Source of the DNA: Bacteroidota bacterium
Lineage (GTDB): Bacteria > Bacteroidota > Bacteroidia > JACCXN01
Assembly (NCBI GenBank): GCA_013696965.1
Contig: JACCXN010000004.1
Span: 28,709-92,708, forward strand
Reading direction: 5' to 3'
DNA: 64,000 nt
The notes beneath the pieces were generated by a model, which was not told where the DNA came from, made no database searches, and saw nothing but the letters and a program-made list of their open reading frames with translations. A program made the translations under genes and the position numbers. How positions within the stretch are numbered: position 1 is the first letter of the stretch; every line of letters begins with the position of its first letter. Positions 1 to 64,000 of the stretch are shown here, one piece after another.

Positions 1-51
1 AACCAAAGAAAAAATTAGAATTACAAATCAAGCTTTTTAAAATAAAAAAAA

Positions 52-534
52 ATGGATCCTGAAAAAACACATTCCGATCAATACCAATTCAACCTTGTAA
101 TGAAATATGGGCTTTTAGCAACTGCAGGCTATGTTGTTGTTTTTTTTATAATGAGTTTGCTAAACCTGCACATTATCCCTGAATTAAGAGGATTAAACTA
201 TCTAATACTTCTTATTACTGCCTCTGTTGCCATAAATACTTTTAAAAAGCAAAGTCAGAATCAAATGAGTTATCTGAAAGGGTTTTTAACCGGCCTTTTT
301 GTAGCAATATTAAGTTTCGCTTTTTTTGCTCTATTAATGTATATTTATCTTAAATTTCTTGACCCCGAGTTTTTACAATTCATTGTTGATTATTCCCCAA
401 TGGGAATAACATTAACCCCACTTAGTGCAGCCTTACTCCTGTTTATGGAAGGCCAGGCAGTAGGTATTGTTTCTGCTTTAATTCTAATGCAGTTTTTTAA
501 GAAAAACATTAATAAAATCAGCAAAACCATCTAA
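52..534 (+). CDS. DUF4199-like integral membrane protein
   Basis: A 160-residue protein with four hydrophobic segments (about residues 18-40, 47-60, 77-101 and 120-147), joined by short loops and ending in a lysine-rich tail. Size and topology resemble the DUF4199 family of small Bacteroidota inner-membrane proteins, whose role is unknown. The ATG at 52 follows an A-rich leader typical of this phylum, where Shine-Dalgarno sites are usually absent. The next gene on the same strand starts 250 bp downstream, so it may be transcribed alone. The family assignment rests on general resemblance only; that it is a membrane protein is secure. Confidence 0.75.
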   Translation: MDPEKTHSDQYQFNLVMKYGLLATAGYVVVFFIMSLLNLHIIPELRGLNYLILLITASVAINTFKKQSQNQMSYLKGFLTGLFVAILSFAFFALLMYIYLKFLDPEFLQFIVDYSPMGITLTPLSAALLLFMEGQAVGIVSALILMQFFKKNINKISKTI

Positions 535-785
535 TTCCAGGCTTTACTTTGGCTTTTCAAAAAAAGCAAAAATGGCTGAAAAAGCTTCCTGACAATGTGG
601 ATACTAACCACCTGAAATTACAATGAAATAAACGTTTTTTTCTTGTCCTTCTCCTTTATTGAGTAGACGATTGAAAATCTCAAATCAAGTATTTTCCTTT
701 TAAAACTGGCAAGATATTTAATTGATTTCTTACAATAAGCACATTTTTTAAGCAACCATTTGTATTATTTAACCACGCAAATTTA

Positions 786-992
786 ATGATGAAAAAACAA
801 GAAAAACATCCTTTAACAAGGAAAGAGACAGATTTAAAAACAAAATCAGGAAAAAAAGAAAAAGAAATTGCTGTAACTGCTGAAAATGAACCCAAGCTTA
901 CTAAAACTGGCGGCACACAAGGAAACAATCCAAAAACGGACCATACAAAATCAAATAAAATGAAGGCAGGCAAGCCTTACAAAGAACAGTAA
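786..992 (+). CDS. Small lysine-rich hydrophilic protein
   Basis: A 68-residue frame with no hydrophobic stretch, about one quarter lysine, rich also in Thr, Glu, Asn and Gly; probably disordered in solution. It resembles no family I can name. Its stop lies only 7 bp before the start of the BamA-like gene, the spacing expected of a co-transcribed upstream gene. The composition could also arise by chance in an A-rich region, and a 97-residue frame overlaps it on the other strand, so it is only moderately supported. Confidence 0.45.
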   Translation: MMKKQEKHPLTRKETDLKTKSGKKEKEIAVTAENEPKLTKTGGTQGNNPKTDHTKSNKMKAGKPYKEQ

Positions 993-999
993 TATATTA

Positions 1000-2712
1000 A
1001 TGAAGATCGGAAGTTTATATTTCCTCTGTTTTATTATTCTTGCCTACACTTTGGAGAATACTTCTGCCCAGAACAGGAGAATTCTCCAAAGCGTTGACAT
1101 AAGCACTGATGCAATTATTGATAAAACAGAACGATATACGCAATACCAAGGAACTGAAATAAGAAAAATAAATATTGTTGTACTAGAACCATTCGGAAAA
1201 CCATCTCAAATAGATACCTTAGAAAATTACACCGTATTTATTGGTAAAACAATAAATACACTACATATTAAAACGCGTAAAAAAGTTATTGAAAATTTAA
1301 TGCTCCTGAAAGAAGGAGAATCTTTTGATGCTCTTGCAGTACGTGAAACTGAAAGACTTATCAGATCAGGTGTTTATAATAAGGATTCCAGAGTAATTGT
1401 TTCAGAAACAGGTAGCAACCAAGTAGATGTTACCTTTATTATTTATGACAAATGGACAATTAACATCGAGGCAATACCTTCTAAAGAACCTCTTGAGTTT
1501 CGTTTTTATGAAAATAATTTTCTGGGGCTTGCTCATCAGTTGGATCATACTTTTTCCTATGATCTTCAAAAAAACACCTATACACCACTTTCGGCAAGCT
1601 ATACAATTCCTTATATTCACAATACTTTCACCTCCATTACTGCTCATTATGGTGAAACTCCTTTAAGTAAGGCAAAGGCACTTATAATAAACAGGCCATT
1701 TTATTCCATTGTAACTAAATGGGCAGGCGGAATTGCCTTGAAAGAAAATTTTTCTTCCCTTGAACCTGTTCCTGCAAATGGAACAATTCCCTACCAAATA
1801 AAATCTATGGATCAGGACTACTGGCTGGGTAAAAATTTCCAGATAAAAGGCCATAAAAGGGAGTCCGGGTTGGGAATTGCCGTAGGGGTTAATTATTTAA
1901 ATTACAGTTTAAAACCACAGCAAACAGACTCTCTCAACTTTTATCAAAATAGCCTTTTTGTATTGGGAACTGTAGCCTATACTTTCAGAAAATATTATAT
2001 CATTAGAAATGTATATCGATTTGGAGTAACAGAAGATGTTCCTACTGGCATTATCCTTGCTTTTACTGGCGGGTACCAACAAAAAGAGCTTTTTGCACGT
2101 CCTTATTTTAGAACCAGGATTGCATTTGGTGAACATTTCACAAGATTGGGAAACATCTCTACGGGTATTGATTTTGGGGCCTTTATCCATAAGGGTAAAG
2201 CGGAACAGGGAAGTTTCAATTATACTATTTCCTATTTCAGTGATATGTTTTTGTTTGGAAAATGGGGAATCAGGCAGTTTGTGTATTCACTTTCTTCCAT
2301 TGGAATTAACCGTTTACCCAATGAAAGTATAAGTTTAAATTCAGATAATGAATTATTTGGATTCCCTGAAGAATTGACAGGAACAAAAAAAATTGCACTT
2401 AATTTCCAGAGTGTTTTTTATGCACCATTTTCGATTATTGGATTTCGTTTTGCGCCTGTTCTACTAATTGGTTTTGGATTACTCGGAGATAATGAAAATC
2501 CATTGTTTGGAGGTCCAATTTATCAGAGTTATGGAGCAGGAATTTTGATTAGAAATGAAAACTTTCTCTTCCAAACCTTTCAATTGTCTTTTGCACTATA
2601 TCCCTATTTAAACAATCTTAGCATCCCTAATTATAGCATTAATCCACTAGGCACTTTTGATTTAAGGTATCCGAATTATTTTATGGATAAACCAAGCCAG
2701 GCACCCTATTAA
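1000..2712 (+). CDS. BamA/TamA-like outer-membrane beta-barrel protein
   Basis: A 570-residue exported protein. A signal peptide ends near residue 23 (TSA-Q). Residues about 80-155 look like a POTRA-type module: an amphipathic pair of helices (KKVIENLMLLKEGESF, AVRETERLIRSGVY) followed by a beta pair. From about residue 160 the protein alternates aromatic and hydrophobic residues in the pattern of a transmembrane beta-barrel, to its end. The family (surface antigen D15/TamA-like) takes part in outer-membrane protein or lipid insertion. BamA itself has five POTRA domains and is about 800 residues, so this is a shorter paralogue rather than BamA. The substrate is unknown. Confidence 0.75.
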   Translation: MKIGSLYFLCFIILAYTLENTSAQNRRILQSVDISTDAIIDKTERYTQYQGTEIRKINIVVLEPFGKPSQIDTLENYTVFIGKTINTLHIKTRKKVIENLMLLKEGESFDALAVRETERLIRSGVYNKDSRVIVSETGSNQVDVTFIIYDKWTINIEAIPSKEPLEFRFYENNFLGLAHQLDHTFSYDLQKNTYTPLSASYTIPYIHNTFTSITAHYGETPLSKAKALIINRPFYSIVTKWAGGIALKENFSSLEPVPANGTIPYQIKSMDQDYWLGKNFQIKGHKRESGLGIAVGVNYLNYSLKPQQTDSLNFYQNSLFVLGTVAYTFRKYYIIRNVYRFGVTEDVPTGIILAFTGGYQQKELFARPYFRTRIAFGEHFTRLGNISTGIDFGAFIHKGKAEQGSFNYTISYFSDMFLFGKWGIRQFVYSLSSIGINRLPNESISLNSDNELFGFPEELTGTKKIALNFQSVFYAPFSIIGFRFAPVLLIGFGLLGDNENPLFGGPIYQSYGAGILIRNENFLFQTFQLSFALYPYLNNLSIPNYSINPLGTFDLRYPNYFMDKPSQAPY

Positions 2713-2774
2713 TAGAATAAAGCAAATTGGTATTTTTTAAATTCAAACAAATTTGAAACTTCAGCACTTTTTTG

Positions 2775-3812
2775 CTAACGTATTGACCATGTATTTTTTC
2801 CAGCCAGCAAAGAATCAAGATCGCCTTTCCCTTTCTTGTTTAGAGCGTCCATGGTTTGAGCAGCAAGTGCCTCTTCATAACTATATCTTTCTTCTCTGTA
2901 AAAAACACCGAAAGGCCTGGGAAGGCGCTCTGTTTGGGTTTGATCGCTAAAAAACCTTACAAGCATTGCAGCTTTTACGCGGTCTGTTTCATCATGTACC
3001 CATAAATCATTAGCCGATTCCTGGTTCAGGTTAACCACCACTGGCTTAAATCCATCCAGTTTAATTCCTTTATCCTTATTTTGTCCGAAAATTAAAGGCT
3101 GTGCCTGTTCTATAAAAATAGTTTCATCTGCTTTAGTACCCTTTTCCGTAAACACTTCAAAAGCCCCGTCATTAAAAACATTGCAATTCTGGTAAATTTC
3201 CACAAGGGAAGTTCCTTTGTGATTGTTGGCTCTTAATAAAATTTCTCTTAAATGTTTTGGATCCCTATCCATTGATCTGGCTATAAATGTGCCTTCAGCA
3301 CCTAGAGAAACAGCAAGGGGATTAAAAGGATGATCTAAACTACCCATTGGTGTTGACTTTGTAATCTGCCCTTTAGGTGATGTGGGAGAATATTGGCCTT
3401 TTGTTAAGCCATATATTTCATTGTTAAACAAAAGAATATTTACATTGAAATTTCTTCTCAAAAGATGAATGAAATGATTGCCCCCAATAGAAAGAGCATC
3501 TCCGTCTCCAGTGATTATCCACACACTTAAGTCGGGTCGGGTTGCTTTTAGCCCACTGGCAATTGCTGTAGCCCTGCCATGAATACTATGCATCCCGTAG
3601 GTGTTCATGTAATAAGGGAACCTGGAAGAACAGCCAATACCAGAAATAAATACTACATCCTCTCTCTTTACGCCTATTTCTGGCAGAATGCTTTGCACTT
3701 GCTTTAAAATAGAATAATCCCCACAGCCCGGACACCAGCGCACATCCTGGTCCGTAGCAAAATCCTTAGCCGATAATTGTTTTTCCTTTATGTTTTCTGA
3801 TGTATTATTCAT
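2775..3812 (-). CDS. korB: 2-oxoacid:ferredoxin oxidoreductase, beta subunit
   Basis: The thiamine-diphosphate subunit of a 2-oxoacid (probably 2-oxoglutarate) ferredoxin oxidoreductase, which decarboxylates the oxoacid to the acyl-CoA and reduces ferredoxin. Visible signatures are the cluster-ligand motif WCPGCG (residues 26-31), a third cysteine in GIGCSSR (Cys61), the ThDP/Mg motif GDGD (102-105) and NNEIYGLTKGQ (130-140). The length of 345 residues is normal for the family. Its 5' end overlaps the 3' end of the alpha-subunit gene by 8 bp, implying translational coupling. Substrate preference (2-oxoglutarate versus another 2-oxoacid) cannot be read from the sequence. Confidence 0.93.
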   Translation of the reverse strand: MNNTSENIKEKQLSAKDFATDQDVRWCPGCGDYSILKQVQSILPEIGVKREDVVFISGIGCSSRFPYYMNTYGMHSIHGRATAIASGLKATRPDLSVWIITGDGDALSIGGNHFIHLLRRNFNVNILLFNNEIYGLTKGQYSPTSPKGQITKSTPMGSLDHPFNPLAVSLGAEGTFIARSMDRDPKHLREILLRANNHKGTSLVEIYQNCNVFNDGAFEVFTEKGTKADETIFIEQAQPLIFGQNKDKGIKLDGFKPVVVNLNQESANDLWVHDETDRVKAAMLVRFFSDQTQTERLPRPFGVFYREERYSYEEALAAQTMDALNKKGKGDLDSLLAGKNTWSIR

Positions 3813-5664
3813 TGGTATTAAGCATTTCCCGGATTTTAACTTTTATTTCATCTACAGTAAAAGGCAAGCCTTTAATTTTATTCAGCCCTTTTGCATCTTT
3901 CAAATAAGCCGCTCTAAGTATCTGTAATAATTGGCCATTGTTCATTTCGGGGATGAGAATGTTTTCAAAATTATTCAAAAGTTGCTCAAGATTTTTTGGA
4001 AGGGGATTCAGATAGCGCAAATGCAAATGAGAAACTTCAATTCCCTCATTTTTTAACTCATGCACGGCAGTTTTAATTGCCCCATAGGTTGAACCCCAGC
4101 CAATAACTAGTAATTTTCCGGAATCATTTCCTGAATCAATTTTTTGCAAAGGAATATAATTAGCAATGCGCTGCACTTTTTCTTCCCTTAGCTTAACCAT
4201 AAACTCATGGTTATCGGGATCATAAGAGATGTTGCCGGTTTCGTTTTCCTTTTCCAATCCGCCAATTCGGTGCTCCAGGCCTTTTGTTCCAGGGATGGCC
4301 CAGGGACGGGATAATTTTTCATCCCTTTTATAGGGCTTAAAATTTTCCTTATCCACATCAGATGCATCAATAAAAGGAGGAACTATAGCTTTAATATCCT
4401 TTGTTTGAGGAAACTTCCATGGCTCTGCCCCGTTTGCAATATATCCGTCAGAGAGAAAGATAACAGGAATCATGTGTTCAATTGAAATGCGGCAGGCCTC
4501 AAAAACGGCTTCAAAACAATCAGATGGAGATGATGCAGCAATAACAGGAAGTGGCGATTCACCATTTCTTCCGTAAAGTGCCTGGAACAAATCGGCTTGT
4601 TCAGTTTTTGTGGGCAAACCTGTTGAAGGCCCTCCTCTTTGAACATTAATAACTAACAGTGGAAGTTCAAGCATCAATGCAAGTCCCAATGCTTCACCTT
4701 TAAGAGCAATGCCGGGACCAGAAGAAGCAGTAACTCCAAAACTGCCTCCAAAGCTTGCGCCTATAGCCGAACAAATAGCAGCAATTTCATCCTCAGCCTG
4801 GAAAGTTTTTATGTTGAAATTTTTGTGTTTTGAAAGTTCATGTAAAATATCAGAAGCAGGTGTTATGGGATATGAACCATAAAACAATTCAAGACCTGAT
4901 TTTTGTGCAGCGGCTATTAAACCTATTGCTGTAGCCTGATTACCCATAATGTTTCGATAATTTCCGGCAGGCAATTGGGCTGCTTTAACTTCATAATTTG
5001 AAGTAAATACTTCACTGGTTTCCCCATAATGAAAACCTGATTTTAAGGTCTTCACATTTGCATCAATTAATTCAGGGCTTTTTTTGAACTTTTCTTTTAG
5101 AAAATTGATCGTTTTATCCAGTTCCCTGTTATACATCCAGTATATAAGCCCAAGCACAAACATGTTTTTAGACCTGTCCATATCCTTAGTGCCTAATCCT
5201 GATTCTTTAAGGCATTCCCGGTTAAGCTTTGTGATATCAAGCTGAATAAGTTTGAATTTATCCAATGAATGGTCAGTAAGCGGGTTTACGCCCTCAGGAT
5301 ATTTAGAAAGTCTTAAATTTTTTGAATCAAATCCATCCGTATTGGCAATAATTGTCCCGTTTGGTTTTAGTTGTTTCAAGTTTGCCTTAAGGGCAGCAGC
5401 ATTCATAACTACCAGCACATCACAATTATCTCCGGGAGTAAAAAGCTCAACACTTCCAAAATGTAACTGAAAACCAGAAACACCCGCCAGGGTTCCTTGT
5501 GGGGCTCTTATTTCGGCAGGGAAATTAGGAAAAGTGCTTATATCATTTCCATAAGCAGCGGCTGTATTGGTAAATTCTGAACCGGTTAACTGGATTCCAT
5601 CTCCAGAATCTCCTGCAAAAAGAATGGTAACCGATTCTTTTTCTTCTTTAATACTATTTTTCAT
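3805..5664 (-). CDS. korA: 2-oxoacid:ferredoxin oxidoreductase, gamma-alpha fusion subunit
   Basis: Catalytic partner of KorB. The N-terminal about 190 residues form the gamma domain, starting with VTILFAGDSGDGIQLTG near residue 10. The pyrimidine-binding alpha domain follows (about 235-460), with YGSYPITPASDI and SGPGIALKGEALGLA, and then a transketolase-C-like domain to the end. This fused order is the usual arrangement in Bacteroidota. I use the ATG at 5664 (619 residues); a TTG eight codons upstream is also open but adds non-conserved residues. A minus-strand TAACTTTG at 5740-5747 could be its -7 box. It is the first gene of a two-gene operon with korB. Confidence 0.93.
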   Translation of the reverse strand: MKNSIKEEKESVTILFAGDSGDGIQLTGSEFTNTAAAYGNDISTFPNFPAEIRAPQGTLAGVSGFQLHFGSVELFTPGDNCDVLVVMNAAALKANLKQLKPNGTIIANTDGFDSKNLRLSKYPEGVNPLTDHSLDKFKLIQLDITKLNRECLKESGLGTKDMDRSKNMFVLGLIYWMYNRELDKTINFLKEKFKKSPELIDANVKTLKSGFHYGETSEVFTSNYEVKAAQLPAGNYRNIMGNQATAIGLIAAAQKSGLELFYGSYPITPASDILHELSKHKNFNIKTFQAEDEIAAICSAIGASFGGSFGVTASSGPGIALKGEALGLALMLELPLLVINVQRGGPSTGLPTKTEQADLFQALYGRNGESPLPVIAASSPSDCFEAVFEACRISIEHMIPVIFLSDGYIANGAEPWKFPQTKDIKAIVPPFIDASDVDKENFKPYKRDEKLSRPWAIPGTKGLEHRIGGLEKENETGNISYDPDNHEFMVKLREEKVQRIANYIPLQKIDSGNDSGKLLVIGWGSTYGAIKTAVHELKNEGIEVSHLHLRYLNPLPKNLEQLLNNFENILIPEMNNGQLLQILRAAYLKDAKGLNKIKGLPFTVDEIKVKIREMLNTNE

Positions 5665-5984
5665 CACTAATTTATCACAAATACTCAATTGCAGTTGTAA
5701 ATTAAGAATCGTTTAGATATCCCAATTGAAAAACTGCCACAAAGTTATACTATTTATACATCTTTTTATGATATATGTCAGATATTAAGAACGCTTATTA
5801 ACCGATTTTGTTTTTTTAGTAAATGAATAATAATTGAGTAACAACAGGCTATAAGTGAGAAAATAATTAATTTCGCTTCCATTGATAATAATGCTCAAAT
5901 GTTTATTTAGCAATAATAATTTTATAAAGGGCGTTTATTTTCAGGTTTAAATCCATACTTCAAGATTAAAAAACATTCGTGAAA
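5665..5984. other. Divergent intergenic region korA / TPR gene
   Basis: About 320 bp of AT-rich DNA between two divergent genes, so both promoters should lie here. On the minus strand TAACTTTG (5740-5747) matches the Bacteroidota -7 consensus TAnnTTTG, but no well-spaced TTG -33 box was found. On the plus strand no full match was found. No repeat, RNA gene or open frame is apparent. Confidence 0.4.
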
Positions 5985-6905
5985 ATGATAAAGACCTACA
6001 AGTTAATGATATTGTTACTGTTTATTGCACCACCTGTTTTTTCACAAAAATCAGCACAGGAATATTTTATTATAGGAAACGACTTTTTTAAAAAAGGCGA
6101 TATTGATATCTCTATAAGAGCATACAACAAGGCTATTGGTCTTGACAGTACCAATGCTGATTATTATTTTTCCCGGGCAGTTGCAAAAACATATTTTCAT
6201 GAATATTATGATGCACTTCCTGATTATAACAGAGCTATAAGTCTTGATTCACTTAATGCATTTTTTTATTATAACCGTGGGCATGCTCATTTTGACAGAA
6301 GTGAATATTCACCCGCATTTGATGACTATTACCGGGCTACCTTATTAGATCCGGGTGTTGCGGAATATTTTTTCAGCAGTGCAATGGCAAGGGCAAAGTT
6401 AGAGGATACCGAAAGGGCTTTGGAAGATTTTAATTCCGCAATATTATTGGATTCAACACGAAAAGAATATTACCTGAACAGGGGCCTTACCCTTTACAAT
6501 TTGGATATGAAAGAACAGGCAATGGAAAATTACCTTCAGGCAACCCGAATAGACCCTTATTACACTGATGCAGTTTTTTACAGAGGATTATACTATCACC
6601 TGGATAGGAAAGATTATGAGGCTGCCATTAAAGATTTTACTTTTTTAATCAGGAAGAACCCTTACGATTTTGGAATGTACTTAAACCGTGGCAATGTAAA
6701 ATACGACAAGGGTGATTTTAATGGTGCTATCAATGATTACTCCATTGCCATTGCCAATGACAAAGACGATGGTTATTTGTTTTATGTAAGAGGACTGGCA
6801 AAACTGGCAATGGGAAAAACAAAATCAGCTTGTGCAGATATTCGTAAAGCCAACACCCTTAATTATGAATTTGCTGCAGATAAATTAATGGAAGTTTGTC
6901 AGTAA
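5985..6905 (+). CDS. Secreted tetratricopeptide-repeat protein
   Basis: A 306-residue exported protein. A signal peptide of about 20 residues (LMILLLFIAPPVFSQ) is followed almost entirely by TPR units of 34 residues, recognisable by repeated patterns such as AYNKAIGLDSTNADYYFSRA, DYNRAISLDSLNAFFYYNRG and DYYRATLLDPGVAEYFFSSA. Eight or so repeats fill residues 25-295, forming a superhelical protein-binding scaffold in the periplasm. I chose the ATG at 5985 over the GTG two codons upstream because the signal peptide reads naturally from it. The gene stands alone. TPR proteins of this type have no predictable partner from sequence alone. Confidence 0.88.
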   Translation: MIKTYKLMILLLFIAPPVFSQKSAQEYFIIGNDFFKKGDIDISIRAYNKAIGLDSTNADYYFSRAVAKTYFHEYYDALPDYNRAISLDSLNAFFYYNRGHAHFDRSEYSPAFDDYYRATLLDPGVAEYFFSSAMARAKLEDTERALEDFNSAILLDSTRKEYYLNRGLTLYNLDMKEQAMENYLQATRIDPYYTDAVFYRGLYYHLDRKDYEAAIKDFTFLIRKNPYDFGMYLNRGNVKYDKGDFNGAINDYSIAIANDKDDGYLFYVRGLAKLAMGKTKSACADIRKANTLNYEFAADKLMEVCQ

Positions 6906-7104
6906 TTTTTTTGTCTTTTTTACCAGGTTAAAACCAAAAATCACAGCTTGATCAACACATTAAATTGCGATACATTTATTATCGGCTCTAGTCAAGTATG
7001 ACTCTTTATCCAGGACTTAAACAGAAACCCGCGCCTGGCATTAAACCTCAGCATTGTGTATAAAAGTAAAATTTAAAACCCAATAAAAATTTAAGGTTCT
7101 CGGA

Positions 7105-8616
7105 TTATAGATCACCCCTAGGAATTGTAAAAATAAATAGACTTCCTTTCCCAAGTTCGCTTTCAACAGTTATTGTTCCATTGTGTTTTTCAATAAATTC
7201 CTTAACCAATTCCAGTCCCATCCCAGTCTTTTTTGATTTTTCACCGCTCATTGGTAATTTTTCCTTAAACAGGCTTTCTTTTACTTCTTCTGACATTCCT
7301 ATTCCAGTATCCTTAATCCTTATTTCAACCATTTCACCCATTTCCTTAGCATCAATAGTTACAATACCTGATGCAGGAGTAAATTTAATGGAATTGGTTA
7401 CTAAATTTTGAATGATAGAACGGAACATAATTTTATCTGCATTTATAAAAAGAGCAGAAGACACCTTGTTTTCTAATTTAACATCGTTTTGGTCTGCCAA
7501 GTCTTCCAGTAATTGAAGAGATTCATTTATTGCTTCCCATAAATTAAGTTTTAAAGGATTAAAAATTTTGCTTACTCTTTTATTTTTTGCCCATTCAACA
7601 AGTTCATTCAATTGAGTCATAACCTTTACAGAAGCCTTGTTAATAATTCTGGCAAATTGGCTAAGTTCTTCTTTATCTGTTTTTTCATTTTTATTGATAT
7701 CAATCAAAGCCTCTGAAGAAGCTAAAATTGTAGAAATAGGATTGCGAAGATCATGAGAAATAACTGAAATAAATTTATCCTTGGCAAGGCTAAGTTTTTT
7801 AAGTTCCGAATTGTATAAGGAAATTTCCCTGTTTGCATCTTCAAGTTCTGTTGTTCGATCTGCTATTTTATTTTCCAAGTCCTGGTTTAATTTTTCCAGT
7901 TCATCTTGTGCTTTTACTTTTTCCAATCTTTCTATTTTTAAAGCCAAATAATCCCTGGTTAGGCCTTTATAGATTTTCAGAATAAAATAGCTGTTTATTA
8001 AAAGAATTAAAATAACAGCAGCAATGGCAATATTGCCCATTAGCCTTGTTCTATTAACTTTTTCAACTGCTTCTGTAATTTCATATTCTGCATCATTTAC
8101 AACCAGCGTTGTTAGTTTCTGAATAGCAGAAAAATATTCTTCGAAAAAAAACCTTGTTTCCGATTCCTCATTTTTAAATTGTTCCGAATTCTGTAAAGGA
8201 GTTGGGCTTGCAATAATTTCTTCAATCTTTTTAATGTATGATTTTCTCACCCTTAAAACATAATTCAGGTATTGTTGGGTTTCGCCTTCCTTAATAAGGC
8301 TTATAAGCTGTTCAAACAATAGATTGTTTTGTTCTGTTTTCTCGTTTAATTTTTTTAATCGAAATTGTTTTTCTTCTGAAAGATCAGAGTATAAAAATTG
8401 AAGAATATCACTTTGGTTTACACCTGTATTTAGGGAAATTTCTCCTATTAATGCAAGTTTTCTAATTACTGAACCTTTAATGTTCCTTATGCTTTCATCG
8501 TAACTTTTTATTGTTTGGTAATTAAAGAATCCAAATCCTAATATAATTATGGCAAATGCCACGAACAATATTATTACCTGCTTTTTAATTGAAAAATGTG
8601 CAAGATTTAATTTCAT
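7105..8616 (-). CDS. Membrane sensor histidine kinase (orphan)
   Basis: A 503-residue two-component sensor. A transmembrane helix (about 14-34) is followed by an all-helical extracytoplasmic region (about 36-193, four-helix-bundle-like), a second helix (about 194-213), and a coiled-coil signalling segment (220-280). The HisKA domain carries the phospho-acceptor in SVISHDLRNPISTI (His288), and the HATPase domain shows the N box (NLVTNSIKFTP), G1 (DTGIGM) and G2 (GMGLELV). No response regulator lies nearby, so it is an orphan kinase. I use the ATG at 8616; the GTG four codons upstream is less likely. The signal is unknown. Confidence 0.92.
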   Translation of the reverse strand: MKLNLAHFSIKKQVIILFVAFAIIILGFGFFNYQTIKSYDESIRNIKGSVIRKLALIGEISLNTGVNQSDILQFLYSDLSEEKQFRLKKLNEKTEQNNLLFEQLISLIKEGETQQYLNYVLRVRKSYIKKIEEIIASPTPLQNSEQFKNEESETRFFFEEYFSAIQKLTTLVVNDAEYEITEAVEKVNRTRLMGNIAIAAVILILLINSYFILKIYKGLTRDYLALKIERLEKVKAQDELEKLNQDLENKIADRTTELEDANREISLYNSELKKLSLAKDKFISVISHDLRNPISTILASSEALIDINKNEKTDKEELSQFARIINKASVKVMTQLNELVEWAKNKRVSKIFNPLKLNLWEAINESLQLLEDLADQNDVKLENKVSSALFINADKIMFRSIIQNLVTNSIKFTPASGIVTIDAKEMGEMVEIRIKDTGIGMSEEVKESLFKEKLPMSGEKSKKTGMGLELVKEFIEKHNGTITVESELGKGSLFIFTIPRGDL

Positions 8617-8860
8617 TTTTTTTACCACTTTAGAATCCGGAAAATTTTATTAGTCGTATATGAAAAGCAAAATTTCTGCATTTAATATAAATGTTTTTCT
8701 GATTTTTAATCACAGCAAAACGCAGCCAAAAATTTGTATCCGAAAACACTTTGAAACTAAACCGATTGAAGATATAGGAGAAAATGCAAAAAGCAAATTG
8801 CGCATTTTTTTACTCAAAAAAGGGTGTTTTGCGAATTTATTAATTTGATATTCCCATTAG
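8617..8860. other. Intergenic, no convincing gene
   Basis: The first part of the region upstream of the histidine kinase. A 62-codon plus-strand frame (8660-8848) is present but its composition is unlike its neighbours and no family signature was seen. No RNA gene or strong hairpin was recognised. From 8861 on the DNA is repeat-rich (see the repeat entries). Confidence 0.4.
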
Positions 8861-8905
8861 GCCTTAGGCTGAAGGGCAGGTTTGAGTGAAGGGCTTAGTG
8901 TACTT
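8861..8905 (+). repeat. Fragment of RAYT-element terminal repeat
   Basis: The segment TAGGCTGAAGGGCAGGTTTG and what follows it closely matches the outer part of the terminal repeat of the RAYT element at 9156-9972 and of the remnant at 11374. It lacks the inner GTAACT...AGTTAC hairpin. I read it as a solo decayed end in the same orientation as the left end of the intact copy. Confidence 0.6.
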
Positions 8906-8965
8906 ACTGTGATTTGGCTATAATATAATTAGGTGTGGATTAAAGCTCCTCACTCTTTGATTTTT

Positions 8966-9147
8966 TTGCGCCCTTTGCGAGAAACTTTGCGCTCTTTGCT
9001 TGAAAATGATATTTCTCTTTTTAAAATTCACGCAAAGGCGCAAAGAGGTTTACGCAAAGGACGCTAAGGGTTTTTGGGGGTTTTTTAATTGCAGTTCTTT
9101 GTTTTTTGTGCCCTTTGATAAAAACTTTGCGCTCTCTGCGTGAAAAT
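8966..9147. repeat. CTTTGCG intergenic repeat cluster (three copies, one inverted)
   Basis: Three related stretches built from the word CTTTGCG or its complement: 8966-9001 (TGCGCCCTTTGCG...CTTTGCGCTCTTTGC), an inverted copy at 9028-9070 (CGCAAAGGCGCAAAGAGG...ACGCAAAGGACGC) and a direct copy at 9102-9147. The first two can pair into a long imperfect hairpin. Similar words recur at 12961-12990 and 53561-53605, so this is a dispersed intergenic repeat family, found only outside genes in this window. The function is unknown. Confidence 0.65.
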
Positions 9148-9155
9148 GGTATTTC

Positions 9156-9232
9156 CCCGTACGCTAAGCTGAAGGGCAAGTTCAAGGGAAGGGGCTTAGT
9201 GTGTACCTATCAGGTAACTTGCAGTTACCCTT
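9156..9232 (+). repeat. Left terminal inverted repeat of RAYT element
   Basis: Starts CCCGTACGCTAAGCTGAAGG and includes GGCTTAGTGTGTACCTATC followed by the hairpin GTAACTTGCAGTTAC (9214-9228). It pairs with 9895-9972. It lies beside the 3' end of the transposase gene. Confidence 0.75.
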
Positions 9233-9265
9233 GCAGCGAACAATAATTTCAGAAAAAGTGCTTTT

Positions 9266-9799
9266 TTAAATCCTTTCATTTAATTTTATTTGACTTTGTT
9301 CATTTGCGCTGCTCAATCTCCATTCATATGGATAATTTACAAATCCAGCATTAACAGGATTGAAATGAATATAATCCACTTTTTGTTGGATCATTTTATT
9401 GCTGTATAAATAAAAGGGATGGTTATCATGTTTCCAGAACTGCATGGTTTGTTTCTGTGGACTCATTTTTCCATAATACTTGAATTGATTCAACAGGAAT
9501 TCCTTTCGACTTTCCTGAGGATTTTCTTTAATCGCATTTATTAGCTGCTTTGCAGTATAGGCCTTCAAATCCCTAAGAATGTCTGACAATTCTTTATTCT
9601 CTGAATAGCTTATAAAATGAACATGACTTGGCATTATGCAATAACAATAAATTTTCAGATTCTTGTTTAACTGACAATATGAAATAATGTCGGTTAAAAT
9701 ATCCTGGTATTCTCTTCTGGTAAATACATCCAGCCATCCTACAACACTAAAACTTACAAAGTATAATCCTTTACTGTCTGTTTTATATTTCTCTGACAT
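9266..9799 (-). CDS. REP-associated tyrosine (Y1/HUH) transposase
   Basis: A 177-residue single-domain transposase of the Y1_Tnp superfamily, which cuts and joins single-stranded DNA through a phosphotyrosine intermediate. The HUH metal-binding motif is clear in MPSHVHFI. The likely catalytic tyrosine lies in DLKAYTAKQLI about 25 residues later (inferred by position). The family's conserved C-terminal VDYIHFNPVNAGFV is also present. No stop or frameshift interrupts it and the length is normal, so it may be active. It sits inside matched inverted repeats, and its 3' end reappears as debris at 11470-11638 and 12900-12960. Confidence 0.9.
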   Translation of the reverse strand: MSEKYKTDSKGLYFVSFSVVGWLDVFTRREYQDILTDIISYCQLNKNLKIYCYCIMPSHVHFISYSENKELSDILRDLKAYTAKQLINAIKENPQESRKEFLLNQFKYYGKMSPQKQTMQFWKHDNHPFYLYSNKMIQQKVDYIHFNPVNAGFVNYPYEWRLSSANEQSQIKLNERI

Positions 9800-9894
9800 A
9801 ATTTTTTTTAAAATAGATCAAAAAGATATGCGAAATTTTTGAATTATCTAAAAATACAGTATGTTTATTAAAAAATTGATTTTTTTGATCCTGC

Positions 9895-9972
9895 TAGTGT
9901 AACTATAAGTTACCCGATAGGTACACACTAAGCCCTTCCCAATAGCTTACCCTTTTAGCTTAGCGTACGTGG
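9895..9972 (-). repeat. Right terminal inverted repeat of RAYT element
   Basis: The reverse complement of this segment reads CCACGTACGCTAAGCTAAAAG and later GGGCTTAGTGTGTACCTATC, matching the left repeat with a few substitutions. It contains the hairpin GTAACTATAAGTTAC at 9899-9913. It lies upstream of the transposase start. Confidence 0.75.
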
Positions 9973-10265
9973 AATTGTGATATATTTCTCCAAAGGACTA
10001 TTATTCTTCTTATTATCAAATGCATTAAAGTCCTTAGCTTTTGTATTTCCTAAATGATTTAAATGGTCTATCTCTATTTTTGACTATCTAAGAGTGGCAA
10101 AATCAGGTAATTTTACCTCTTGTGAGGATAAAGAATAGATATATGTTTGTTCCCTAATAATTTAGGTTTGTTAAAAAGACTTTTTACGGTGTTGATTGTT
10201 ATTCTCAATTTTAGTTGACCTTATTAATTAAAATTACAATGTAAACCTCTTTAAAAAAAATTAAA

Positions 10266-11120
10266 ATGAAAAGATCGCTCTTAATAATAATGCTTTTTTT
10301 TAATGCATCCTATTTACTTTCTCAGGAATTATATTTTGAATTAATAATAGAAGATGCAACTGGAACCCGAGATACTTTAATATTAGGTTATGATTTAAAT
10401 GCAACGGATAGTATTGATAATTCATTTGGTGAAATTAATATAAAACCTATTCCTTTTGGCAATTTATTTGAAGCACGTATTACCGATTATGATTATTCAG
10501 ACATTAGTCAGCTGATTTATGATCCAACTACATTTCATTTAAAAAAACAAATAAAAAAGAAAGATTGTAATAGTAATGGTTTCCCGTTTGTATCTGCTAT
10601 AGTATTGAGTAATCCTGTTTATCCAATCACGGTGAATTGGAATAAAGTTCTATTTAATGATTTTTGCTTAGAGAAAAGCTTTATTACCGATTGGCATCCT
10701 GGTGGATGGTTTGATGCTTTTCATGGAGGCGAACAAGGGCCTTTTACTTTAAGAGAAACTGAAAATACTATGTTTATTAATACAACACATTCTTATATAA
10801 CAGTTTCAAATGACACAGTTGATGTTTTATTTATTTGTCTTGCCTCTATAAACAATTTTACTACAAACATTTATACAATTGCTAATTCAACAAATATAAA
10901 AATTACCCCTAATCCTACTCTTGATTATTTAAAAATTAATTTAATTGATCAAGAAATTGAAAATGTAAAAATTTATAATTTTAAAGGCCAAGAACAAGTA
11001 GTAAAAATGGACAATAATGTAGTTAATATTAGTGATTTCCCAACTGGAGTTTATTTTTTGCAATTAATATTTACGAATGGCGAAACTGAATTTAATAAAA
11101 TAATCAAAAGTACACCTTAA
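10266..11120 (+). CDS. Secreted protein with T9SS type A sorting domain
   Basis: A 284-residue exported protein. The signal peptide is residues 1-19 (IIMLFFNASYLLSQ). The C-terminal about 70 residues form a type A T9SS sorting domain: ITPNPTLDYLKI, then VKIYNFKGQE, ISDFPTGVYFLQL and a basic end. The type IX machinery would move it across the outer membrane and cleave this tail. The middle region (20-210) is Asp/Asn/Thr-rich with a cysteine near residue 103 and matches no enzyme family I recognise. Base composition is AT-richer than the neighbours. It sits between RAYT copies, which suggests a recombining accessory locus. Confidence 0.85.
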   Translation: MKRSLLIIMLFFNASYLLSQELYFELIIEDATGTRDTLILGYDLNATDSIDNSFGEINIKPIPFGNLFEARITDYDYSDISQLIYDPTTFHLKKQIKKKDCNSNGFPFVSAIVLSNPVYPITVNWNKVLFNDFCLEKSFITDWHPGGWFDAFHGGEQGPFTLRETENTMFINTTHSYITVSNDTVDVLFICLASINNFTTNIYTIANSTNIKITPNPTLDYLKINLIDQEIENVKIYNFKGQEQVVKMDNNVVNISDFPTGVYFLQLIFTNGETEFNKIIKSTP

Positions 11121-11157
11121 AAAATCATTTTTCAAACCACTATAATTTTTATTTATT

Positions 11158-11373
11158 ATGAGAATATCCTGTTTATGTTTTTTAATTTTATTCCTAAATA
11201 ATTCGATTTATGCTCAAATAGTAAATACTTGTTATTTCACGGAGCCAATAGACTCTTTGGTTTTACCATTAGCAACAAGTTGCAACCGAAACTCAAACAC
11301 CTTCCTATCCAAATATAATCTACCTACAACCTAAATTCCTAATGCTAATTCATTATGTAAAACAATAAAATTC
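11158..11373 (+). pseudogene. Truncated 5' fragment of a secreted-protein gene
   Basis: An ATG at 11158 opens a frame with a clear signal peptide (ISCLCFLILFLNNSIYAQ), then mature sequence, and hits TAA at 11332 after 58 codons. The same frame continues sensibly past the stop (IPNANSLCKTIKFP) and then runs directly into a RAYT remnant at 11374. The simplest reading is a gene for an exported protein, perhaps a T9SS cargo, that lost its body when the element inserted or recombined and has since gained a nonsense codon. The original function cannot be told. As a 58-residue product it could still be secreted, but that seems unlikely to matter. Confidence 0.6.
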
Positions 11374-11638
11374 CCCGTACGGCTAAGCTGAAGGGCAGGT
11401 TTGAGGGAAGGGCTTAGTGTGTGCCTATCGGGTAACTTGAAGTTACACTTGCACGGACCATAAAAATCAGTTTTCAGAAAAAGTATTTTAATATATTCTT
11501 TAATTTTATTTGACTTTGATCCTTTGCGCTGCTCAATCTCCAGGATAATTTACAAAACCAGGCTCAATAGGATTGAAATGAATATAATCTACTTTTTGCT
11601 CTTATGTAAATAAAAAGGATGGTTATCAAGCTTCCAAA
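11374..11638 (-). mobile_element. Decayed RAYT remnant (left end plus transposase 3' fragment)
   Basis: Carries the left terminal repeat (CCCGTACGGCTAAGCTGAAG, hairpin GTAACTTGAAGTTAC at 11432-11446) followed by sequence matching the last about 150 bp of the intact transposase gene, with several small deletions. Recognisable matches include TTTGCGCTGCTCAATCTCCA and GGATTGAAATGAATATAATC. The match stops about 10 bp before the stop codon of the OmpA-like gene. The transposase fragment is not translatable as a whole. Confidence 0.75.
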
Positions 11639-11647
11639 TTATTTTGT

Positions 11648-12517
11648 TCAACCTTTATTAAGTAGTTTCATTATCTCATCCAATTTAGGAGAAAGAATAA
11701 TTTCAGTTCTACGGTTGCTTGCTCTACTCTCTGTTGTTGCATTGTTAGCCTTTGGTGCAAATTCACCTTTGCCTGAGGCAGTAAGACGTGTTGGAGTAAT
11801 TTTATAATCATCAGTCAATACACGAACTATTGCAGTTGCTCGTGCAACACTAAGATCCCAGTTATCGCGATAAACATCAGTTTTAATTGGAACATTATCT
11901 GTATGCCCTTCAATTAATATAGCAATATCTGAATTCTTTTCAAGCACGTCAGCTAAAACCTTTAATGCTTCTTTGCCTTTGGTTTCCACAGCAGCACTTC
12001 CTGACTTAAACAATAATTTATCTGACATGGAAACATAAACTTTTCCGTTTTTTATCTCAATTGAAAGCTCTTCAGAATTAAATCCTAACAAGGCATTCCT
12101 CAAATTATCATTCAAGTGTTTTGTAATTGAATCCTGGCGGGAAATTATTCTTTGCAAATCAACCAATGATTTTTCTCTTTCTAAAAGAAGTTTTTCTTTT
12201 CCTATTAACTCATCTGATTTTTGTTTCATAGCAGAATTAAATTGATCTGCTTGAGATAGTTTATCACTGTTCAGATTACTGTTCAGTTTTTTAACTTCCG
12301 AAATTTTATTGTTTAATTCCGAAACATCCTCTTTAAGACCTGATATTTCGGCATCTCTGGTTTTTACTGTTGAGCAAAGATCATCACGTTCATCCACTAC
12401 AGTTTGAACTCTTGCCGAGTATTTTTTGTCCAACTTGGGTTGTCCGCACTGGTATATAGGCTTGCATGAGTAAAAAGCCAAAGCAGTGACTGTGCTTAAA
12501 AGAATTATTTTTTTCAT
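11648..12517 (-). CDS. OmpA-family peptidoglycan-binding lipoprotein
   Basis: A 289-residue protein. The N-terminus is a lipoprotein signal with the cysteine at residue 18 (LAFYSC). A long coiled coil (about 40-135) leads to a C-terminal OmpA/MotB domain (about 155-280) with the peptidoglycan-binding signatures IEGHTDNVPI, NWDLSVARA and RASNRRTEI. It would anchor the outer membrane to the cell wall. The gene is monocistronic. Its stop codon lies about 10 bp from a RAYT remnant, so its native terminator may have been lost or replaced. The protein end (NRRTEIILSPKLDEI and a short tail) looks complete. Confidence 0.9.
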   Translation of the reverse strand: MKKIILLSTVTALAFYSCKPIYQCGQPKLDKKYSARVQTVVDERDDLCSTVKTRDAEISGLKEDVSELNNKISEVKKLNSNLNSDKLSQADQFNSAMKQKSDELIGKEKLLLEREKSLVDLQRIISRQDSITKHLNDNLRNALLGFNSEELSIEIKNGKVYVSMSDKLLFKSGSAAVETKGKEALKVLADVLEKNSDIAILIEGHTDNVPIKTDVYRDNWDLSVARATAIVRVLTDDYKITPTRLTASGKGEFAPKANNATTESRASNRRTEIILSPKLDEIMKLLNKG

Positions 12518-12696
12518 AAACTAAATTTTTGTTTAATAAATTCCCAGAAAGCCGGGTTTGTTATAACTTTTCAATACACAAAAGTGCACAGCTTTCTCAA
12601 ACTCTGTGTTACACATTATTTATAAGTAATTACATAATTCACAGATTGAATTTTGCAACAGGGGTATGGCAGATTTTTAATTAATTTCTATAAGAT

Positions 12697-12800
12697 TAAG
12701 CTATAGGGGCTGGTTTGAGGGACATGGCAACTTAAAGTTACTCGATAAGTACACGCGAAACCCAGTCCAATAGCTAACCCTTCAGCTCAATGCCAATGAG
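12697..12800. repeat. Mini-element made of two RAYT ends
   Basis: About 100 bp in which a left-end-like piece (AAGCTATAGGGGCTGGTTTG) is joined to a right-end-like piece (CTCGATAAGTACACGCG, then CCAATAGCTAACCCTTCAGC) around one hairpin, GCAACTTAAAGTTAC (12727-12741). No transposase sequence lies between. This is the form expected of a non-autonomous derivative of the RAYT element, though it could also be a recombination product. Confidence 0.55.
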
Positions 12801-12840
12801 GGTTTAATCCATTTGAAAAAATATTGATGCTTATTGAGGA

Positions 12841-12960
12841 TTGCTGCAAGTAACTTGAAGTTACACTTGCAGCGAACCATAAAAATCAGTTTTCAATAAA
12901 AGTAGTTTTTAAATTCTTTCATTTTATTTGACTTTGTTCATTTGCGCTGCTCAATCTCCA
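12841..12960 (-). mobile_element. Decayed RAYT remnant (inner left end plus transposase 3' tip)
   Basis: Begins with the inner hairpin GTAACTTGAAGTTAC (12850-12864) and continues through CTTGCAGCGAACCATAAAAA to TTTGCGCTGCTCAATCTCCA, matching 9214-9330 of the intact copy. It breaks off abruptly into a CTTTGCG-type repeat (complement ACGCAAAGG at about 12973). It is oriented like the intact copy. Confidence 0.7.
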
Positions 12961-13046
12961 TTGCAAAGAGATTTACGCAAAGGACACGAAGAGATTTGGG
13001 AATTAGGCAGAAAGAGTTATAATCCTTTTGATACAGATTAAAAGTA

Positions 13047-13949
13047 CTAATCCTTTTTGTCCTGCAAAGGCTGCTCTTCTGGTTTATCAAAACCTGATAT
13101 AAGATGCAAATCACGCTGTGGATAAGGAATTCTAATCTTATGTTCCTTAAATTTTTCAAAAATAGAATAATACAACTGGCTCTTTAAAACATTTGGATTA
13201 TCGCTGTAGCTAGAGGTCCAAACTCTGAGGATGAAATTTAATGAGCTTTCACCAAAAGAATCAAATAGCACATCGGGTTTGGGAACCTTCTGAACACCCG
13301 GGTTTTCATCTACCACATCAAGGAGTATTTTTTTAATTCTTTCAGGATCTTCGGTATATGCAACCCCCACCGGAAAATTAAACCTAACATTCCTGTCGTT
13401 AAGTGTCCAGTTAATTACTTTTGCATTTATGAATTCGGAATTAGGTACTACAATTGCAATATTATCATTTGAAATAACTGTTGTTGCCCTTGCGGCTATT
13501 TTAATAATAATTCCTGTTACTTCTCCAACATCAACTCTGTCACCAACTTTTACAGGTCTTTCGAACAGAATTATAATTCCACTGATAAAATTATTTGTAA
13601 TTCCCTGCAAGCCGAAACCAATACCAACACCAAGGGCACCTGCAATTAAACCCAATGTGCTTAAATTAAAGCCCGTTGATTCCACAATTACCATCAGCCC
13701 AATAACTACAATGGTGTATTTTACTATAGTAGCAATGGATTGCCTAACTCCAAGTATAATGTTGTATTTTACTAAAATACGCCTTGTTAACAATACACGT
13801 AGTTTCTCTGAAATATAAAAAAGCAGAAAAAGACTCAGGATAAGGTAAAAGATGGTTCCAAGGGTAAATGGAGTATCTCCTAATTGAAAAAGTTTATATC
13901 CCAGAGCCGGCCTTAATATTTCCTCTAAGTCCTTAAACCATTGTTTCAT
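13047..13949 (-). CDS. MscS-family mechanosensitive channel
   Basis: A 300-residue channel protein of the small-conductance mechanosensitive family, which releases solutes on osmotic downshock. About three transmembrane helices lie in residues 25-125. The pore-lining TM3 is conspicuous: GLIAGALGVGIGFGLQGITN with the alternating Gly/Ala pattern, followed by FERPVKVGDRVDVGEVTG, the start of the conserved beta domain. The cytoplasmic alpha/beta domain fills the rest. The length equals that of E. coli MscS. It diverges from hemA across a 393-bp region that carries phased repeats. Confidence 0.93.
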   Translation of the reverse strand: MKQWFKDLEEILRPALGYKLFQLGDTPFTLGTIFYLILSLFLLFYISEKLRVLLTRRILVKYNIILGVRQSIATIVKYTIVVIGLMVIVESTGFNLSTLGLIAGALGVGIGFGLQGITNNFISGIIILFERPVKVGDRVDVGEVTGIIIKIAARATTVISNDNIAIVVPNSEFINAKVINWTLNDRNVRFNFPVGVAYTEDPERIKKILLDVVDENPGVQKVPKPDVLFDSFGESSLNFILRVWTSSYSDNPNVLKSQLYYSIFEKFKEHKIRIPYPQRDLHLISGFDKPEEQPLQDKKD

Positions 13950-14342
13950 TAAAAAAATTTCTTACAATTTAAGCAATTTCTGCTGTTTGTCAATGATAAA
14001 AAAACAATGTGCCTGAGTAAGGAATCATAATTATTGTTCAAACTTATTTAGGATAAATGCTTGATACCAATCAATTAATACCTCTTTCACCGTTTTGATT
14101 ATTTTGATTTCACCCTTTTAAACCCGGCTTATAAATACTTTTTCTGTTTCTGCGTTTAAATGCAGTTGATCTCTCTTCCTCTTTAATAACCTGATTGAAA
14201 AATCAAAAAAAACAGTATTTATGTGTGTTTTCGGAGCTTGTGAGCCAAATAAACATGACAATTATCATACGGCCTATGACAATTCTATGACAATAATAAG
14301 AGTTGGAATTCCGAGTTTTGCATCATATTAAGGATTTGAGCA
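13950..14342. other. Divergent mscS / hemA intergenic region
   Basis: A 393-bp non-coding stretch. The outer part is featureless AT-rich DNA. The 90 bp next to hemA carry three direct repeats of ATGACAAT (14255, 14276 and 14287). AAGGA at 14330-14334 lies 8 bp before the hemA TTG start and may act as a ribosome-binding site. No -7 box with a convincing -33 box was found. Confidence 0.5.
14255..14294. promoter_or_regulatory. Candidate operator: three phased ATGACAAT repeats
   Basis: ATGACAAT occurs at 14255-14262, 14276-14283 and 14287-14294; the starts are 21 and 11 bp apart, that is two turns and one turn of DNA. Read on the other strand, the last two form ATTGTCATAGA ATTGTCATAGG, an 11-bp direct repeat like those bound by OmpR/PhoB-type response regulators. 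It lies 49 bp upstream of hemA, a plausible position for heme-operon control. No cognate regulator is encoded in the window. Confidence 0.4.
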
Positions 14343-15614
14343 TTGAATAAGTTTAAAATTATAGCATTTACCCATAAAGTTGCAGAACTTAATGAAATTG
14401 GAAGATTTCATCTGGGCTCCGACCAACTGGAAGATTCTTTGGTTTCACTTAAGAAAATCATGGAAATCGATGAGCTCATGTATCTTTCAACCTGCAACAG
14501 GGTGGAGTTTTTAATTGTTACTTCAAAAGAAATCAACAAAACTTTTTTAACTTCCTTTTTCAGCAAATTTAATGCTTCTTTTACAAGCAATGAAATCAAT
14601 AATGCTGTTGAAAAAGCTTTGGTTTTTGAAGGGGAAGATGCATTAAACCATCTTTTTAGTGTAGCGAGTTCTGTGGATTCACTTGTTGTAGGTGAACGAG
14701 AAATTATTACTCAGGTTAGAGCTTCTTATGAGACTTGTTCTAAACTTAGACTTTGTGGAGATGTAATTCGAATTGTAATTAAAAAAACAATTGAAACAGC
14801 AAAGCAGGTTTACACCCAAACTCAAATAGCAGGAAAGCCCGTTTCAGTGGTTTCACTTGCATATAGAAGACTAAAGGAACTTAAAGTGCAGCCAGATGCT
14901 CGTTTTTTGATACTTGGAGCGGGAAAAACAAACACTTTAATGGCCCAGTATTTAAAGAAACATAAATTTGGAAATTTCACCGTTTTTAACCGTACGCTTG
15001 CAAATGCAGAAAAATTAGCTGCCGAACTAAAAGGCAAAGCACTTCCATTGACAGAATTATCAAATTTCACTGCTGGTTTTGATGTAATTATTTCTTGTAC
15101 AGGATCAACTGATCCGATAATAACCAAAGAAATTTATGCTTTATTAATAGGAACTGATTCCACTAAAAAAGTAGTTGTTGATTTGGCTTTGCCCAATGAT
15201 ATAGATCCGGGGGTTATCGAAAATTATCCGGTAAACTATATAGAAATTGAAACACTAAAGGCTATAGCTTTAGAAAATCTTAAGGAACGCCAGAAAGAGC
15301 TGAAGGCTTGTGAGCTTATCATTTTAAATGCAATTGAAGAATTCAGGCTGGTTTTTAAAACCCGGATGGTGGAAAATGTCATGAAAGATATTCCTTTAAA
15401 GGTAAAGGAAATAAGAGAAATGGCCATGTCCACAGTTTTTGCAAAAGAATTAAGCGGGCTTGATGGGCAATCCAAGGAAGTACTGGATAAAATACTTTCC
15501 TACATGGAAAAAAAATACATTAGTGTACCTATGAAAATGGCAAAAGATATTTTCATGGATTCCCAAGCCAGTCAAGAAAAATCCATTAAACAAACTAATT
15601 CCAATCCTTTATAA
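14343..15614 (+). CDS. hemA: Glutamyl-tRNA reductase
   Basis: First committed step of C5-pathway heme synthesis: NADPH-dependent reduction of Glu-tRNA to glutamate-1-semialdehyde. The catalytic cysteine lies in LSTCNRVEF (Cys51), and SSVDSLVVGEREIITQV and the NADPH motif LGAGKTN are present, followed by the C-terminal helical dimerisation region. The 423-residue length is typical. The start is TTG at 14343: a stop lies two codons upstream, the next ATG (codon 40) would remove the conserved FTHKVAELNEIGRF, and AAGGA sits 8 bp upstream. It is the first gene of a hemA-hemCD-hemB operon, with 16 bp to the next start. Confidence 0.95.
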   Translation: MNKFKIIAFTHKVAELNEIGRFHLGSDQLEDSLVSLKKIMEIDELMYLSTCNRVEFLIVTSKEINKTFLTSFFSKFNASFTSNEINNAVEKALVFEGEDALNHLFSVASSVDSLVVGEREIITQVRASYETCSKLRLCGDVIRIVIKKTIETAKQVYTQTQIAGKPVSVVSLAYRRLKELKVQPDARFLILGAGKTNTLMAQYLKKHKFGNFTVFNRTLANAEKLAAELKGKALPLTELSNFTAGFDVIISCTGSTDPIITKEIYALLIGTDSTKKVVVDLALPNDIDPGVIENYPVNYIEIETLKAIALENLKERQKELKACELIILNAIEEFRLVFKTRMVENVMKDIPLKVKEIREMAMSTVFAKELSGLDGQSKEVLDKILSYMEKKYISVPMKMAKDIFMDSQASQEKSIKQTNSNPL

Positions 15615-15630
15615 AAAGGAGCTTTCACAT

Positions 15631-17199
15631 TTGAAAAGAAAATTAATAATAGGTTCTAGAGGCAGCGGACTTGCATTGTGGCAAGCCAACTATGTACAAG
15701 CCATGCTAAAGGATATCGGAGTAAAATCTGAAATAAAAATAATAAAAACCCAGGGAGACAAAATCCAGCATTTGAGTTTTGATAAACTCGAGGGTAAAGG
15801 ATTCTTTACAAAAGAAATTGAGGATGCACTTATTTCAGGTGAAACTGATCTTGCAGTTCATTCACATAAAGACCTTCCAACCACTTCGCCCATAGGCCTT
15901 ATTGTTGCTGCTGTTTCCATTCGTGGCAATCCTTCGGAACTCATTATTATCAACAAAAATGCGGTTGATTATTCCCTTAAATATTCTATAAAAAAAGGAG
16001 CTGTTATTGGTACTTCTTCTGCAAGAAGAAAATGTCAATTGCTGGCCCATCGTGATGATTTACAAATAAAAGACATAAGGGGAAATGTTCCAACCCGGAT
16101 TGATAAATTAAGATCGGGGGAATTTGATGCAATTCTTATTGCTGCAGCAGGTGTTGAAAGACTTGAGCTGGATCTTAATGAATTTACTGTGGAAAGGCCT
16201 TCTCCAAGGGAATTTATTCCTGCCCCTGCCCAAGGGGTATTGGCAATACAGGTAAGGGAGCAAGACAAGGAATTAATCGAAAAGTTAAGTGAAATAAATG
16301 TTCCATTTGTACAGGAATGCATTGCAGTTGAAAGAAAAATACTCAACCTCTTTGATGGTGGTTGCCAATTACCACTTGGATCATATTGCTTTAAGGAAGA
16401 TGGTATTTACAAAGTTTTTTCTGCAAAAGCCGATAACTGGAGCACTCCGCCAAAAAGAATTTATGCCCAAGCTTCCTCAACAGAAGGTCTTGCAGAATTA
16501 ATAGTTGAAAAGATCAGAAATTTTAAACCCTGTCAGGTTTTTATTACCAGGGATCTTGATGAAGATAATTATTTGCTAAAATCCCTTACTTCAAATCGCT
16601 ACCAGGTTACAGGAATTTCACTTATTGATGTTAAACCCATTCGCTTTTCATCTATCCCTGATACGGATTGGATCTTTTTTTCCAGCAGCCATGCGGTTAA
16701 AGAATTTTTTAATCAAAATCCTCTTGTAAAGCCGGGGATTAAATATGCCGTAATAGGAAAAGGCACGGAAACAACCTTGAATACAAAAGGAATAAAAGCT
16801 GATTTTGTTGGCTTATCTTCTGATACAAGCCTTGTAGGAAAAGAATTTGCAAAAATTGCAAATGAAAAAACCGTTTTATTTCCACAAGCTAAAGATTCAT
16901 TAAGAAGTGTTCAGAAACAATTGTCTTTCCAGACAAAGATTTACGATCTTTTTGTTTATAAATCTACTCCGAAAAATAATATCTCTATTCCCCAATCAGA
17001 TGTTGTGGTATTTACCAGTCCATCAAACGTTGAGGCATATTTTAAATTCTCTGATTTAAGCAATGTTCAACGTGTAATCTGCATTGGTAGTGCTACTGCT
17101 GAAAAGCTTAAGACACATGGATTTAATGAGTCTGTTATTCCAGAATATCCAGATGAAGCCGGGTTATTACAAGCAATTTTTGGATTAAGTTTCGAATAA
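15631..17199 (+). CDS. hemCD: Porphobilinogen deaminase / uroporphyrinogen-III synthase fusion
   Basis: Two consecutive heme enzymes in one 522-residue chain. Residues 1 to about 290 are porphobilinogen deaminase, with IGSRGSGLALWQA, HSHKDLPT, SSARRKCQL and the dipyrromethane-cofactor cysteine in FDGGCQLPLG (Cys245). Residues about 298-520 fit uroporphyrinogen-III synthase (starting CQVFITRDL, later FFSSSHAVKEFF and FTSPSNVEAYF), a weakly conserved family. No stop or frame change separates them. The start is TTG at 15631 with AAAGGAG 9 bp upstream; no ATG exists before the conserved RKLIIGSRGS. The fusion would deliver unstable hydroxymethylbilane directly to the next enzyme. Confidence 0.92.
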   Translation: MKRKLIIGSRGSGLALWQANYVQAMLKDIGVKSEIKIIKTQGDKIQHLSFDKLEGKGFFTKEIEDALISGETDLAVHSHKDLPTTSPIGLIVAAVSIRGNPSELIIINKNAVDYSLKYSIKKGAVIGTSSARRKCQLLAHRDDLQIKDIRGNVPTRIDKLRSGEFDAILIAAAGVERLELDLNEFTVERPSPREFIPAPAQGVLAIQVREQDKELIEKLSEINVPFVQECIAVERKILNLFDGGCQLPLGSYCFKEDGIYKVFSAKADNWSTPPKRIYAQASSTEGLAELIVEKIRNFKPCQVFITRDLDEDNYLLKSLTSNRYQVTGISLIDVKPIRFSSIPDTDWIFFSSSHAVKEFFNQNPLVKPGIKYAVIGKGTETTLNTKGIKADFVGLSSDTSLVGKEFAKIANEKTVLFPQAKDSLRSVQKQLSFQTKIYDLFVYKSTPKNNISIPQSDVVVFTSPSNVEAYFKFSDLSNVQRVICIGSATAEKLKTHGFNESVIPEYPDEAGLLQAIFGLSFE

Positions 17200-17209
17200 A
17201 AATAAAAGC

Positions 17210-18181
17210 ATGATTGTTCAACGTCCACGCAGAAATCGCAAATCCCAGGTAATCCGTGACATGGTTCAGGAAACAGAATTATCTGTAAAGGATTTTATCT
17301 ATCCTGTTTTTTTAACCCAGGGAAATAACAAATCCATTGAAATAAAATCAATGCCGGGAATTTCTAGGCTTTCTTTGGATTATTTGCTTAAAGAGTTGGA
17401 AATATGCATGAATAATGGAGTTAAATCCTTTGCGGTATTTCCTCAAATTGAAGAATCTCTGAAAGATAAATACGCAAAAGAAAGTTACCGCGAGGGAAGC
17501 CTGTATTTAAAAGCAATAGCTGAAATTAAAAAACAGTTTCCTGAAGCATGTTTGGTTTCGGATGTTGCAATGGATCCATACAGTTCCGATGGGCATGATG
17601 GAATTGTAGAAAATGGTGAAATAATTAATGATCTTACTTTGGAGGTTTTAGGCAAAATGGCCATTGCACAAGCTCGTGCAGGAGCTGATATTGTTGCTCC
17701 TTCCGATATGATGGACGGGCGTGTTGGATACCTGCGCAAGGCTTTAGACAGAGAAGGTTTCTTTAATGTATCTATAATGTCATATTCTGCCAAATATGCA
17801 AGCGCTTTTTACGGGCCTTTTCGTGATGCACTTGAATCTGCCCCTAAAGCAGGGGATAAAAAAACCTACCAAATGAACCCGGCAAATCAGCGAGAAGCTT
17901 TGATTGAAGCAGAACTTGATTTTGCTGAAGGCGCAGATATACTTATGGTTAAACCAGCACTTGCTTACCTTGATGTAATTAAATTGCTGAAAGATAATTT
18001 TGATTTGCCTATTGCAGCTTACAATGTTAGCGGTGAATATGCCATGATAAAAGCCGCAAGCCTAAATGGCTGGATTGATGGAGAAAAAGCAATGCTGGAA
18101 AGCCTTATATCTATAAAAAGGGCTGGTGCAAAAATTATTTTATCCTATTTTGCAAAGGAATATGCTTTATTGGGTCGATAG
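17210..18181 (+). CDS. hemB: Delta-aminolevulinate dehydratase (porphobilinogen synthase)
   Basis: Condenses two 5-aminolevulinate molecules to porphobilinogen. The Schiff-base lysines are Lys195 (SYSAKYASAFYGP) and Lys248 (ILMVKPALAYLD). The metal-site segment reads DVAMDPYSSDGHDG (119-131) without the three cysteines of zinc-dependent enzymes, so this is the magnesium/metal-independent type. Length is 323 residues with an ATG start, 10 bp after hemCD. Genes for GSA aminotransferase (hemL) and uroporphyrinogen decarboxylase (hemE) are not in the window, so the pathway is split. Confidence 0.96.
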   Translation: MIVQRPRRNRKSQVIRDMVQETELSVKDFIYPVFLTQGNNKSIEIKSMPGISRLSLDYLLKELEICMNNGVKSFAVFPQIEESLKDKYAKESYREGSLYLKAIAEIKKQFPEACLVSDVAMDPYSSDGHDGIVENGEIINDLTLEVLGKMAIAQARAGADIVAPSDMMDGRVGYLRKALDREGFFNVSIMSYSAKYASAFYGPFRDALESAPKAGDKKTYQMNPANQREALIEAELDFAEGADILMVKPALAYLDVIKLLKDNFDLPIAAYNVSGEYAMIKAASLNGWIDGEKAMLESLISIKRAGAKIILSYFAKEYALLGR

Positions 18182-18345
18182 TTAAATTATTCTTAGAATT
18201 TTAAAGAATAAAAGTTCTTTCCGCCAATAAATCCTGTATTCGTGCAACACAACAAGATCGTTTTTATTTTTCGTGCAAAATTTATCAAATTCTTCGCCTG
18301 TATGATTTATAACATAAAATAAAAAAACTGTAATTATTAAAAACA

Positions 18346-19800
18346 ATGCAGAAACAATTAAATATCGTTTTCGTCCTGTTAACTGCCACCGTGTTCCTGT
18401 TTTTACTGGTCCCTAATATTTATCAGGAAGGACTGTTTATGGATGGTTTGATATACAGTACCACCGGCTTGAACTTAGCCAACGGAATTGGGACTTTCTG
18501 GAATCTCACATTTACCAAAACGGTAATCAGTAATTTTGATGGGCATCCTCCACTTGCTATGTATTTTCAAAACATCTTTTTTAAACTCCTTGGAGAAAGC
18601 CATTCTGTAGAAAAAATTTATTCCTCTTTCACTGCGGTTATTACAGTATTATTACTAATTGTTACTTGGAATTTTTTTCAAAAGGAAAAACAAACAAACT
18701 CATTGTATTGGATTCCCATTTTGTTATGGATTACTATTCCCGTTTGTTTTTGGTCTTATCAAAACAATGTTTTGGAAAACACTATGGGCATTTTTACCCT
18801 GGCCGCTTGTTTATGTTCTCTTTATGCAATATATAAAACAGGTTATTTGAAGTATGCTCTATTATTCTTTGCCTCAGTTTTTATTGTTTTAGGATTTTTA
18901 AGCAAAGGATTCCCTGCATTTTTTCCTCTTGCTGTTTTTGGCCTTCATTTTATCGTTTATAAAAAAGAATCTATTGTTCAGGGAATTACCAGTACCGTTT
19001 TCACCCTCTTTACCTGTGCATTTATTCTCAGCTTGATTTTTTGGGATGAAACGGCAAGAAAATTTATTTTCCATTATCTGGATATTCAGGTAATGGAAAG
19101 CCTTAAAGGAAATCAGGTTGTTGATCCCAGGTCCTTTATTTTAATTCGACTGTTACGCGAATTGATGGCCCCCTTTCTTTTATTGGTAATACTATTCTTA
19201 TTTGCGTTTTTTAAACACAAAGCAAAAACCCTTTTCTCAGTATATTCCAAAGAGCAGATGAAAGATTCTTGGTTCCTTTTTTTAATCGGGTTATCCGCAT
19301 CATTGCCCATAATGATTTCACCAAAACAAATGGGTTATTATCTGCTTCCTGCACTACCGTTTTTTGTATTGGCAATATCAAATCTAATTGCCCCATTAAT
19401 GGTAAAGGTATGTGCTAAAAAAACAAGCATTCGCTTTTTCTATTCAAGCTATTTAGTCTTTTTTGCAGCATTAATTTCTATTTTTATTTATGCTCAAATT
19501 AATTCTGTAAATCCAACAAGGGATAAAGATCTGATAAATGATGTGAAAACAATTGGAAACTATTTAGAAAAGGATATTACAATTGGAATAAAAGAGTCAT
19601 TGCTTGTAAAATGGTCTCTTATTGCCTATTTACAGCGGTATTATTTTATCAATGTTGAAACTTTTGATAAGCACAAATATGTTGTTACCGAAAAAATTTC
19701 ACCTTTGGAAAACCCAAACTATGTATTGGTATTGGAGGCAAAAGGCTTTCTGTTGTATGTTAATCAAGGAATTGAAAACAAACAAGGTTCATTCAACTAA
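18346..19800 (+). CDS. GT-C glycosyltransferase (GT39/ArnT-like)
   Basis: A 484-residue polytopic membrane protein with about ten hydrophobic segments and a smaller soluble C-terminus (about 400-484). The first periplasmic loop carries GLFMDGLIY, in the place of the catalytic aspartate motif of dolichyl-phosphate-mannose or undecaprenyl-phosphate sugar transferases, and FDGHPPLAMY resembles their substrate loop. Such enzymes move a sugar from a lipid-phosphate carrier to lipid A, glycan or protein outside the inner membrane. Donor and acceptor are unknown. It is separated by 164 bp from hemB and converges on sucB. Confidence 0.82.
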   Translation: MQKQLNIVFVLLTATVFLFLLVPNIYQEGLFMDGLIYSTTGLNLANGIGTFWNLTFTKTVISNFDGHPPLAMYFQNIFFKLLGESHSVEKIYSSFTAVITVLLLIVTWNFFQKEKQTNSLYWIPILLWITIPVCFWSYQNNVLENTMGIFTLAACLCSLYAIYKTGYLKYALLFFASVFIVLGFLSKGFPAFFPLAVFGLHFIVYKKESIVQGITSTVFTLFTCAFILSLIFWDETARKFIFHYLDIQVMESLKGNQVVDPRSFILIRLLRELMAPFLLLVILFLFAFFKHKAKTLFSVYSKEQMKDSWFLFLIGLSASLPIMISPKQMGYYLLPALPFFVLAISNLIAPLMVKVCAKKTSIRFFYSSYLVFFAALISIFIYAQINSVNPTRDKDLINDVKTIGNYLEKDITIGIKESLLVKWSLIAYLQRYYFINVETFDKHKYVVTEKISPLENPNYVLVLEAKGFLLYVNQGIENKQGSFN

Positions 19801-19827
19801 TCTCGCTCAGGATATTTACCTAAACAT

Positions 19828-21078
19828 TTACAATCCCAATAAAACCTCAACAGGATCCTTGGCTCCAAAAAGTAATTTAGTAGGATTTTCAATCATTTCC
19901 TTCACTTTTACAAGGAAAGAAACAGATTCTTTTCCATCTATTATTCTATGGTCATAAGAAAGGGCAATGTACATCATTGGACGTATTACAACTTGTCCGT
20001 TTACCGCCATAGGGCGTTCAACTATATTGTGCATACCTAAAATAGCACTTTGAGGAGGGTTTATTATTGGAGTGGATAACAACGATCCAAATACTCCTCC
20101 ATTTGTTATTGTAAAAGTACCTCCTGTCATTTCATCCACAGAAATTTTTCCTTCCCTTGCTTTTTTAGCAAGCTCTCCAATTTTTCCTTCAATTTCTGCC
20201 AGAGACATTTGTTCAGCATTGCGTATTACAGGCACCATTAACCCTTTTGGGGCACTAACGGCAATACCGATATCGGCATAATTATGATATACTATTTCAT
20301 CTCCATCAATCATTGCATTAACAGTTGGAAATAAATTCAATGCCTCGGTAACTGCTTTGGTGAAAAAAGACATGAACCCAAGTCCTACTCCATGGGTTTC
20401 TTTGAATTTATCCTTGTATTTACCTCTAAGCGCCATTACATTGCTCATATCTACTTCATTAAAAGTAGTTAGCATTGCAGTTTCATTTTTAACGGCAACC
20501 AACCTTTGAGCTATCTTTTTACGCAGAGATGACATTTTCTGACTATCAACATCTCTTGTTCCACCCCAGCCACTTGCTGCTTCCTTGTTGAAACCTGCTG
20601 AAAGTGCCTTTAAAACATCTTCCTTTGTGATTCTTCCTGCCACACCTGATCCAGGGACTTTAGAAACCGGAATTCCATTTTCATCCATTAATTTTTTTGC
20701 AGCTACTGAAGGAAGTCCATTTGCATAGGATGATTTGCTAGAAGCAGAAACAGGTACAGCCTTTAGCTCTTCCTTTACAACTGGTTTAACCATTGCCTGA
20801 GCTGTTTCTTTTTTCTCTGCCTTTGGTTTACTTTCACCCTTTACAGCAGTATCAATTTTACACACAACATCTCCCACCTTTACGGTTTCCCCTGCCTTTA
20901 CCAATATTTTAAGTGCACCTGATTCCTCTGCATTTAAGGTTAATGTGGCTTTGTCAGAATCTACCTCACATATTTCTTCATCCTTTTCTACATAATCCCC
21001 GTCTGATTTTAGCCAGTTTGCTATTTCAACTTCAGTAATCGATTCTCCCGGGCTGGGAACTTTCATTTCTATAATCAT
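19828..21078 (-). CDS. sucB: Dihydrolipoyl succinyltransferase, 2-oxoglutarate dehydrogenase E2
   Basis: Transfers the succinyl group from lipoamide to CoA in the 2-oxoglutarate dehydrogenase complex. It has one lipoyl domain (1-77, lipoylated Lys43 in [11 protein letters not shown]), a linker rich in Lys/Ala/Pro, an E3-binding domain (about 118-160) and the catalytic acyltransferase domain with SYDHRIIDG (His377, Asp381). The 416-residue length is normal. It lies 45 bp downstream of sucA on the same strand; the E3 component (lpd) is elsewhere. An ATG start opens directly into the lipoyl domain. Confidence 0.96.
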
Positions 21079-21123
21079 GTTTTCTATAATAAAATCTGTT
21101 TTTAAATCTATTATGATGTTTAA

Positions 21124-23862
21124 TTATTTTTCTATAAGTACATTTTCAAAAACCTGATCCACAATTGATTTTTGTTGTAAAAGGTGTGTTTTACTGTATC
21201 CTGTGGCTGGTGTTGAATTCTCAGGTCTTGAAACAACTTTTAATCCAGGGGTAAGTGGTCCGAATTTTCTTAAAATAAATGACCAGGCTCCCATGTTTTC
21301 CGGTTCTTCCTGAACCCAAAGCCATTCTTTTGCATTACTGTATTTTTGCAACACTCCTTTCAGTTGTTCAATTGGCAATGGATAAAGTTGTTCAAGCCTT
21401 ATCAATGCACAATTCGTGATTCCATCTTTTTCTTTTTGCTCAAGCAAATCATAAAAAATCTTTCCGCTGCAAAAAGCAATCTTTGTAATTACATCCGGGT
21501 TTGCCGTTTGATCATCAATTACCTCCAGGAATCCCCCTGAAGTAAAATCTTTTAATGAGGACACACACTTTGGGTATCTTAAAAGACTTTTGGGTGTAAA
21601 AACCACAAGAGGTTTTCTAAATGGCCTATGCAATTGCCTTCTTAAAAGATGGAAAAAATTTGCAGGAGTTGTACAATTTGTAATCTGCATATTGTTGTAT
21701 GCACACATTTGTAAAAAACGCTCTATCCTGGCACTTGAATGCTCTGGTCCCATTCCTTCATATCCGTGCGGAAGAAGCATCACCAGTCCATTCATCCTTC
21801 TCCATTTATATTCTGCACAACTTATAAATTGATCTATAATGATTTGTGCTCCATTGAAAAAATCTCCGAACTGAGCCTCCCAAATAGTCAGCGTATGCGG
21901 AGAGGCCATGGCATAACCAAATTCAAAACCAAGAACACCGTATTCCGAAAGAAGGGAATTGTAAATCTCTAATTTTGCCTGGGTTCCACTAAAATTATTC
22001 AAGGGAACGTATTCTTCTTCTGAATCCTCAATTTTAATTACTGCATGGCGGTGTGAAAACGTTCCCCTTTCAACATCCTGTCCGCTAAACCTTACTGCGC
22101 TTCCCTCGTTAAGTAAGGAGGCATAAGCCATTAACTCGCCCATTCCCCAGTCATAACTATCGTTCTTTATCATATCCATACGGTCTTTAAACAACTTTTT
22201 GGTTTTATTAAAGAAGTTTTTTCCTTCTGGAAGAGTTGCTATTTTCTTTGCAATTTCAAGAAAACTTTTTTCATCAACGGCTGTAACTGGAGATGAATTA
22301 AAATCTTCATTTGTGGCCATTTTCAATCCCTTCCAGGCACCATCCAGAAAGGAGCTTATCCTGGCTTTTTCTGTTTGTTTGGCCTCAGTTAGCATTTCCT
22401 GAAGCATATTTTTAAAGCTTTCTTCCATTTCTTTGGCAAGACCAGATTCAACAGAGCCCTGTTTTAAAAGCTTATTGTTATATAGTTCTCTTGGATTTGG
22501 GTGATTAGCAATTGCTTTATATAAAATAGGCTGAGTAAAGCGCGGTTCATCTCCTTCATTGTGCCCGTATTTACGGTAGCAAAGGATGTCCACAAAAACA
22601 TCACGTTGAAACTTCTGTCTAAATTCCATTGCCAATTGGCAAACATATACCAAAGCTTCAACATCATCACCATTTACATGGAAAACCGGAGAAAGTACTA
22701 CTTTAGCTACATCCGTGCAATAAGTGCTGGAGCGGGCATCATGATAATTGGTAGTAAATCCTACCTGGTTATTCACAACAATATGAATTGTCCCCCCGGT
22801 TTTATAGCCTTCTAGCTGTGACATTTGAATTACTTCATATACTATACCCTGACCTGCAATTGCAGCATCACCATGAATTATTATAGAGGCTGCTTTTGAA
22901 AAATCATTTTTGTGGAATGTATCTATTTTAGCCCTGGTTATACCTTCCACAACTGGCCCAACTGCTTCAAGATGGGATGGGTTGGGAGTTAAACTAAGGT
23001 GGATTTTTTTACCTTTATTGGTGAATTGATCACTTGAATAACCTAAATGGTATTTCACATCTCCGTCAAAAAGTGAATCTTCAGCTCCACGTCCTTCAAA
23101 TTCTGTAAATATATCTTTATAGGTCTTGTTTAAAATATTGGCCAAAACATTTAAACGGCCACGGTGAGACATTCCAATTACGAAATCATCGATTCCTAGT
23201 TCTGCTCCTTTTTCAACTACAGTATCAAGTGCAGGAATAAGGGTTTCTGCGCCCTCAAGAGAAAATCTTTTTTGACCAACAAATTTAGTATGAAGGAAAT
23301 TTTCAAAAACTACAGCCTGGTTAAGTTTATTTAAAATTGTTTTCTTTTCATCAATTCCAAAATCAGGTGTGTTTTTACAGCCCTCCATTTTGCTCTTAAG
23401 CCATTCGTGCATTTCCTGATTCCGAATGTACATAAATTCAACTCCTATTGACTGGCAATAGGTCTGTTCAAGGTGCGCTACAATGTCTTTTAATTTTGCA
23501 GGACCTATGCCTATTTGTGTTCCTGCCTGAAAAACTACTTCAAGATCTTTTGCCTCAAGGTCGAAATTTTCAATTGCAAGGCTTGGGGAATATTGCCTTC
23601 TTTCTCTTACAGGGTTTGTTTTGGTAAAAAGATGTCCTCTGGTTCTATAACCTGTAATAAGGTTAATCACATTAAATTCTTTCCTTACGTTTTCTGGCAC
23701 TTCCGAACCAGAAACCTCTGTATAATTTGCCTTAGCAAAATCAAAGCCTTCAAAAAATTTTTTCCAGGAAATATCTAATTCATCCGGATTGGTTTTAAAT
23801 TGTTTGTATAATTCATCTATAGATGAAACATCAGCATTGCTTAGATAGGAGTATTTATCCAT
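21124..23862 (-). CDS. sucA: 2-oxoglutarate dehydrogenase E1 component
   Basis: The thiamine-diphosphate decarboxylase of the 2-oxoglutarate dehydrogenase complex. Seen are the N-terminal targeting helix ending WKKFFEGFDFA, GYRTRGHLFT, GMSHRGRLNVLANI (230-243), the ThDP motif GDAAIAGQGIVYEV (331-344) through NNQVGFTT, YRKYGHNEGDEPRFTQP, and the C-terminal transketolase-like domain with MLLPHGYEGMGPEHSSAR. At 912 residues it is full length. A minus-strand TACTTTTG at 23892-23899 fits the -7 box of a promoter shortly upstream. It is co-transcribed with sucB. Confidence 0.97.
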   Translation of the reverse strand: MDKYSYLSNADVSSIDELYKQFKTNPDELDISWKKFFEGFDFAKANYTEVSGSEVPENVRKEFNVINLITGYRTRGHLFTKTNPVRERRQYSPSLAIENFDLEAKDLEVVFQAGTQIGIGPAKLKDIVAHLEQTYCQSIGVEFMYIRNQEMHEWLKSKMEGCKNTPDFGIDEKKTILNKLNQAVVFENFLHTKFVGQKRFSLEGAETLIPALDTVVEKGAELGIDDFVIGMSHRGRLNVLANILNKTYKDIFTEFEGRGAEDSLFDGDVKYHLGYSSDQFTNKGKKIHLSLTPNPSHLEAVGPVVEGITRAKIDTFHKNDFSKAASIIIHGDAAIAGQGIVYEVIQMSQLEGYKTGGTIHIVVNNQVGFTTNYHDARSSTYCTDVAKVVLSPVFHVNGDDVEALVYVCQLAMEFRQKFQRDVFVDILCYRKYGHNEGDEPRFTQPILYKAIANHPNPRELYNNKLLKQGSVESGLAKEMEESFKNMLQEMLTEAKQTEKARISSFLDGAWKGLKMATNEDFNSSPVTAVDEKSFLEIAKKIATLPEGKNFFNKTKKLFKDRMDMIKNDSYDWGMGELMAYASLLNEGSAVRFSGQDVERGTFSHRHAVIKIEDSEEEYVPLNNFSGTQAKLEIYNSLLSEYGVLGFEFGYAMASPHTLTIWEAQFGDFFNGAQIIIDQFISCAEYKWRRMNGLVMLLPHGYEGMGPEHSSARIERFLQMCAYNNMQITNCTTPANFFHLLRRQLHRPFRKPLVVFTPKSLLRYPKCVSSLKDFTSGGFLEVIDDQTANPDVITKIAFCSGKIFYDLLEQKEKDGITNCALIRLEQLYPLPIEQLKGVLQKYSNAKEWLWVQEEPENMGAWSFILRKFGPLTPGLKVVSRPENSTPATGYSKTHLLQQKSIVDQVFENVLIEK

Positions 23863-23956
23863 TTTACTGTTTAAATATTTTTTAGAACTAGCAAAAGTAC
23901 AATTTTTGTAAGATTCCAGTTAAAATATTAATTAAAAGAGACGAATTATATTGTTC

Positions 23957-24310
23957 TTAATGTTGCTTTTTATAAAAATTTCTGCTAATTGTTTTCTGTA
24001 ATTCCCGCTTTACAACTAGTACAGCCACTTCTTTAAGTAAATCCTTACCCGGTTTTTCAATCGCATTATTCAACATTTTTTCACTTATATCAATTTTATA
24101 CATGAGTGCCTGAAACAACTGATGTTTATTGTGGTAGAGGTTTTCCAAAACAGGACATAAGGCGTTAATCAATGTTTCAAAAGTTGGTTCATTTTGCTCG
24201 GCTATAATTTCCTGTTCACCAATTTGCATAAAACCCCTGTTTATTCCAGCTAAAGTTTGCTGAAGTATTTCCTTTTGATTTATATATTTTGAAATATCAG
24301 GTAATTCCAT
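23957..24310 (-). CDS. Conserved-type small helical protein, function unknown
   Basis: A 117-residue soluble protein that appears all-helical, with a mix of charged and hydrophobic residues, one cysteine (about residue 52, INALCPVLENL) and a basic C-terminus. No signal peptide or membrane segment. It lies 94 bp upstream of sucA on the same strand, so it could be expressed with the sucAB operon, although sucA appears to have its own -7 box between them. I recognise no family. Confidence 0.65.
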   Translation of the reverse strand: MELPDISKYINQKEILQQTLAGINRGFMQIGEQEIIAEQNEPTFETLINALCPVLENLYHNKHQLFQALMYKIDISEKMLNNAIEKPGKDLLKEVAVLVVKRELQKTISRNFYKKQH

Positions 24311-24443
24311 TTGCCTTGTTTGTATTGTGAAGGTACGAATTCAAAATTGACTGTATCATAAAAAGTCCTAGAATCATACTTCCTTTTTAAAAAAAACTCT
24401 ACCTTAGAAAAATAAATCGAAAAGCATAGTAAGAACACTTAAA

Positions 24444-25886
24444 ATGAGAAGTAAAATGGTAACTAAATTGGAGCAAAAGAGAGAACATAGTTTTTTTGGT
24501 GATGTAAGCAGATATTTTGACAATGCTGTAAAATTCCTTGACTATCCTAAAGGATTACTTGACCAGATAAAATGCTGCAACAGTGTTTATCAAATAAATT
24601 TCCCGTTAAAAGTAGGAAATGAAATTCAGGTAATCCAGGCATTCAGGGTAGAGCATAGTCATCATAAACAACCAACCAAGGGAGGAATACGATTTTCAGA
24701 AAACGTATCACAGGATGAAGTAATGGCCCTTGCGGCATTAATGACCTACAAATGTGCCATTGTAGATGTTCCTTTTGGGGGTGCTAAAGGAGGAATAAAA
24801 ATAAATCCACGGAAATATACAGAAGAACAACTCGAAAAAGTAACACGGAGGTATGCTTCTGAGCTAATTAAAAAGAATTTTATTGGTCCTGGCACCGATG
24901 TTCCTGCTCCTGATTACGGAACCGGAGAAAAGGAAATGTCATGGATTGTTGATACTTATACTGCTTTTTTTCCTGGCAACCTGGATGCAATGGCTTGTGT
25001 TACCGGCAAACCTATTAGCCAAGGAGGAATAGAGGGAAGAAAAGAAGCAACAGGCTTGGGGGTTTACTTTGGAATGCGCGAGGTTTGCAGTTTTAAGGAA
25101 GATATGGATAAACTTGGATTATCAACTGGAATTGAAAACAAAACCGTGGTTATTCAAGGACTTGGTAATGTTGGCTATCACGCGGCAAAGTTCTTTTATG
25201 AGGGTGGCGCCAAAATAATAGCAATTGCAGAATACGAAGGAGCAATTATGAATTCCGAAGGGTTAAATTATCAGGAAGTATTTGAGCACAGAAGAAAAAC
25301 AGGTTCACTATTAAATTTCCCTGGTGCTGTAAATATTGAAAAATCATCTGATGCACTTGAATTAGAATGCGATATTTTAATTCCTGCTGCACTTGAAAAC
25401 CAAGTACATCATAAAAATGCGGACCAAATTAAGGCTAAAATTATTGGAGAGGCAGCAAATGGTCCAATTACACCGGAGGCAGAAATAATACTCAATGCAA
25501 AAGGCGTATTAATTATTCCAGACATTTTCCTAAATGCTGGCGGGGTTACTGTTTCCTATTTCGAATGGCTTAAAAACCTTTCCCATGTTAGATTTGGAAG
25601 ACTAGGAAAAAGATTTGACGAGAATATGAATAACCAAATGCTGTCTGCCATTGAAACCATTACAGGAAAGCCTTTTACCGCCTTGCATCGCAAACAAATT
25701 GGAAGAGGAGCTGATGAACTTGATTTTGTATATTCAGGTTTGGAAGAGACCATGATAGAGGCATACAGGGATATAAGGACCGAATATAAAAACGGAAAAG
25801 GCATTCCTGATCTACGTACTGCTGCTTTTGTAGTTGCTATTAGAAAAATTGCCGGTTCTTATGAATCTCTTGGTATTTTCCCATGA
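24444..25886 (+). CDS. gdhA: Glutamate dehydrogenase (Glu/Leu/Phe/Val dehydrogenase family)
   Basis: Reversible oxidative deamination of glutamate to 2-oxoglutarate and ammonia. Conserved substrate and catalytic residues are Lys79 (TKGGIRFS), Lys103 ([17 protein letters not shown]) and the catalytic Lys115, plus Asp152 in [13 protein letters not shown]. The Rossmann motif is GLGNVG (238-243), and ANGPITPEA is typical of the family. At 480 residues it is slightly longer than the hexameric 410-450 residue enzymes. The cofactor cannot be assigned with confidence. Its last four bases overlap the start of the next gene (ATGA). Confidence 0.9.
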
Positions 25887-26803
25887 TTAACTCCACTGTT
25901 TCAACCGTTCTTATTACCGGAGGAACTGGTTTTATAGGATCCCAGCTTACAAAACTTTTACAAACAGAAGGTTTTCGTGTTACTCACCTAAGCAGGTCTG
26001 TAAGTGGAAAAGAAAAAGTGAAGACTTATGCCTGGGATATAGAGAATGGATATATTGAAAACGGAGCAGTGGAACAAGCTGATTATATTATACATCTTGC
26101 AGGAGCCAACATTGCCCAAAAGAGATGGACAAAAGAAAGAAAGAAAATAATTATTGACAGCAGGGTTAAATCTGCTGAACTTATCTACAACAAAGCCTCT
26201 AAATCCACAGGAAAATTAAATGCCTTTATTTCTGCCTCAGGTGTAGGTTATTATGGCACTATAACTTCAGAAAAAATATTTAATGAGGATGATTCTGCCG
26301 GTTCTGATTTTACAGCCTATACATGTAAATTGTGGGAAGAAGCAGCCCTTAGATTTTCAAATCTCGGTATTCGAACAGTTCGGGTAAGAACGGCAATTGT
26401 TTTTGGCACAAATGGTGGTGCTCTACAAAAATTAGCAAATCCTATTAACAATTTCCTGGGAGCTCCTTTAGGCTCGGGAAATCAATATTTCCCCTGGATA
26501 CACATTAACGATTTGTGCCGGATTTATTTAAAAGCAATTCAGGATCAAACAATGCAGGGAGTTTATAACGCTGCAGCTCCTTATCATGTAACCAATAAGG
26601 ATTTGACAAAAACTATTGCAAAAGTGCTTCACAAACCTCTAATTTTGCCCAATGTGCCCGCTATTGCCATAAAAATAGTAATGGGAGAATTGGGTGATGC
26701 CATTTTAAAAGGAAGCCGGATATCTTCTGAAAAAATCAGGAAAGCAGGTTTTCATTTTAATTTTCCCGATATAAAAATTGCCTTAGAGGATTGTTTGAAA
26801 TAA
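25883..26803 (+). CDS. TIGR01777-family NAD(P)-binding epimerase-like protein
   Basis: A 306-residue extended short-chain dehydrogenase-like protein with the nucleotide motif GGTGFIG (13-19), [13 protein letters not shown], the SASGVGYYG active-site segment, and [15 protein letters not shown]-terminal region corresponding to DUF1731 follows. The family (E. coli YfcH) is widespread, and its substrate is unknown. It overlaps the glutamate dehydrogenase gene by 4 bp and is surely co-translated with it; whether the functions are linked is not known. Confidence 0.9.
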
Positions 26804-26896
26804 TGGCGTTTTTTCTAAAATAGGCAGACAATTTATTCAAAAACAAAAACAGCTCCCATTACTTTGGCTGGGTATTCAATAAAGTCTTTTAAACAG

Positions 26897-27877
26897 TTAA
26901 ATCTCTCTTGCCATTAGGCTTTCAGCCAAATTAAAAAGATGTTGTTTTTTGCTTTTATCTACTTTTACAGCCTCAAGATTGCTTATTGCTTTTTGAAAAT
27001 ACTTTTCCATTTCAAATTGTGCAGCTTCTTTAACCTTATATTTTTGAAAAACTTCTAATACCCAGGTAATCTTTTCCATTGAATTTGACGGAATGGTAGA
27101 AAATAAATATTTAAGCTGCTGCTTGTCCTTTTCATTTGCTTGTTCCAAAGCCTTCAAATAAAGGAAAGTTTTTTTATTTGCAATAATATCTCCGGCTATT
27201 TGTTTTCCGAATTTTTCGGGATCTCCGTATGAATCCAGAATATCATCCTGTAACTGAAAAGCAATACCGATGTTTTTTCCAAATTCCCAAAGTAGCAAAG
27301 CGTCTTGTTCAGGGGCATGAGCTACAATAGCGCCCATTTTTAAACTGGTTCCAAGTAAAACAGCCGTTTTTAATTCTATCATTTTAAGATACTCCTCAAT
27401 ATTTGCCTGACTGGTTTCATAATTCATATCCAGTTGTTGGCCTTCACAAACCTCAAGGGCAGTTTTGTTGAATACAGAAAGTAGTTGGTGCAATATTTCA
27501 GGCTTGTAATGCAACAATAGTTGGTAGGACTTAATCATCATAGCATCGCCTGCTAAAATGGCAACATTAACATTCCATTTCTTATGAACAGTTTCTTTTT
27601 TTCTTCTTATTGGAGCATTATCCATAATATCATCATGGATTAAAGTAAAATTATGCAAAACCTCAACAGCAATGGCAGCATTTATAGCCGATTCAACAGG
27701 TTTGTCAAATAAATCGCAGGCTAAAAGCACAAGGAGCGGCCGCATTCTTTTCCCACCTAATTTCAACATGTAGGAAAGAGGCTCATATAATTCACATGGA
27801 ATTCCATTCAAATTATTGGCATAAAAAACAATTCGCTCCTCTATTTCCAGCTGTAAATTTTGTATTGCCTGTGACAT
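26897..27877 (-). CDS. Short-chain polyprenyl diphosphate synthase
   Basis: An all-helical trans-prenyltransferase of 326 residues that adds isopentenyl units to allylic diphosphates. The first aspartate-rich motif is HDDIMD (81-86), without the two-residue insertion of bacterial FPP synthases; the second is DDILD (211-215), and GGKRMRP (41-47) binds IPP. Phe77, five residues before the first motif, limits chain length, so I favour GGPP or FPP rather than a long-chain product. It is the last gene of a three-gene operon, 8 bp after the epimerase gene. Isopentenyl isomerase (idi) is also in the window. Confidence 0.88.
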   Translation of the reverse strand: MSQAIQNLQLEIEERIVFYANNLNGIPCELYEPLSYMLKLGGKRMRPLLVLLACDLFDKPVESAINAAIAVEVLHNFTLIHDDIMDNAPIRRKKETVHKKWNVNVAILAGDAMMIKSYQLLLHYKPEILHQLLSVFNKTALEVCEGQQLDMNYETSQANIEEYLKMIELKTAVLLGTSLKMGAIVAHAPEQDALLLWEFGKNIGIAFQLQDDILDSYGDPEKFGKQIAGDIIANKKTFLYLKALEQANEKDKQQLKYLFSTIPSNSMEKITWVLEVFQKYKVKEAAQFEMEKYFQKAISNLEAVKVDKSKKQHLFNLAESLMAREI

Positions 27878-27885
27878 AGGAAATT

Positions 27886-28821
27886 TCAGAGAATATAAGA
27901 GGTGTTTTCAATTATTTTTTTCAAACCCTCTTCAAGAGAAACAGGTTCTCTTTTTAATAGAAGTTTCATTTTACTGATATCTGGCTGCCTGCGAGTCATA
28001 TCTCCTTCATCAAGAGGATCAAGATGGACAATGCGGGAGGAGGAATTAGCAACTTTAATAATCGTATTTGCCAAATTCAAAATGGTAATTTCTTTTTCAC
28101 CACCAACATTTACAACATCATTAATAAATTTATTTTCAACAAATGCATTAATACAAGAATCAATATTGTCATTTATGTAACAAAATGTACGTGTTTGCAT
28201 TCCATTGCCATATATGGTAATATCCTTGTTTTTAAGTGCTGCGGCAATAAATTTTGAAACAACAAAGTCTTTGCTTTGCTTTGGCCCATAGGTATTAAAA
28301 AACCTAAAAATGGTATAATCAAGGTTGTATTCTGTTTTGTACGATTTAAGGTAAGCCTCGCCTACATTTTTCACAATGGCATATGGAAGCCGGGAATTCA
28401 AAGGGGTAGTATGTTCATTTTGCGGAAACTCTACAGGTTCGCCATATACTTCTGAAGAAGAGGAATAAAAAACTCTTTTTACTCCGGTGTTTTTTGATAA
28501 ATGCAATACGTTTTTTATCCCTGTAATATCATTTAAAACCTTTACCGGATTACTTAAAGTCCTTTTAACGCCAACTAATGCAGCATAATGAAAAACATAA
28601 TCAAATTGCCAGGCATAAAAAACTCCTGAAATATCAGTCCACTCATTTATATCGCATTTTATAAAGCGAATATTGCCATGTTCCGAAACGGGTATTTTAT
28701 CAATGCTTCCAGTAACAAGGTTATCGGCAATTATTATGAAATTAGCAGGATCCTGTGCTAATTTCTCCGCCAGTGCACTTGGAATAAAACCAGCCCCGCC
28801 TGTAATTAATATTTTAGCCAT
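27886..28821 (-). CDS. NAD-dependent sugar-nucleotide epimerase/dehydratase
   Basis: A 311-residue extended SDR enzyme acting probably on a nucleotide sugar. The nucleotide motif reads TGGAGFIPS, so the third glycine of GxxGxxG is proline. The catalytic YxxxK is in LPYAIVKN, and the Ser/Thr segment is YSSSSEVYGEP. RFFNTYGPKQ is also typical. I use the ATG at 28821; a frame extension to 28866 would overlap rmlA and lacks conserved residues. It follows rmlA by 10 bp, pointing to a pathway from dTDP-glucose or another NDP-sugar. The substrate is not determinable. Confidence 0.87.
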   Translation of the reverse strand: MAKILITGGAGFIPSALAEKLAQDPANFIIIADNLVTGSIDKIPVSEHGNIRFIKCDINEWTDISGVFYAWQFDYVFHYAALVGVKRTLSNPVKVLNDITGIKNVLHLSKNTGVKRVFYSSSSEVYGEPVEFPQNEHTTPLNSRLPYAIVKNVGEAYLKSYKTEYNLDYTIFRFFNTYGPKQSKDFVVSKFIAAALKNKDITIYGNGMQTRTFCYINDNIDSCINAFVENKFINDVVNVGGEKEITILNLANTIIKVANSSSRIVHLDPLDEGDMTRRQPDISKMKLLLKREPVSLEEGLKKIIENTSYIL

Positions 28822-28831
28822 AATGTATGGA

Positions 28832-29689
28832 TTAAGGCAAATTAAGTAAATAATTGCCATAGCCACTTTTCAGAAGTGGTTGTGCCAGGTTTAAAAGTTG
28901 TTTTTTATTGATAAAATTCATCCTATAGGCTACCTCTTCAATACATCCTATTTTCAGTCCTTGTCTTTCTTCTATTACCTGAACATACTGGCCTGCTTGC
29001 ATTAAGGAATGAAAGGTTCCAGTATCAAGCCAGGCTGTCCCCCTGTCTAAAATGGCAACTTTTAAATTGTTGTTTTTTAGGTAATGTTTATTGACATCCG
29101 TTATCTCATACTCCCCTCTGGAACTAGGTTCTAATTTTTTTGCAATTTCAATAACCGAATTATCATAAAAATACAATCCCGGAACAGCAAAATTCGATTT
29201 AGGTTTTTGTGGTTTTTCTTCAATAGAAATAGCTTTGTTATTTTTATCAAACTCAACTACTCCATATCTTTCAGGATCTGAAACATGGTATGCAAACACA
29301 ACTCCGCCATCCGGTTTGGTTATTGATTGAAGCAAAACCGACATTCCTGAACCATAAAAAATATTATCTCCAAGAATTAAGGCAACATTATCTTTTCCAA
29401 TAAATTTTTCACCTATAACAAATGCCTGTGCAAGTCCATTGGGTACTTCCTGAACTGCATAAGAAAACTGGCATCCCAAATTTTTTCCATCTCCCAATAG
29501 CTTTTCAAAATTAGGTAAATCTGAAGGTGTAGAAATAATAAGAATTTCATTAATACCAGCCATCATTAAAGTAGAAAGCGGATAATAAATCATAGGTTTA
29601 TCGTAAACCGGCATTAATTGTTTGCTTACAGCTAAGGTTAATGGGTGAAGTCGAGTGCCAGAGCCTCCAGCAAGAATTATTCCTTTCAT
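28832..29689 (-). CDS. rmlA: Glucose-1-phosphate thymidylyltransferase
   Basis: Makes dTDP-glucose from glucose-1-phosphate and dTTP, the entry to dTDP-deoxysugars such as rhamnose. It starts with the nucleotidyltransferase signature [14 protein letters not shown], then [28 protein letters not shown] (metal-binding Asp), [20 protein letters not shown] and [10 protein letters not shown]. The 285-residue length is normal. It is the first gene of an operon with the epimerase and the prenyl synthase; rmlB, C and D are not adjacent, so the end product may not be rhamnose. Confidence 0.94.
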
Positions 29690-29750
29690 TTATTGATTTA
29701 ATGTAAGTTACAGACAGTTATAATGAGAAAATGAGTAAACATTATTGATT

Positions 29751-32162
29751 CTAAAACACTTTTGGGACATTTGGATCACTGGTATCTCCAATAACCAAAT
29801 CTTTGAGTTCAATATCTTCCTCCTCGTCAATAATTTGTACTAATGGTTCCTTAAAAGCCTTAGTAGTTAAGGATTTTTCCAATGAAAGCAACAAACAAGG
29901 CAAAACAATAAGATTTGAAAGCATAGCAACAAAAAGGGTAACTGCTACAAGGATACCAAGGGCTACTGTTCCACCAAAATTAGAAACGGAAAATATGCCA
30001 AAACCGAAAAACAAAACAATAGAGGTATAGATCATACTAACTCCTGATTCCCTTAAGGCAGCAATAACGGAATCTTTAATATTCCATTTCAACACTTTAA
30101 GCTCCTGCCGGTATTTGGCCAGGTAATGTATTGTATCATCCACAGAAATTCCAAAAGCAATACTGAAAACCAAAATAGTTGAAGGTTTTATTGCTATTCC
30201 AAAATATCCCATAAGTCCTGCGGTAACCAATAAAGGTATAAAGTTAGGCACAAGTGAAACAAAAACCATTCGATAGGATGAAAACAAAAAGGCCATAAGA
30301 ATAGAAATGACTACAATTGCCAGTGCCAAACTTGTAAAAAGATTTTTAACCAAAAAATTTGTGCCTTTCAAAAACACGATACTGTTACCAGTTAACACAA
30401 CATCGAATTTTTCAGGATCAAAAATAGAATCAATGCGTGGTTTTATATCATTCTTAATCACCTGCATTTTTTTTGTGCCAATATCCGCCATTTGAACGCT
30501 AACGCGGGTATAGCGTTTTGTAGAGTCAATAAATGTTCTTAATATATTTTCTTTTGCACCCGTTTTTGCAGTAAAATAAGGGGCTAAAAAGCTTTTTTCC
30601 ATATCACTTGGTAAGCTGTATCTATCAGGGCTTCCATTGTAATAGGCCTGTTTGGAAAATTTAACAACTTCTGCCATTGAAACAGGCTTAGAAAATTCAG
30701 GATAAGATGAAATAAGATCCTGTAACTGGTCAATTTTTTTTAGTGTGGATATTTGACTTGCCGCTCCTGGTTTTTTAGCATCAATTGATATCTCAAAGGG
30801 CATTACTCCGCTAAAATTTTCCTGGAAAAACATTAGATCAACAACAATTGGATCGTGTATAGGAAGGTCATCCACAATGTTTCCTGTTGTTTGAATTTTT
30901 GTTATTCCATTTATTGCTAAAGCAATGGCTATAGCAGATACTATGTAAACAGTTTTACGGTATCCAGTTACAATCACAACAAACCGTTCAACAAGATTGA
31001 AAATTAATTTGTTTTCAAGGTGTTTGGTATTCTTCTCGTTTGGGGGAGGAAAATAACTGAATATGATTGGTATAAGCAACAATGACAATACAAAAACACA
31101 CAGTATGTTAATGGAGGCTACAATTCCGAATTCCTGCAGAATTCGGCTGTTAGTAACAATAAATGCAGCAAATCCAAGGGCTGTTGTTGTATTAGTAAGT
31201 AAAGTAGCTCCTCCAATTTTTTGGATAGATCGAATTAGCGCTTTGGCCTGATTTCCGTGTATTTTATATTCCCTGTGGTACTTGTTTAACATAAAAATGC
31301 AATTGGGAATACCAATAACAATAATTAAAGGAGGGATAAGGGCAAGAAGTATGGTAATTCTAAAATCAAAAATAGCTACAGTCCCGAGGGAATAAATTAC
31401 ACCAATGGCAACTACCATCATGGAAAAAAGAGTAATTTTAATTGAGCGGAAAAACAGAAATAGAATAAAAGCGGTCACAAAAATTGCAAGAAGGATAAAC
31501 AATTTTAATTCGGCCGCAACTTTTGTTGTCATGTTGCTGCGAATGTATGGCAAGCCAGAGTAGTGAAGATCCAAACCGGCAGCTGTTGCTTCCTGATGAA
31601 TAATCTCTTTTAACTCAAGCATGAACTTATCTCTTTGAGCAGAATTAACTATTTTTTTATCAATTGAAACCGCCATTAAGGTTGCTCCTGAGGATTCATT
31701 ATAAATCCTACCATTGTAAAACGGAAGCGAGAAAATAATTTCTTTCAGGCTGTCTAATTCCTCTTGTGTTGTTGGTGCTTGTTTTACAACGGGTAAAAAA
31801 TCAAATTTCTTTATTGAATCATTTTTACTGAGATTGTAAATATGAGCAAGGGATATAACTTCATCTACTCCCTCTATTGCTTTTAATCGATTTCCAAGAT
31901 TATACCAGGAAATGAATTTATCCAGTTTAAAGAGATCAGGTTCTTTAAGGCCAATGGCAAGGATATTTCCATCTTCACCAAAGCGGTTTTTAAAGTCCTC
32001 GTAATCAATTAGGGTTGGATCATCCGAAGGTAAAAGCTTTAGAAATTCATAGTCCATTCTTACTGTTGATGCCTTATAGGCCATAAAACCTGTAAAAAGA
32101 CCCAAGAGAATCAGAATAGAAACTCTGTTACGTAAAATTAAACTACAAATCGTTCCCCACAT
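29751..32162 (-). CDS. RND/MMPL-superfamily transporter
   Basis: An 803-residue membrane protein built of two similar halves. Each has one transmembrane helix, a large periplasmic loop (about 38-215 and 425-620) and a block of five helices. The second block contains SIAFGISVDDTIHYLAKYR, where the Asp pair is the proton-relay position of the superfamily. The Patched/SSD-like arrangement and single-subunit size fit MMPL or hopanoid/lipid exporters better than tripartite drug efflux. No membrane-fusion protein or outer-membrane channel is adjacent. It lies 61 bp upstream of rmlA, possibly the same transcript. Confidence 0.88.
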   Translation of the reverse strand: MWGTICSLILRNRVSILILLGLFTGFMAYKASTVRMDYEFLKLLPSDDPTLIDYEDFKNRFGEDGNILAIGLKEPDLFKLDKFISWYNLGNRLKAIEGVDEVISLAHIYNLSKNDSIKKFDFLPVVKQAPTTQEELDSLKEIIFSLPFYNGRIYNESSGATLMAVSIDKKIVNSAQRDKFMLELKEIIHQEATAAGLDLHYSGLPYIRSNMTTKVAAELKLFILLAIFVTAFILFLFFRSIKITLFSMMVVAIGVIYSLGTVAIFDFRITILLALIPPLIIVIGIPNCIFMLNKYHREYKIHGNQAKALIRSIQKIGGATLLTNTTTALGFAAFIVTNSRILQEFGIVASINILCVFVLSLLLIPIIFSYFPPPNEKNTKHLENKLIFNLVERFVVIVTGYRKTVYIVSAIAIALAINGITKIQTTGNIVDDLPIHDPIVVDLMFFQENFSGVMPFEISIDAKKPGAASQISTLKKIDQLQDLISSYPEFSKPVSMAEVVKFSKQAYYNGSPDRYSLPSDMEKSFLAPYFTAKTGAKENILRTFIDSTKRYTRVSVQMADIGTKKMQVIKNDIKPRIDSIFDPEKFDVVLTGNSIVFLKGTNFLVKNLFTSLALAIVVISILMAFLFSSYRMVFVSLVPNFIPLLVTAGLMGYFGIAIKPSTILVFSIAFGISVDDTIHYLAKYRQELKVLKWNIKDSVIAALRESGVSMIYTSIVLFFGFGIFSVSNFGGTVALGILVAVTLFVAMLSNLIVLPCLLLSLEKSLTTKAFKEPLVQIIDEEEDIELKDLVIGDTSDPNVPKVF

Positions 32163-32403
32163 AAAGTATTAGTATCAAAAACAATTGTCGAAATTATGAA
32201 CTTATTAAGGAATATCAAAATAAAACAATGACAGCCAGTACTAAAAAAGGTGTAAAATAAAGACGCTTTAACCGACTATGCTTTTTATCAAAATAAAAAA
32301 ACAAACGCAAAAGGACTGATAATAGTACAAGTACGGCCGTTTTATAAAAATTAATTGTATTTTTGGAATGAGATTTGTAAAACCCCTGGTCAAAACAATT
32401 TTT

Positions 32404-33693
32404 ATGAATAATTTTATTTTTAGTTCCGCTAAAAGCCTTTTTGTACCTTCTAATAGCTGCAAACAAATAAACTCAGTAACCTGTTTTCCAGGCAAACATT
32501 TTAGAAAAGCCACCACTGGTTTTAATTCAGCATTCGTTGTTTTAATGCTAATGCTGTCATTTTCTTCTTGCATATCATCCAAAAAACACATGGACAGAGG
32601 GCAATATGATATAGCAATTACAAAGTCTGTAAAAAAATTAAAGAAAAACCGGAATAATGAGAAACACATGCTGATTCTGGAAAAATCATATAACCTGGCC
32701 AATGAAAGGGATAAGGAAAGGGTAGGGTTTCTGAAGCTGGAAGGCAATCCAGATATTTGGGATGATGTTTACCAATCCTTTTTAAGCTTAAAAGGAAGAC
32801 AGGCAAGAGTAAAACCAGTTATGCCACTAAAAGTGCCTAGTACGGGTAGAGTAATTTCATTTGATTTTGTTAATTATGATGAAGAAATAATAAATGCAAA
32901 AAGGAAAGCTGCGGAATTTTACTACGTTCGTGGCACTTTGCTCCTGGAAAATGGCAGCAAGGAAAATGCCAGGTCTGCTTATAATGATTTCAAAAACGTA
33001 CAGAAATTTTTTTCTGATTATAAAGATTTGAACCAGCAAATAAATAAGGCCCTGGATATAGGAACAAGTCATGTGGCCTTTAAAATGCAAAATGCAAGCG
33101 GTATTCCTTTGCCCTTAGCTTTTGAAGAAGATTTAACAAAAATAAGCCTTAATGATTTAAATGGGCAATGGGTGAAATTTCATACCATTATTGAAAAAAA
33201 CGCCTTCTACGATTATACTGTAAAGGTAAATATAAGAATGATTGATATTAGTCCGGAGGGATTAAAGGAAGTTCATTTTATTGAGACAAAAGATGTGCAA
33301 GATGGATTTCAATACCTTTTGGATAAAAATGGAAATGTAATGAAAGACAGCCTGGGCAATGATATGAAGGCACCAAAATATAAAACCATAACGTGCAACC
33401 TTATTGAAACACAACAGAAAAAAACAGCAAGAATAGCAGGAACAATTGATTTTATAGATAACCATACCGGACAATTATTAAAAAGCGATCCAATTGCTTC
33501 CGATGTCTTTTTTGACCATATCTCACTAATAGCAATTGGAGACCTAAATGCACTAAAGCCAGAAACAAAAAAAATGATTGGAATAAAACCAATGCCTTTC
33601 CCTCCAAACCCTGAAATGATAATGCAATGCGGAAATATTATGAAGGGGATGACAAAAAATATTTTGGTGAACAACCAGAGGCTTTTAAATTAA
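32404..33693 (+). CDS. Lipoprotein of unknown function
   Basis: A hydrophobic segment ending in a lipobox-like LSFSSC (the cysteine codon is at about 32569) precedes a mature region of about 370 residues. That region begins with basic, repeat-like helices (AITKSVKKLKKNRNNEKH), then mixed alpha/beta sequence. The start is uncertain: an ATG at 32368 is open, but a TATTTTTG box at 32358-32365 would place transcription at or after it, so I use the ATG at 32404. Even that leaves an unusually long n-region of about 40 residues. The domain is not one I can name. It diverges from the RND transporter. Confidence 0.7.
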   Translation: MNNFIFSSAKSLFVPSNSCKQINSVTCFPGKHFRKATTGFNSAFVVLMLMLSFSSCISSKKHMDRGQYDIAITKSVKKLKKNRNNEKHMLILEKSYNLANERDKERVGFLKLEGNPDIWDDVYQSFLSLKGRQARVKPVMPLKVPSTGRVISFDFVNYDEEIINAKRKAAEFYYVRGTLLLENGSKENARSAYNDFKNVQKFFSDYKDLNQQINKALDIGTSHVAFKMQNASGIPLPLAFEEDLTKISLNDLNGQWVKFHTIIEKNAFYDYTVKVNIRMIDISPEGLKEVHFIETKDVQDGFQYLLDKNGNVMKDSLGNDMKAPKYKTITCNLIETQQKKTARIAGTIDFIDNHTGQLLKSDPIASDVFFDHISLIAIGDLNALKPETKKMIGIKPMPFPPNPEMIMQCGNIMKGMTKNILVNNQRLLN

Positions 33694-33827
33694 TTTATGT
33701 TTGTATTTGGGCAAAAACAATGAAGGAACTTTTAAATTTACAGGACGCTTTTAACTTATAAAATAACCAGCGCAGATTTAATTTAAGAAAAGCAAACTTT
33801 TTAAAAAAATTATTTTGCCTTGGTTTT

Positions 33828-33857
33828 TTTGGTCGATTAAATTAATCCTTACATTTG
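33828..33857 (+). promoter_or_regulatory. Bacteroidota-type promoter
   Basis: TTTG at 33828-33831 and TACATTTG at 33850-33857 (consensus TAnnTTTG), with 18 bp between. Transcription would start near 33863, 25 bp before the ATG of the following lipoprotein gene. Confidence 0.6.
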
Positions 33858-33887
33858 AGGTAATAATTCATTTATCTCCCAAATATT

Positions 33888-34781
33888 ATGAAACTTAAAT
33901 TTAGAACCATCCTAATTCTTCATTTTAGCTTTTTGATTTTATTGGTAAATAGTTGCAAGACGGAAGTACCGGACACTTCAGCTGATTCTGAATCTATTGT
34001 TACAGAGGAAGTAGAGACTGATAATACAGGAAGTATTTTTTATTCAATTCCATCTCCAATGGAGTTGGGGGCTTTGTTGCATCGTGCAGGAGTATCATAC
34101 AATAGTGAGTTATTAAATCCTACCGACAAGGCATCTCAATATATTGGCACATCAAGCAAGGCACTTAATTTAGGTGTATATGTAGCTGATTTAAGTTATA
34201 CAACAGCATCAAACAAGATGCAAGAATCCATGAATTATTTAAACAGTGCACGAATTCTTTCTGAAGAACTTGGATTAAAATCATTTTCTGGAGAAATGAT
34301 GCTGGAAATAGAAAAAAACCTGGACAAAAAAGATGAATTAATAAAATTGGTTTCAGAGGCATATCAATCCTCGAATGAAACACTTACTGAAAATGACAGG
34401 GAAACGATTTCTATTTTGGCAATTACAGGGGGCTGGATTGAAGGAATTTATATAGGAACCCAAATTGCAAAAACAAATGCAAACAATTCGGGAATTATTA
34501 AAATGATAGCCGAACAAAGAACAACCTTGGATAATCTTATTTCACAAATGAAACCCCACAAATCCAATTTAGCAATAGGGTCATTATTAAACTCCCTAAA
34601 TGATTTAAAGAAAATTTATGATGAAACACCTGTTGGCGAAGCCAGTGCAGAGATAGACGTAAGGGAAGGCTCTAACCAAATCACCATTGGCGGGACTTCC
34701 GGTTTTTCACTTTCTGATGATCAATTTTCAAGAATAACAAAAACGGTTGATGAAATAAGAACGAGTATTGTTAAAATATAA
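33888..34781 (+). CDS. Lipoprotein of unknown function
   Basis: A 297-residue protein with a signal peptide and lipobox LLVNSC (Cys23), then an acidic, Ser/Thr-rich linker (about 25-48) and a largely helical domain. Residues LGVYVADLSYTTASNKMQ and AITGGWIEGIYIG look like conserved helices. It would be attached to the periplasmic face of the inner membrane or to the outer membrane. I do not recognise a functional family. A well-formed promoter precedes it and the next gene, for another exported protein, starts 28 bp after its stop, so the two probably form an operon. Confidence 0.82.
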   Translation: MKLKFRTILILHFSFLILLVNSCKTEVPDTSADSESIVTEEVETDNTGSIFYSIPSPMELGALLHRAGVSYNSELLNPTDKASQYIGTSSKALNLGVYVADLSYTTASNKMQESMNYLNSARILSEELGLKSFSGEMMLEIEKNLDKKDELIKLVSEAYQSSNETLTENDRETISILAITGGWIEGIYIGTQIAKTNANNSGIIKMIAEQRTTLDNLISQMKPHKSNLAIGSLLNSLNDLKKIYDETPVGEASAEIDVREGSNQITIGGTSGFSLSDDQFSRITKTVDEIRTSIVKI

Positions 34782-34809
34782 GCCCAATAACCTAATAATA
34801 AATCAAAAC

Positions 34810-35250
34810 ATGAAAACAACCCTCACCTTTAAAAAAAGTATAATTGTACTTCTGTTTGCATTGCCTTTATCGGTATTTGCCCAATGCAATTCGTTTATGA
34901 AACTTAAATGCAATCCTATTTTAAAACCCTATTTGAGTAGCGGACAAGTTTTTAATTCCACTTTATTATCAGAAGACAAAGCTAAACTTCTTCTTACTTT
35001 TTATGAAGGAATGAATTATAGAATAGTTGTATGCAGCCAACCCGAACTTGGAAATGTTCAAATGAGGCTTAAGGACGGAAAAAACAAAATTGTTTTCACA
35101 GGTTCTGTTCAAGAATCAAATTTTTGGGATCTAAAAGTTGATGCTACACAGGTTATGACTATTGAAGTATTGACACCAGTCCTGGAAAATACTGAAAGTA
35201 TGGTAAAAAGCGGTTGTGTTTCACTTATGGTAGGTTTTAAGCCCTACTAA
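34810..35250 (+). CDS. Small secreted protein of unknown function
   Basis: A 146-residue exported protein. The signal peptide ends in LPLSVFAQ near residue 25. The mature part has cysteines in CNSFMKLKCNP and later in VVCSQPE and SGCVSLM, possibly two disulphides, and looks beta-rich. I use the ATG at 34810 because a longer frame from TTG 34768 would overlap the lipoprotein gene and add no signal-like residues. A strong terminator lies about 100 bp downstream. Function unknown. Confidence 0.78.
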   Translation: MKTTLTFKKSIIVLLFALPLSVFAQCNSFMKLKCNPILKPYLSSGQVFNSTLLSEDKAKLLLTFYEGMNYRIVVCSQPELGNVQMRLKDGKNKIVFTGSVQESNFWDLKVDATQVMTIEVLTPVLENTESMVKSGCVSLMVGFKPY

Positions 35251-35350
35251 TTAAATTGCTTGAAATAAATCATGTGCTTTTTCACGAATGTTTATGGTAA
35301 CCTTTAGCTAAATATTCTTGAAATAAACAGTACTATTAAAACATAAAAAA

Positions 35351-35382
35351 TGCCTTTAGTTAAACTCTAAAGGCATTTTTTT
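35351..35382. terminator. Rho-independent terminator, probably bidirectional
   Basis: Perfect 9-bp stem TGCCTTTAG (35351-35359) / CTAAAGGCA (35367-35375), a 7-nt loop and a run of seven T; on the other strand a run of A flanks it as well, so it could serve both the plus-strand operon and the minus-strand gene ending at 35586. Apart from this hairpin the 335-bp gap 35251-35585 shows nothing. Confidence 0.85.
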
Positions 35383-35585
35383 ATTCGTATTATCGGCTAA
35401 ACTTTGAAATAGCAAATACAAAAACCTGCATATTCTTTTTAAAGGTGATTTAACTACTTTTTTGAACCTAAAGCCATTGTGAATTCATCTGTTTTGGTCA
35501 TCTAAAACTAATTCACATTCAAAAGAATCGAACATTAAGAGTCCACAACAAAACCCTATACAAGAATAGGAAAGATGTTAAAAGA

Positions 35586-36251
35586 CTAATTAATAGCCTT
35601 TATTTTTTTCTCTAAATCAGAAAGAACTACTTTTTGAGCATCCACTTCTTTTTTCTTTGCTTCCTGAGCCTTAAGGTTTTTTTGAATATCAGCCTCAGCA
35701 GCTTGTATTTTTGATTTGTAGGTTTCTATATCCTTCTCAAGGCTGCCTTTATCCTTTACCAATGATTCAAGATCCTTTTCATTCTTTTTTTGTAGTTTTT
35801 CCGCCTCTTTTACAACTGCTTCAACAGCTTCCTTACTAACTTTTACAGCAAAATTGTAAACAATGTTTTTTGCTTCTTTAAATTCTGAGGAATGCTGAGA
35901 AGATGACAAATAAGCTCCTCCAAGATCAAATCCAACAATAAATTTCACAGATCCGTTTTTATTGTCCTCCACTCGTGCATATACATCAACAGTATTAGGA
36001 CCTATTGCCTTAATGGTGGCATCATCCGCAAAAATTTCTTTTTTTGAAGATACTTTCGCATTGAAATCCTTCATAATTGATTTCCATTCTTTTTCAATAT
36101 CCGATGCTGAGGCTTCATATATGGTAACAATAAGAGCATTGTTTTTACCATTGCCAATGTTTTCGTTAGATTCAGATAAAGAGATTTTTTTCTGAGCCAT
36201 TAATTGAACAGCAAAAACTGTTAATACAAGAAGAAGAATTGCTTTTTTCAT
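35586..36251 (-). CDS. Secreted coiled-coil protein of unknown function
   Basis: A 221-residue exported protein. The signal peptide is residues 1-19 (AILLLVLTVFAVQLMAQ). Residues 25-140 look like a compact alpha/beta domain (NALIVTIYEASASDIEKEW, VKFIVGFDLGGAYLS). Residues about 140-220 form a long, Lys/Glu-rich coiled coil, so the protein probably oligomerises in the periplasm. The promoter is recognisable at 36276-36306. I cannot name a family. It lies 61 bp downstream of the DUF502 gene on the same strand but likely has its own promoter. Confidence 0.8.
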   Translation of the reverse strand: MKKAILLLVLTVFAVQLMAQKKISLSESNENIGNGKNNALIVTIYEASASDIEKEWKSIMKDFNAKVSSKKEIFADDATIKAIGPNTVDVYARVEDNKNGSVKFIVGFDLGGAYLSSSQHSSEFKEAKNIVYNFAVKVSKEAVEAVVKEAEKLQKKNEKDLESLVKDKGSLEKDIETYKSKIQAAEADIQKNLKAQEAKKKEVDAQKVVLSDLEKKIKAIN

Positions 36252-36275
36252 AGTTTGTTTTTATATTAATATGAC

Positions 36276-36306
36276 CAAACTTAATATTTTTATCTTTTAA
36301 TGCAAA
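36276..36306 (-). promoter_or_regulatory. Bacteroidota-type promoter
   Basis: On the minus strand: TTTG at 36306-36303 and TAAGTTTG at 36283-36276, with 19 bp between, matching the TTTG / TAnnTTTG consensus. Transcription would start near 36269, about 18 bp before the coiled-coil protein gene's ATG. Confidence 0.6.
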
Positions 36307-36312
36307 ATGTTT

Positions 36313-36891
36313 TCATCCTTTTGTTATTTCTGAGATGCCTCCTGAGACTATGAATTTCATGATTTCTGCAGATGGAGTATGAATAACGGTAACGTTTTCT
36401 TTTGGAACAATGAACAAATTACCTGAAAAATTAAATGAATGAGGAAGATAAACAGCAACTTTATCTTTGGCTATGTTTAGGTCGGTTAAATCCTCCCTTG
36501 TAATAAATCCCAATTTTTCAACGCCCATTTCCTTACTTAATTTAACAAGAACCGGTTGGTTGAATTTCTTTTTTGACCCAACCAGGGCAGACATTAAGTC
36601 TTTCAGGGAGGAATAAAAAGTATTAATAAGGGGCGCCTTGGCAATAACTGATTCGATAATAAGAAAAAATGGCTTAAAAAAGATAGTGCTTCCAAGCACT
36701 CCAAAAATCAAAATCAACACTATAAGGCCAATCAAACCAATTAAAGGATCAATTGCAGGATGAACAGTAATGCCTGCTGCATTAAGCCCGGCTCCAATAA
36801 TGATAAAAATTGAATAAATTACATAAACAACAATGGAAATGGGTACAGTAAACAAAAGTCCCCTGAAAAAATACTGTATAATTTGTTTCAT
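36313..36891 (-). CDS. DUF502 family membrane protein
   Basis: A 192-residue protein with two strong transmembrane segments (about 8-36 and 46-72) separated by a short loop, then a soluble beta-rich domain containing KAPLINTFYSSLKDLMSA, VYLPHSFNFSGNLFIVP and PSAEIMKFIVSGGI. This order and these motifs fit the DUF502 family, conserved in many bacteria without an established role. The length is typical. It is probably monocistronic. Confidence 0.88.
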   Translation of the reverse strand: MKQIIQYFFRGLLFTVPISIVVYVIYSIFIIIGAGLNAAGITVHPAIDPLIGLIGLIVLILIFGVLGSTIFFKPFFLIIESVIAKAPLINTFYSSLKDLMSALVGSKKKFNQPVLVKLSKEMGVEKLGFITREDLTDLNIAKDKVAVYLPHSFNFSGNLFIVPKENVTVIHTPSAEIMKFIVSGGISEITKG

Positions 36892-37041
36892 TTTATTCTG
36901 AAAATTTTTAATTAAATTAATTTTGTAAAGGTTAGTGATAATTTGTAAAACTAATCTGTTTACTCAAAAGTAGCAGAGAGGAGCCAAAGTTGTATATTAC
37001 TATTTATCTTTGAGTATTATCAGGAAAAAACTATTCAGTTT

Positions 37042-37395
37042 TTACAGTGTTTGCAGCACTTGTTTTTGGGCCTTTGTTAAGCCTGATGAAACCAACTCAT
37101 AGGAGTGATCAATCCAGGAGAAAAGTATATTATGCGCAATCGGCGGTTCATTATTGATTGTATTCCAATGTTTTTTATTCATATGATATCCAGGCCTTAC
37201 GCCAGGATATTGTTCTCTTAGTTCAATTGCCTTTTCAGGATCGCATTTAAGGTTAATGCTTTCAAAATTATTAACATCTGTTAAAGCAAAAATTTTACCC
37301 ATTACTTTAAAAACAAGGGTAACAGAATCAAAAGGAAAATCTTCGGTTACACCTTTTTTGGATAAACAATATTCTCTAAAAACCTCAATATTCAT
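37042..37395 (-). CDS. MmcQ/YjbR family protein
   Basis: A 117-residue protein of the YjbR-like alpha/beta fold. Recognisable segments are KKGVTEDFPFDSVTLVFKV, KIFALTD, NLKCDPEKAIELRE, PGYHMNKKHWNTI and a final WIDHSYELV helix region. Members were annotated as DNA-binding on structural grounds, but their role is not established. The start is 6 bp after the stop of the cyclase-family gene, so it is the last gene of a minus-strand operon that begins with a histidine kinase. Confidence 0.88.
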   Translation of the reverse strand: MNIEVFREYCLSKKGVTEDFPFDSVTLVFKVMGKIFALTDVNNFESINLKCDPEKAIELREQYPGVRPGYHMNKKHWNTINNEPPIAHNILFSWIDHSYELVSSGLTKAQKQVLQTL

Positions 37396-37401
37396 TATAA
37401 T

Positions 37402-38151
37402 TCAATTTAGTTTATACAATACAGGTTTTGAAGGGCTGGCGTCATTCTCAAAACTTGCAATTTGCAAATTTAACAAGTAAGATCCATCTTTCACTGTATC
37501 TGGAACGTAAATTAATTCAGTAATTGTTCTATTGAGTTGGGGATTTTCCGGATACTGCCAAAAAATATGATGAGCAGCCAGCTTTCCCTCATCAGATTCC
37601 CGGTCAACAGAGGGCAAATCAATAAGAAGATGTTCAATGTTCTTATTGTGTATTAATTGTGCGGCTGCTGCTTCTAAATAAGGGGGATTGGTATTGGAAT
37701 ATTGTTTTTCATTTTTAGCCAGCTCGTTAGGAAGGGTGCGTATTATAAGCGCTTCGGGCTTACTGTCCTTAATTGCATCTGATATTTGAACAGCGGTAAT
37801 TACTTTGTCGCCATTGGCAAGCTCCTGAGGGGTAATTGTTATGAGTAAGGCAATAAAATGGAATTTTTTAAGGCATTTATTTATACTGATGTTTTCCTTA
37901 CTTATATGACCCACGCATTCAGTATGTGTTCCGTTTGCATGCGGATTAAAAAAGATATTCCTAAAATTAACTGATCCCCCCTTATTAACATCTCCAATGA
38001 AATGTTGGGTTTCTACAGCTTCTATTTTTACTGGTTCTGCATACCAGGCGTTAACATTTGAGGCTCCTGCTCTTAAAGGAATAGAAATATCAATTGGATT
38101 GGTAAAATCGGCCTGGTATTTTTCTTTTTTATGGTAAATGTTAATGATCAT
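37402..38151 (-). CDS. Cyclase-family (kynurenine formamidase-like) metal hydrolase
   Basis: A 249-residue member of the cyclase superfamily, which includes kynurenine formamidase and metal-dependent isatin/amide hydrolases. The signature NPHANGTHTECVGH (69-82) corresponds to HxGTHxDxPxH; the usual aspartate is replaced by Glu78 and the proline by Val. The C-terminal EHLLIDLPSVDRESDEGKLAAHHIFW carries the second His/Glu cluster. No other kynurenine-pathway gene is nearby, so the substrate is open. It lies between a secreted protein gene and the YjbR gene in the same operon. Confidence 0.85.
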   Translation of the reverse strand: MIINIYHKKEKYQADFTNPIDISIPLRAGASNVNAWYAEPVKIEAVETQHFIGDVNKGGSVNFRNIFFNPHANGTHTECVGHISKENISINKCLKKFHFIALLITITPQELANGDKVITAVQISDAIKDSKPEALIIRTLPNELAKNEKQYSNTNPPYLEAAAAQLIHNKNIEHLLIDLPSVDRESDEGKLAAHHIFWQYPENPQLNRTITELIYVPDTVKDGSYLLNLQIASFENDASPSKPVLYKLN

Positions 38152-38212
38152 GTTTTTTATTTCAAAGGTAAGATTTTTGAAATTTCCAACAGCAAAAATA
38201 TTTACCCCGGAC

Positions 38213-38797
38213 TTAGGGTTGGGATTGGGGTATTTTTTTAAGTTGTTGATGCAGTTTAGTATTTAAAACAAGCACCATATCAAAAGGCGTTCGTCTGGAA
38301 ATAGGTATAATATCGAACCTTTTTATATAATAGGGAAATGGTTTTTTTAGAAATTCAAATTCACAATCCTTCACCACAAGGGCGTAAAGACCTGTACCTG
38401 GGGTAAAATCAAATTCACTGATAAAGAAATCTCCGGGGTTTACAATTATAGACGAATCAACCTCCAATTCAGCATTTAATAAGTTACCTGTGAATTCCCT
38501 GTTTTTGATTTTCTCTGAGCAGGTGTTGTAAAAAAAATACACCTTGGAAAAATCATATACACTTGTAAAGGAAGTGTAAATGGCCTTGTTTTCAAGGTGT
38601 TGTTTGCGTATTACCTCTTCCGCTTCTTTATTGCGACCCAGTTTCCTTAGTGCGTTAATTTTGTTTTCAGATGTATATAACCTTACCAATAAAACTCCAC
38701 TTCTTAATTTGAGCACCTGATTGTTTGCAATTTCCCGTTTTTTTTGGGAAAATCCAACAATGGGCATAAGCAGCAGTATCAAAAGAAATAAACGCAT
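38213..38797 (-). CDS. Secreted protein of unknown function
   Basis: A 194-residue exported protein with signal peptide LFLLILLLMPIVGFSQ. The mature part starts with a basic helical stretch (LRKLGRNKEAEEVIRKQHLE) and continues as mixed beta sequence, with cysteines in NTCSEK and KDCEFEF. I recognise no family. It is separated by only 2 bp from the hemW start, so it is co-transcribed with hemW and the histidine kinase. Confidence 0.78.
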   Translation of the reverse strand: MRLFLLILLLMPIVGFSQKKREIANNQVLKLRSGVLLVRLYTSENKINALRKLGRNKEAEEVIRKQHLENKAIYTSFTSVYDFSKVYFFYNTCSEKIKNREFTGNLLNAELEVDSSIIVNPGDFFISEFDFTPGTGLYALVVKDCEFEFLKKPFPYYIKRFDIIPISRRTPFDMVLVLNTKLHQQLKKIPQSQP

Positions 38798-38799
38798 AA

Positions 38800-39939
38800 T
38801 TAATCTTCAATAATAAAAAAACCTGATGCTATTGCATCAGCAAATAGTTTGCCTGTTTGGGTTAAGCATATTTTATTTTCTAAAAATGTAGTATGTTCTC
38901 GGCTTAAATGCTTAGTGTTTTCTTTTAAACAATGATTTGAATACTCTTGTCCAAATTTATTTTGAATTACATTTAAATCAGCCCCTTCCCTTGTTCTTAA
39001 GGAGGTAAGTACATATTCATTAAACCTTTTATTCCTGGTAAGCACTTCCTTTTCAAAGGGAATTTTATCCTCATTAATTGCCTTAATATAAACCCCGTTT
39101 TTGTTGATATTCCATTGCCTGTATTCTCCGTTAAAAGAATGTGCTGATGGCCCAAGTCCCAGATATTTTTCTCCTGTCCAATAGTTGCTATTGTGCCTGG
39201 ATTGATAGCCTTTTTTGCAGAAATTAGAAATTTCATATTGAATAAAGCCATTTTGCTCCATCTCATCAACCATAGTTTCAAAATGCTGGGCAGCTAGTTC
39301 CTCATCAGGGCTACTTATTTTTCCCTTTTTAATGAAGTTATCCAAAGGGGTTTTAGGCTCTACTGTAAGGCAATAAGCAGAAATATGCTGAACATTCATA
39401 GCAAAAGCCTGATGCAGGTTTTCAATCCAGTTTTGTATGGAAAGCCCTGGAATACCATAAATTAAATCAATACTGATATTGTGAAAACCAAGATCAATGG
39501 CATCTTTTACACAAGTAAGGGCCATTTGGGAGGAATGGGCCCTGTTCATAAACTTTAAATCATCATTTCTAAAGGATTGTATACCAATACTAAGACGATT
39601 TATAGGTGTTGCATTAAATTGCCTGAGCTTTTCCCTTGTTAAATCATCAGGATTTGCCTCAAGAGTAATTTCTGCATTAGAAGCAACAGTAAAATTATTT
39701 TCAATAGCATCAAAGATGCTGTTTATTTCGTGTTCAGATAAAAGAGATGGTGTACCTCCCCCAAAATAAACCGTATTCAATTGGTTCTTGTTTTCCCCAA
39801 AGAAAAGCTTCTGCATTGCTATCTCTTTTATGAGAGCTTTCAAAAAATCATCCTTGTGTTTTAATGTGGTAGAAAAGTGAAAATCGCAATAATTACAAGC
39901 TTGTTTGCAAAAGGGAATGTGAATATATAAACCTGCCAT
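38800..39939 (-). CDS. hemW: Radical SAM heme chaperone HemW
   Basis: A 379-residue radical SAM protein formerly called oxygen-independent coproporphyrinogen oxidase-like. The [4Fe-4S] motif is CKQACNYC (Cys11, Cys15, Cys18), preceded by GLYIHIPF, and followed by YFGGGTPSLL, LEANPDDLT and NRLSIGIQSF, all typical of HemW. HemW inserts heme into target enzymes rather than making it. The ATG overlaps the stop of the upstream histidine kinase gene in a TAATG, so the two are translationally coupled. Length is normal. Confidence 0.93.
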   Translation of the reverse strand: MAGLYIHIPFCKQACNYCDFHFSTTLKHKDDFLKALIKEIAMQKLFFGENKNQLNTVYFGGGTPSLLSEHEINSIFDAIENNFTVASNAEITLEANPDDLTREKLRQFNATPINRLSIGIQSFRNDDLKFMNRAHSSQMALTCVKDAIDLGFHNISIDLIYGIPGLSIQNWIENLHQAFAMNVQHISAYCLTVEPKTPLDNFIKKGKISSPDEELAAQHFETMVDEMEQNGFIQYEISNFCKKGYQSRHNSNYWTGEKYLGLGPSAHSFNGEYRQWNINKNGVYIKAINEDKIPFEKEVLTRNKRFNEYVLTSLRTREGADLNVIQNKFGQEYSNHCLKENTKHLSREHTTFLENKICLTQTGKLFADAIASGFFIIED

Positions 39940-41468
39940 TACTTCCTTAAAATAATCCTAAAGGTTGTCCCTTTGTTAAGTTCAGTCCTTTTAACAAATA
40001 TTCTTCCTGAATGGTATATTTCAACTATCCTTTTGGCAAGTGATAGTCCTAATCCCCAGCCTCTTTTTTTGGTTGTAAATCCGGGCTGAAAAACAGTTTT
40101 TAAATTGGCACTTGAAATCCCTTTTCCCGTATCGGTAATATCTATTGTGATTTCCCTTATATTTTCATCCACATCAATGTGAATTGAACCTTTCCCGTTC
40201 ATGGCATCAATAGCATTTTTACATAAATTTTCAATAACCCATTCGAAAAGCGGTACATTTAAGGGAACAAAAATTTGAGTTGAGGGCGAATCAAGGTTAA
40301 ATTCCACCCTGTTTGATACACGTAATTTCAGATAGCTAATGGAATTCTCCAAAACTTTAATTACATTTTCATTTTGCATTTCAGGTTTAGAGCCAATTTT
40401 AGAAAATCTTTCAGTAATGGTTTCCAAACGATGAATATCCTTTCCGATTTCAATGGTTACCTCATCCTCCAGACCTCTTAACTTTAACAATTCCATCCAC
40501 GCAATGAGGGAGGAAAGGGGTGTTCCAAGTTGGTGTGCTGTTTCCTTTGCCATACCTACCCATACCTGGTTTTGTTCAGACCTTCTGGCTGTAGAAAACA
40601 GGGAATAAGCCACCATGAGAAAAATTGCAAAAACAGCAAGTTGAATGTAGGGATAAAACTTGAGCTGCATAAGAAGCAAGGATTCCTTATAAAATATATA
40701 ATTTTTTTGACCCTCATCAAACTCAATTTCTATGGGTTGATTCTGCGCTCTCATTTGATTAATGAGTTTCTTGATGTATTCACTATCGTTTAATTGCAAG
40801 GAATCCAGGTTTCCCGCTGCAATTATATGTGTATTGGATGAATCTGTATACAAAACCGGAACAGTGGCCGAATTAAGGACAATTTCAGAAATAAAAGATT
40901 TGATAATGTCATCGAGAACCAACCTAAGATCAGTGAATATTTTTGAATCATTGTAATACAAATAATTCTTTTGGTCTTTGTAATATGGGATTTCTATAGG
41001 CTTTTGGCTTTCTTTCATCTTTTCAAGCTCGTTGGTAAGAATCTTGATTTCAATAGGAGAAAGACTTGCAAGATTATCGGCTTTAATGGCATCAAGATTT
41101 CTCCAGCTTGTAATGTTTTGATTCTCATCAGTGAGAATCACCGGGATGGTGGTATTGCTATTTACAATGGTAAGGTAGAAATTCCTGTCCAGGTCATTTT
41201 CGGTGGTAAAAAGCATTTTTGTTGCATCTGCCCAGAGTTCCATTCTTTTTCGTTCCTCTGTTTTGAGCTTATTGAATAGATCATTTGTATATTTTACAAG
41301 GTTCCCTTTTTTCTGGATGGCATCAGCCCAGAGTTTTACCTTTATTCTTTCTTCCTGGGCAATTTTTTCAACCAATTTATTGGTATACCATAAGGATATA
41401 AACACTATGAGTAGTGCTGAAATAAAAAGTACTATTTTCCAACGTTGTTTTTGTGAATATACGCTCAT
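39939..41468 (-). CDS. Membrane sensor histidine kinase with duplicated sensor region
   Basis: A 509-residue kinase. TM1 is about residues 11-28, TM2 about 274-291. The extracytoplasmic part contains two related modules, about 93-177 (TTIPVILTDENQNIT ... QKPIEIPYYKDQKNYLYYND) and 187-262 (ATVPVLYTDSSNTHI ... NQPIEIEFDEGQKNYIFYKE). The phospho-acceptor is His312 in KETAHQLGTPLSSL, followed by N (NLCKNAIDAM), G1 (DTGKGIS) and G2 (GWGLGLSLAKRI) boxes. No response regulator is adjacent. It is the first gene of an operon with hemW and three other genes. Confidence 0.92.
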   Translation of the reverse strand: MSVYSQKQRWKIVLFISALLIVFISLWYTNKLVEKIAQEERIKVKLWADAIQKKGNLVKYTNDLFNKLKTEERKRMELWADATKMLFTTENDLDRNFYLTIVNSNTTIPVILTDENQNITSWRNLDAIKADNLASLSPIEIKILTNELEKMKESQKPIEIPYYKDQKNYLYYNDSKIFTDLRLVLDDIIKSFISEIVLNSATVPVLYTDSSNTHIIAAGNLDSLQLNDSEYIKKLINQMRAQNQPIEIEFDEGQKNYIFYKESLLLMQLKFYPYIQLAVFAIFLMVAYSLFSTARRSEQNQVWVGMAKETAHQLGTPLSSLIAWMELLKLRGLEDEVTIEIGKDIHRLETITERFSKIGSKPEMQNENVIKVLENSISYLKLRVSNRVEFNLDSPSTQIFVPLNVPLFEWVIENLCKNAIDAMNGKGSIHIDVDENIREITIDITDTGKGISSANLKTVFQPGFTTKKRGWGLGLSLAKRIVEIYHSGRIFVKRTELNKGTTFRIILRK

Positions 41469-41580
41469 TTGTTACAATAACGATTTTGGCACCATTCAAG
41501 TATTAAAAGTTACAAGTTATGATTCCTGTTTCCAACCAAATAAAGATGGAAAATAATATCATAGAGTACCCAAATATATA

Positions 41581-44220
41581 TTATTCCTCCCCAACCTTAT
41601 CCAACCATTTTCCAAATTTACCTTTTTCTTTTTTATCAGGAGTCAGGCTTGGTTTTGCTTTTTCTTTCTTTGGATCCTCTGTTGATTTCTTGTTTTCCTC
41701 CCATTCAACCTCCAGCTGGGATTGTTTCTTTTTTACAGGAGTGCTAACAGTACTATCGCTTTTATACAATCCAAATTCTTCCTTAAGCAAGCCTTTAACC
41801 GTCTTCTTTTCCGATTGTAAATCCTCTTTCATTTTTTCCTTCAGTCCTACTCCATCATAAGAAAACTTGGGATTATCTATATGTCCTTTCATTGAAATGA
41901 AAACGGACATCCTCCTGCGGTCATCTTCTTCAAGAGATCCGAATTCATTGTTGTTTTTGTTGCTCTCCCTTACTTTGCCAGCCAGTAAATCACTTAACAA
42001 CAAACGGAATCGGTAATCTACATTATCGTTAAACCCGTGAACTCCAGCAATGGAAATATCTATGGCACTAGAGTTAATCTCCATTTTAGGAATGTAAATT
42101 TTTTCATTTACTATTTCAATAACATTATGAAGCGTTGAAAATTTGATTTGTTGCAGATCAGGAACCCTGATAAAAGAGGATAGTTGTTTCATTGGTTCAA
42201 AATTCAACAATTCACCCTTTTCAATAGTAATGTCTGCATTGCAAGCAATGGATTTGTCATCAATATTCAGTTTATTGTCATAAAGTGCTGAAAAACGAAC
42301 AGATGCAGAAGCGCTTCCTTTTATATGTTTTTCCTGCATTAGTTGTTGCCCGAAATTTTCAAACTGATAAAACATTTTACTTACATCAATATTAGAAAAA
42401 ACAGCCTGAGACGCAACCTTAAAATTGTTTCCATCACTTCCATCAATTGAAACTGACGTTTCAATCTGTCCATCCATTGCTGAAAACTGTATTTTTTGGG
42501 TGGTTAGTTTCTGATCCTTCAGTACGATTTTACCATTTATATTCTTCGCCTGAAACTTACGGAAAACAATTTCTCCAACTTCTGCATCCAGGTAAAAAGA
42601 GGCTCGTTTAGAAAAATGCATATCATAAATGGTGTCTTTACTGCTGTTATCGCTACTAACAAATAATTCATCCAGGTTGATTTTTGAGGAACGCAGTTTA
42701 GCATCTACAATTAATTTCTGGTCTTCCACAAAATAATATGGAAATACATTTCTGAAAAAGCCAGTTAAAACGAAATCGCTTTCTGAAATTTTACCAGAAA
42801 GTTCAGAAATAATTAAATCATTGTTATCAAACAAAAGCTCTCCAGAGATGTCTTTATAAACAAGGGGATCATTCTTAAGGGAAAATTCAATACTGGATAA
42901 AACTATTTTACCTGAAGTTTTAGATTTTCTAAAATCTTCCGCAGTATATGTGTCCTTGCTTTTGAAAATACCAGAATAGGAAGCATCTATTTTTACCTTT
43001 CCATGGATGTTTTCAAGTGTATCGGATTGAAAAAAATCAGCAAGTTCAGCAAGTTCAAAAGATGAAACCGTGGAAAGTCTTACACTAGGGTTCTGAAAAT
43101 CCCTGATGGAAAAGTCTCCTGAAAAATTTCCACTTCCTATTTGACAATTAAATTCATTTATATCTAAAAAAGAAGTTTTCTTTTTGCTGTCTGACCCGGA
43201 ATTAAAACTTCCTTTTAAATTTATTTTTTCAACTTTAACCGAGGAGTTTTTATGTAGCATTTCACCCTTGTTAATTCCAAAATCGGCCAAAAACGAAGGG
43301 CTTTCATGTTCACTTGAATTTCCAGAAATGGTCCCGTTAAAATAAAAATTTCCGCTTCCACTGTAGCTGCTTGTATAGTTGCTGTAATTCTCTGGCAACA
43401 ATGAAAGCAAGGATTTTATATTAATATCCTTGCCAATAATTTTTAAATCAATTCCAGTAAGCTCGTTTTGTTTTTCAATATTGCCATTTACAACAAAATT
43501 TAAATCAGCAACAGAGAGGTGTGAATTATTAATGGTATAACTGTTTTTTTCATTGTTAATATCCAACTCCAGATTGATTTTAAGGGGTTGCTTTTTAATA
43601 TAATTAATATTTTCAAAATTAATTTGATCAGCAAAAAGACTGCTTTTAATTTTAAGCAAATAATGTTTGGATGAAAAATCCCCTTTTAATACCGTTTGCT
43701 CTGTTTTGAAAATTATTTTATCCTCCGATTTATAATTTGTGTAAAATACAGCAACATTCTTAAGCAGGACCTCATCAATTGAAAAAGAAATGTCCTGGTC
43801 CTGAGATTTTGGATCTGTTTTCCAAAAAATGAAGTTTTCTTCACCCTTTTGACCAATTACAGGTTTAATAATTGCATTATCAACTTGAATTTTTTTAAGG
43901 TTATACTTTCCTTTAAAAATTTCAAATAAATTAAAATGCAAGGAAATACCAGAGGCTTTTAAAAGGGTATCCTTGTTCGCTTTTTCAACTGATTCAATAA
44001 TTACCACATCCGTAAATTCAACGGATCCGTATGGGAATTTTTTCAGGACAGAAAAATCAACATGCTTAACATCCATTTTTGTTAGCAGGCGTTGATTGAT
44101 CTCATTTACAACCATACTTTTAACTTCCGCACCATAATATATTCCAATAAAAACACCCAAGGCTATAAACAGCAAAAAAATTGCTAAAAAGCCCAATAGT
44201 ATTCTTTTCAATATTTTCAT
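41581..44220 (-). CDS. AsmA-like envelope protein
   Basis: An 879-residue protein with one N-terminal transmembrane anchor (about 7-29) and a long periplasmic, beta-rich body. The N-terminal part VNEINQRLLTKMDVKHVDFSV resembles the start of AsmA proteins, and repeating 'KINLKG/GNFSGDF/GQIETSVSI'-type strands fill the rest. The C-terminal about 90 residues are Lys/Glu/Ser-rich and apparently disordered. AsmA/TamB-like proteins are thought to carry phospholipid between membranes. It lies alone between hemW's operon and the pseudouridine synthase gene. Confidence 0.83.
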   Translation of the reverse strand: MKILKRILLGFLAIFLLFIALGVFIGIYYGAEVKSMVVNEINQRLLTKMDVKHVDFSVLKKFPYGSVEFTDVVIIESVEKANKDTLLKASGISLHFNLFEIFKGKYNLKKIQVDNAIIKPVIGQKGEENFIFWKTDPKSQDQDISFSIDEVLLKNVAVFYTNYKSEDKIIFKTEQTVLKGDFSSKHYLLKIKSSLFADQINFENINYIKKQPLKINLELDINNEKNSYTINNSHLSVADLNFVVNGNIEKQNELTGIDLKIIGKDINIKSLLSLLPENYSNYTSSYSGSGNFYFNGTISGNSSEHESPSFLADFGINKGEMLHKNSSVKVEKINLKGSFNSGSDSKKKTSFLDINEFNCQIGSGNFSGDFSIRDFQNPSVRLSTVSSFELAELADFFQSDTLENIHGKVKIDASYSGIFKSKDTYTAEDFRKSKTSGKIVLSSIEFSLKNDPLVYKDISGELLFDNNDLIISELSGKISESDFVLTGFFRNVFPYYFVEDQKLIVDAKLRSSKINLDELFVSSDNSSKDTIYDMHFSKRASFYLDAEVGEIVFRKFQAKNINGKIVLKDQKLTTQKIQFSAMDGQIETSVSIDGSDGNNFKVASQAVFSNIDVSKMFYQFENFGQQLMQEKHIKGSASASVRFSALYDNKLNIDDKSIACNADITIEKGELLNFEPMKQLSSFIRVPDLQQIKFSTLHNVIEIVNEKIYIPKMEINSSAIDISIAGVHGFNDNVDYRFRLLLSDLLAGKVRESNKNNNEFGSLEEDDRRRMSVFISMKGHIDNPKFSYDGVGLKEKMKEDLQSEKKTVKGLLKEEFGLYKSDSTVSTPVKKKQSQLEVEWEENKKSTEDPKKEKAKPSLTPDKKEKGKFGKWLDKVGEE

Positions 44221-44299
44221 GCTCTGAAAATAATTTGTTTATATAAAGGTGCACCAACAGTGCTAACCAGTAAGTAGTATTGGTGCTAAAAGAAAATTA

Positions 44300-46048
44300 T
44301 CAGGGAATCATTTTTAACATGGCAACTTCCTTGTCATTTAACATCCGGAATTTGCCTCTAGGAATATTTTTCTTGGTAAGCCCTGCAAAATATACCCTGT
44401 CAAGTTTTACGACTTTGTAGTCAAAATGTTCGAACATGCGTCTTACAACTCTGTTTTGGCCTGAATGAAGCATTATTCCCACCTCGTTTTTTGCTTCACC
44501 CACATAGCTAACCTCATCTGCCTTAACAGAAAAATCTTCAAGGTCCAAGCCTTTAAGCATTTTATCCATGTCTGATTTTTTAACCGGGGCATCTGTTTCT
44601 ACATGGTATATTTTTTTAATTCCATGTTTTGGGTGGGTAAGTTTTTTTGCAAGATCACCATCATTTGTAAAAAGCAAAAGGCCGGTTGTGTTCCTATCTA
44701 ACCTTCCAACAGGATAAATCCGCTCACGACAAGCATGTTGGATTAGTTCCATTACTGTTTTTCTTCCGCCAGGATCTTCCATTGTGGTAATGTAATCCTT
44801 AGGTTTATTCAACAATAAATAAACGTTTTTTTCTGTACGTAGAATTCCTCCGTTATATTTTACTACATCTCCTGGAGCAACCTGGTATCCTAATTCTGTT
44901 ACTGGTTTCCCATTCACCGTAACCAATCCTGCTTCAATATGAATATCAGCTTCCCTTCTGGAACAAATACCGCTGTTTGCAATGTATTTGTTCAATCTTA
45001 TCATTCCTTCTGTTTTTTGTTTCTTGTTGAATTCCAGCATTTTCTTTTTGCTATAGCCACGATTCTGGTACTCACCCTTTTCATTCATTTTTGGTGCAGG
45101 ACGTGGCTTGCCCCTGAACTTGTCAAAAGGTTTTTTATCAGAGTCTCTGTCTGATGATTCGTTTTTTCTATCATAACCCTTCCTGTCTCCTGCCTTTTCA
45201 TCTCTTCGCGGCATACTTCTGTCTGGTCTGCCAGATTCCGATCTGCCTACACCTTTCTCAAATGGCTTTTTATCGTAATTCCTTTTTTCATCATCTCTGC
45301 CAGCAAAATCATTCTTGCCACGAAATTCTTTTTTTTCGTTTCTTTCATCCTCTCTTTTATATCCATCTGATCGCTTATTGTCACCCTTGGTAAACCTTGG
45401 CTTGTTTTCTCCTGAAAAATCATCACGAAAAACTTTTTTATCTACTCCTTCACCATCGCGCTTGTACCCACCAGAGCGCTTATCCTCACTCTTTGCGAAC
45501 CTTGGCTTATCGTAATCTCTTTTCTGAAAATCATCTTTGCCGCCAAAGGCTTTCTTCTCCCTGCTTTCTCCGCCTTCATCATTTCGCTTGTACCCACTGG
45601 AGCGTTTATCGTCACTCTTTGTGAATCTTGGCTTATCGTAATCTCTTTTTTGAAAATCATCTTTGCTGCCATAGGCTTTCTTCTCCCTGCTTTCTCCACC
45701 TTCATCATTTCGCTTGTACCCACTGGAGCGCTTATCGTCACTCTTTGTGAACCTTGGCTTATCGTATTCTCTTTTTTGAAAATCATCTTTGCTTCTGAAG
45801 TCCTTTTTATCTGCCCCATCCCCATCACGTTTGTAACCTGAGGAACGTTTGTCATCTGTCCTTCCGAATCTTGGCTTATCGTTATCTTTTTTTGTAAAAC
45901 CATCCTTACTGCCATGGCTTTTTTTAGGCCCTTCAGATCCCCTGGTATTCCTGGCAGAGCTGCTTCTTCCTTCCTTTGAAGAGGAACGAGAATTAGCAGG
46001 ACGGCTACTATCATTGTTTTTATTGCTTTTTTTATTAAACGTGTTCAT
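44300..46048 (-). CDS. Pseudouridine synthase (RluB/RsuA family) with repetitive charged N-terminus
   Basis: A 582-residue enzyme. The last about 235 residues are a complete RsuA/RluB-type synthase: an S4 RNA-binding domain (MIRLNKYIANSGICSRREAD from residue 349) and the catalytic domain with VGRLDRNTTGLLLFTNDGD (Asp451). These enzymes isomerise a uridine in 23S or 16S rRNA. The first about 345 residues are low-complexity, rich in Lys, Arg, Asp, Gly and Ser, including three nearly identical 42-residue units. I use ATG 46048; a TTG at 46132 lies upstream of a minus-strand TATCTTTG -7 box (46095-46088), so it would not be transcribed from that promoter. Confidence 0.92.
   Translation of the reverse strand: MNTFNKKSNKNNDSSRPANSRSSSKEGRSSSARNTRGSEGPKKSHGSKDGFTKKDNDKPRFGRTDDKRSSGYKRDGDGADKKDFRSKDDFQKREYDKPRFTKSDDKRSSGYKRNDEGGESREKKAYGSKDDFQKRDYDKPRFTKSDDKRSSGYKRNDEGGESREKKAFGGKDDFQKRDYDKPRFAKSEDKRSGGYKRDGEGVDKKVFRDDFSGENKPRFTKGDNKRSDGYKREDERNEKKEFRGKNDFAGRDDEKRNYDKKPFEKGVGRSESGRPDRSMPRRDEKAGDRKGYDRKNESSDRDSDKKPFDKFRGKPRPAPKMNEKGEYQNRGYSKKKMLEFNKKQKTEGMIRLNKYIANSGICSRREADIHIEAGLVTVNGKPVTELGYQVAPGDVVKYNGGILRTEKNVYLLLNKPKDYITTMEDPGGRKTVMELIQHACRERIYPVGRLDRNTTGLLLFTNDGDLAKKLTHPKHGIKKIYHVETDAPVKKSDMDKMLKGLDLEDFSVKADEVSYVGEAKNEVGIMLHSGQNRVVRRMFEHFDYKVVKLDRVYFAGLTKKNIPRGKFRMLNDKEVAMLKMIP
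45461..45838 (-). repeat. Three tandem 126-bp coding repeats
   Basis: Three near-identical in-frame units, 126 bp (42 codons) each; the marker CTTGTACCCA occurs at 45461, 45587 and 45713. Each encodes the core FQKRDYDKPRF, a Lys/Ser/Asp stretch and SGYKRN or SGYKRD. Looser copies of the same motif extend on both sides (about 45340-45890). Confidence 0.9.
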
Positions 46049-46268
46049 TTTGAGTTGTTTTTGACCTTGGCAAAAGGAATTTTGCGGCAAAGATAGGATA
46101 GTTAATTTGATTATTCTCTGATAATTCGTCAATTCGTGGTTAAGACTATGATGAATTATCTAGTATATAACTCTGAAAGAGGTAGAATTAGTATATTATT
46201 CTGATCTAAGTTGGTAGAGCCAAAAAAATCAAAAGCTGAAAATTAATTGTATTTCTCCCTATTGTAAC

Positions 46269-46793
46269 TTACAATGGTTTTAAATTGTAATTTTCAATTA
46301 CTTTTTCCAAACATATTTTCAACCATGCCGAAAAATGCTCAGGATTGCTTTCAATTTCCTCCTTAAGTTTTTGCAAACTAATATATTTATAGGCTTTTGC
46401 CTCGCTTAAATCTGGCTTTGGCAAAGCATCGCTCTTCCCAAAATACACATGGTCGAATTCATGTTCAATTAAACCATTTTCAAATTGAATTTTATAAATA
46501 AAACTGAATTTGAATTCCAAGCTGCATCCCATACCCATTTCTTCGTTCAGCCTTCTTTGAATTACTTCTTTCATTTCTTCCCCATGGCAGGGGTGGCTGC
46601 AACAAGTATTGCTCCATAACCCTGCAGAATGGTATTTTTCATCTGCTCGTTGTTGCAATAACAATTCTCCCTTTGAATTAAAAACAAAAATCGAAAAGGC
46701 GCGATGTAGGGCTCCGGATTGATGTGCAGATAATTTATCAGAAACTCCAATTTCATTATCTTGATCATCCACCAGAATAAGTAATTTTTCCAT
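46269..46793 (-). CDS. idi: Isopentenyl-diphosphate delta-isomerase, type I
   Basis: A 174-residue Nudix-fold enzyme interconverting IPP and DMAPP. The catalytic cysteine lies in WSNTCCSHP (Cys65 by position), and the metal/catalytic glutamates in EHEFDHV (110-116). The Nudix-like LNEEMGMG helix is also present. Type I Idi is metal-dependent, cytosolic and usually optional in organisms with the MEP pathway. It is separated by 163 bp from hflX. A prenyl diphosphate synthase gene is elsewhere in the window. Confidence 0.93.
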   Translation of the reverse strand: MEKLLILVDDQDNEIGVSDKLSAHQSGALHRAFSIFVFNSKGELLLQQRADEKYHSAGLWSNTCCSHPCHGEEMKEVIQRRLNEEMGMGCSLEFKFSFIYKIQFENGLIEHEFDHVYFGKSDALPKPDLSEAKAYKYISLQKLKEEIESNPEHFSAWLKICLEKVIENYNLKPL

Positions 46794-46826
46794 GTTTAAA
46801 ATTTTATCTTTTTACTCTAATAGAGG

Positions 46827-46850
46827 AAAAGGGGAGTTTTTTATCCCTTT
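46827..46850 (-). terminator. Possible terminator downstream of hflX
   Basis: On the minus strand TAAAAGGGA (46850-46842) and TCCCCTTTT (46835-46827) form an AT-closed stem with an A-rich loop, ending in TTTT. It lies about 107 bp after the hflX stop and about 34 bp before the idi start, so it could separate the two. The stem is short of GC pairs. Confidence 0.3.
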
Positions 46851-46956
46851 TATTGTCCTAATAAAATCAAGTTCGATTTTATGTTTTTGAAAAAAAACGA
46901 ATCTAATTATTGGCTAAACTATACCCTTTAGATGATTCCGACTACCAATTTTTGAT

Positions 46957-48165
46957 TTAATCTTCTTGCTCTTCTACAAACAACTTACTGTGAGGATATC
47001 TTTGTAAGTGCAGTTCACGTGCTTTGCGGTAAAGCATATGTTTAAATTCATCTAAATTTTCTTTTAAATGAGCGGAAATAAAAATCACTGGATCAGTAAT
47101 TCGTGCCATCCAAGTATTTTTTAAATCATCAAGGCTTTGGTTTTCCCTTGTAATCGGGCTAAGGTCATCTTCCTCTTTTTTAATGTAAGAAAAAGCATCA
47201 ATTTTATTAAAAACCAGGATAGTTGGTTTGTTTACTGCATCAATTTCACGCAAAGTATCATTAACTACATTAATATGCGATTCAAATTCCGGATGAGAAA
47301 TATCCACTACATGAATTAAAATATCAGCCTCACGCACTTCATCCAGGGTTGATTTAAATGCCTCTACCAGCTGTGTTGGCAATTTGCGTATAAATCCAAC
47401 GGTATCTGAAAGCAAAAAAGGAACATCTTTTATAACCACTTTCCTAACGGTGGTATCAAGGGTTGCAAAGAGTTTGTTTTCTGCAAAAACTTCGGATTTG
47501 CTCAACAGATTCATTATTGTTGATTTTCCAACGTTTGTATATCCAACAAGTGCAATTCGAACCATTTCCCCCCTGCCCTTGCGCTGAGTTGCCATTTGTT
47601 TGTCTATGGTTCGGAGTTTTTCTTTAAGACGAGAAATTTTATCCCTGATTATCCTTCTATCGGTTTCAATTTCTGTTTCTCCCGGACCTCTCATTCCTAT
47701 CCCTCCTTTTTGTCTTTCAAGGTGTGTCCAAAGCCTTGTTAGGCGCGGAAGTAAGTATTGGTATTGGGCAAGTTCAACCTGAGTTCGTGCTGAGGCAGTC
47801 CTTGCGCGGGCAGCAAATATATCAAGAATCAGATTACTCCTATCCAGGATTTTTACTCCTAAGACTTTTTCAACGTTTCTTAATTGCGAGGGTGATAATT
47901 CATCATCAAAAATTACCATGGAAATTCTATGTGCATCCACATAACCCTTGACTTCATTCAATTTACCTGTTCCTAAAAAAGTTTTAGAATCTGGTTTGTC
48001 CATTTTCTGCGTGAATCGCTTATCCGGAATAGCCCCTGCAGTTTCAGCTAAAAAGGCAAGTTCATCTAGGTACTCATTAACCTTTGCCTCATTCTGTCCC
48101 GAGTGAATTAAACCAATTAAAACTGCTGTTTCTGGTTCTTTTCCTGTATCAAAAGTATTTGCCAT
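46957..48165 (-). CDS. hflX: GTPase HflX
   Basis: A 402-residue ribosome-associated GTPase that splits stalled or hibernating ribosomes. It has the N-terminal HflX domain (YVDAHRISMVIFDDELSPSQLRNVE), the linker motif RLTRLWTHLERQKGGIGMRGPGETEIETDRR, and the G domain: G1 GYTNVGKST, G3 DTVGFI, G4 NKID. The C-terminal CTD is short. Length is typical of Bacteroidota HflX. Its ATG is immediately adjacent to the stop of the cytochrome gene, so they share a transcript. Confidence 0.96.
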   Translation of the reverse strand: MANTFDTGKEPETAVLIGLIHSGQNEAKVNEYLDELAFLAETAGAIPDKRFTQKMDKPDSKTFLGTGKLNEVKGYVDAHRISMVIFDDELSPSQLRNVEKVLGVKILDRSNLILDIFAARARTASARTQVELAQYQYLLPRLTRLWTHLERQKGGIGMRGPGETEIETDRRIIRDKISRLKEKLRTIDKQMATQRKGRGEMVRIALVGYTNVGKSTIMNLLSKSEVFAENKLFATLDTTVRKVVIKDVPFLLSDTVGFIRKLPTQLVEAFKSTLDEVREADILIHVVDISHPEFESHINVVNDTLREIDAVNKPTILVFNKIDAFSYIKKEEDDLSPITRENQSLDDLKNTWMARITDPVIFISAHLKENLDEFKHMLYRKARELHLQRYPHSKLFVEEQED

Positions 48166-48810
48166 TTAGTCTTTTCTTAAAGTTTCAACATAAGTCACAA
48201 TTGCCTGAGTTTCTTCGGAAGAAAGCACCTTGTTAAATGCCGGCATTGTGTTTTTTCCGTTGTTAATAATTTCCTTGATTTGGTTCCTGTCCATTTTTGT
48301 AACAGATAAATCAGAGGCCTTTTGAAGCATAAGTTTTCCATCGCCTCCATGGCATTGTATGCAATAGGCTTTATAAAGTGTCTCTCCGTGTTTCATTTGA
48401 TCATAATCCAAAGCCTTCCCATCTGTATTAATCACAGAATCAATGCTTTTCTTTAAAACGATTTTCTTACCCATTTCTGCCAATCCATAAGCAAGTACAA
48501 TAAACACAAATGACAATGTGCCTAATAATTTATTGTATCTTGAAAAACCGATTATACCAAGAGGAATTGCAGCAACAATGGCTATAAACTTAATAATTTG
48601 TATGTAGTTTACCGTTGGTTTTAGAACCAACATCCAAATTCCGGTTATAAGAAACAATGAAGAAACAACAATCTCTGTAACTTTCGACCATCTTCTAAAA
48701 GTATCCAGCTGATCTTTTTTATTCATCAGCAATAAAATCATCTTTATAAAATAAATGGCAAGAAAAATTGAAACAACTAGTCTGTGTGTATGTAATAATC
48801 CGGTGTACAT
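48166..48810 (-). CDS. Membrane-anchored monoheme cytochrome c
   Basis: A 214-residue protein. The N-terminal about 115 residues hold four transmembrane segments resembling the SirB family of small membrane proteins. The C-terminal domain (about 135-212) is a class I cytochrome c: heme-binding CIQCH (Cys150, Cys153, His154) and axial Met189 in NTMPAFNKV. The heme domain should face the periplasm, and it would carry electrons near a terminal oxidase. A minus-strand TATATTTG (48851-48844) is a likely -7 box 34 bp upstream. The stop directly abuts the hflX start. Confidence 0.88.
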   Translation of the reverse strand: MYTGLLHTHRLVVSIFLAIYFIKMILLLMNKKDQLDTFRRWSKVTEIVVSSLFLITGIWMLVLKPTVNYIQIIKFIAIVAAIPLGIIGFSRYNKLLGTLSFVFIVLAYGLAEMGKKIVLKKSIDSVINTDGKALDYDQMKHGETLYKAYCIQCHGGDGKLMLQKASDLSVTKMDRNQIKEIINNGKNTMPAFNKVLSSEETQAIVTYVETLRKD

Positions 48811-49039
48811 AGTTTAAAGATTAAAATCTGGTTAATAAAATCCCAAATATATCAATAGAATTTCTCATAATAGATTTAACACAATTAATAAATATACAAA
48901 TTTTTATACTTTTGTCCGCACCTTACTTTGCTCATAACAGGATTACTTGAATTTTCAATTGAATACAATGCTACTCTTTAAATACTTTGCGCTAATAAGA
49001 TATGTATAAATACTACGTTATTTTATAAATTTTAATTCC

Positions 49040-52000
49040 ATGAAAAATATTTTTCTTGCCTTAATTATCCTCTTTTCTTTTACAAACGCTTTTTCGCAGG
49101 AAACTTTTCCAGTTAACGGGGTAAAGGATAAAAGAGATTTAATTATGTATGCCTTTACCAATGCAACTATTGTATCAGATTATAAAACCATATTATCAAA
49201 TGCTACTTTACTGATTCAGGATGGAATTATTGTGGCATCAGGAGCAAAAGTGGCTATTCCCAAAGGGGCTGTGATTGTTGACTTAAAGGGGAAATTTATT
49301 TACCCTTCATTTATTGATATTTACAGTAATTATGGTGTTCCTTTAGTAAGGAGCAATGAAAGAAGCGGACATAGAGAAGGCCCACAAATTGAAAGCAGTC
49401 AAAAAGGACCATACAATTGGAACGAGGCAATAAAGCCTGGAAAAAAGGCCACATTAATGTTTAAGAGCGATCTGAAAGAAGCACAAGAAATGCGCATTTT
49501 AGGTTTTGGTTCTGTTCTTACACACCAAGCTGATGGTATTTCCCGAGGCACATCTTCCCTGGTTTCTCTGGCTGATGATTCTGAGAATGTAACAACTCTT
49601 GCAGGCGAAGCCGCTGCTCACTATTCTTTCAGTAAAGGAAAATCATCACAGGATTATCCTTCTTCCCTTATGGGTTCAATTGCTTTGTTAAAACAAACTT
49701 TTTTAGATGCCCAGTGGTATAAATCACTTGCTTCAAACAAAGAATACAATACATCCCTGGAGGAGTGGAATAAGACTCAGAATCTTCCTCAAATATTTGA
49801 AGCTACAGATAAATTAACTGTTTTAAGGGCTGATAAATTAGGAGATGAGTTTAAAGTGCAGTATATAATCAAAACTTCAGGGGATGAGTATCAAAGAATT
49901 GAGGATGTAAAAGCAACCAATGCCGCTTTAATAGTGCCACTTAACTTTCCTAGTGCTTATGATGTGGAAGATCCTTTTGATGCAAGAATTGTTTCTATTG
50001 AAGATCTTAAGCATTGGGAAATGGCTCCTGCCAATGCAGGCATTTTGGAACAACAGGAAATTGATTTTGCCCTAACACTTGCCGATTTAAAAGACAAAAA
50101 GGATTTTTCGAAAAATTTACTTAAAGCTATTAAATATGGCATGAGTAAGCAAAAAGCGCTTCAGGCTTTAACAGAAACTCCCGCGCGGTTATTAAAAATG
50201 GAGCACAAAATTGGAGCTTTAAGGCCAGGAATGATTGCAAATTTTATTATTACCTCTGACACTCTTTTTACAGAAAAAAATATTCTTTATGAAAACTGGG
50301 TTCAGGGAAAACAATATAAAATACAAGACATTGCACTTGAAGATATTCGGGGGGAATATAGTTTAAATATTGGAAAAGAATTAATTTACAAACTGAAGAT
50401 TTCAGGAGAAAACCTGCAACCAAAAGCAGAAATTATTTATGCCGACACAACCAACAAGCCTAAAGTTGATATACAGCGAACAGGGGAGTTAATTACAATT
50501 AGTTTTAATACAGAGGATAAAAAAGCAAAGGAAAGTATAAGACTAAGTGGTAAAATTAATTTCAAGAGTGCCATATGGGATGGAAAGGGACAATTAGCTG
50601 ATGGAACCTGGGTAAATTGGTCTGCGGTTAAAAAAGGAAATTTTGACCCTGCTAATAAAAAAGATACTACTGATAAGAAGCCTGTTGAAATTGGCAAAGT
50701 AAGTTACCCATTTACCGCCTACGGATGGAATGTATTACCAGAGGCCAAAACTTACCTGATAAAAAACGCAACTGTTTGGACGAATGAAAAAGACGGTATT
50801 TTAAATAGCGATGTACTTATTAAAAATGGCAAAATAGCAGGGATAGGTGCAAATTTAGATACAACAGCAGCAATAATTATAGATGGAAAAGGCAAGCATC
50901 TTACACCAGGGTTTATTGATGAACATTCCCATATTGCAATAAGTAAGGGCGTAAATGAAGGTACACAGGCTGTAACCAGTGAAGTAAGTATTGCAGATGT
51001 GGTAAACTCTGAGGATGTAAATATTTACAGGCAGCTCTCGGGAGGCGTTACAGCTTCACAATTGTTGCATGGTTCAGCTAATCCAATAGGAGGGCAATCA
51101 GCCTTAATTAAACTTAGGTGGGGAATGGCTCCTGAGAAAATGAAAATAAATGGGGCGGATGGTTTTATAAAATTTGCTCTTGGAGAAAATGTAAAACAAG
51201 CAAATTGGGGTGATTCTCATCATGTTCGTTTTCCTCAAACAAGGATGGGCGTAGAACAAGTGTTTTATGATGCTTTTAGTCGGGCTAAAGAATATGAACA
51301 GGAATGGAAATCTTTTAATGATCAAAAACCAAAAGCAAAAGAAAAAGCAAATTTTCCAAGACGCGACCTGGAATTGGAAGCACTTGTTGAAATACTCAAT
51401 AAAAAGCGCTTTATTAGCTGTCACTCCTATGTTCAGTCTGAAATAAGCATGCTAATGCATGTTGCCGACTCTATGGGATTTAAGATTAATACTTTTACAC
51501 ATATTTTAGAGGGATATAAATTAGCAGATAAAATGAAAGCGCATGGGGCCGGAGGTTCTACTTTTTCTGACTGGTGGGCTTACAAATATGAGGTAAATGA
51601 TGCAATTCCTTATAACGCAGCTATAATGAATAAAATGGGAATTGTAACAGCCATTAATTCAGATGATGCGGAAATGGGAAGAAGATTAAATCATGAAGCT
51701 GCTAAAACTGTTAAATATGGAGGAGTTTCAGAGGAGGATGCTTTAAAAATGATAACTCTAAATCCCGCAAAACTTCTTCATCTTGATGACAAAATGGGCA
51801 GCATTAAAACGGGCAAGGATGCTGATCTTGTTTTATGGTCTGACAATCCGCTTTCTGTTTATGCTAAGGCAGAAAAAACTTTTGTGGATGGGATCCTGTT
51901 TTTTGATAGAAGCCATGATCTTGTTTTAAGGGAGGAAATGAAAAAGGAAAGATCAAGAATTATTAATAAAATGCTTCAGGCAAAAAAGGATGGTGAAAAA

Positions 52001-52081
52001 ACACAAAAACCAGAAATAAAAAAACAAATAATTTACCATTGTGAAACACTTCATGACTCTGAAGAAGGTCATGAGCATTGA
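49040..52081 (+). CDS. Exported amidohydrolase (double amidohydrolase module)
   Basis: A 1013-residue protein with signal peptide (IFLALIILFSFTNAFSQ) and two amidohydrolase-like modules. The N-terminal module (about 30-430) has the flanking motifs (IVSDYKTILSNATLLIQDG, KFIYPSFIDIYSN) but lacks the HxH metal ligands. The C-terminal module (about 575-990) has PGFIDEHSH (His629, His631), CHSYVQ (His795), THILEGY (His821) and NSDDAEMG, a complete metal site. The family includes imidazolonepropionase-like and dipeptidase-like hydrolases; the substrate is unknown. A TACTTTTG at 48907-48914 could be its -7 box. The next gene encodes a partner amidohydrolase 7 bp downstream. Confidence 0.9.
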   Translation: MKNIFLALIILFSFTNAFSQETFPVNGVKDKRDLIMYAFTNATIVSDYKTILSNATLLIQDGIIVASGAKVAIPKGAVIVDLKGKFIYPSFIDIYSNYGVPLVRSNERSGHREGPQIESSQKGPYNWNEAIKPGKKATLMFKSDLKEAQEMRILGFGSVLTHQADGISRGTSSLVSLADDSENVTTLAGEAAAHYSFSKGKSSQDYPSSLMGSIALLKQTFLDAQWYKSLASNKEYNTSLEEWNKTQNLPQIFEATDKLTVLRADKLGDEFKVQYIIKTSGDEYQRIEDVKATNAALIVPLNFPSAYDVEDPFDARIVSIEDLKHWEMAPANAGILEQQEIDFALTLADLKDKKDFSKNLLKAIKYGMSKQKALQALTETPARLLKMEHKIGALRPGMIANFIITSDTLFTEKNILYENWVQGKQYKIQDIALEDIRGEYSLNIGKELIYKLKISGENLQPKAEIIYADTTNKPKVDIQRTGELITISFNTEDKKAKESIRLSGKINFKSAIWDGKGQLADGTWVNWSAVKKGNFDPANKKDTTDKKPVEIGKVSYPFTAYGWNVLPEAKTYLIKNATVWTNEKDGILNSDVLIKNGKIAGIGANLDTTAAIIIDGKGKHLTPGFIDEHSHIAISKGVNEGTQAVTSEVSIADVVNSEDVNIYRQLSGGVTASQLLHGSANPIGGQSALIKLRWGMAPEKMKINGADGFIKFALGENVKQANWGDSHHVRFPQTRMGVEQVFYDAFSRAKEYEQEWKSFNDQKPKAKEKANFPRRDLELEALVEILNKKRFISCHSYVQSEISMLMHVADSMGFKINTFTHILEGYKLADKMKAHGAGGSTFSDWWAYKYEVNDAIPYNAAIMNKMGIVTAINSDDAEMGRRLNHEAAKTVKYGGVSEEDALKMITLNPAKLLHLDDKMGSIKTGKDADLVLWSDNPLSVYAKAEKTFVDGILFFDRSHDLVLREEMKKERSRIINKMLQAKKDGEKTQKPEIKKQIIYHCETLHDSEEGHEH

Positions 52082-52088
52082 ATAAAAA

Positions 52089-53483
52089 ATGTTGAGAGGG
52101 CATTCCCTTAACTTTGAAAAAACTAAAAAAATGAGCTATTTTAATTCTAAGTTGCAAATGCATATTCCATATAAGTTATTTATTTTCTCTCTTTGGGTCC
52201 TTATTTCATCGGATATGTTAGCCCAGGGAGTTCCGGCATCGCCGGCTTTGGCCCAAAACAAAAGTATTTTGCTTAAAGGTGGGATTGTTCATACCGGAAC
52301 AGGCCAGGTAATTCAAAATGGGGCGGTAGCTTTTACTTTAGGCAAAATAACCCAGGTAACAAACCTTGATATTCATAAGGTTAATGAGGGTGAATATGAT
52401 GAGGTTATTGATGTTTCCGGAAAACATATTTACCCTGGTTTTATTGCTCCTAATTCTACTCTTGGCCTACGTGAGGTAGATGCGATAAGACCTACAAGGG
52501 ATTTTAGTGAAACAGGCACATTTAATCCTAATGTCCGCTCAATAATAGCTTATAATTCTGAATCGCGCATAATTCCTACTCTTAAAAACAACGGAGTACT
52601 TTTAGCCCAAATAACTCCCCGTTATGGTCTTGTAACTGGCACTTCATCCATTGTTGAACTAGATGGATGGGATTGGGAAGATGCACTGTATAAAGAAAAT
52701 GATGGTGTTCATTTAAACTGGCCCAATATGTTCTCAACAAAAGGATGGTGGGCAGAACCAGGACCAACAGAAAAGAGTACCGAATATGAAAAAAAAGTAA
52801 ATGAACTTAAAGCATTCTTTAGTGATGCTAAAGCATATAGCGAAGTAGATATGCCAAAACAAAAAAACCTGAAATTAGAGGCAATGCGAGGTCTTTTTAA
52901 CGGCCAGCAAAAGTTATATATTAATGCTGATTATGTAAAAGAGATTATGCAAGCTATAAACTTTGCAAGGGGCTTGGGAATTAAAAACATGGTAATTATA
53001 GGAGGTTCAGATTCCTGGTTGATTCCTGAAATGCTTAAAGAAAATAATGTTTCAGTAATTGTTACAAGACTACATTCCTTGCCTGTGCGTCCGGAAGATG
53101 ATGTTGATCAACCTTATAAACTTCCTTTTCTTTTGCAACAGGCAGATATTTTGTATTGCCTGAATTATGAAGGAGATATGGAAGTAATGGGTACAAGAAA
53201 CATTGGTTTTACTGCCGGTACTGCGGTTGCTTATGGCTTAACCAAAGAGCAGGCATTAATGGCAATAACTTTGAATACAGCAAAAATACTTGGAATTGAT
53301 AAAACAACAGGATCCATAGAAATTGGTAAAGATGCAAGCATTTTTGTTTCCACAGGCGATGCCCTTGATATGCGCACCAATAATGTTGAATTTGCTTTTA
53401 TCAGAGGGAAAAAACAGGATCTGGATGATCATCAGAAACAACTTTACAAGAAATTTTCTGCCAAATATAATGTTGAGAAATAA
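52089..53483 (+). CDS. Exported amidohydrolase-like protein (degenerate metal site)
   Basis: A 464-residue amidohydrolase homologue in an operon with the preceding gene (7-bp gap). The composite domain start ILLKGGIVHTGTGQVIQ and PGFIAPNSTLGL are recognisable, but the HxH that should follow PGFI is replaced by PNS. The C-terminal signature MAITLNTAKILGIDKTTGSIEIGKDASIFVST is complete. It is probably an inactive or structurally required partner of the 1013-residue protein. The start is 52089, or ATG 52131, which would give a shorter signal peptide; both place the hydrophobic stretch before LAQG. Confidence 0.85.
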   Translation: MLRGHSLNFEKTKKMSYFNSKLQMHIPYKLFIFSLWVLISSDMLAQGVPASPALAQNKSILLKGGIVHTGTGQVIQNGAVAFTLGKITQVTNLDIHKVNEGEYDEVIDVSGKHIYPGFIAPNSTLGLREVDAIRPTRDFSETGTFNPNVRSIIAYNSESRIIPTLKNNGVLLAQITPRYGLVTGTSSIVELDGWDWEDALYKENDGVHLNWPNMFSTKGWWAEPGPTEKSTEYEKKVNELKAFFSDAKAYSEVDMPKQKNLKLEAMRGLFNGQQKLYINADYVKEIMQAINFARGLGIKNMVIIGGSDSWLIPEMLKENNVSVIVTRLHSLPVRPEDDVDQPYKLPFLLQQADILYCLNYEGDMEVMGTRNIGFTAGTAVAYGLTKEQALMAITLNTAKILGIDKTTGSIEIGKDASIFVSTGDALDMRTNNVEFAFIRGKKQDLDDHQKQLYKKFSAKYNVEK

Positions 53484-53560
53484 CCATCAACAGGGGTAAT
53501 TGTTAATGCCAGCAAAACTTAATCACTATTTTGTTTTGATTTTCAATACAAGGTTTTTTT

Positions 53561-53605
53561 CTTTGCGCTCTTTGCGTGAGCAATAACTTTGCGCCTTTGC
53601 GTGAA
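53561..53605. repeat. CTTTGCG intergenic repeat
   Basis: CTTTGCGCTCTTTGCGTGAG followed by CTTTGCGCCTTTGCGTGAAC in the convergent gap between the amidohydrolase and nfu genes. It belongs to the same dispersed family as the copies at 8966-9147. Confidence 0.6.
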
Positions 53606-53633
53606 CAATTTAAAACCCACCTCAAGGGGCAAA

Positions 53634-54251
53634 TTAAAGTGCTTCGGCAACAACTTCCTGAACCTCGGGAATCATTCTTTTTAACAAGCCTTCAATTCCG
53701 GCTTTTAATGTCATGGAAGAAGAAGGACAGCCACTGCAAGAACCTTTCAAAGTAAGGGTAACTAAGCCCTCCTGATAGGATTTAAAATAAATTGCCCCAC
53801 CATCCTGTTCAACTGCCGGACGAATGTATTCTTCAAGTAAGTCAATTATTCTGGCTTCTGTTTCATTTGTTGGTTCAACATGAGTAACTCCATGGTCTAA
53901 AGGATTCACATTACTGTTTTCATTCTCTTGTTGCTGGGGTAATTCATTGATTACCTCATTGCCATCGTTAAGGTATTGCTGGATATATTCTCTTAGTTCC
54001 AAAGTAATATCATTCCAGGATACAGCATCACTTTTTAAAACTGTAACGAAATTCCCTGTAATAAAAACACCCGTTACAAAAGGGAAATTAAAAAGTGCAA
54101 GTGCAAGTGGGGATCCTTTTGCCTGAGTCCTGTTTTTATATTCAACCGTATTCCCATTGCCAATTAACAACCTGTTACAAACAAATTTCATTGCAAGGGG
54201 ATTTGGAGTGCCTTCGGCATATATAATTGCTGGTGTTTTTCTAGTTTCCAT
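53634..54251 (-). CDS. nfuA: NifU-like iron-sulfur scaffold/carrier protein
   Basis: A 205-residue Fe-S carrier. The N-terminal Nfu_N-like domain (about 8-95, starting YAEGTPNPLAMKFV) is joined by a Gln/Asn-rich linker to the NifU C-terminal domain (about 130-205), with cluster ligands in KGSCSGCPSSSM (Cys172, Cys175). It delivers [4Fe-4S] clusters to apo-enzymes. The promoter is recognisable upstream (54289-54316). It lies back-to-back with nadB, whose homologues elsewhere belong to a pathway with an Fe-S enzyme (NadA). Confidence 0.92.
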   Translation of the reverse strand: METRKTPAIIYAEGTPNPLAMKFVCNRLLIGNGNTVEYKNRTQAKGSPLALALFNFPFVTGVFITGNFVTVLKSDAVSWNDITLELREYIQQYLNDGNEVINELPQQQENENSNVNPLDHGVTHVEPTNETEARIIDLLEEYIRPAVEQDGGAIYFKSYQEGLVTLTLKGSCSGCPSSSMTLKAGIEGLLKRMIPEVQEVVAEAL

Positions 54252-54288
54252 AATATTTAAACGATTAAGGGATTGTATTTATTGATTG

Positions 54289-54316
54289 CAAAAGTACCAA
54301 AAATAAGAACAGTCAA
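54289..54316 (-). promoter_or_regulatory. Bacteroidota-type promoter for nfuA
   Basis: On the minus strand: TTG at 54316-54314 and TACTTTTG at 54296-54289, with 17 bp between. Transcription would start near 54283, about 32 bp before the nfu ATG. Confidence 0.6.
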
Positions 54317-54379
54317 TATTATTTTATAGAACAACGTTGCTTATTAATACCTTTGTTATATAAATGAAGGAGGCATTGA

Positions 54380-55960
54380 ATGCAAAAACAAACAGACTTT
54401 TTAATTATAGGCTCGGGAATAGCAGGTTTAAGCTATGCCTTAAAAGTTGCAGAACATGGCAAGGTTACCATTCTAACCAAATCAAACCCTGAAGAATCAA
54501 ATACGAAATACGCACAAGGAGGTATTGCTGTTGTTACCAACCAAACCGACAATATTGAAAAACATATTCAGGACACTGTAATTTGTGGCGATGGTTTGTG
54601 TACTGAATCTGTAGTAAGGATGGTAGTTTCACAGGCTACAGACCGTTTAAAAGAATTAATAGAATGGGGAACCAATTTTGACAAAACTACTGCCGGAGAT
54701 TATGACCTTGCAAAAGAAGGCGGACATTCAGAAAATCGCATTCTACATCATAAAGATATTACAGGGCATGAAATTGAAAGGGCCTTACTTGAAAAGATTA
54801 ATTCCCATCCAAACATTGAGATTCTTGATCATTATTATGCTTTAGAAATACTTACACAGCATCATTTAGGTGAATATATAAACAGTTCCAGCAAAAACAT
54901 AAGCTGCTACGGAGTGTATGTTTTAAATTTAAAGACTACCGAGGTTGAACTTTTTTTAGCAAAAACAACGCTAATGGCAACAGGCGGCGCTGGCCATGTT
55001 TATCAAACAACAACAAATCCATTAATTGCAACAGGTGATGGCGTGGCTATGGTTTACCGTGCTAAAGGAAAGGTAGAGAACATGGAGTTTTTCCAGTTTC
55101 ATCCAACTGCACTTTATAACCCGGGTGAAAATCCTTCCTTTTTAATAACTGAAGCAATGCGCGGGCATGGAGGAGTTTTAAAAACCAAAAACGGAAAGGT
55201 ATTTATGCACAAATACGATAAGCGAAAATCTCTTGCTCCCCGTGATATTGTTGCCCGTGCAATAGATAATGAATTAAAGGTGAGGGGTGAAGATTTTGTT
55301 TACCTGGATTGTACATCCATTTCAAAAGAGGAATTGTTAAGCCATTTTCCAAATATTTATAAAAAATGCAAGAAAATGGGAATTGACATCTGTAAAGATT
55401 TTATTCCCGTAGTACCTGCAGCACATTATATGTGTGGAGGAATTAAAGTGGATCAAAACGGAAATACGAGCATAAAAAATTTGTTTGCAGTGGGTGAATG
55501 CGCCTCTACAGGCTTACATGGGGCCAACAGGCTTGCTTCAAACTCGCTGCTTGAAGCTATTGTATATGCTCACAATGCAGCCCTTTCTGCAATTGACCAG
55601 ATGAAAAACACCACTATTTGTAAGGGTATTCAGGCTTGGAATACAGAGGGAACGGCAAATCCAGAAGAAATGGTGCTTATTACTCAAAGTCTGAAAGAAT
55701 TAAAGGCCATTATGACCAATTATGTTGGCATTGTACGTTCCGATTTAAGGCTTAAAAGAGCCTTTGACCGCTTGCTGATTTTGCACAATGAAACAGAGGC
55801 ATTGTATCAAAGAACTACGCTTTCATTAAACCTTTGCGAACTTCGAAACATGATAAAAGTGGGATATATAATTATTAAAACTGCAATGCAAAGAAAAGAA
55901 AGTGTTGGATTGCATTACAATATTGATTACCCAAGAAATTTAACCACAAAATCAGAATGA
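54380..55960 (+). CDS. nadB: L-aspartate oxidase
   Basis: A 526-residue FAD enzyme that oxidises aspartate to iminoaspartate in de novo NAD synthesis. It has the dinucleotide motif IGSGIAGLSYALK (10-22), the SNTKYAQGGIAVV loop, GGHSENRILHHKDITG, FFQFHPTALYNP and TGLHGANRLASNSLLEA. The active-site Arg is in the LAPRDIVARAI segment. AAGGAGG (54367-54373) lies 6 bp before the ATG, an unusually clear Shine-Dalgarno for this genome. A TACCTTTG at 54348-54355 may be its -7 box. NadA and NadC are not in the window. Confidence 0.95.
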   Translation: MQKQTDFLIIGSGIAGLSYALKVAEHGKVTILTKSNPEESNTKYAQGGIAVVTNQTDNIEKHIQDTVICGDGLCTESVVRMVVSQATDRLKELIEWGTNFDKTTAGDYDLAKEGGHSENRILHHKDITGHEIERALLEKINSHPNIEILDHYYALEILTQHHLGEYINSSSKNISCYGVYVLNLKTTEVELFLAKTTLMATGGAGHVYQTTTNPLIATGDGVAMVYRAKGKVENMEFFQFHPTALYNPGENPSFLITEAMRGHGGVLKTKNGKVFMHKYDKRKSLAPRDIVARAIDNELKVRGEDFVYLDCTSISKEELLSHFPNIYKKCKKMGIDICKDFIPVVPAAHYMCGGIKVDQNGNTSIKNLFAVGECASTGLHGANRLASNSLLEAIVYAHNAALSAIDQMKNTTICKGIQAWNTEGTANPEEMVLITQSLKELKAIMTNYVGIVRSDLRLKRAFDRLLILHNETEALYQRTTLSLNLCELRNMIKVGYIIIKTAMQRKESVGLHYNIDYPRNLTTKSE

Positions 55961-56526
55961 ATAAAACTGTCCTTTTGTTAGGATTTGGCACAGTGCTTAT
56001 TTTCGGGCTAAGTGGTATTTTTGTTATTGAATATTTTCAACAAAAAGATTTTGTTTCATTATTGTTAAAGGGTTGGAATATACCCCTTCAGTTATTAACA
56101 GGAATTTTGTTTGGTTTTATGATTGCTGAAATTGCCTGGTTTATTATTAACCGGGATTTTTTTATAAAAGAAAGAGCCTTTTACAAGGGATTAATTTCCA
56201 AACTTAATCTGAATTTTACCCAAATTCTTTTTATTTCTTTTTGTGCGGGAATTGGTGAAGAAATATTTTTTCGTGCAGCCATTCAACCATTTTTAGGCAT
56301 TTTACTAACTAGCGTTATTTTTGTTGCCTTGCATGGTTATCTTAATCCCATTAACTGGAGAATCAGTATTTATGGGTCATTTATGGTACTAACAATGGTT
56401 GGTTTTGGTTACTTGTTCAAATATACCGGACTTTTTACGGTTATGGCTGCACATACCGTTTTTGATATTGTTTTGCTTAAAAAATTAGGCAATAACAAAG
56501 AAACTGTTGAATCGACTAATACTTAA
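55957..56526 (+). CDS. CPBP-family intramembrane protease
   Basis: A 189-residue polytopic membrane protein of the CPBP (CAAX protease/bacteriocin-processing) family. The conserved motifs are GEEIFFRA (Glu101, Glu102, Arg106), VALHGY (His126) and MAAHTVFD (His166, Asp170), the inferred catalytic glutamates and histidines. About five or six helices are predicted. Its ATG overlaps the nadB stop by 4 bp (ATGA). The family's substrates vary, and none is evident here. Confidence 0.88.
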   Translation: MNKTVLLLGFGTVLIFGLSGIFVIEYFQQKDFVSLLLKGWNIPLQLLTGILFGFMIAEIAWFIINRDFFIKERAFYKGLISKLNLNFTQILFISFCAGIGEEIFFRAAIQPFLGILLTSVIFVALHGYLNPINWRISIYGSFMVLTMVGFGYLFKYTGLFTVMAAHTVFDIVLLKKLGNNKETVESTNT

Positions 56527-56568
56527 ATGTAAATGCTATTTTTTAGATTTCGCGCACAAAGACAACGA

Positions 56569-56598
56569 AGAAATCGTTCCCGAATTTAACGATTTTCT
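56569..56598. terminator. Stem-loop between convergent genes
   Basis: AAGAAATCGTT and AACGATTTTCTT pair with one bulge around a 9-nt loop, in the 127-bp gap between the CPBP protease gene and the convergent membrane protein gene. AT-rich stem; it may act as a bidirectional terminator. Confidence 0.4.
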
Positions 56599-56653
56599 TA
56601 TCTACAGCGTCTCTCTTGCTTAGGCTTTAAGGCCTTTTGACTTGTTCGTTTAA

Positions 56654-57232
56654 TCAAATATTTTCTGTTTGAATTCCACCTTCACTTAAATCTACTACTT
56701 CGCCATTTTTTCGCAATTTCACTTTATACCTATTACTTTGTCTTAAAGGATATTTCAGGGAAAGAACTAAGGTAATAAGTAACCCAATCATAAATACGCC
56801 TCCCATATAGCCAAAAACAGCAAAAGCTTCTTTGGCTTCATTTCGTCCCATTTCCGGGCCAAATATTCCTGCAAAAAGCCATAAAAAAGGGTAAAGAAAA
56901 CCACCTATTGCAATAAAAAAGGCAGAAACATTTTTAATGTTTTTTGGGGCAGAAAGGATGGATAAAAACAATAAAACAGCAAGACTTATTGATCCAATTC
57001 CCGTTGCATGAAAATGAAAACGTTGATAATACCTCCAGTTTTTCTCTTTTTCCGATTTAATGTAGTTTGATTTTTCTATATCATTGCTCATCTGAGAAAT
57101 AACCGTATTTCTCTCTAGACCCTTTTCTATTTTGTTTTTAAAATATTCTTCATTGGCACCAAATAAAATAGCAATAAAAACACCAACTATTATGGTTAAA
57201 AGTGCAATTGAGAAAGGTGTTTTTTGTAGCAT
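56654..57232 (-). CDS. Membrane protein of unknown function
   Basis: A 192-residue protein with four hydrophobic segments (about 8-26, 80-100, 105-130, 141-160) and a basic C-terminal tail (NRYKVKLRKNGEVVDLS). Residues 30-70 form a charged extracytoplasmic or cytoplasmic helix region. I use ATG 57232; a GTG at 57265 is open upstream but its residues are hydrophilic and Asn/Lys-rich. No family recognised. Confidence 0.7.
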   Translation of the reverse strand: MLQKTPFSIALLTIIVGVFIAILFGANEEYFKNKIEKGLERNTVISQMSNDIEKSNYIKSEKEKNWRYYQRFHFHATGIGSISLAVLLFLSILSAPKNIKNVSAFFIAIGGFLYPFLWLFAGIFGPEMGRNEAKEAFAVFGYMGGVFMIGLLITLVLSLKYPLRQSNRYKVKLRKNGEVVDLSEGGIQTENI

Positions 57233-57413
57233 TGTTGAGTTTTTGTTTTTATTGGTTTTAAGCACTTTAAAAGTGTAAAGATAAACACCTTTACGCTGTT
57301 AATTATTGAATTTTAAATAATTTTTGTGCTTTTTTATTGAAATCCATAATGTCCGGTAAAAAAGAAAAGATGCTTAAAAGGTTATTCCTTTTTTAAAATC
57401 TCAATTTGCTTAC

Positions 57414-57444
57414 TTGCTAATTAGCTCAAAATAGACTACTTTTG
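57414..57444 (+). promoter_or_regulatory. Bacteroidota-type promoter
   Basis: TTG at 57414-57416 and TACTTTTG at 57437-57444, 20 bp apart. Transcription would start at about 57450, only a base or two before the ATG at 57452, so the mRNA of the following gene may be nearly leaderless. Confidence 0.5.
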
Positions 57445-57451
57445 AAGAATA

Positions 57452-57862
57452 ATGTCACTCGTTTTCAAAAATACGGCCTTTATTTTACTTGCAGTTTTCC
57501 TGCTATTGTCAAGCATTGGAGTATCTATAAACAAAATGATTTGTTTATCAGGAAACAAAACCACCTATTCTTTATTGGAAAAAAAATCTTGTTTTCCGAT
57601 TGATGAAGACGAAAAAAAAACAGATTCAGATACATTTGATGCACGTTGCTGCGATTTTGTTTCTGGTTATGTCCATGTGGACCTTTTATCTTTTGAAGAT
57701 CCATTAAAGCTTAAAGTTTCTCAAATTTTAATTGTTTTTGGTTTCGCGAAACAATTTCCTTTTGAATTGATCAATCCTGTCTTAACTCAGGGTTATACAG
57801 AAACTCCGCCATTAGCTTATGGCATCACTCTGCTTAAGTTTATAGGTATTTTCCGTATCTGA
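57452..57862 (+). CDS. HYC_CC_PP-like small membrane protein
   Basis: A 136-residue protein with one N-terminal hydrophobic segment (about 7-26) and an exported remainder. It has Cys31 (KMICLSG), Cys47, paired cysteines Cys66-Cys67 (ARCCDF) and a Pro-Pro pair (TETPPL, 119-120). The CC and PP pattern and the position just before a TonB-dependent receptor and an HMA protein match the small Bacteroidota proteins named HYC_CC_PP, but the HY of the first motif is replaced. The function is unknown; metal binding by the cysteines is inferred. It begins a probable metal-handling cluster. Confidence 0.65.
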   Translation: MSLVFKNTAFILLAVFLLLSSIGVSINKMICLSGNKTTYSLLEKKSCFPIDEDEKKTDSDTFDARCCDFVSGYVHVDLLSFEDPLKLKVSQILIVFGFAKQFPFELINPVLTQGYTETPPLAYGITLLKFIGIFRI

Positions 57863-57948
57863 TTTTTATTTTGAAAAACAGTAATTCAGGCTACTAATAA
57901 GCCTAATTATTCCCAGACCAAAATTTTCAAAATTTAAAATCATAAAAC

Positions 57949-60159
57949 ATGAAATTATTCTATTCAATAATACTCACTTTTGTTTTCATAATTCCTGCTT
58001 ATACTCAAGGCGTACAAGGCATTGTTTATGAAAACAAAAACGGAAAAAACCTTCCTCTCCCGGGGGTAAATATTTTTTGGTTAAACACATATACAGGTAC
58101 CGTAAGCAATCCTGATGGCACTTTTGAAGTAAACAATCCAGAGCGTTTTCCGGCAAAATTAATCGTAAGTTTTGTCGGGTTTAAAACCGATACTGTTGTT
58201 GTGGATAATCCTACCAGAATTACTGTTATTATGAAAAACTCAGTTGATTTAAAAGTTGTAGAAATTTCCGAAAGAATACAATCTACAAGCATTTCTTCCA
58301 TGACATCAATTAATGTTGAAACAATTTCTTCGAAAGAGTTGCTCAAAGCGGCTTGTTGCAACCTTGCAGAAAGTTTTGAAACAAATGCTTCGGTGGATGT
58401 AAGTTATACAGATGCAGTTTCTGGAGCAAGGCAAATTCAAATGCTTGGTCTTGATGGCACTTATACTCAAATAATGACAGAAAACATTCCAGCCATCCGT
58501 GGACTAACTTCTTCATCTGGCCTTGGTTTTATCCCGGGAACATGGATTGAATCAATACAAGTAACAAAGGGTACAGGTTCTGTTATAAATGGATATGAGT
58601 CTTTAACCGGGGCAATCAATGTTGAATTTCAAAAACCTCTGGAAGCAGATCGGGTATTTGTTAATACATACGCAAACCACCGGGGCAGGTATGAATTAAA
58701 TGTACATTTAGCTCATAAATTAAATGATAATTGGTCTACTCTTTTATTCACTCATGGTAGCACAGTAAACCAACGATTAGACCAGGATAAAAATGGTTTT
58801 CTGGATACCCCTTTGCTAAAACAAGTTAATGTTTTTAATCGCTGGCAATATACAGGGAAAGAAAAAAAAGTTTTTGCACAATTTGGTGTAAAAGCTCTTG
58901 CAGAAGAAAGAACAGCAGGACAAGTGTTTTTTAACCCTAAAACAGATTATGGAACCCAAAATGCATATGGAATAGGAATAGAAAGCAGGCAATTCGAAGC
59001 TTTCTCAAAAACAGGACTCAATTCTCAAGCCCGGCCTTTTAGAAGCCTTGGTTTAATAAGTAATTTCAAACATTATAAACAGGAATCCTTTTTTGGATTA
59101 AGAAATTACTCTGGCGAACAAAACACCGTTTATCTTAACCTAATATACCAGGATTTCATATATACAACGGATCATAAAATCAAGACTGGGCTTTCCTTTT
59201 TATCTGATAATTATTCTGAATCATACAACGACAGTGCCTTTTCAAGACAGGAGCAAGTACCAGGGGTTTTTGCTGAATACAATTACGATATAGAAAACAA
59301 GTATTCAATTCTTGCTGGAATAAGAGGGGACTATCACAGTATGTATGGTGTTTTTCCAACTCCCCGGCTTCACATTAAGTACCATTTTATGCCTAAAACA
59401 TATTTCCGTTTATCCGCAGGGAGAGGATTCAGAGTTGCCAACATCTTTTCTGAAAACTCAGCAATAATGGCTAGTTCAAGAAGTATTCATGTAGGGGAAA
59501 ACTTGCTTCCCGAAATTGGATGGAGCTATGGGGCTTCCTTTACTCATCACTTCAGTATTGTAAAAAAAGCAATTACCTGGAATACTGATTTCTTTCGCAC
59601 TGATTTTATTAATCAAATTGTTGTTGATTACGACAGGAATATAAATCAAATACTTTTTTATAACCTTCAGGGTAAAAGTTATTCGAATAGTTTTCAAACA
59701 GAATTGATTATTGAGGCAATAGAAAACTTGGAGTTTAAAAGCGCATATAAATGGTATGACGTAAAAACAACTTACAATGAAGAATTACTTTCTAAGCCTT
59801 TGGTTTCAGGACATCGCGTACTATTAAATGCAACCTATTATTCCAAGTTTGACAAGTGGAAATTTGATGCTACAGCAAAATGGTACGGCAGTACCAGGAT
59901 TCCAGGAGAACACTCATCCAACACTGAATTCCATTTGCCGGAACGCTCTCAATCATACTGGATTTTCCTGGCCCAGATTACGCGAAGCTTTAAAAAAATG
60001 GATATTTATTTGGGAGGAGAAAACTTATCGAATTTTATGCAACATAATCCAATAATTGCCCCTCAAGATCCTTTCGGTCCAGACTTTGATGCTTCCCTTG
60101 TATGGGGACCATTAATGGGAAGGGTTATTTATGCAGGCATCAGGGTTAAGATAAAATAA
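57949..60159 (+). CDS. TonB-dependent outer-membrane receptor
   Basis: A 736-residue receptor. Signal peptide 1 to about 19, then a carboxypeptidase-like regulatory beta-sandwich (about 22-92: GVQGIVYENKNGKNLPLPGV, IVSFVGFKTDTVVV), a plug domain (about 115-225) with QIQMLGLDGTYTQIMTENIP and TGSVINGYESLTGAI, and a 22-stranded barrel to the aromatic C-terminus. No T9SS signal and no SusD partner. The ligand is likely a metal complex, inferred from the neighbouring HMA protein. Start ATG 57949, 86 bp after the small CC/PP protein gene. Confidence 0.92.
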   Translation: MKLFYSIILTFVFIIPAYTQGVQGIVYENKNGKNLPLPGVNIFWLNTYTGTVSNPDGTFEVNNPERFPAKLIVSFVGFKTDTVVVDNPTRITVIMKNSVDLKVVEISERIQSTSISSMTSINVETISSKELLKAACCNLAESFETNASVDVSYTDAVSGARQIQMLGLDGTYTQIMTENIPAIRGLTSSSGLGFIPGTWIESIQVTKGTGSVINGYESLTGAINVEFQKPLEADRVFVNTYANHRGRYELNVHLAHKLNDNWSTLLFTHGSTVNQRLDQDKNGFLDTPLLKQVNVFNRWQYTGKEKKVFAQFGVKALAEERTAGQVFFNPKTDYGTQNAYGIGIESRQFEAFSKTGLNSQARPFRSLGLISNFKHYKQESFFGLRNYSGEQNTVYLNLIYQDFIYTTDHKIKTGLSFLSDNYSESYNDSAFSRQEQVPGVFAEYNYDIENKYSILAGIRGDYHSMYGVFPTPRLHIKYHFMPKTYFRLSAGRGFRVANIFSENSAIMASSRSIHVGENLLPEIGWSYGASFTHHFSIVKKAITWNTDFFRTDFINQIVVDYDRNINQILFYNLQGKSYSNSFQTELIIEAIENLEFKSAYKWYDVKTTYNEELLSKPLVSGHRVLLNATYYSKFDKWKFDATAKWYGSTRIPGEHSSNTEFHLPERSQSYWIFLAQITRSFKKMDIYLGGENLSNFMQHNPIIAPQDPFGPDFDASLVWGPLMGRVIYAGIRVKIK

Positions 60160-60244
60160 GAAAAATAAGGGGAAATTTACCTTGATAATGAATCCAAAAT
60201 TAAAACAACTAGTATAAATTACACAAAATTAAAAACTTAAAACT

Positions 60245-60598
60245 ATGAAAACACCAAAAATTATAATTCTAGCAGCATTAATTGTTTTTTCATTTACCAC
60301 TAATGCTCAAGACAAGAAAAAAACAGAAGAAATAACCATTAAAACATCTGTAGTTTGTAACATGTGCAAATACAATGTTGAAAAAGCCATGGCTTATGAA
60401 AAAGGAGTTAAAAAATCAAACGTGAAAGTGCAGGAACAAACTGTTACAATTCTATTTGATCCCAAAAAAACATCTCCGGAAAAAATAAAAAAAGCAATTA
60501 CGATGGCTGGTTATGATGCAGATGAAATGTTAGCCGATCCGAAAGCCTACGAAAAATTAGATGCTTGTTGCAAAAAAGATAATGAAGTGCATGAATAA
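60245..60598 (+). CDS. Periplasmic heavy-metal-associated (HMA) domain protein
   Basis: A 117-residue exported protein. Signal peptide ends at TTNAQ (about 21). The HMA fold follows, with the metal-binding motif VCNMCKYNVEKAM (Cys38, Cys41), VKVQEQTVTILFDP and the helix SPEKIKKAITMAGYDAD. The C-terminal tail adds DACCKKD (Cys107, Cys108). CxxC HMA domains bind soft metals such as copper; here it probably acts as a periplasmic metal carrier linked to the TonB-dependent receptor 85 bp upstream. Confidence 0.88.
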   Translation: MKTPKIIILAALIVFSFTTNAQDKKKTEEITIKTSVVCNMCKYNVEKAMAYEKGVKKSNVKVQEQTVTILFDPKKTSPEKIKKAITMAGYDADEMLADPKAYEKLDACCKKDNEVHE

Positions 60599-60620
60599 TT
60601 GAACCTAATCCTGAAATTTA

Positions 60621-60653
60621 AAAAGGAACCATTAAAATAGTGTAGTTCCTTTT
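60621..60653 (+). terminator. Rho-independent terminator after the HMA gene
   Basis: AAAAGGAAC (60621-60629) pairs perfectly with GTTCCTTTT (60645-60653) across a 15-nt loop; the TTTT ends the stem, 23 bp after the stop codon. The inner loop GTGTA is related to the split hairpin at 61001-61236. Confidence 0.65.
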
Positions 60654-61000
60654 CAATTGGTATTGAGAAAAATTATCTTTTGATTCTTATAAATAAAGTA
60701 TGTGTTTCAAACCTTCAATATCTTGTTTTTCCTTAACAATACAACTGATTTACCAAGTTTTACCATTTTTCAAGCAGACTATTACAATACTTGTAAATGG
60801 TAAAGGGTTTAAATTTATAGCGAGGATAAGAATAAAAGCACCAAATATGGAAGAAATATTTTTTGCATTACCACAACACGAAGAATCTTGAAACTCCTTA
60901 TTAACTTTTAAATTTATGCTGCTAATAAAGCATCACATCAATATTTTAGTCAAAAATTCAATCAAAATAAATGAAATTAAATTCAATTAAACATTAAATA
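60654..61000. other. Intergenic, no convincing gene
   Basis: About 350 bp with AT-rich DNA. A 63-codon frame (60700-60891) lacks any recognisable domain or neighbour support and is not called. The next features are the split terminator and palindrome at 61001-61236. Confidence 0.4.
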
Positions 61001-61236
61001 AAAAAGGAGCTACACTATATTAGGCCACTGAAAAAGCTAACCCCGAAGGGGGTGACAGGATTACAGAAAATAACAACAATTAAAACCAAAACCCCGAAGG
61101 GGTGTTATAAAAATAAACAATCAATAATTTCACCCCTCCGGGGTTGAACTGGAATTAAAAATATTAATCTATAATTGTATCATCCCTTCGGGATTAGCTT
61201 TTTCAGTGGCCTCACACTATGCAGTTCCCATTTTTG
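61001..61236 (-). terminator. Terminator hairpin split by an inserted palindrome
   Basis: The left arm AAAAAGGAGCTACACTAT (61001-61018) and right arm GCAGTTCCCATTTTT (61221-61235) would pair (GGAGCT with AGTTCC, one G-T pair) if the DNA between were removed. On the minus strand the stem would end in CTCCTTTTT, a proper terminator for the adhesin gene that ends at 61250. The arms are now about 200 bp apart, separated by the nested palindrome, with ACACTAT on both sides of it. Confidence 0.45.
61019..61213. mobile_element. Nested palindromic MITE-like element
   Basis: Perfect 19-bp terminal inverted repeats, AGGCCACTGAAAAAGCTAA (61022-61040) and its complement (61194-61212). Immediately inside each lies a CCCGAAGGG-type mini-hairpin, and two further ones (AACCCCGAAGGGGTG at 61090-61104 and CACCCCTCCGGGGTT at 61131-61145, 14 of 15 matching) are nested inside. 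ACACTAT flanks the element (61012-61018 and 61214-61220) as a possible target duplication. It encodes no protein. The terminal sequence resembles transposon ends, so a non-autonomous element is likely. Confidence 0.65.
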
Positions 61237-61249
61237 TAAGTAAAAATCT

Positions 61250-64000
61250 TTATCGAATAAGAGTTACTGTTCCGGTATGTTCATAAGGCTTACCATCTAG
61301 CCCTTCTGCTTTTATCATTACAAAATAAGCTCCATCTGCAGTCTCTTTTCCAGATACTTTTCCGTCCCAGCCAACATTATAGTCATCAGAAACAAATACT
61401 AATTTTCCCCACCTATTGTAAATTGAACAGCTGTAACTCTTTAAGCCTCTGCTTTTTACTTTAAACATGTCATTTTTACCATCTCCATTCGGAGAAAATA
61501 CGTTAGGGATTTCTAAAAATGAATCACTTTCAACTAATATGCTTATGCTAAAAGTATCCGGACAATTTGCAAGACTACTGTAGGCTATAAGTATTACCTC
61601 ATAGCTTCCACCTTCTGTATAGGTATAACTTGTGTCTTTTTGAGTTGAACTTATTCCTGTTCCAAAATGCCAGATATAATTATTTGCAAAAAAAGATTGA
61701 TTTAAAAAGTTTACATTATGTGGAGTAATTCCAGTTAATGGAGTAGCAGTAAACAAAGCATCTGCATAATCAATTGTCGCTGTTGTTTGTGAGGCGGCAC
61801 TTTCACAACCATTTACAATAACCGAAAGATAATAACTCCCTACATTCTGAGCGCTTAAATTGTTTATTAATGGATTTTGCTGGCTGGATGTAAAACCATT
61901 TGGCCCTGTCCAACTATAGGTTGCATTTGTAATAGTTTCTGCATTAAGTTGTAGACTAGTTCCCGCGCATTGTGGATTATTAGCTTGAACTACTGGAGCA
62001 GCTGAAGGAGGATTAATAACGACATTAGTGGTGGCAGGAGAGCTGGTACAACCGTTTATTGTTAAGGTTGCTGAATAGATCCCTGCATGGCCAAACAAAT
62101 AAACATTGTTTATTTGTGGGTCATTTCCTGGTATTGGAGCACCTGATGGATTTGTCCAGTTAACAGTTCCATTAGTTACTCCCGATATTAAATTTAAAGT
62201 TCCTCCCGAACAAATTGGTGAGTTAGATGTTGGACTTGGAGGCAATGGTAAGGCTTGAATAGTAACTATTACAGGTTCAATGTCTGTACAACCAGATGCT
62301 GAAGATTGTATATAATAAGTGCCACTTACACTTACAGCATTTGGGGATGTTAAGCTTGTTGTTGCTCCAGCATCCGTCCAATAAGTTAAAGTTCCTGAGC
62401 CTGTGCTTCCTGAAGTTGCTGATGCTGCAGTTATATCTACCGTTGCTGGGGAACAAACTGCCGCAGGATTTGTAATTGAAAGTACTGGCGTGGTATTAAT
62501 CACAACAGTAACAGGTTCAATGTCCGTACAACCAGATGAAGAAGATTGTATATAATAAGTGCCACTTGCACTAACTGCACTTGGGGATGTTAAGCTTGTT
62601 GTTGCACCAGCATCTGTCCAATAGGTTAATGTTCCTCCACCTGCGCTGCCAGCCGTTACTGAAGCATTAGTTAAATCAATAGTAGATGGTGAACATACAG
62701 CAAGTGGATTTGTAATTGAAAGTACTGGTGTGGTATTAATGATAACAGTAACAGGTTCAATGTCTGTACAACCTGATGCTGAAGATTGTATATAATAAGT
62801 GCCGCTTGCACTTACAGCATTTGGGGATGTTAAGCTTGTGGTTGCTCCAGCATCTGTCCAATAAGTTAATGTTCCTGCGCCTGTACTTCCTGAAGTTACT
62901 GTTGTTGCAGTTATATCTACCGTTGCTGGAGAACAAACTGCCGGAGGATTTGTAATTGAAAGTACTGGTGTGGTATTAATCACAACAGTAACAGGTTCAA
63001 TGTCAGTACAACCTGATGCTGAAGATTGTATATAATAAGTGCCACTTACACTTACAGCATTTGGGGATGTTAAGCTTGTTGTTGCTCCAGCATCTGTCCA
63101 ATAAGTTAAGGCTCCTACGCCTGTACTTCCTGAAGTTACTGATGCTGCAGTTATATCTACCGTTGCTGGAGAACAAACTGCCGGAGGATTTGTAATTGAA
63201 AGTACAGGGGATGGATTAATAGTAACAGTAACAGGTTGAATGTCTGAACAACTTGATACTGAAGATTGTATATAATAGGTACCGCTTGCACTAACCGCAC
63301 CGGGTGATGTTAAAACTGTTGTTGCACTGGAATTTGTCCAATAGCTTAGTGTTCCTCCACCTGTGCTGCCAGCCGTTACTGAAGAGGTAGTCAAATCAAC
63401 AGTAGAGGGTGAACATACAGCAAGTGGATTTGTAATTGAAAGTACAGGTGTGGTATTAATGATAACAGTAACTGGTTCAATGTCTGTACAACCAGATGCT
63501 GAAGATTGTATATAATAAGTGCCGCTTGCACTTACAGCATTTGGGGATGTTAAGCTTGTGGTTGCACCAGCATTTGTCCAATAAGTTAAGGTTCCTGCGC
63601 CTGTACTTCCTGAAGTTACTGATGCTGCAGTTATATCTACAGTTGCTGGTGAACAAACTCCCGGAGGATTTGTAATTGAAAGTACAGGGGATGGGTTAAT
63701 AGTAACAGTAACTGGTTCAATGTCTGTACAACCAGATGCTGAAGATTGTATATAATAAGTGCCGCTTGCACTTACAGCATTTGCGGATGTTAAACTTGTA
63801 GTTGCACCAGCATCTGTCCAATAAGTTAAGGTTCCTGCGCCTGTGCTTCCTGAAGTTACTGAAGCATTAGTTAAATCAACAGTAGATGGTGAACATACAG
63901 CAAGTGGATTTGTAATTGAAAGTACTGGTGTGGTATTAATGATAACAGTAACTGGTTCAATGTCAGTACAACCAGATGCTGAAGATTGTATATAATAAGT
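61250..64000 (-). CDS. Large repetitive secreted protein with T9SS type B sorting domain (partial)
   Basis: The 3' part (916 codons) of a bigger gene; its reading frame is open to the right edge and the 5' end lies outside. From the N-terminal side, it holds 80-residue tandem repeats (64000-62240; typical words SITNPPAVCSPATVDITA, TYWTDAGATTSLTSP, SGTYYIQSSASGCTDIEPVT), two Ig-like domains (about 62240-61770), a PKD-like domain (about 61760-61520, IWHFGTG) and a C-terminal gliding-associated sorting domain (PNVFSPNGDGKNDMF, IYNRWGKLVF, GWDGK). It would be exported by T9SS and shown on the surface as an adhesin. The ATG-like start inside the window is an internal TTG, not a true start. Confidence 0.9.
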   Translation of the reverse strand, partial: TYYIQSSASGCTDIEPVTVIINTTPVLSITNPLAVCSPSTVDLTNASVTSGSTGAGTLTYWTDAGATTSLTSANAVSASGTYYIQSSASGCTDIEPVTVTINPSPVLSITNPPGVCSPATVDITAASVTSGSTGAGTLTYWTNAGATTSLTSPNAVSASGTYYIQSSASGCTDIEPVTVIINTTPVLSITNPLAVCSPSTVDLTTSSVTAGSTGGGTLSYWTNSSATTVLTSPGAVSASGTYYIQSSVSSCSDIQPVTVTINPSPVLSITNPPAVCSPATVDITAASVTSGSTGVGALTYWTDAGATTSLTSPNAVSVSGTYYIQSSASGCTDIEPVTVVINTTPVLSITNPPAVCSPATVDITATTVTSGSTGAGTLTYWTDAGATTSLTSPNAVSASGTYYIQSSASGCTDIEPVTVIINTTPVLSITNPLAVCSPSTIDLTNASVTAGSAGGGTLTYWTDAGATTSLTSPSAVSASGTYYIQSSSSGCTDIEPVTVVINTTPVLSITNPAAVCSPATVDITAASATSGSTGSGTLTYWTDAGATTSLTSPNAVSVSGTYYIQSSASGCTDIEPVIVTIQALPLPPSPTSNSPICSGGTLNLISGVTNGTVNWTNPSGAPIPGNDPQINNVYLFGHAGIYSATLTINGCTSSPATTNVVINPPSAAPVVQANNPQCAGTSLQLNAETITNATYSWTGPNGFTSSQQNPLINNLSAQNVGSYYLSVIVNGCESAASQTTATIDYADALFTATPLTGITPHNVNFLNQSFFANNYIWHFGTGISSTQKDTSYTYTEGGSYEVILIAYSSLANCPDTFSISILVESDSFLEIPNVFSPNGDGKNDMFKVKSRGLKSYSCSIYNRWGKLVFVSDDYNVGWDGKVSGKETADGAYFVMIKAEGLDGKPYEHTGTVTLIR
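62281..64000 (-). repeat. 240-bp tandem coding repeats (at least seven)
   Basis: Units of exactly 240 bp (80 codons); the marker TGTCNGTACAACC or its close variant recurs at 62281, 62521, 62761, 63001, 63241, 63481, 63721 and 63961. Similarity is high at the DNA level, including silent positions, so the array has been homogenised recently. It continues past the window. Confidence 0.95.

Follow-up and report, generated by a model that had tools for sequence, protein, structure and literature searches.

The 64,000-nucleotide stretch of DNA analysed here (the window) holds, between two convergent genes, a short element flanked by the two arms of a split terminator (Table 1). The element contains four C-run/G-run hairpins and is bounded by perfect 19-bp inverted repeats, as the initial annotation had reported. 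The outer part of the left repeat is common to an insertion sequence (IS) at G000:C9:194416, and the outermost left base of the window copy has changed from G to T (TAGGCC). The adhesin-like gene is the one that the split terminator once served. The minus strand of the region (61237-60998) folds at -121 kcal/mol, compared to -54 ± 4.8 kcal/mol for shuffled sequences (z = -14), which is far beyond chance; an Rfam search of the window matched no family.

Table 1. Features of the element, its flanks and its neighbours in the window.
Feature	Position	Strand	Remarks
HMA-domain protein gene	60245..60598	+	convergent neighbour; own hairpin terminator at 60621-60653
Split-terminator arm AAAAAGGAGCT	61001..61011	-	3' arm and T-run for the minus-strand adhesin gene
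Target-site duplication, left copy ACACTATAT	61012..61020	+	last two bases changed
MITE, 193 bp	61021..61213	no strand	IS1182-type ends GAGGCCACTGAAAAAG; lacks ORFs ≥ 60 aa
Left terminal inverted repeat AGGCCACTGAAAAAGCTAA	61022..61040	+	perfect 19-bp match to right end
Terminator-like hairpin ACCCCCTTCGGGGT, then TAGCTTTTTC from the inverted repeat	61040..61053	-	within element; outward; consensus scan
Terminator-like hairpin ACCCCTTCGGGGT, then TTTGGTTTTA	61091..61103	-	within element; consensus scan
Terminator-like hairpin ATCCCTTCGGGAT, then TAGCTTTTTC	61182..61194	+	within element; outward; consensus scan
Right terminal inverted repeat	61194..61212	-	perfect 19-bp match to left end
Target-site duplication, right copy ACACTATGC	61214..61222	+	read from sequence
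Split-terminator other arm AGTTCCCATTTTT	61223..61235	-	adjoins adhesin stop codon
Adhesin-like gene	61250..64000	-	CHU_C and T9SS type B sorting domain; continues past the edge of the window

The element is a MITE: it is short, lacks a transposase gene, has ends that match those of an IS, and occurs as dispersed copies with target duplications. About 11 further copies, full or partial, were found in the same 3.86-Mb draft genome at 91-100% identity, and five other copies are full or near full length (94-97% identity to the window copy). The autonomous IS (G000:C9:194416-196160) is 1745 bp long, with 16-bp ends GAGGCCACTGAAAAAG and a single intact transposase ORF of 510 aa. IS1182 elements carry one transposase gene between terminal inverted repeats and measure about 1.3-1.95 kb, a layout into which this IS fits in ORF number, ends and size. 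The transposase contains the Pfam domains DDE_Tnp_1_6 and DUF772 and matches the NCBIfam IS1182 equivalog model NF033551 (E = 1.4e-115; 387 bits, cut-off 270); the mobilising IS thus belongs to the IS1182 family. On the right, the outer 16 bp of the MITE match those of the IS exactly; on the left they differ by one change. Because the two sequences diverge past these 16 bp, we infer mobilisation of the MITE in trans by the IS1182-family transposase of the same genome from their common ends and from the target rule, described below, that both follow. The exact ends, searched for in 60 relatives, were present in the source genome only. Ends identical to those of the IS were also found on the tips of contigs C6, C30, C46, C69 and C89 and are, by their sequence, further IS copies that broke the assembly.

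The initial annotation had proposed that the flanking arms form a terminator stem once the insert is removed, and an intact version of the site bears this out. Flank searches of two other genomes of the family for an empty site in relatives, as had been suggested, returned none; the right-flank query instead matched contig C81 of the source genome, which carries a paralogue 87% identical to the adhesin 3' end. The region downstream of this paralogue aligns to both sides of the element, over 58 bp at 91% on the left, a stretch that includes the arm at 61001..61011, and at 88% on the right. Its terminator reads AAAAAAGGAGCCGCACTATGCAGCTCCCATTTTT uninterrupted, with CACTATGC present once, and on folding gives a clean terminator hairpin whose dyad is at CTA. 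Judged from these alignments, the C81 paralogue is an empty site and the window element is an insertion into the terminator; loss of an element from C81 by precise excision would be possible in principle, and insertion is the simpler reading. Since the C81 site is intact and single-copy, the window duplication is best read as the 9 bp ACACTATGC, centred on the dyad. The left copy ACACTATAT is identical at 7 of 9 bases, two of its bases having changed since. The duplication described in the initial annotation is thus real, with its length revised from 7 bp (ACACTAT) to 9 bp and that of the element set at 193 bp. The paralogue itself (G000:C81:4263-4749, L215) points to a segmental duplication of the gene end.

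A second case comes from Chryseobacterium, where the terminator entered by insertion L058, the one site searched, is uninterrupted in related genomes. By an assignment that matched BLAST rows to loci by file order, L176 and L178 carry the L058 stem-loop letter for letter, with the duplicated 8 bp in one copy, and L177 carries a one-base variant.

To describe where the elements land, we assembled 49 copies of IS and MITEs with both flanks. These came from the source genome, from transposase relatives in Bacteroidota, Lysinibacillus and Oscillospiraceae, from independent MITEs of Flavobacterium salmonis and F. urumqiense, and from plasmid copies of Bacteroides, Priestia and Enterococcus. Transposase relatives in other genomes numbered 55, most of them with ends close to GAGG(C/G/T)CACTGAAAAA. 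A duplication of 7-10 bp was present in 37 of the 49 copies (21 of 8 bp, 14 of 9 bp, one of 7 bp and one of 10 bp), the window copy having been placed among the 37 by hand; its stem score of 8.3 lies below the strong-stem threshold of 9. For scoring, the flanks were joined with one copy of the duplication, and the best stem was sought within 12 bp. A dyad lay within 2 bp of the duplication centre in 33/37 copies, compared to 20% of 5000 intergenic control positions, and within 1 bp in 29/37, compared to 11%. A strong stem lay within 1 bp of the centre in 28/37 copies and in 1.4% of the 5000 intergenic positions. Given a strong hairpin within 12 bp, the dyad fell within 1 bp in 28/32 copies and in 11% of such intergenic controls. 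The corresponding binomial P value assumes independence and is to be taken as very small only. These data show that the element has a target rule, by which insertion is centred on hairpin dyads across many genomes; the independent MITEs of F. salmonis follow the same centring rule.

Most of the target hairpins are bordered at the base of the stem by A-runs and T-runs and, by sequence, look like intrinsic terminators. The expectation that other copies would also sit in terminators was therefore borne out, with duplications mostly of 7-10 bp in place of a uniform 7 bp, and the precise centring favours targeting of terminator hairpins over mere tolerance there, the two options that the initial annotation had left side by side. 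The length of the duplication does not follow that of the loop, since loops vary from 3 to 13 nt and duplications remain constant at 8-9 bp; a parity rule relating the two was likewise rejected, as the copies do not obey it. Two IS copies in different species of Chryseobacterium (L062 and L064) occupy closely similar terminators, ACCGGTTTTTAAACCGG, at positions offset by a single base; judging from the two sequences, one target seems to have been used independently.

The exceptions are of two kinds. Twelve of the 49 two-ended copies have no duplication; one of these is L052, whose right flank, CTTTATAAAGTGAGGTTT, fits together with the left flank of L084 on another contig of the same strain, so that the flanks were either exchanged between copies by recombination or misjoined. 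Four of the 37 copies with a duplication (L068, L073, C94 and C19) have no central hairpin. Distant IS1182 copies with unclear ends or no obvious terminator flank were left unscored (L123, L124, L195, L197, L200, L201 and L206-L210). L198 has a different hairpin on each side and no direct repeat.

The IS1182 family and its habit of targeting hairpins are already known, and our searches found literature on this habit in PMC4923244 and PMC5678879 only. Palindrome targeting by some members (Siguier et al. 2015, as cited in PMC5678879) is a trait shared by the present clade, in which 33/37 insertions lie within 2 bp of a hairpin dyad. In staphylococci, IS1272 and TnSha1 reportedly enter hairpins, several of which are terminators confirmed by RNA-seq, and delete part or all of the stem-loop without duplication (PMC4923244, PMC5678879). 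Wan et al. (2017) described three routes by which a stem-loop may be attacked: at the 3' feet, with its loss; at the 5' feet, with duplication of the whole stem-loop; and at the loop, with duplication of the loop. They proposed the 3'-feet route for IS1272, whereas loop duplication (pathway c) was hypothetical only (PMC5678879). The present clade resembles IS1272 in its family, its hairpin targets (terminators included), the lack of a sequence consensus and its 16-bp ends. Unlike IS1272, it keeps both arms and duplicates the 7-10 bp at the tip; stem-loop replacement of the IS1272 type was not seen in this clade, in which 37/49 copies have duplications, arms are intact and empty sites are single-copy. 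By these sequence features, the present clade fits the loop-duplication route, and this branch of the published model would thereby gain real examples. The literature searched contained no account of symmetric insertion at the tip with a duplication of 8-9 bp, of MITEs using this mode, or of the difference between clades; individual elements may already be named.

A further contrast is provided by ISBspe1-like IS1182 elements (ends CAGACTG/CAGGCTG), which share with the present clade the family, the terminator-hairpin target and a direct duplication. They duplicate the whole stem-loop, however, whereas the present clade duplicates the tip. In this sister clade, the plasmid copies L196, L199, L202, L203, L204 and L205, a small sample of six distant matches, have perfect direct repeats of 18-24 bp that comprise whole terminator stem-loops, a pattern that appears to match the 5'-feet route of Wan et al. 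(2017). Identity to the present transposase is about 22-25% in the plasmid copies examined. We lean slightly towards a general rule in which IS1182 transposases recognise the hairpin itself and each clade strikes it at a fixed place: the tip in the present clade (8-9 bp duplication), the foot in the CAGACTG clade, and with loss of the stem-loop in IS1272. If this is true, one structural rule explains the variable duplication length of the family, and intrinsic terminators are its natural habitat.

We know of no link between IS1182 ends and the SPRITE, RUP and BOX repeats of Streptococcus pneumoniae. Those repeats are likewise short and intergenic, and SPRITE carries terminator-like sequence; placement at a terminator dyad is not reported in the passages of the review that deal with them (PMC10969869). 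IS elements that enter REP palindromes, as far as the relevant part of PMC1525189 describes them, also have a palindromic target. Theirs is the repeated REP sequence, whereas the targets of the present clade share hairpin form and not sequence.

Taken together, the best explanation, and one that we consider highly probable, is a MITE mobilised in trans that inserts symmetrically about the dyad of a hairpin tip, with takeover of the terminator probable. The DDE transposase of the IS1182-family element in the same genome would act on the non-autonomous MITE, joining its ends at two points 8-9 bp apart and symmetric about the hairpin dyad; repair would then duplicate the tip on both sides and leave one terminator arm in each flank. 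The transposase may recognise an extruded hairpin or cruciform, and terminators would be the main targets probably because they are the commonest strong hairpins between genes.

Other readings of the locus were weighed against this one. That the 235 bp from arm to arm form a single ancient terminator or attenuator, long and complex, without any insertion, might be suggested by the folding of the whole region as a single long hairpin. However, the paralogous locus lacks exactly the insert, the insert recurs at other genomic sites amid unrelated flanks, and the full 235 bp are not conserved together, so that this reading is extremely improbable. Almost every copy lies in an intergenic region, where terminators are frequent, as would be expected if insertion were near-random and only those copies survived that had entered terminators, where they do no coding harm. 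Harmlessness would not yield single-base precision, however, and with 28/32 dyads centred against 11% of controls, selection acting on random insertions does not account for the placement; we regard this reading as very unlikely.

It is possible, although we doubt it, that the transposase reads a correlate of terminators, such as a dyad-symmetric duplex, phased A-tract/T-tract flanks or the terminating RNA polymerase. A-runs and T-runs flank most targets, and structure and sequence symmetry are inseparable by sequence alone. On the other hand, the target of L075 is a strong hairpin without A- or T-runs that was still entered at its dyad, the targets of IS1272 have no common sequence (PMC5678879), and the duplication of the sister clade spans the stem-loop. 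Dyad-symmetric insertion into hairpin tips thus remains the preferred reading, and the target features point to a transposase that picks hairpins and not a DNA sequence. The observation made in the initial annotation is confirmed and its interpretation supported, with the mechanism refined. This provides a quantitative landing rule for this branch of IS1182 and its MITEs, whose target would be a shape found in every bacterial genome, allowing harmless spread across phyla (here Bacteroidota and Bacillota).

Insertion need not leave the adhesin gene without a stop signal. A consensus scan of 60100-61800 found three terminator-like sites, all inside the element, compared to 0.6 in shuffled sequences; the scan is not exhaustive, as it missed the apparent terminator at 60621-60653. 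Two of the three hairpins draw their T-run from the inverted repeat (CTTTTT), one pointing outward in each direction, and the IS also has a hairpin and T-run near each end. Since the element carries outward hairpins with T-runs, termination was probably taken over and not lost: these hairpins would keep termination going, and the element probably replaces the stop signal that it splits. The earlier suggestion that its own hairpins had replaced the terminator is therefore plausible. This suggests that intrinsic terminators are repeatedly remade by mobile DNA that carries its own stop signals. The resemblance of the parental hairpin to the intact terminator at 60621-60653, also noted earlier, is real and plays no part in the explanation; the HMA terminator (60633-60658) and the adhesin terminator arm (60997-61022, inverted) are 85% identical over 26 bp.

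Several other arrangements of the family were observed in the source genome. A second kind of MITE (G000:C20:109434-109638; L041:435-640) consists of both IS ends, the transposase gene between them having been deleted, and also lies in a terminator. Two different family elements occur as a tandem pair at G000:C19:8050-8363 and G000:C59:7240-7556 (L011, L015), with the same 9-bp spacer CTTTTTGGG at both sites and duplications outside; the two seem to have been mobilised together as a single unit. A further IS, with ends CAATGTCATTAAGTTAAGGA, has apparently entered the CCCTTCGGG hairpin of a MITE copy and thereby broken the assembly (G000:C38:65867-66170 and C5:1-212; L034, L010). Hairpins like those of the MITE core, CATCCCTTCGGGAT and CACCCCTTCGGGGT, recur at G000:C41:200-460 (L035, a cluster) and C72:397-420 (L037), and on this basis the MITE core may include a captured palindromic repeat of separate origin.
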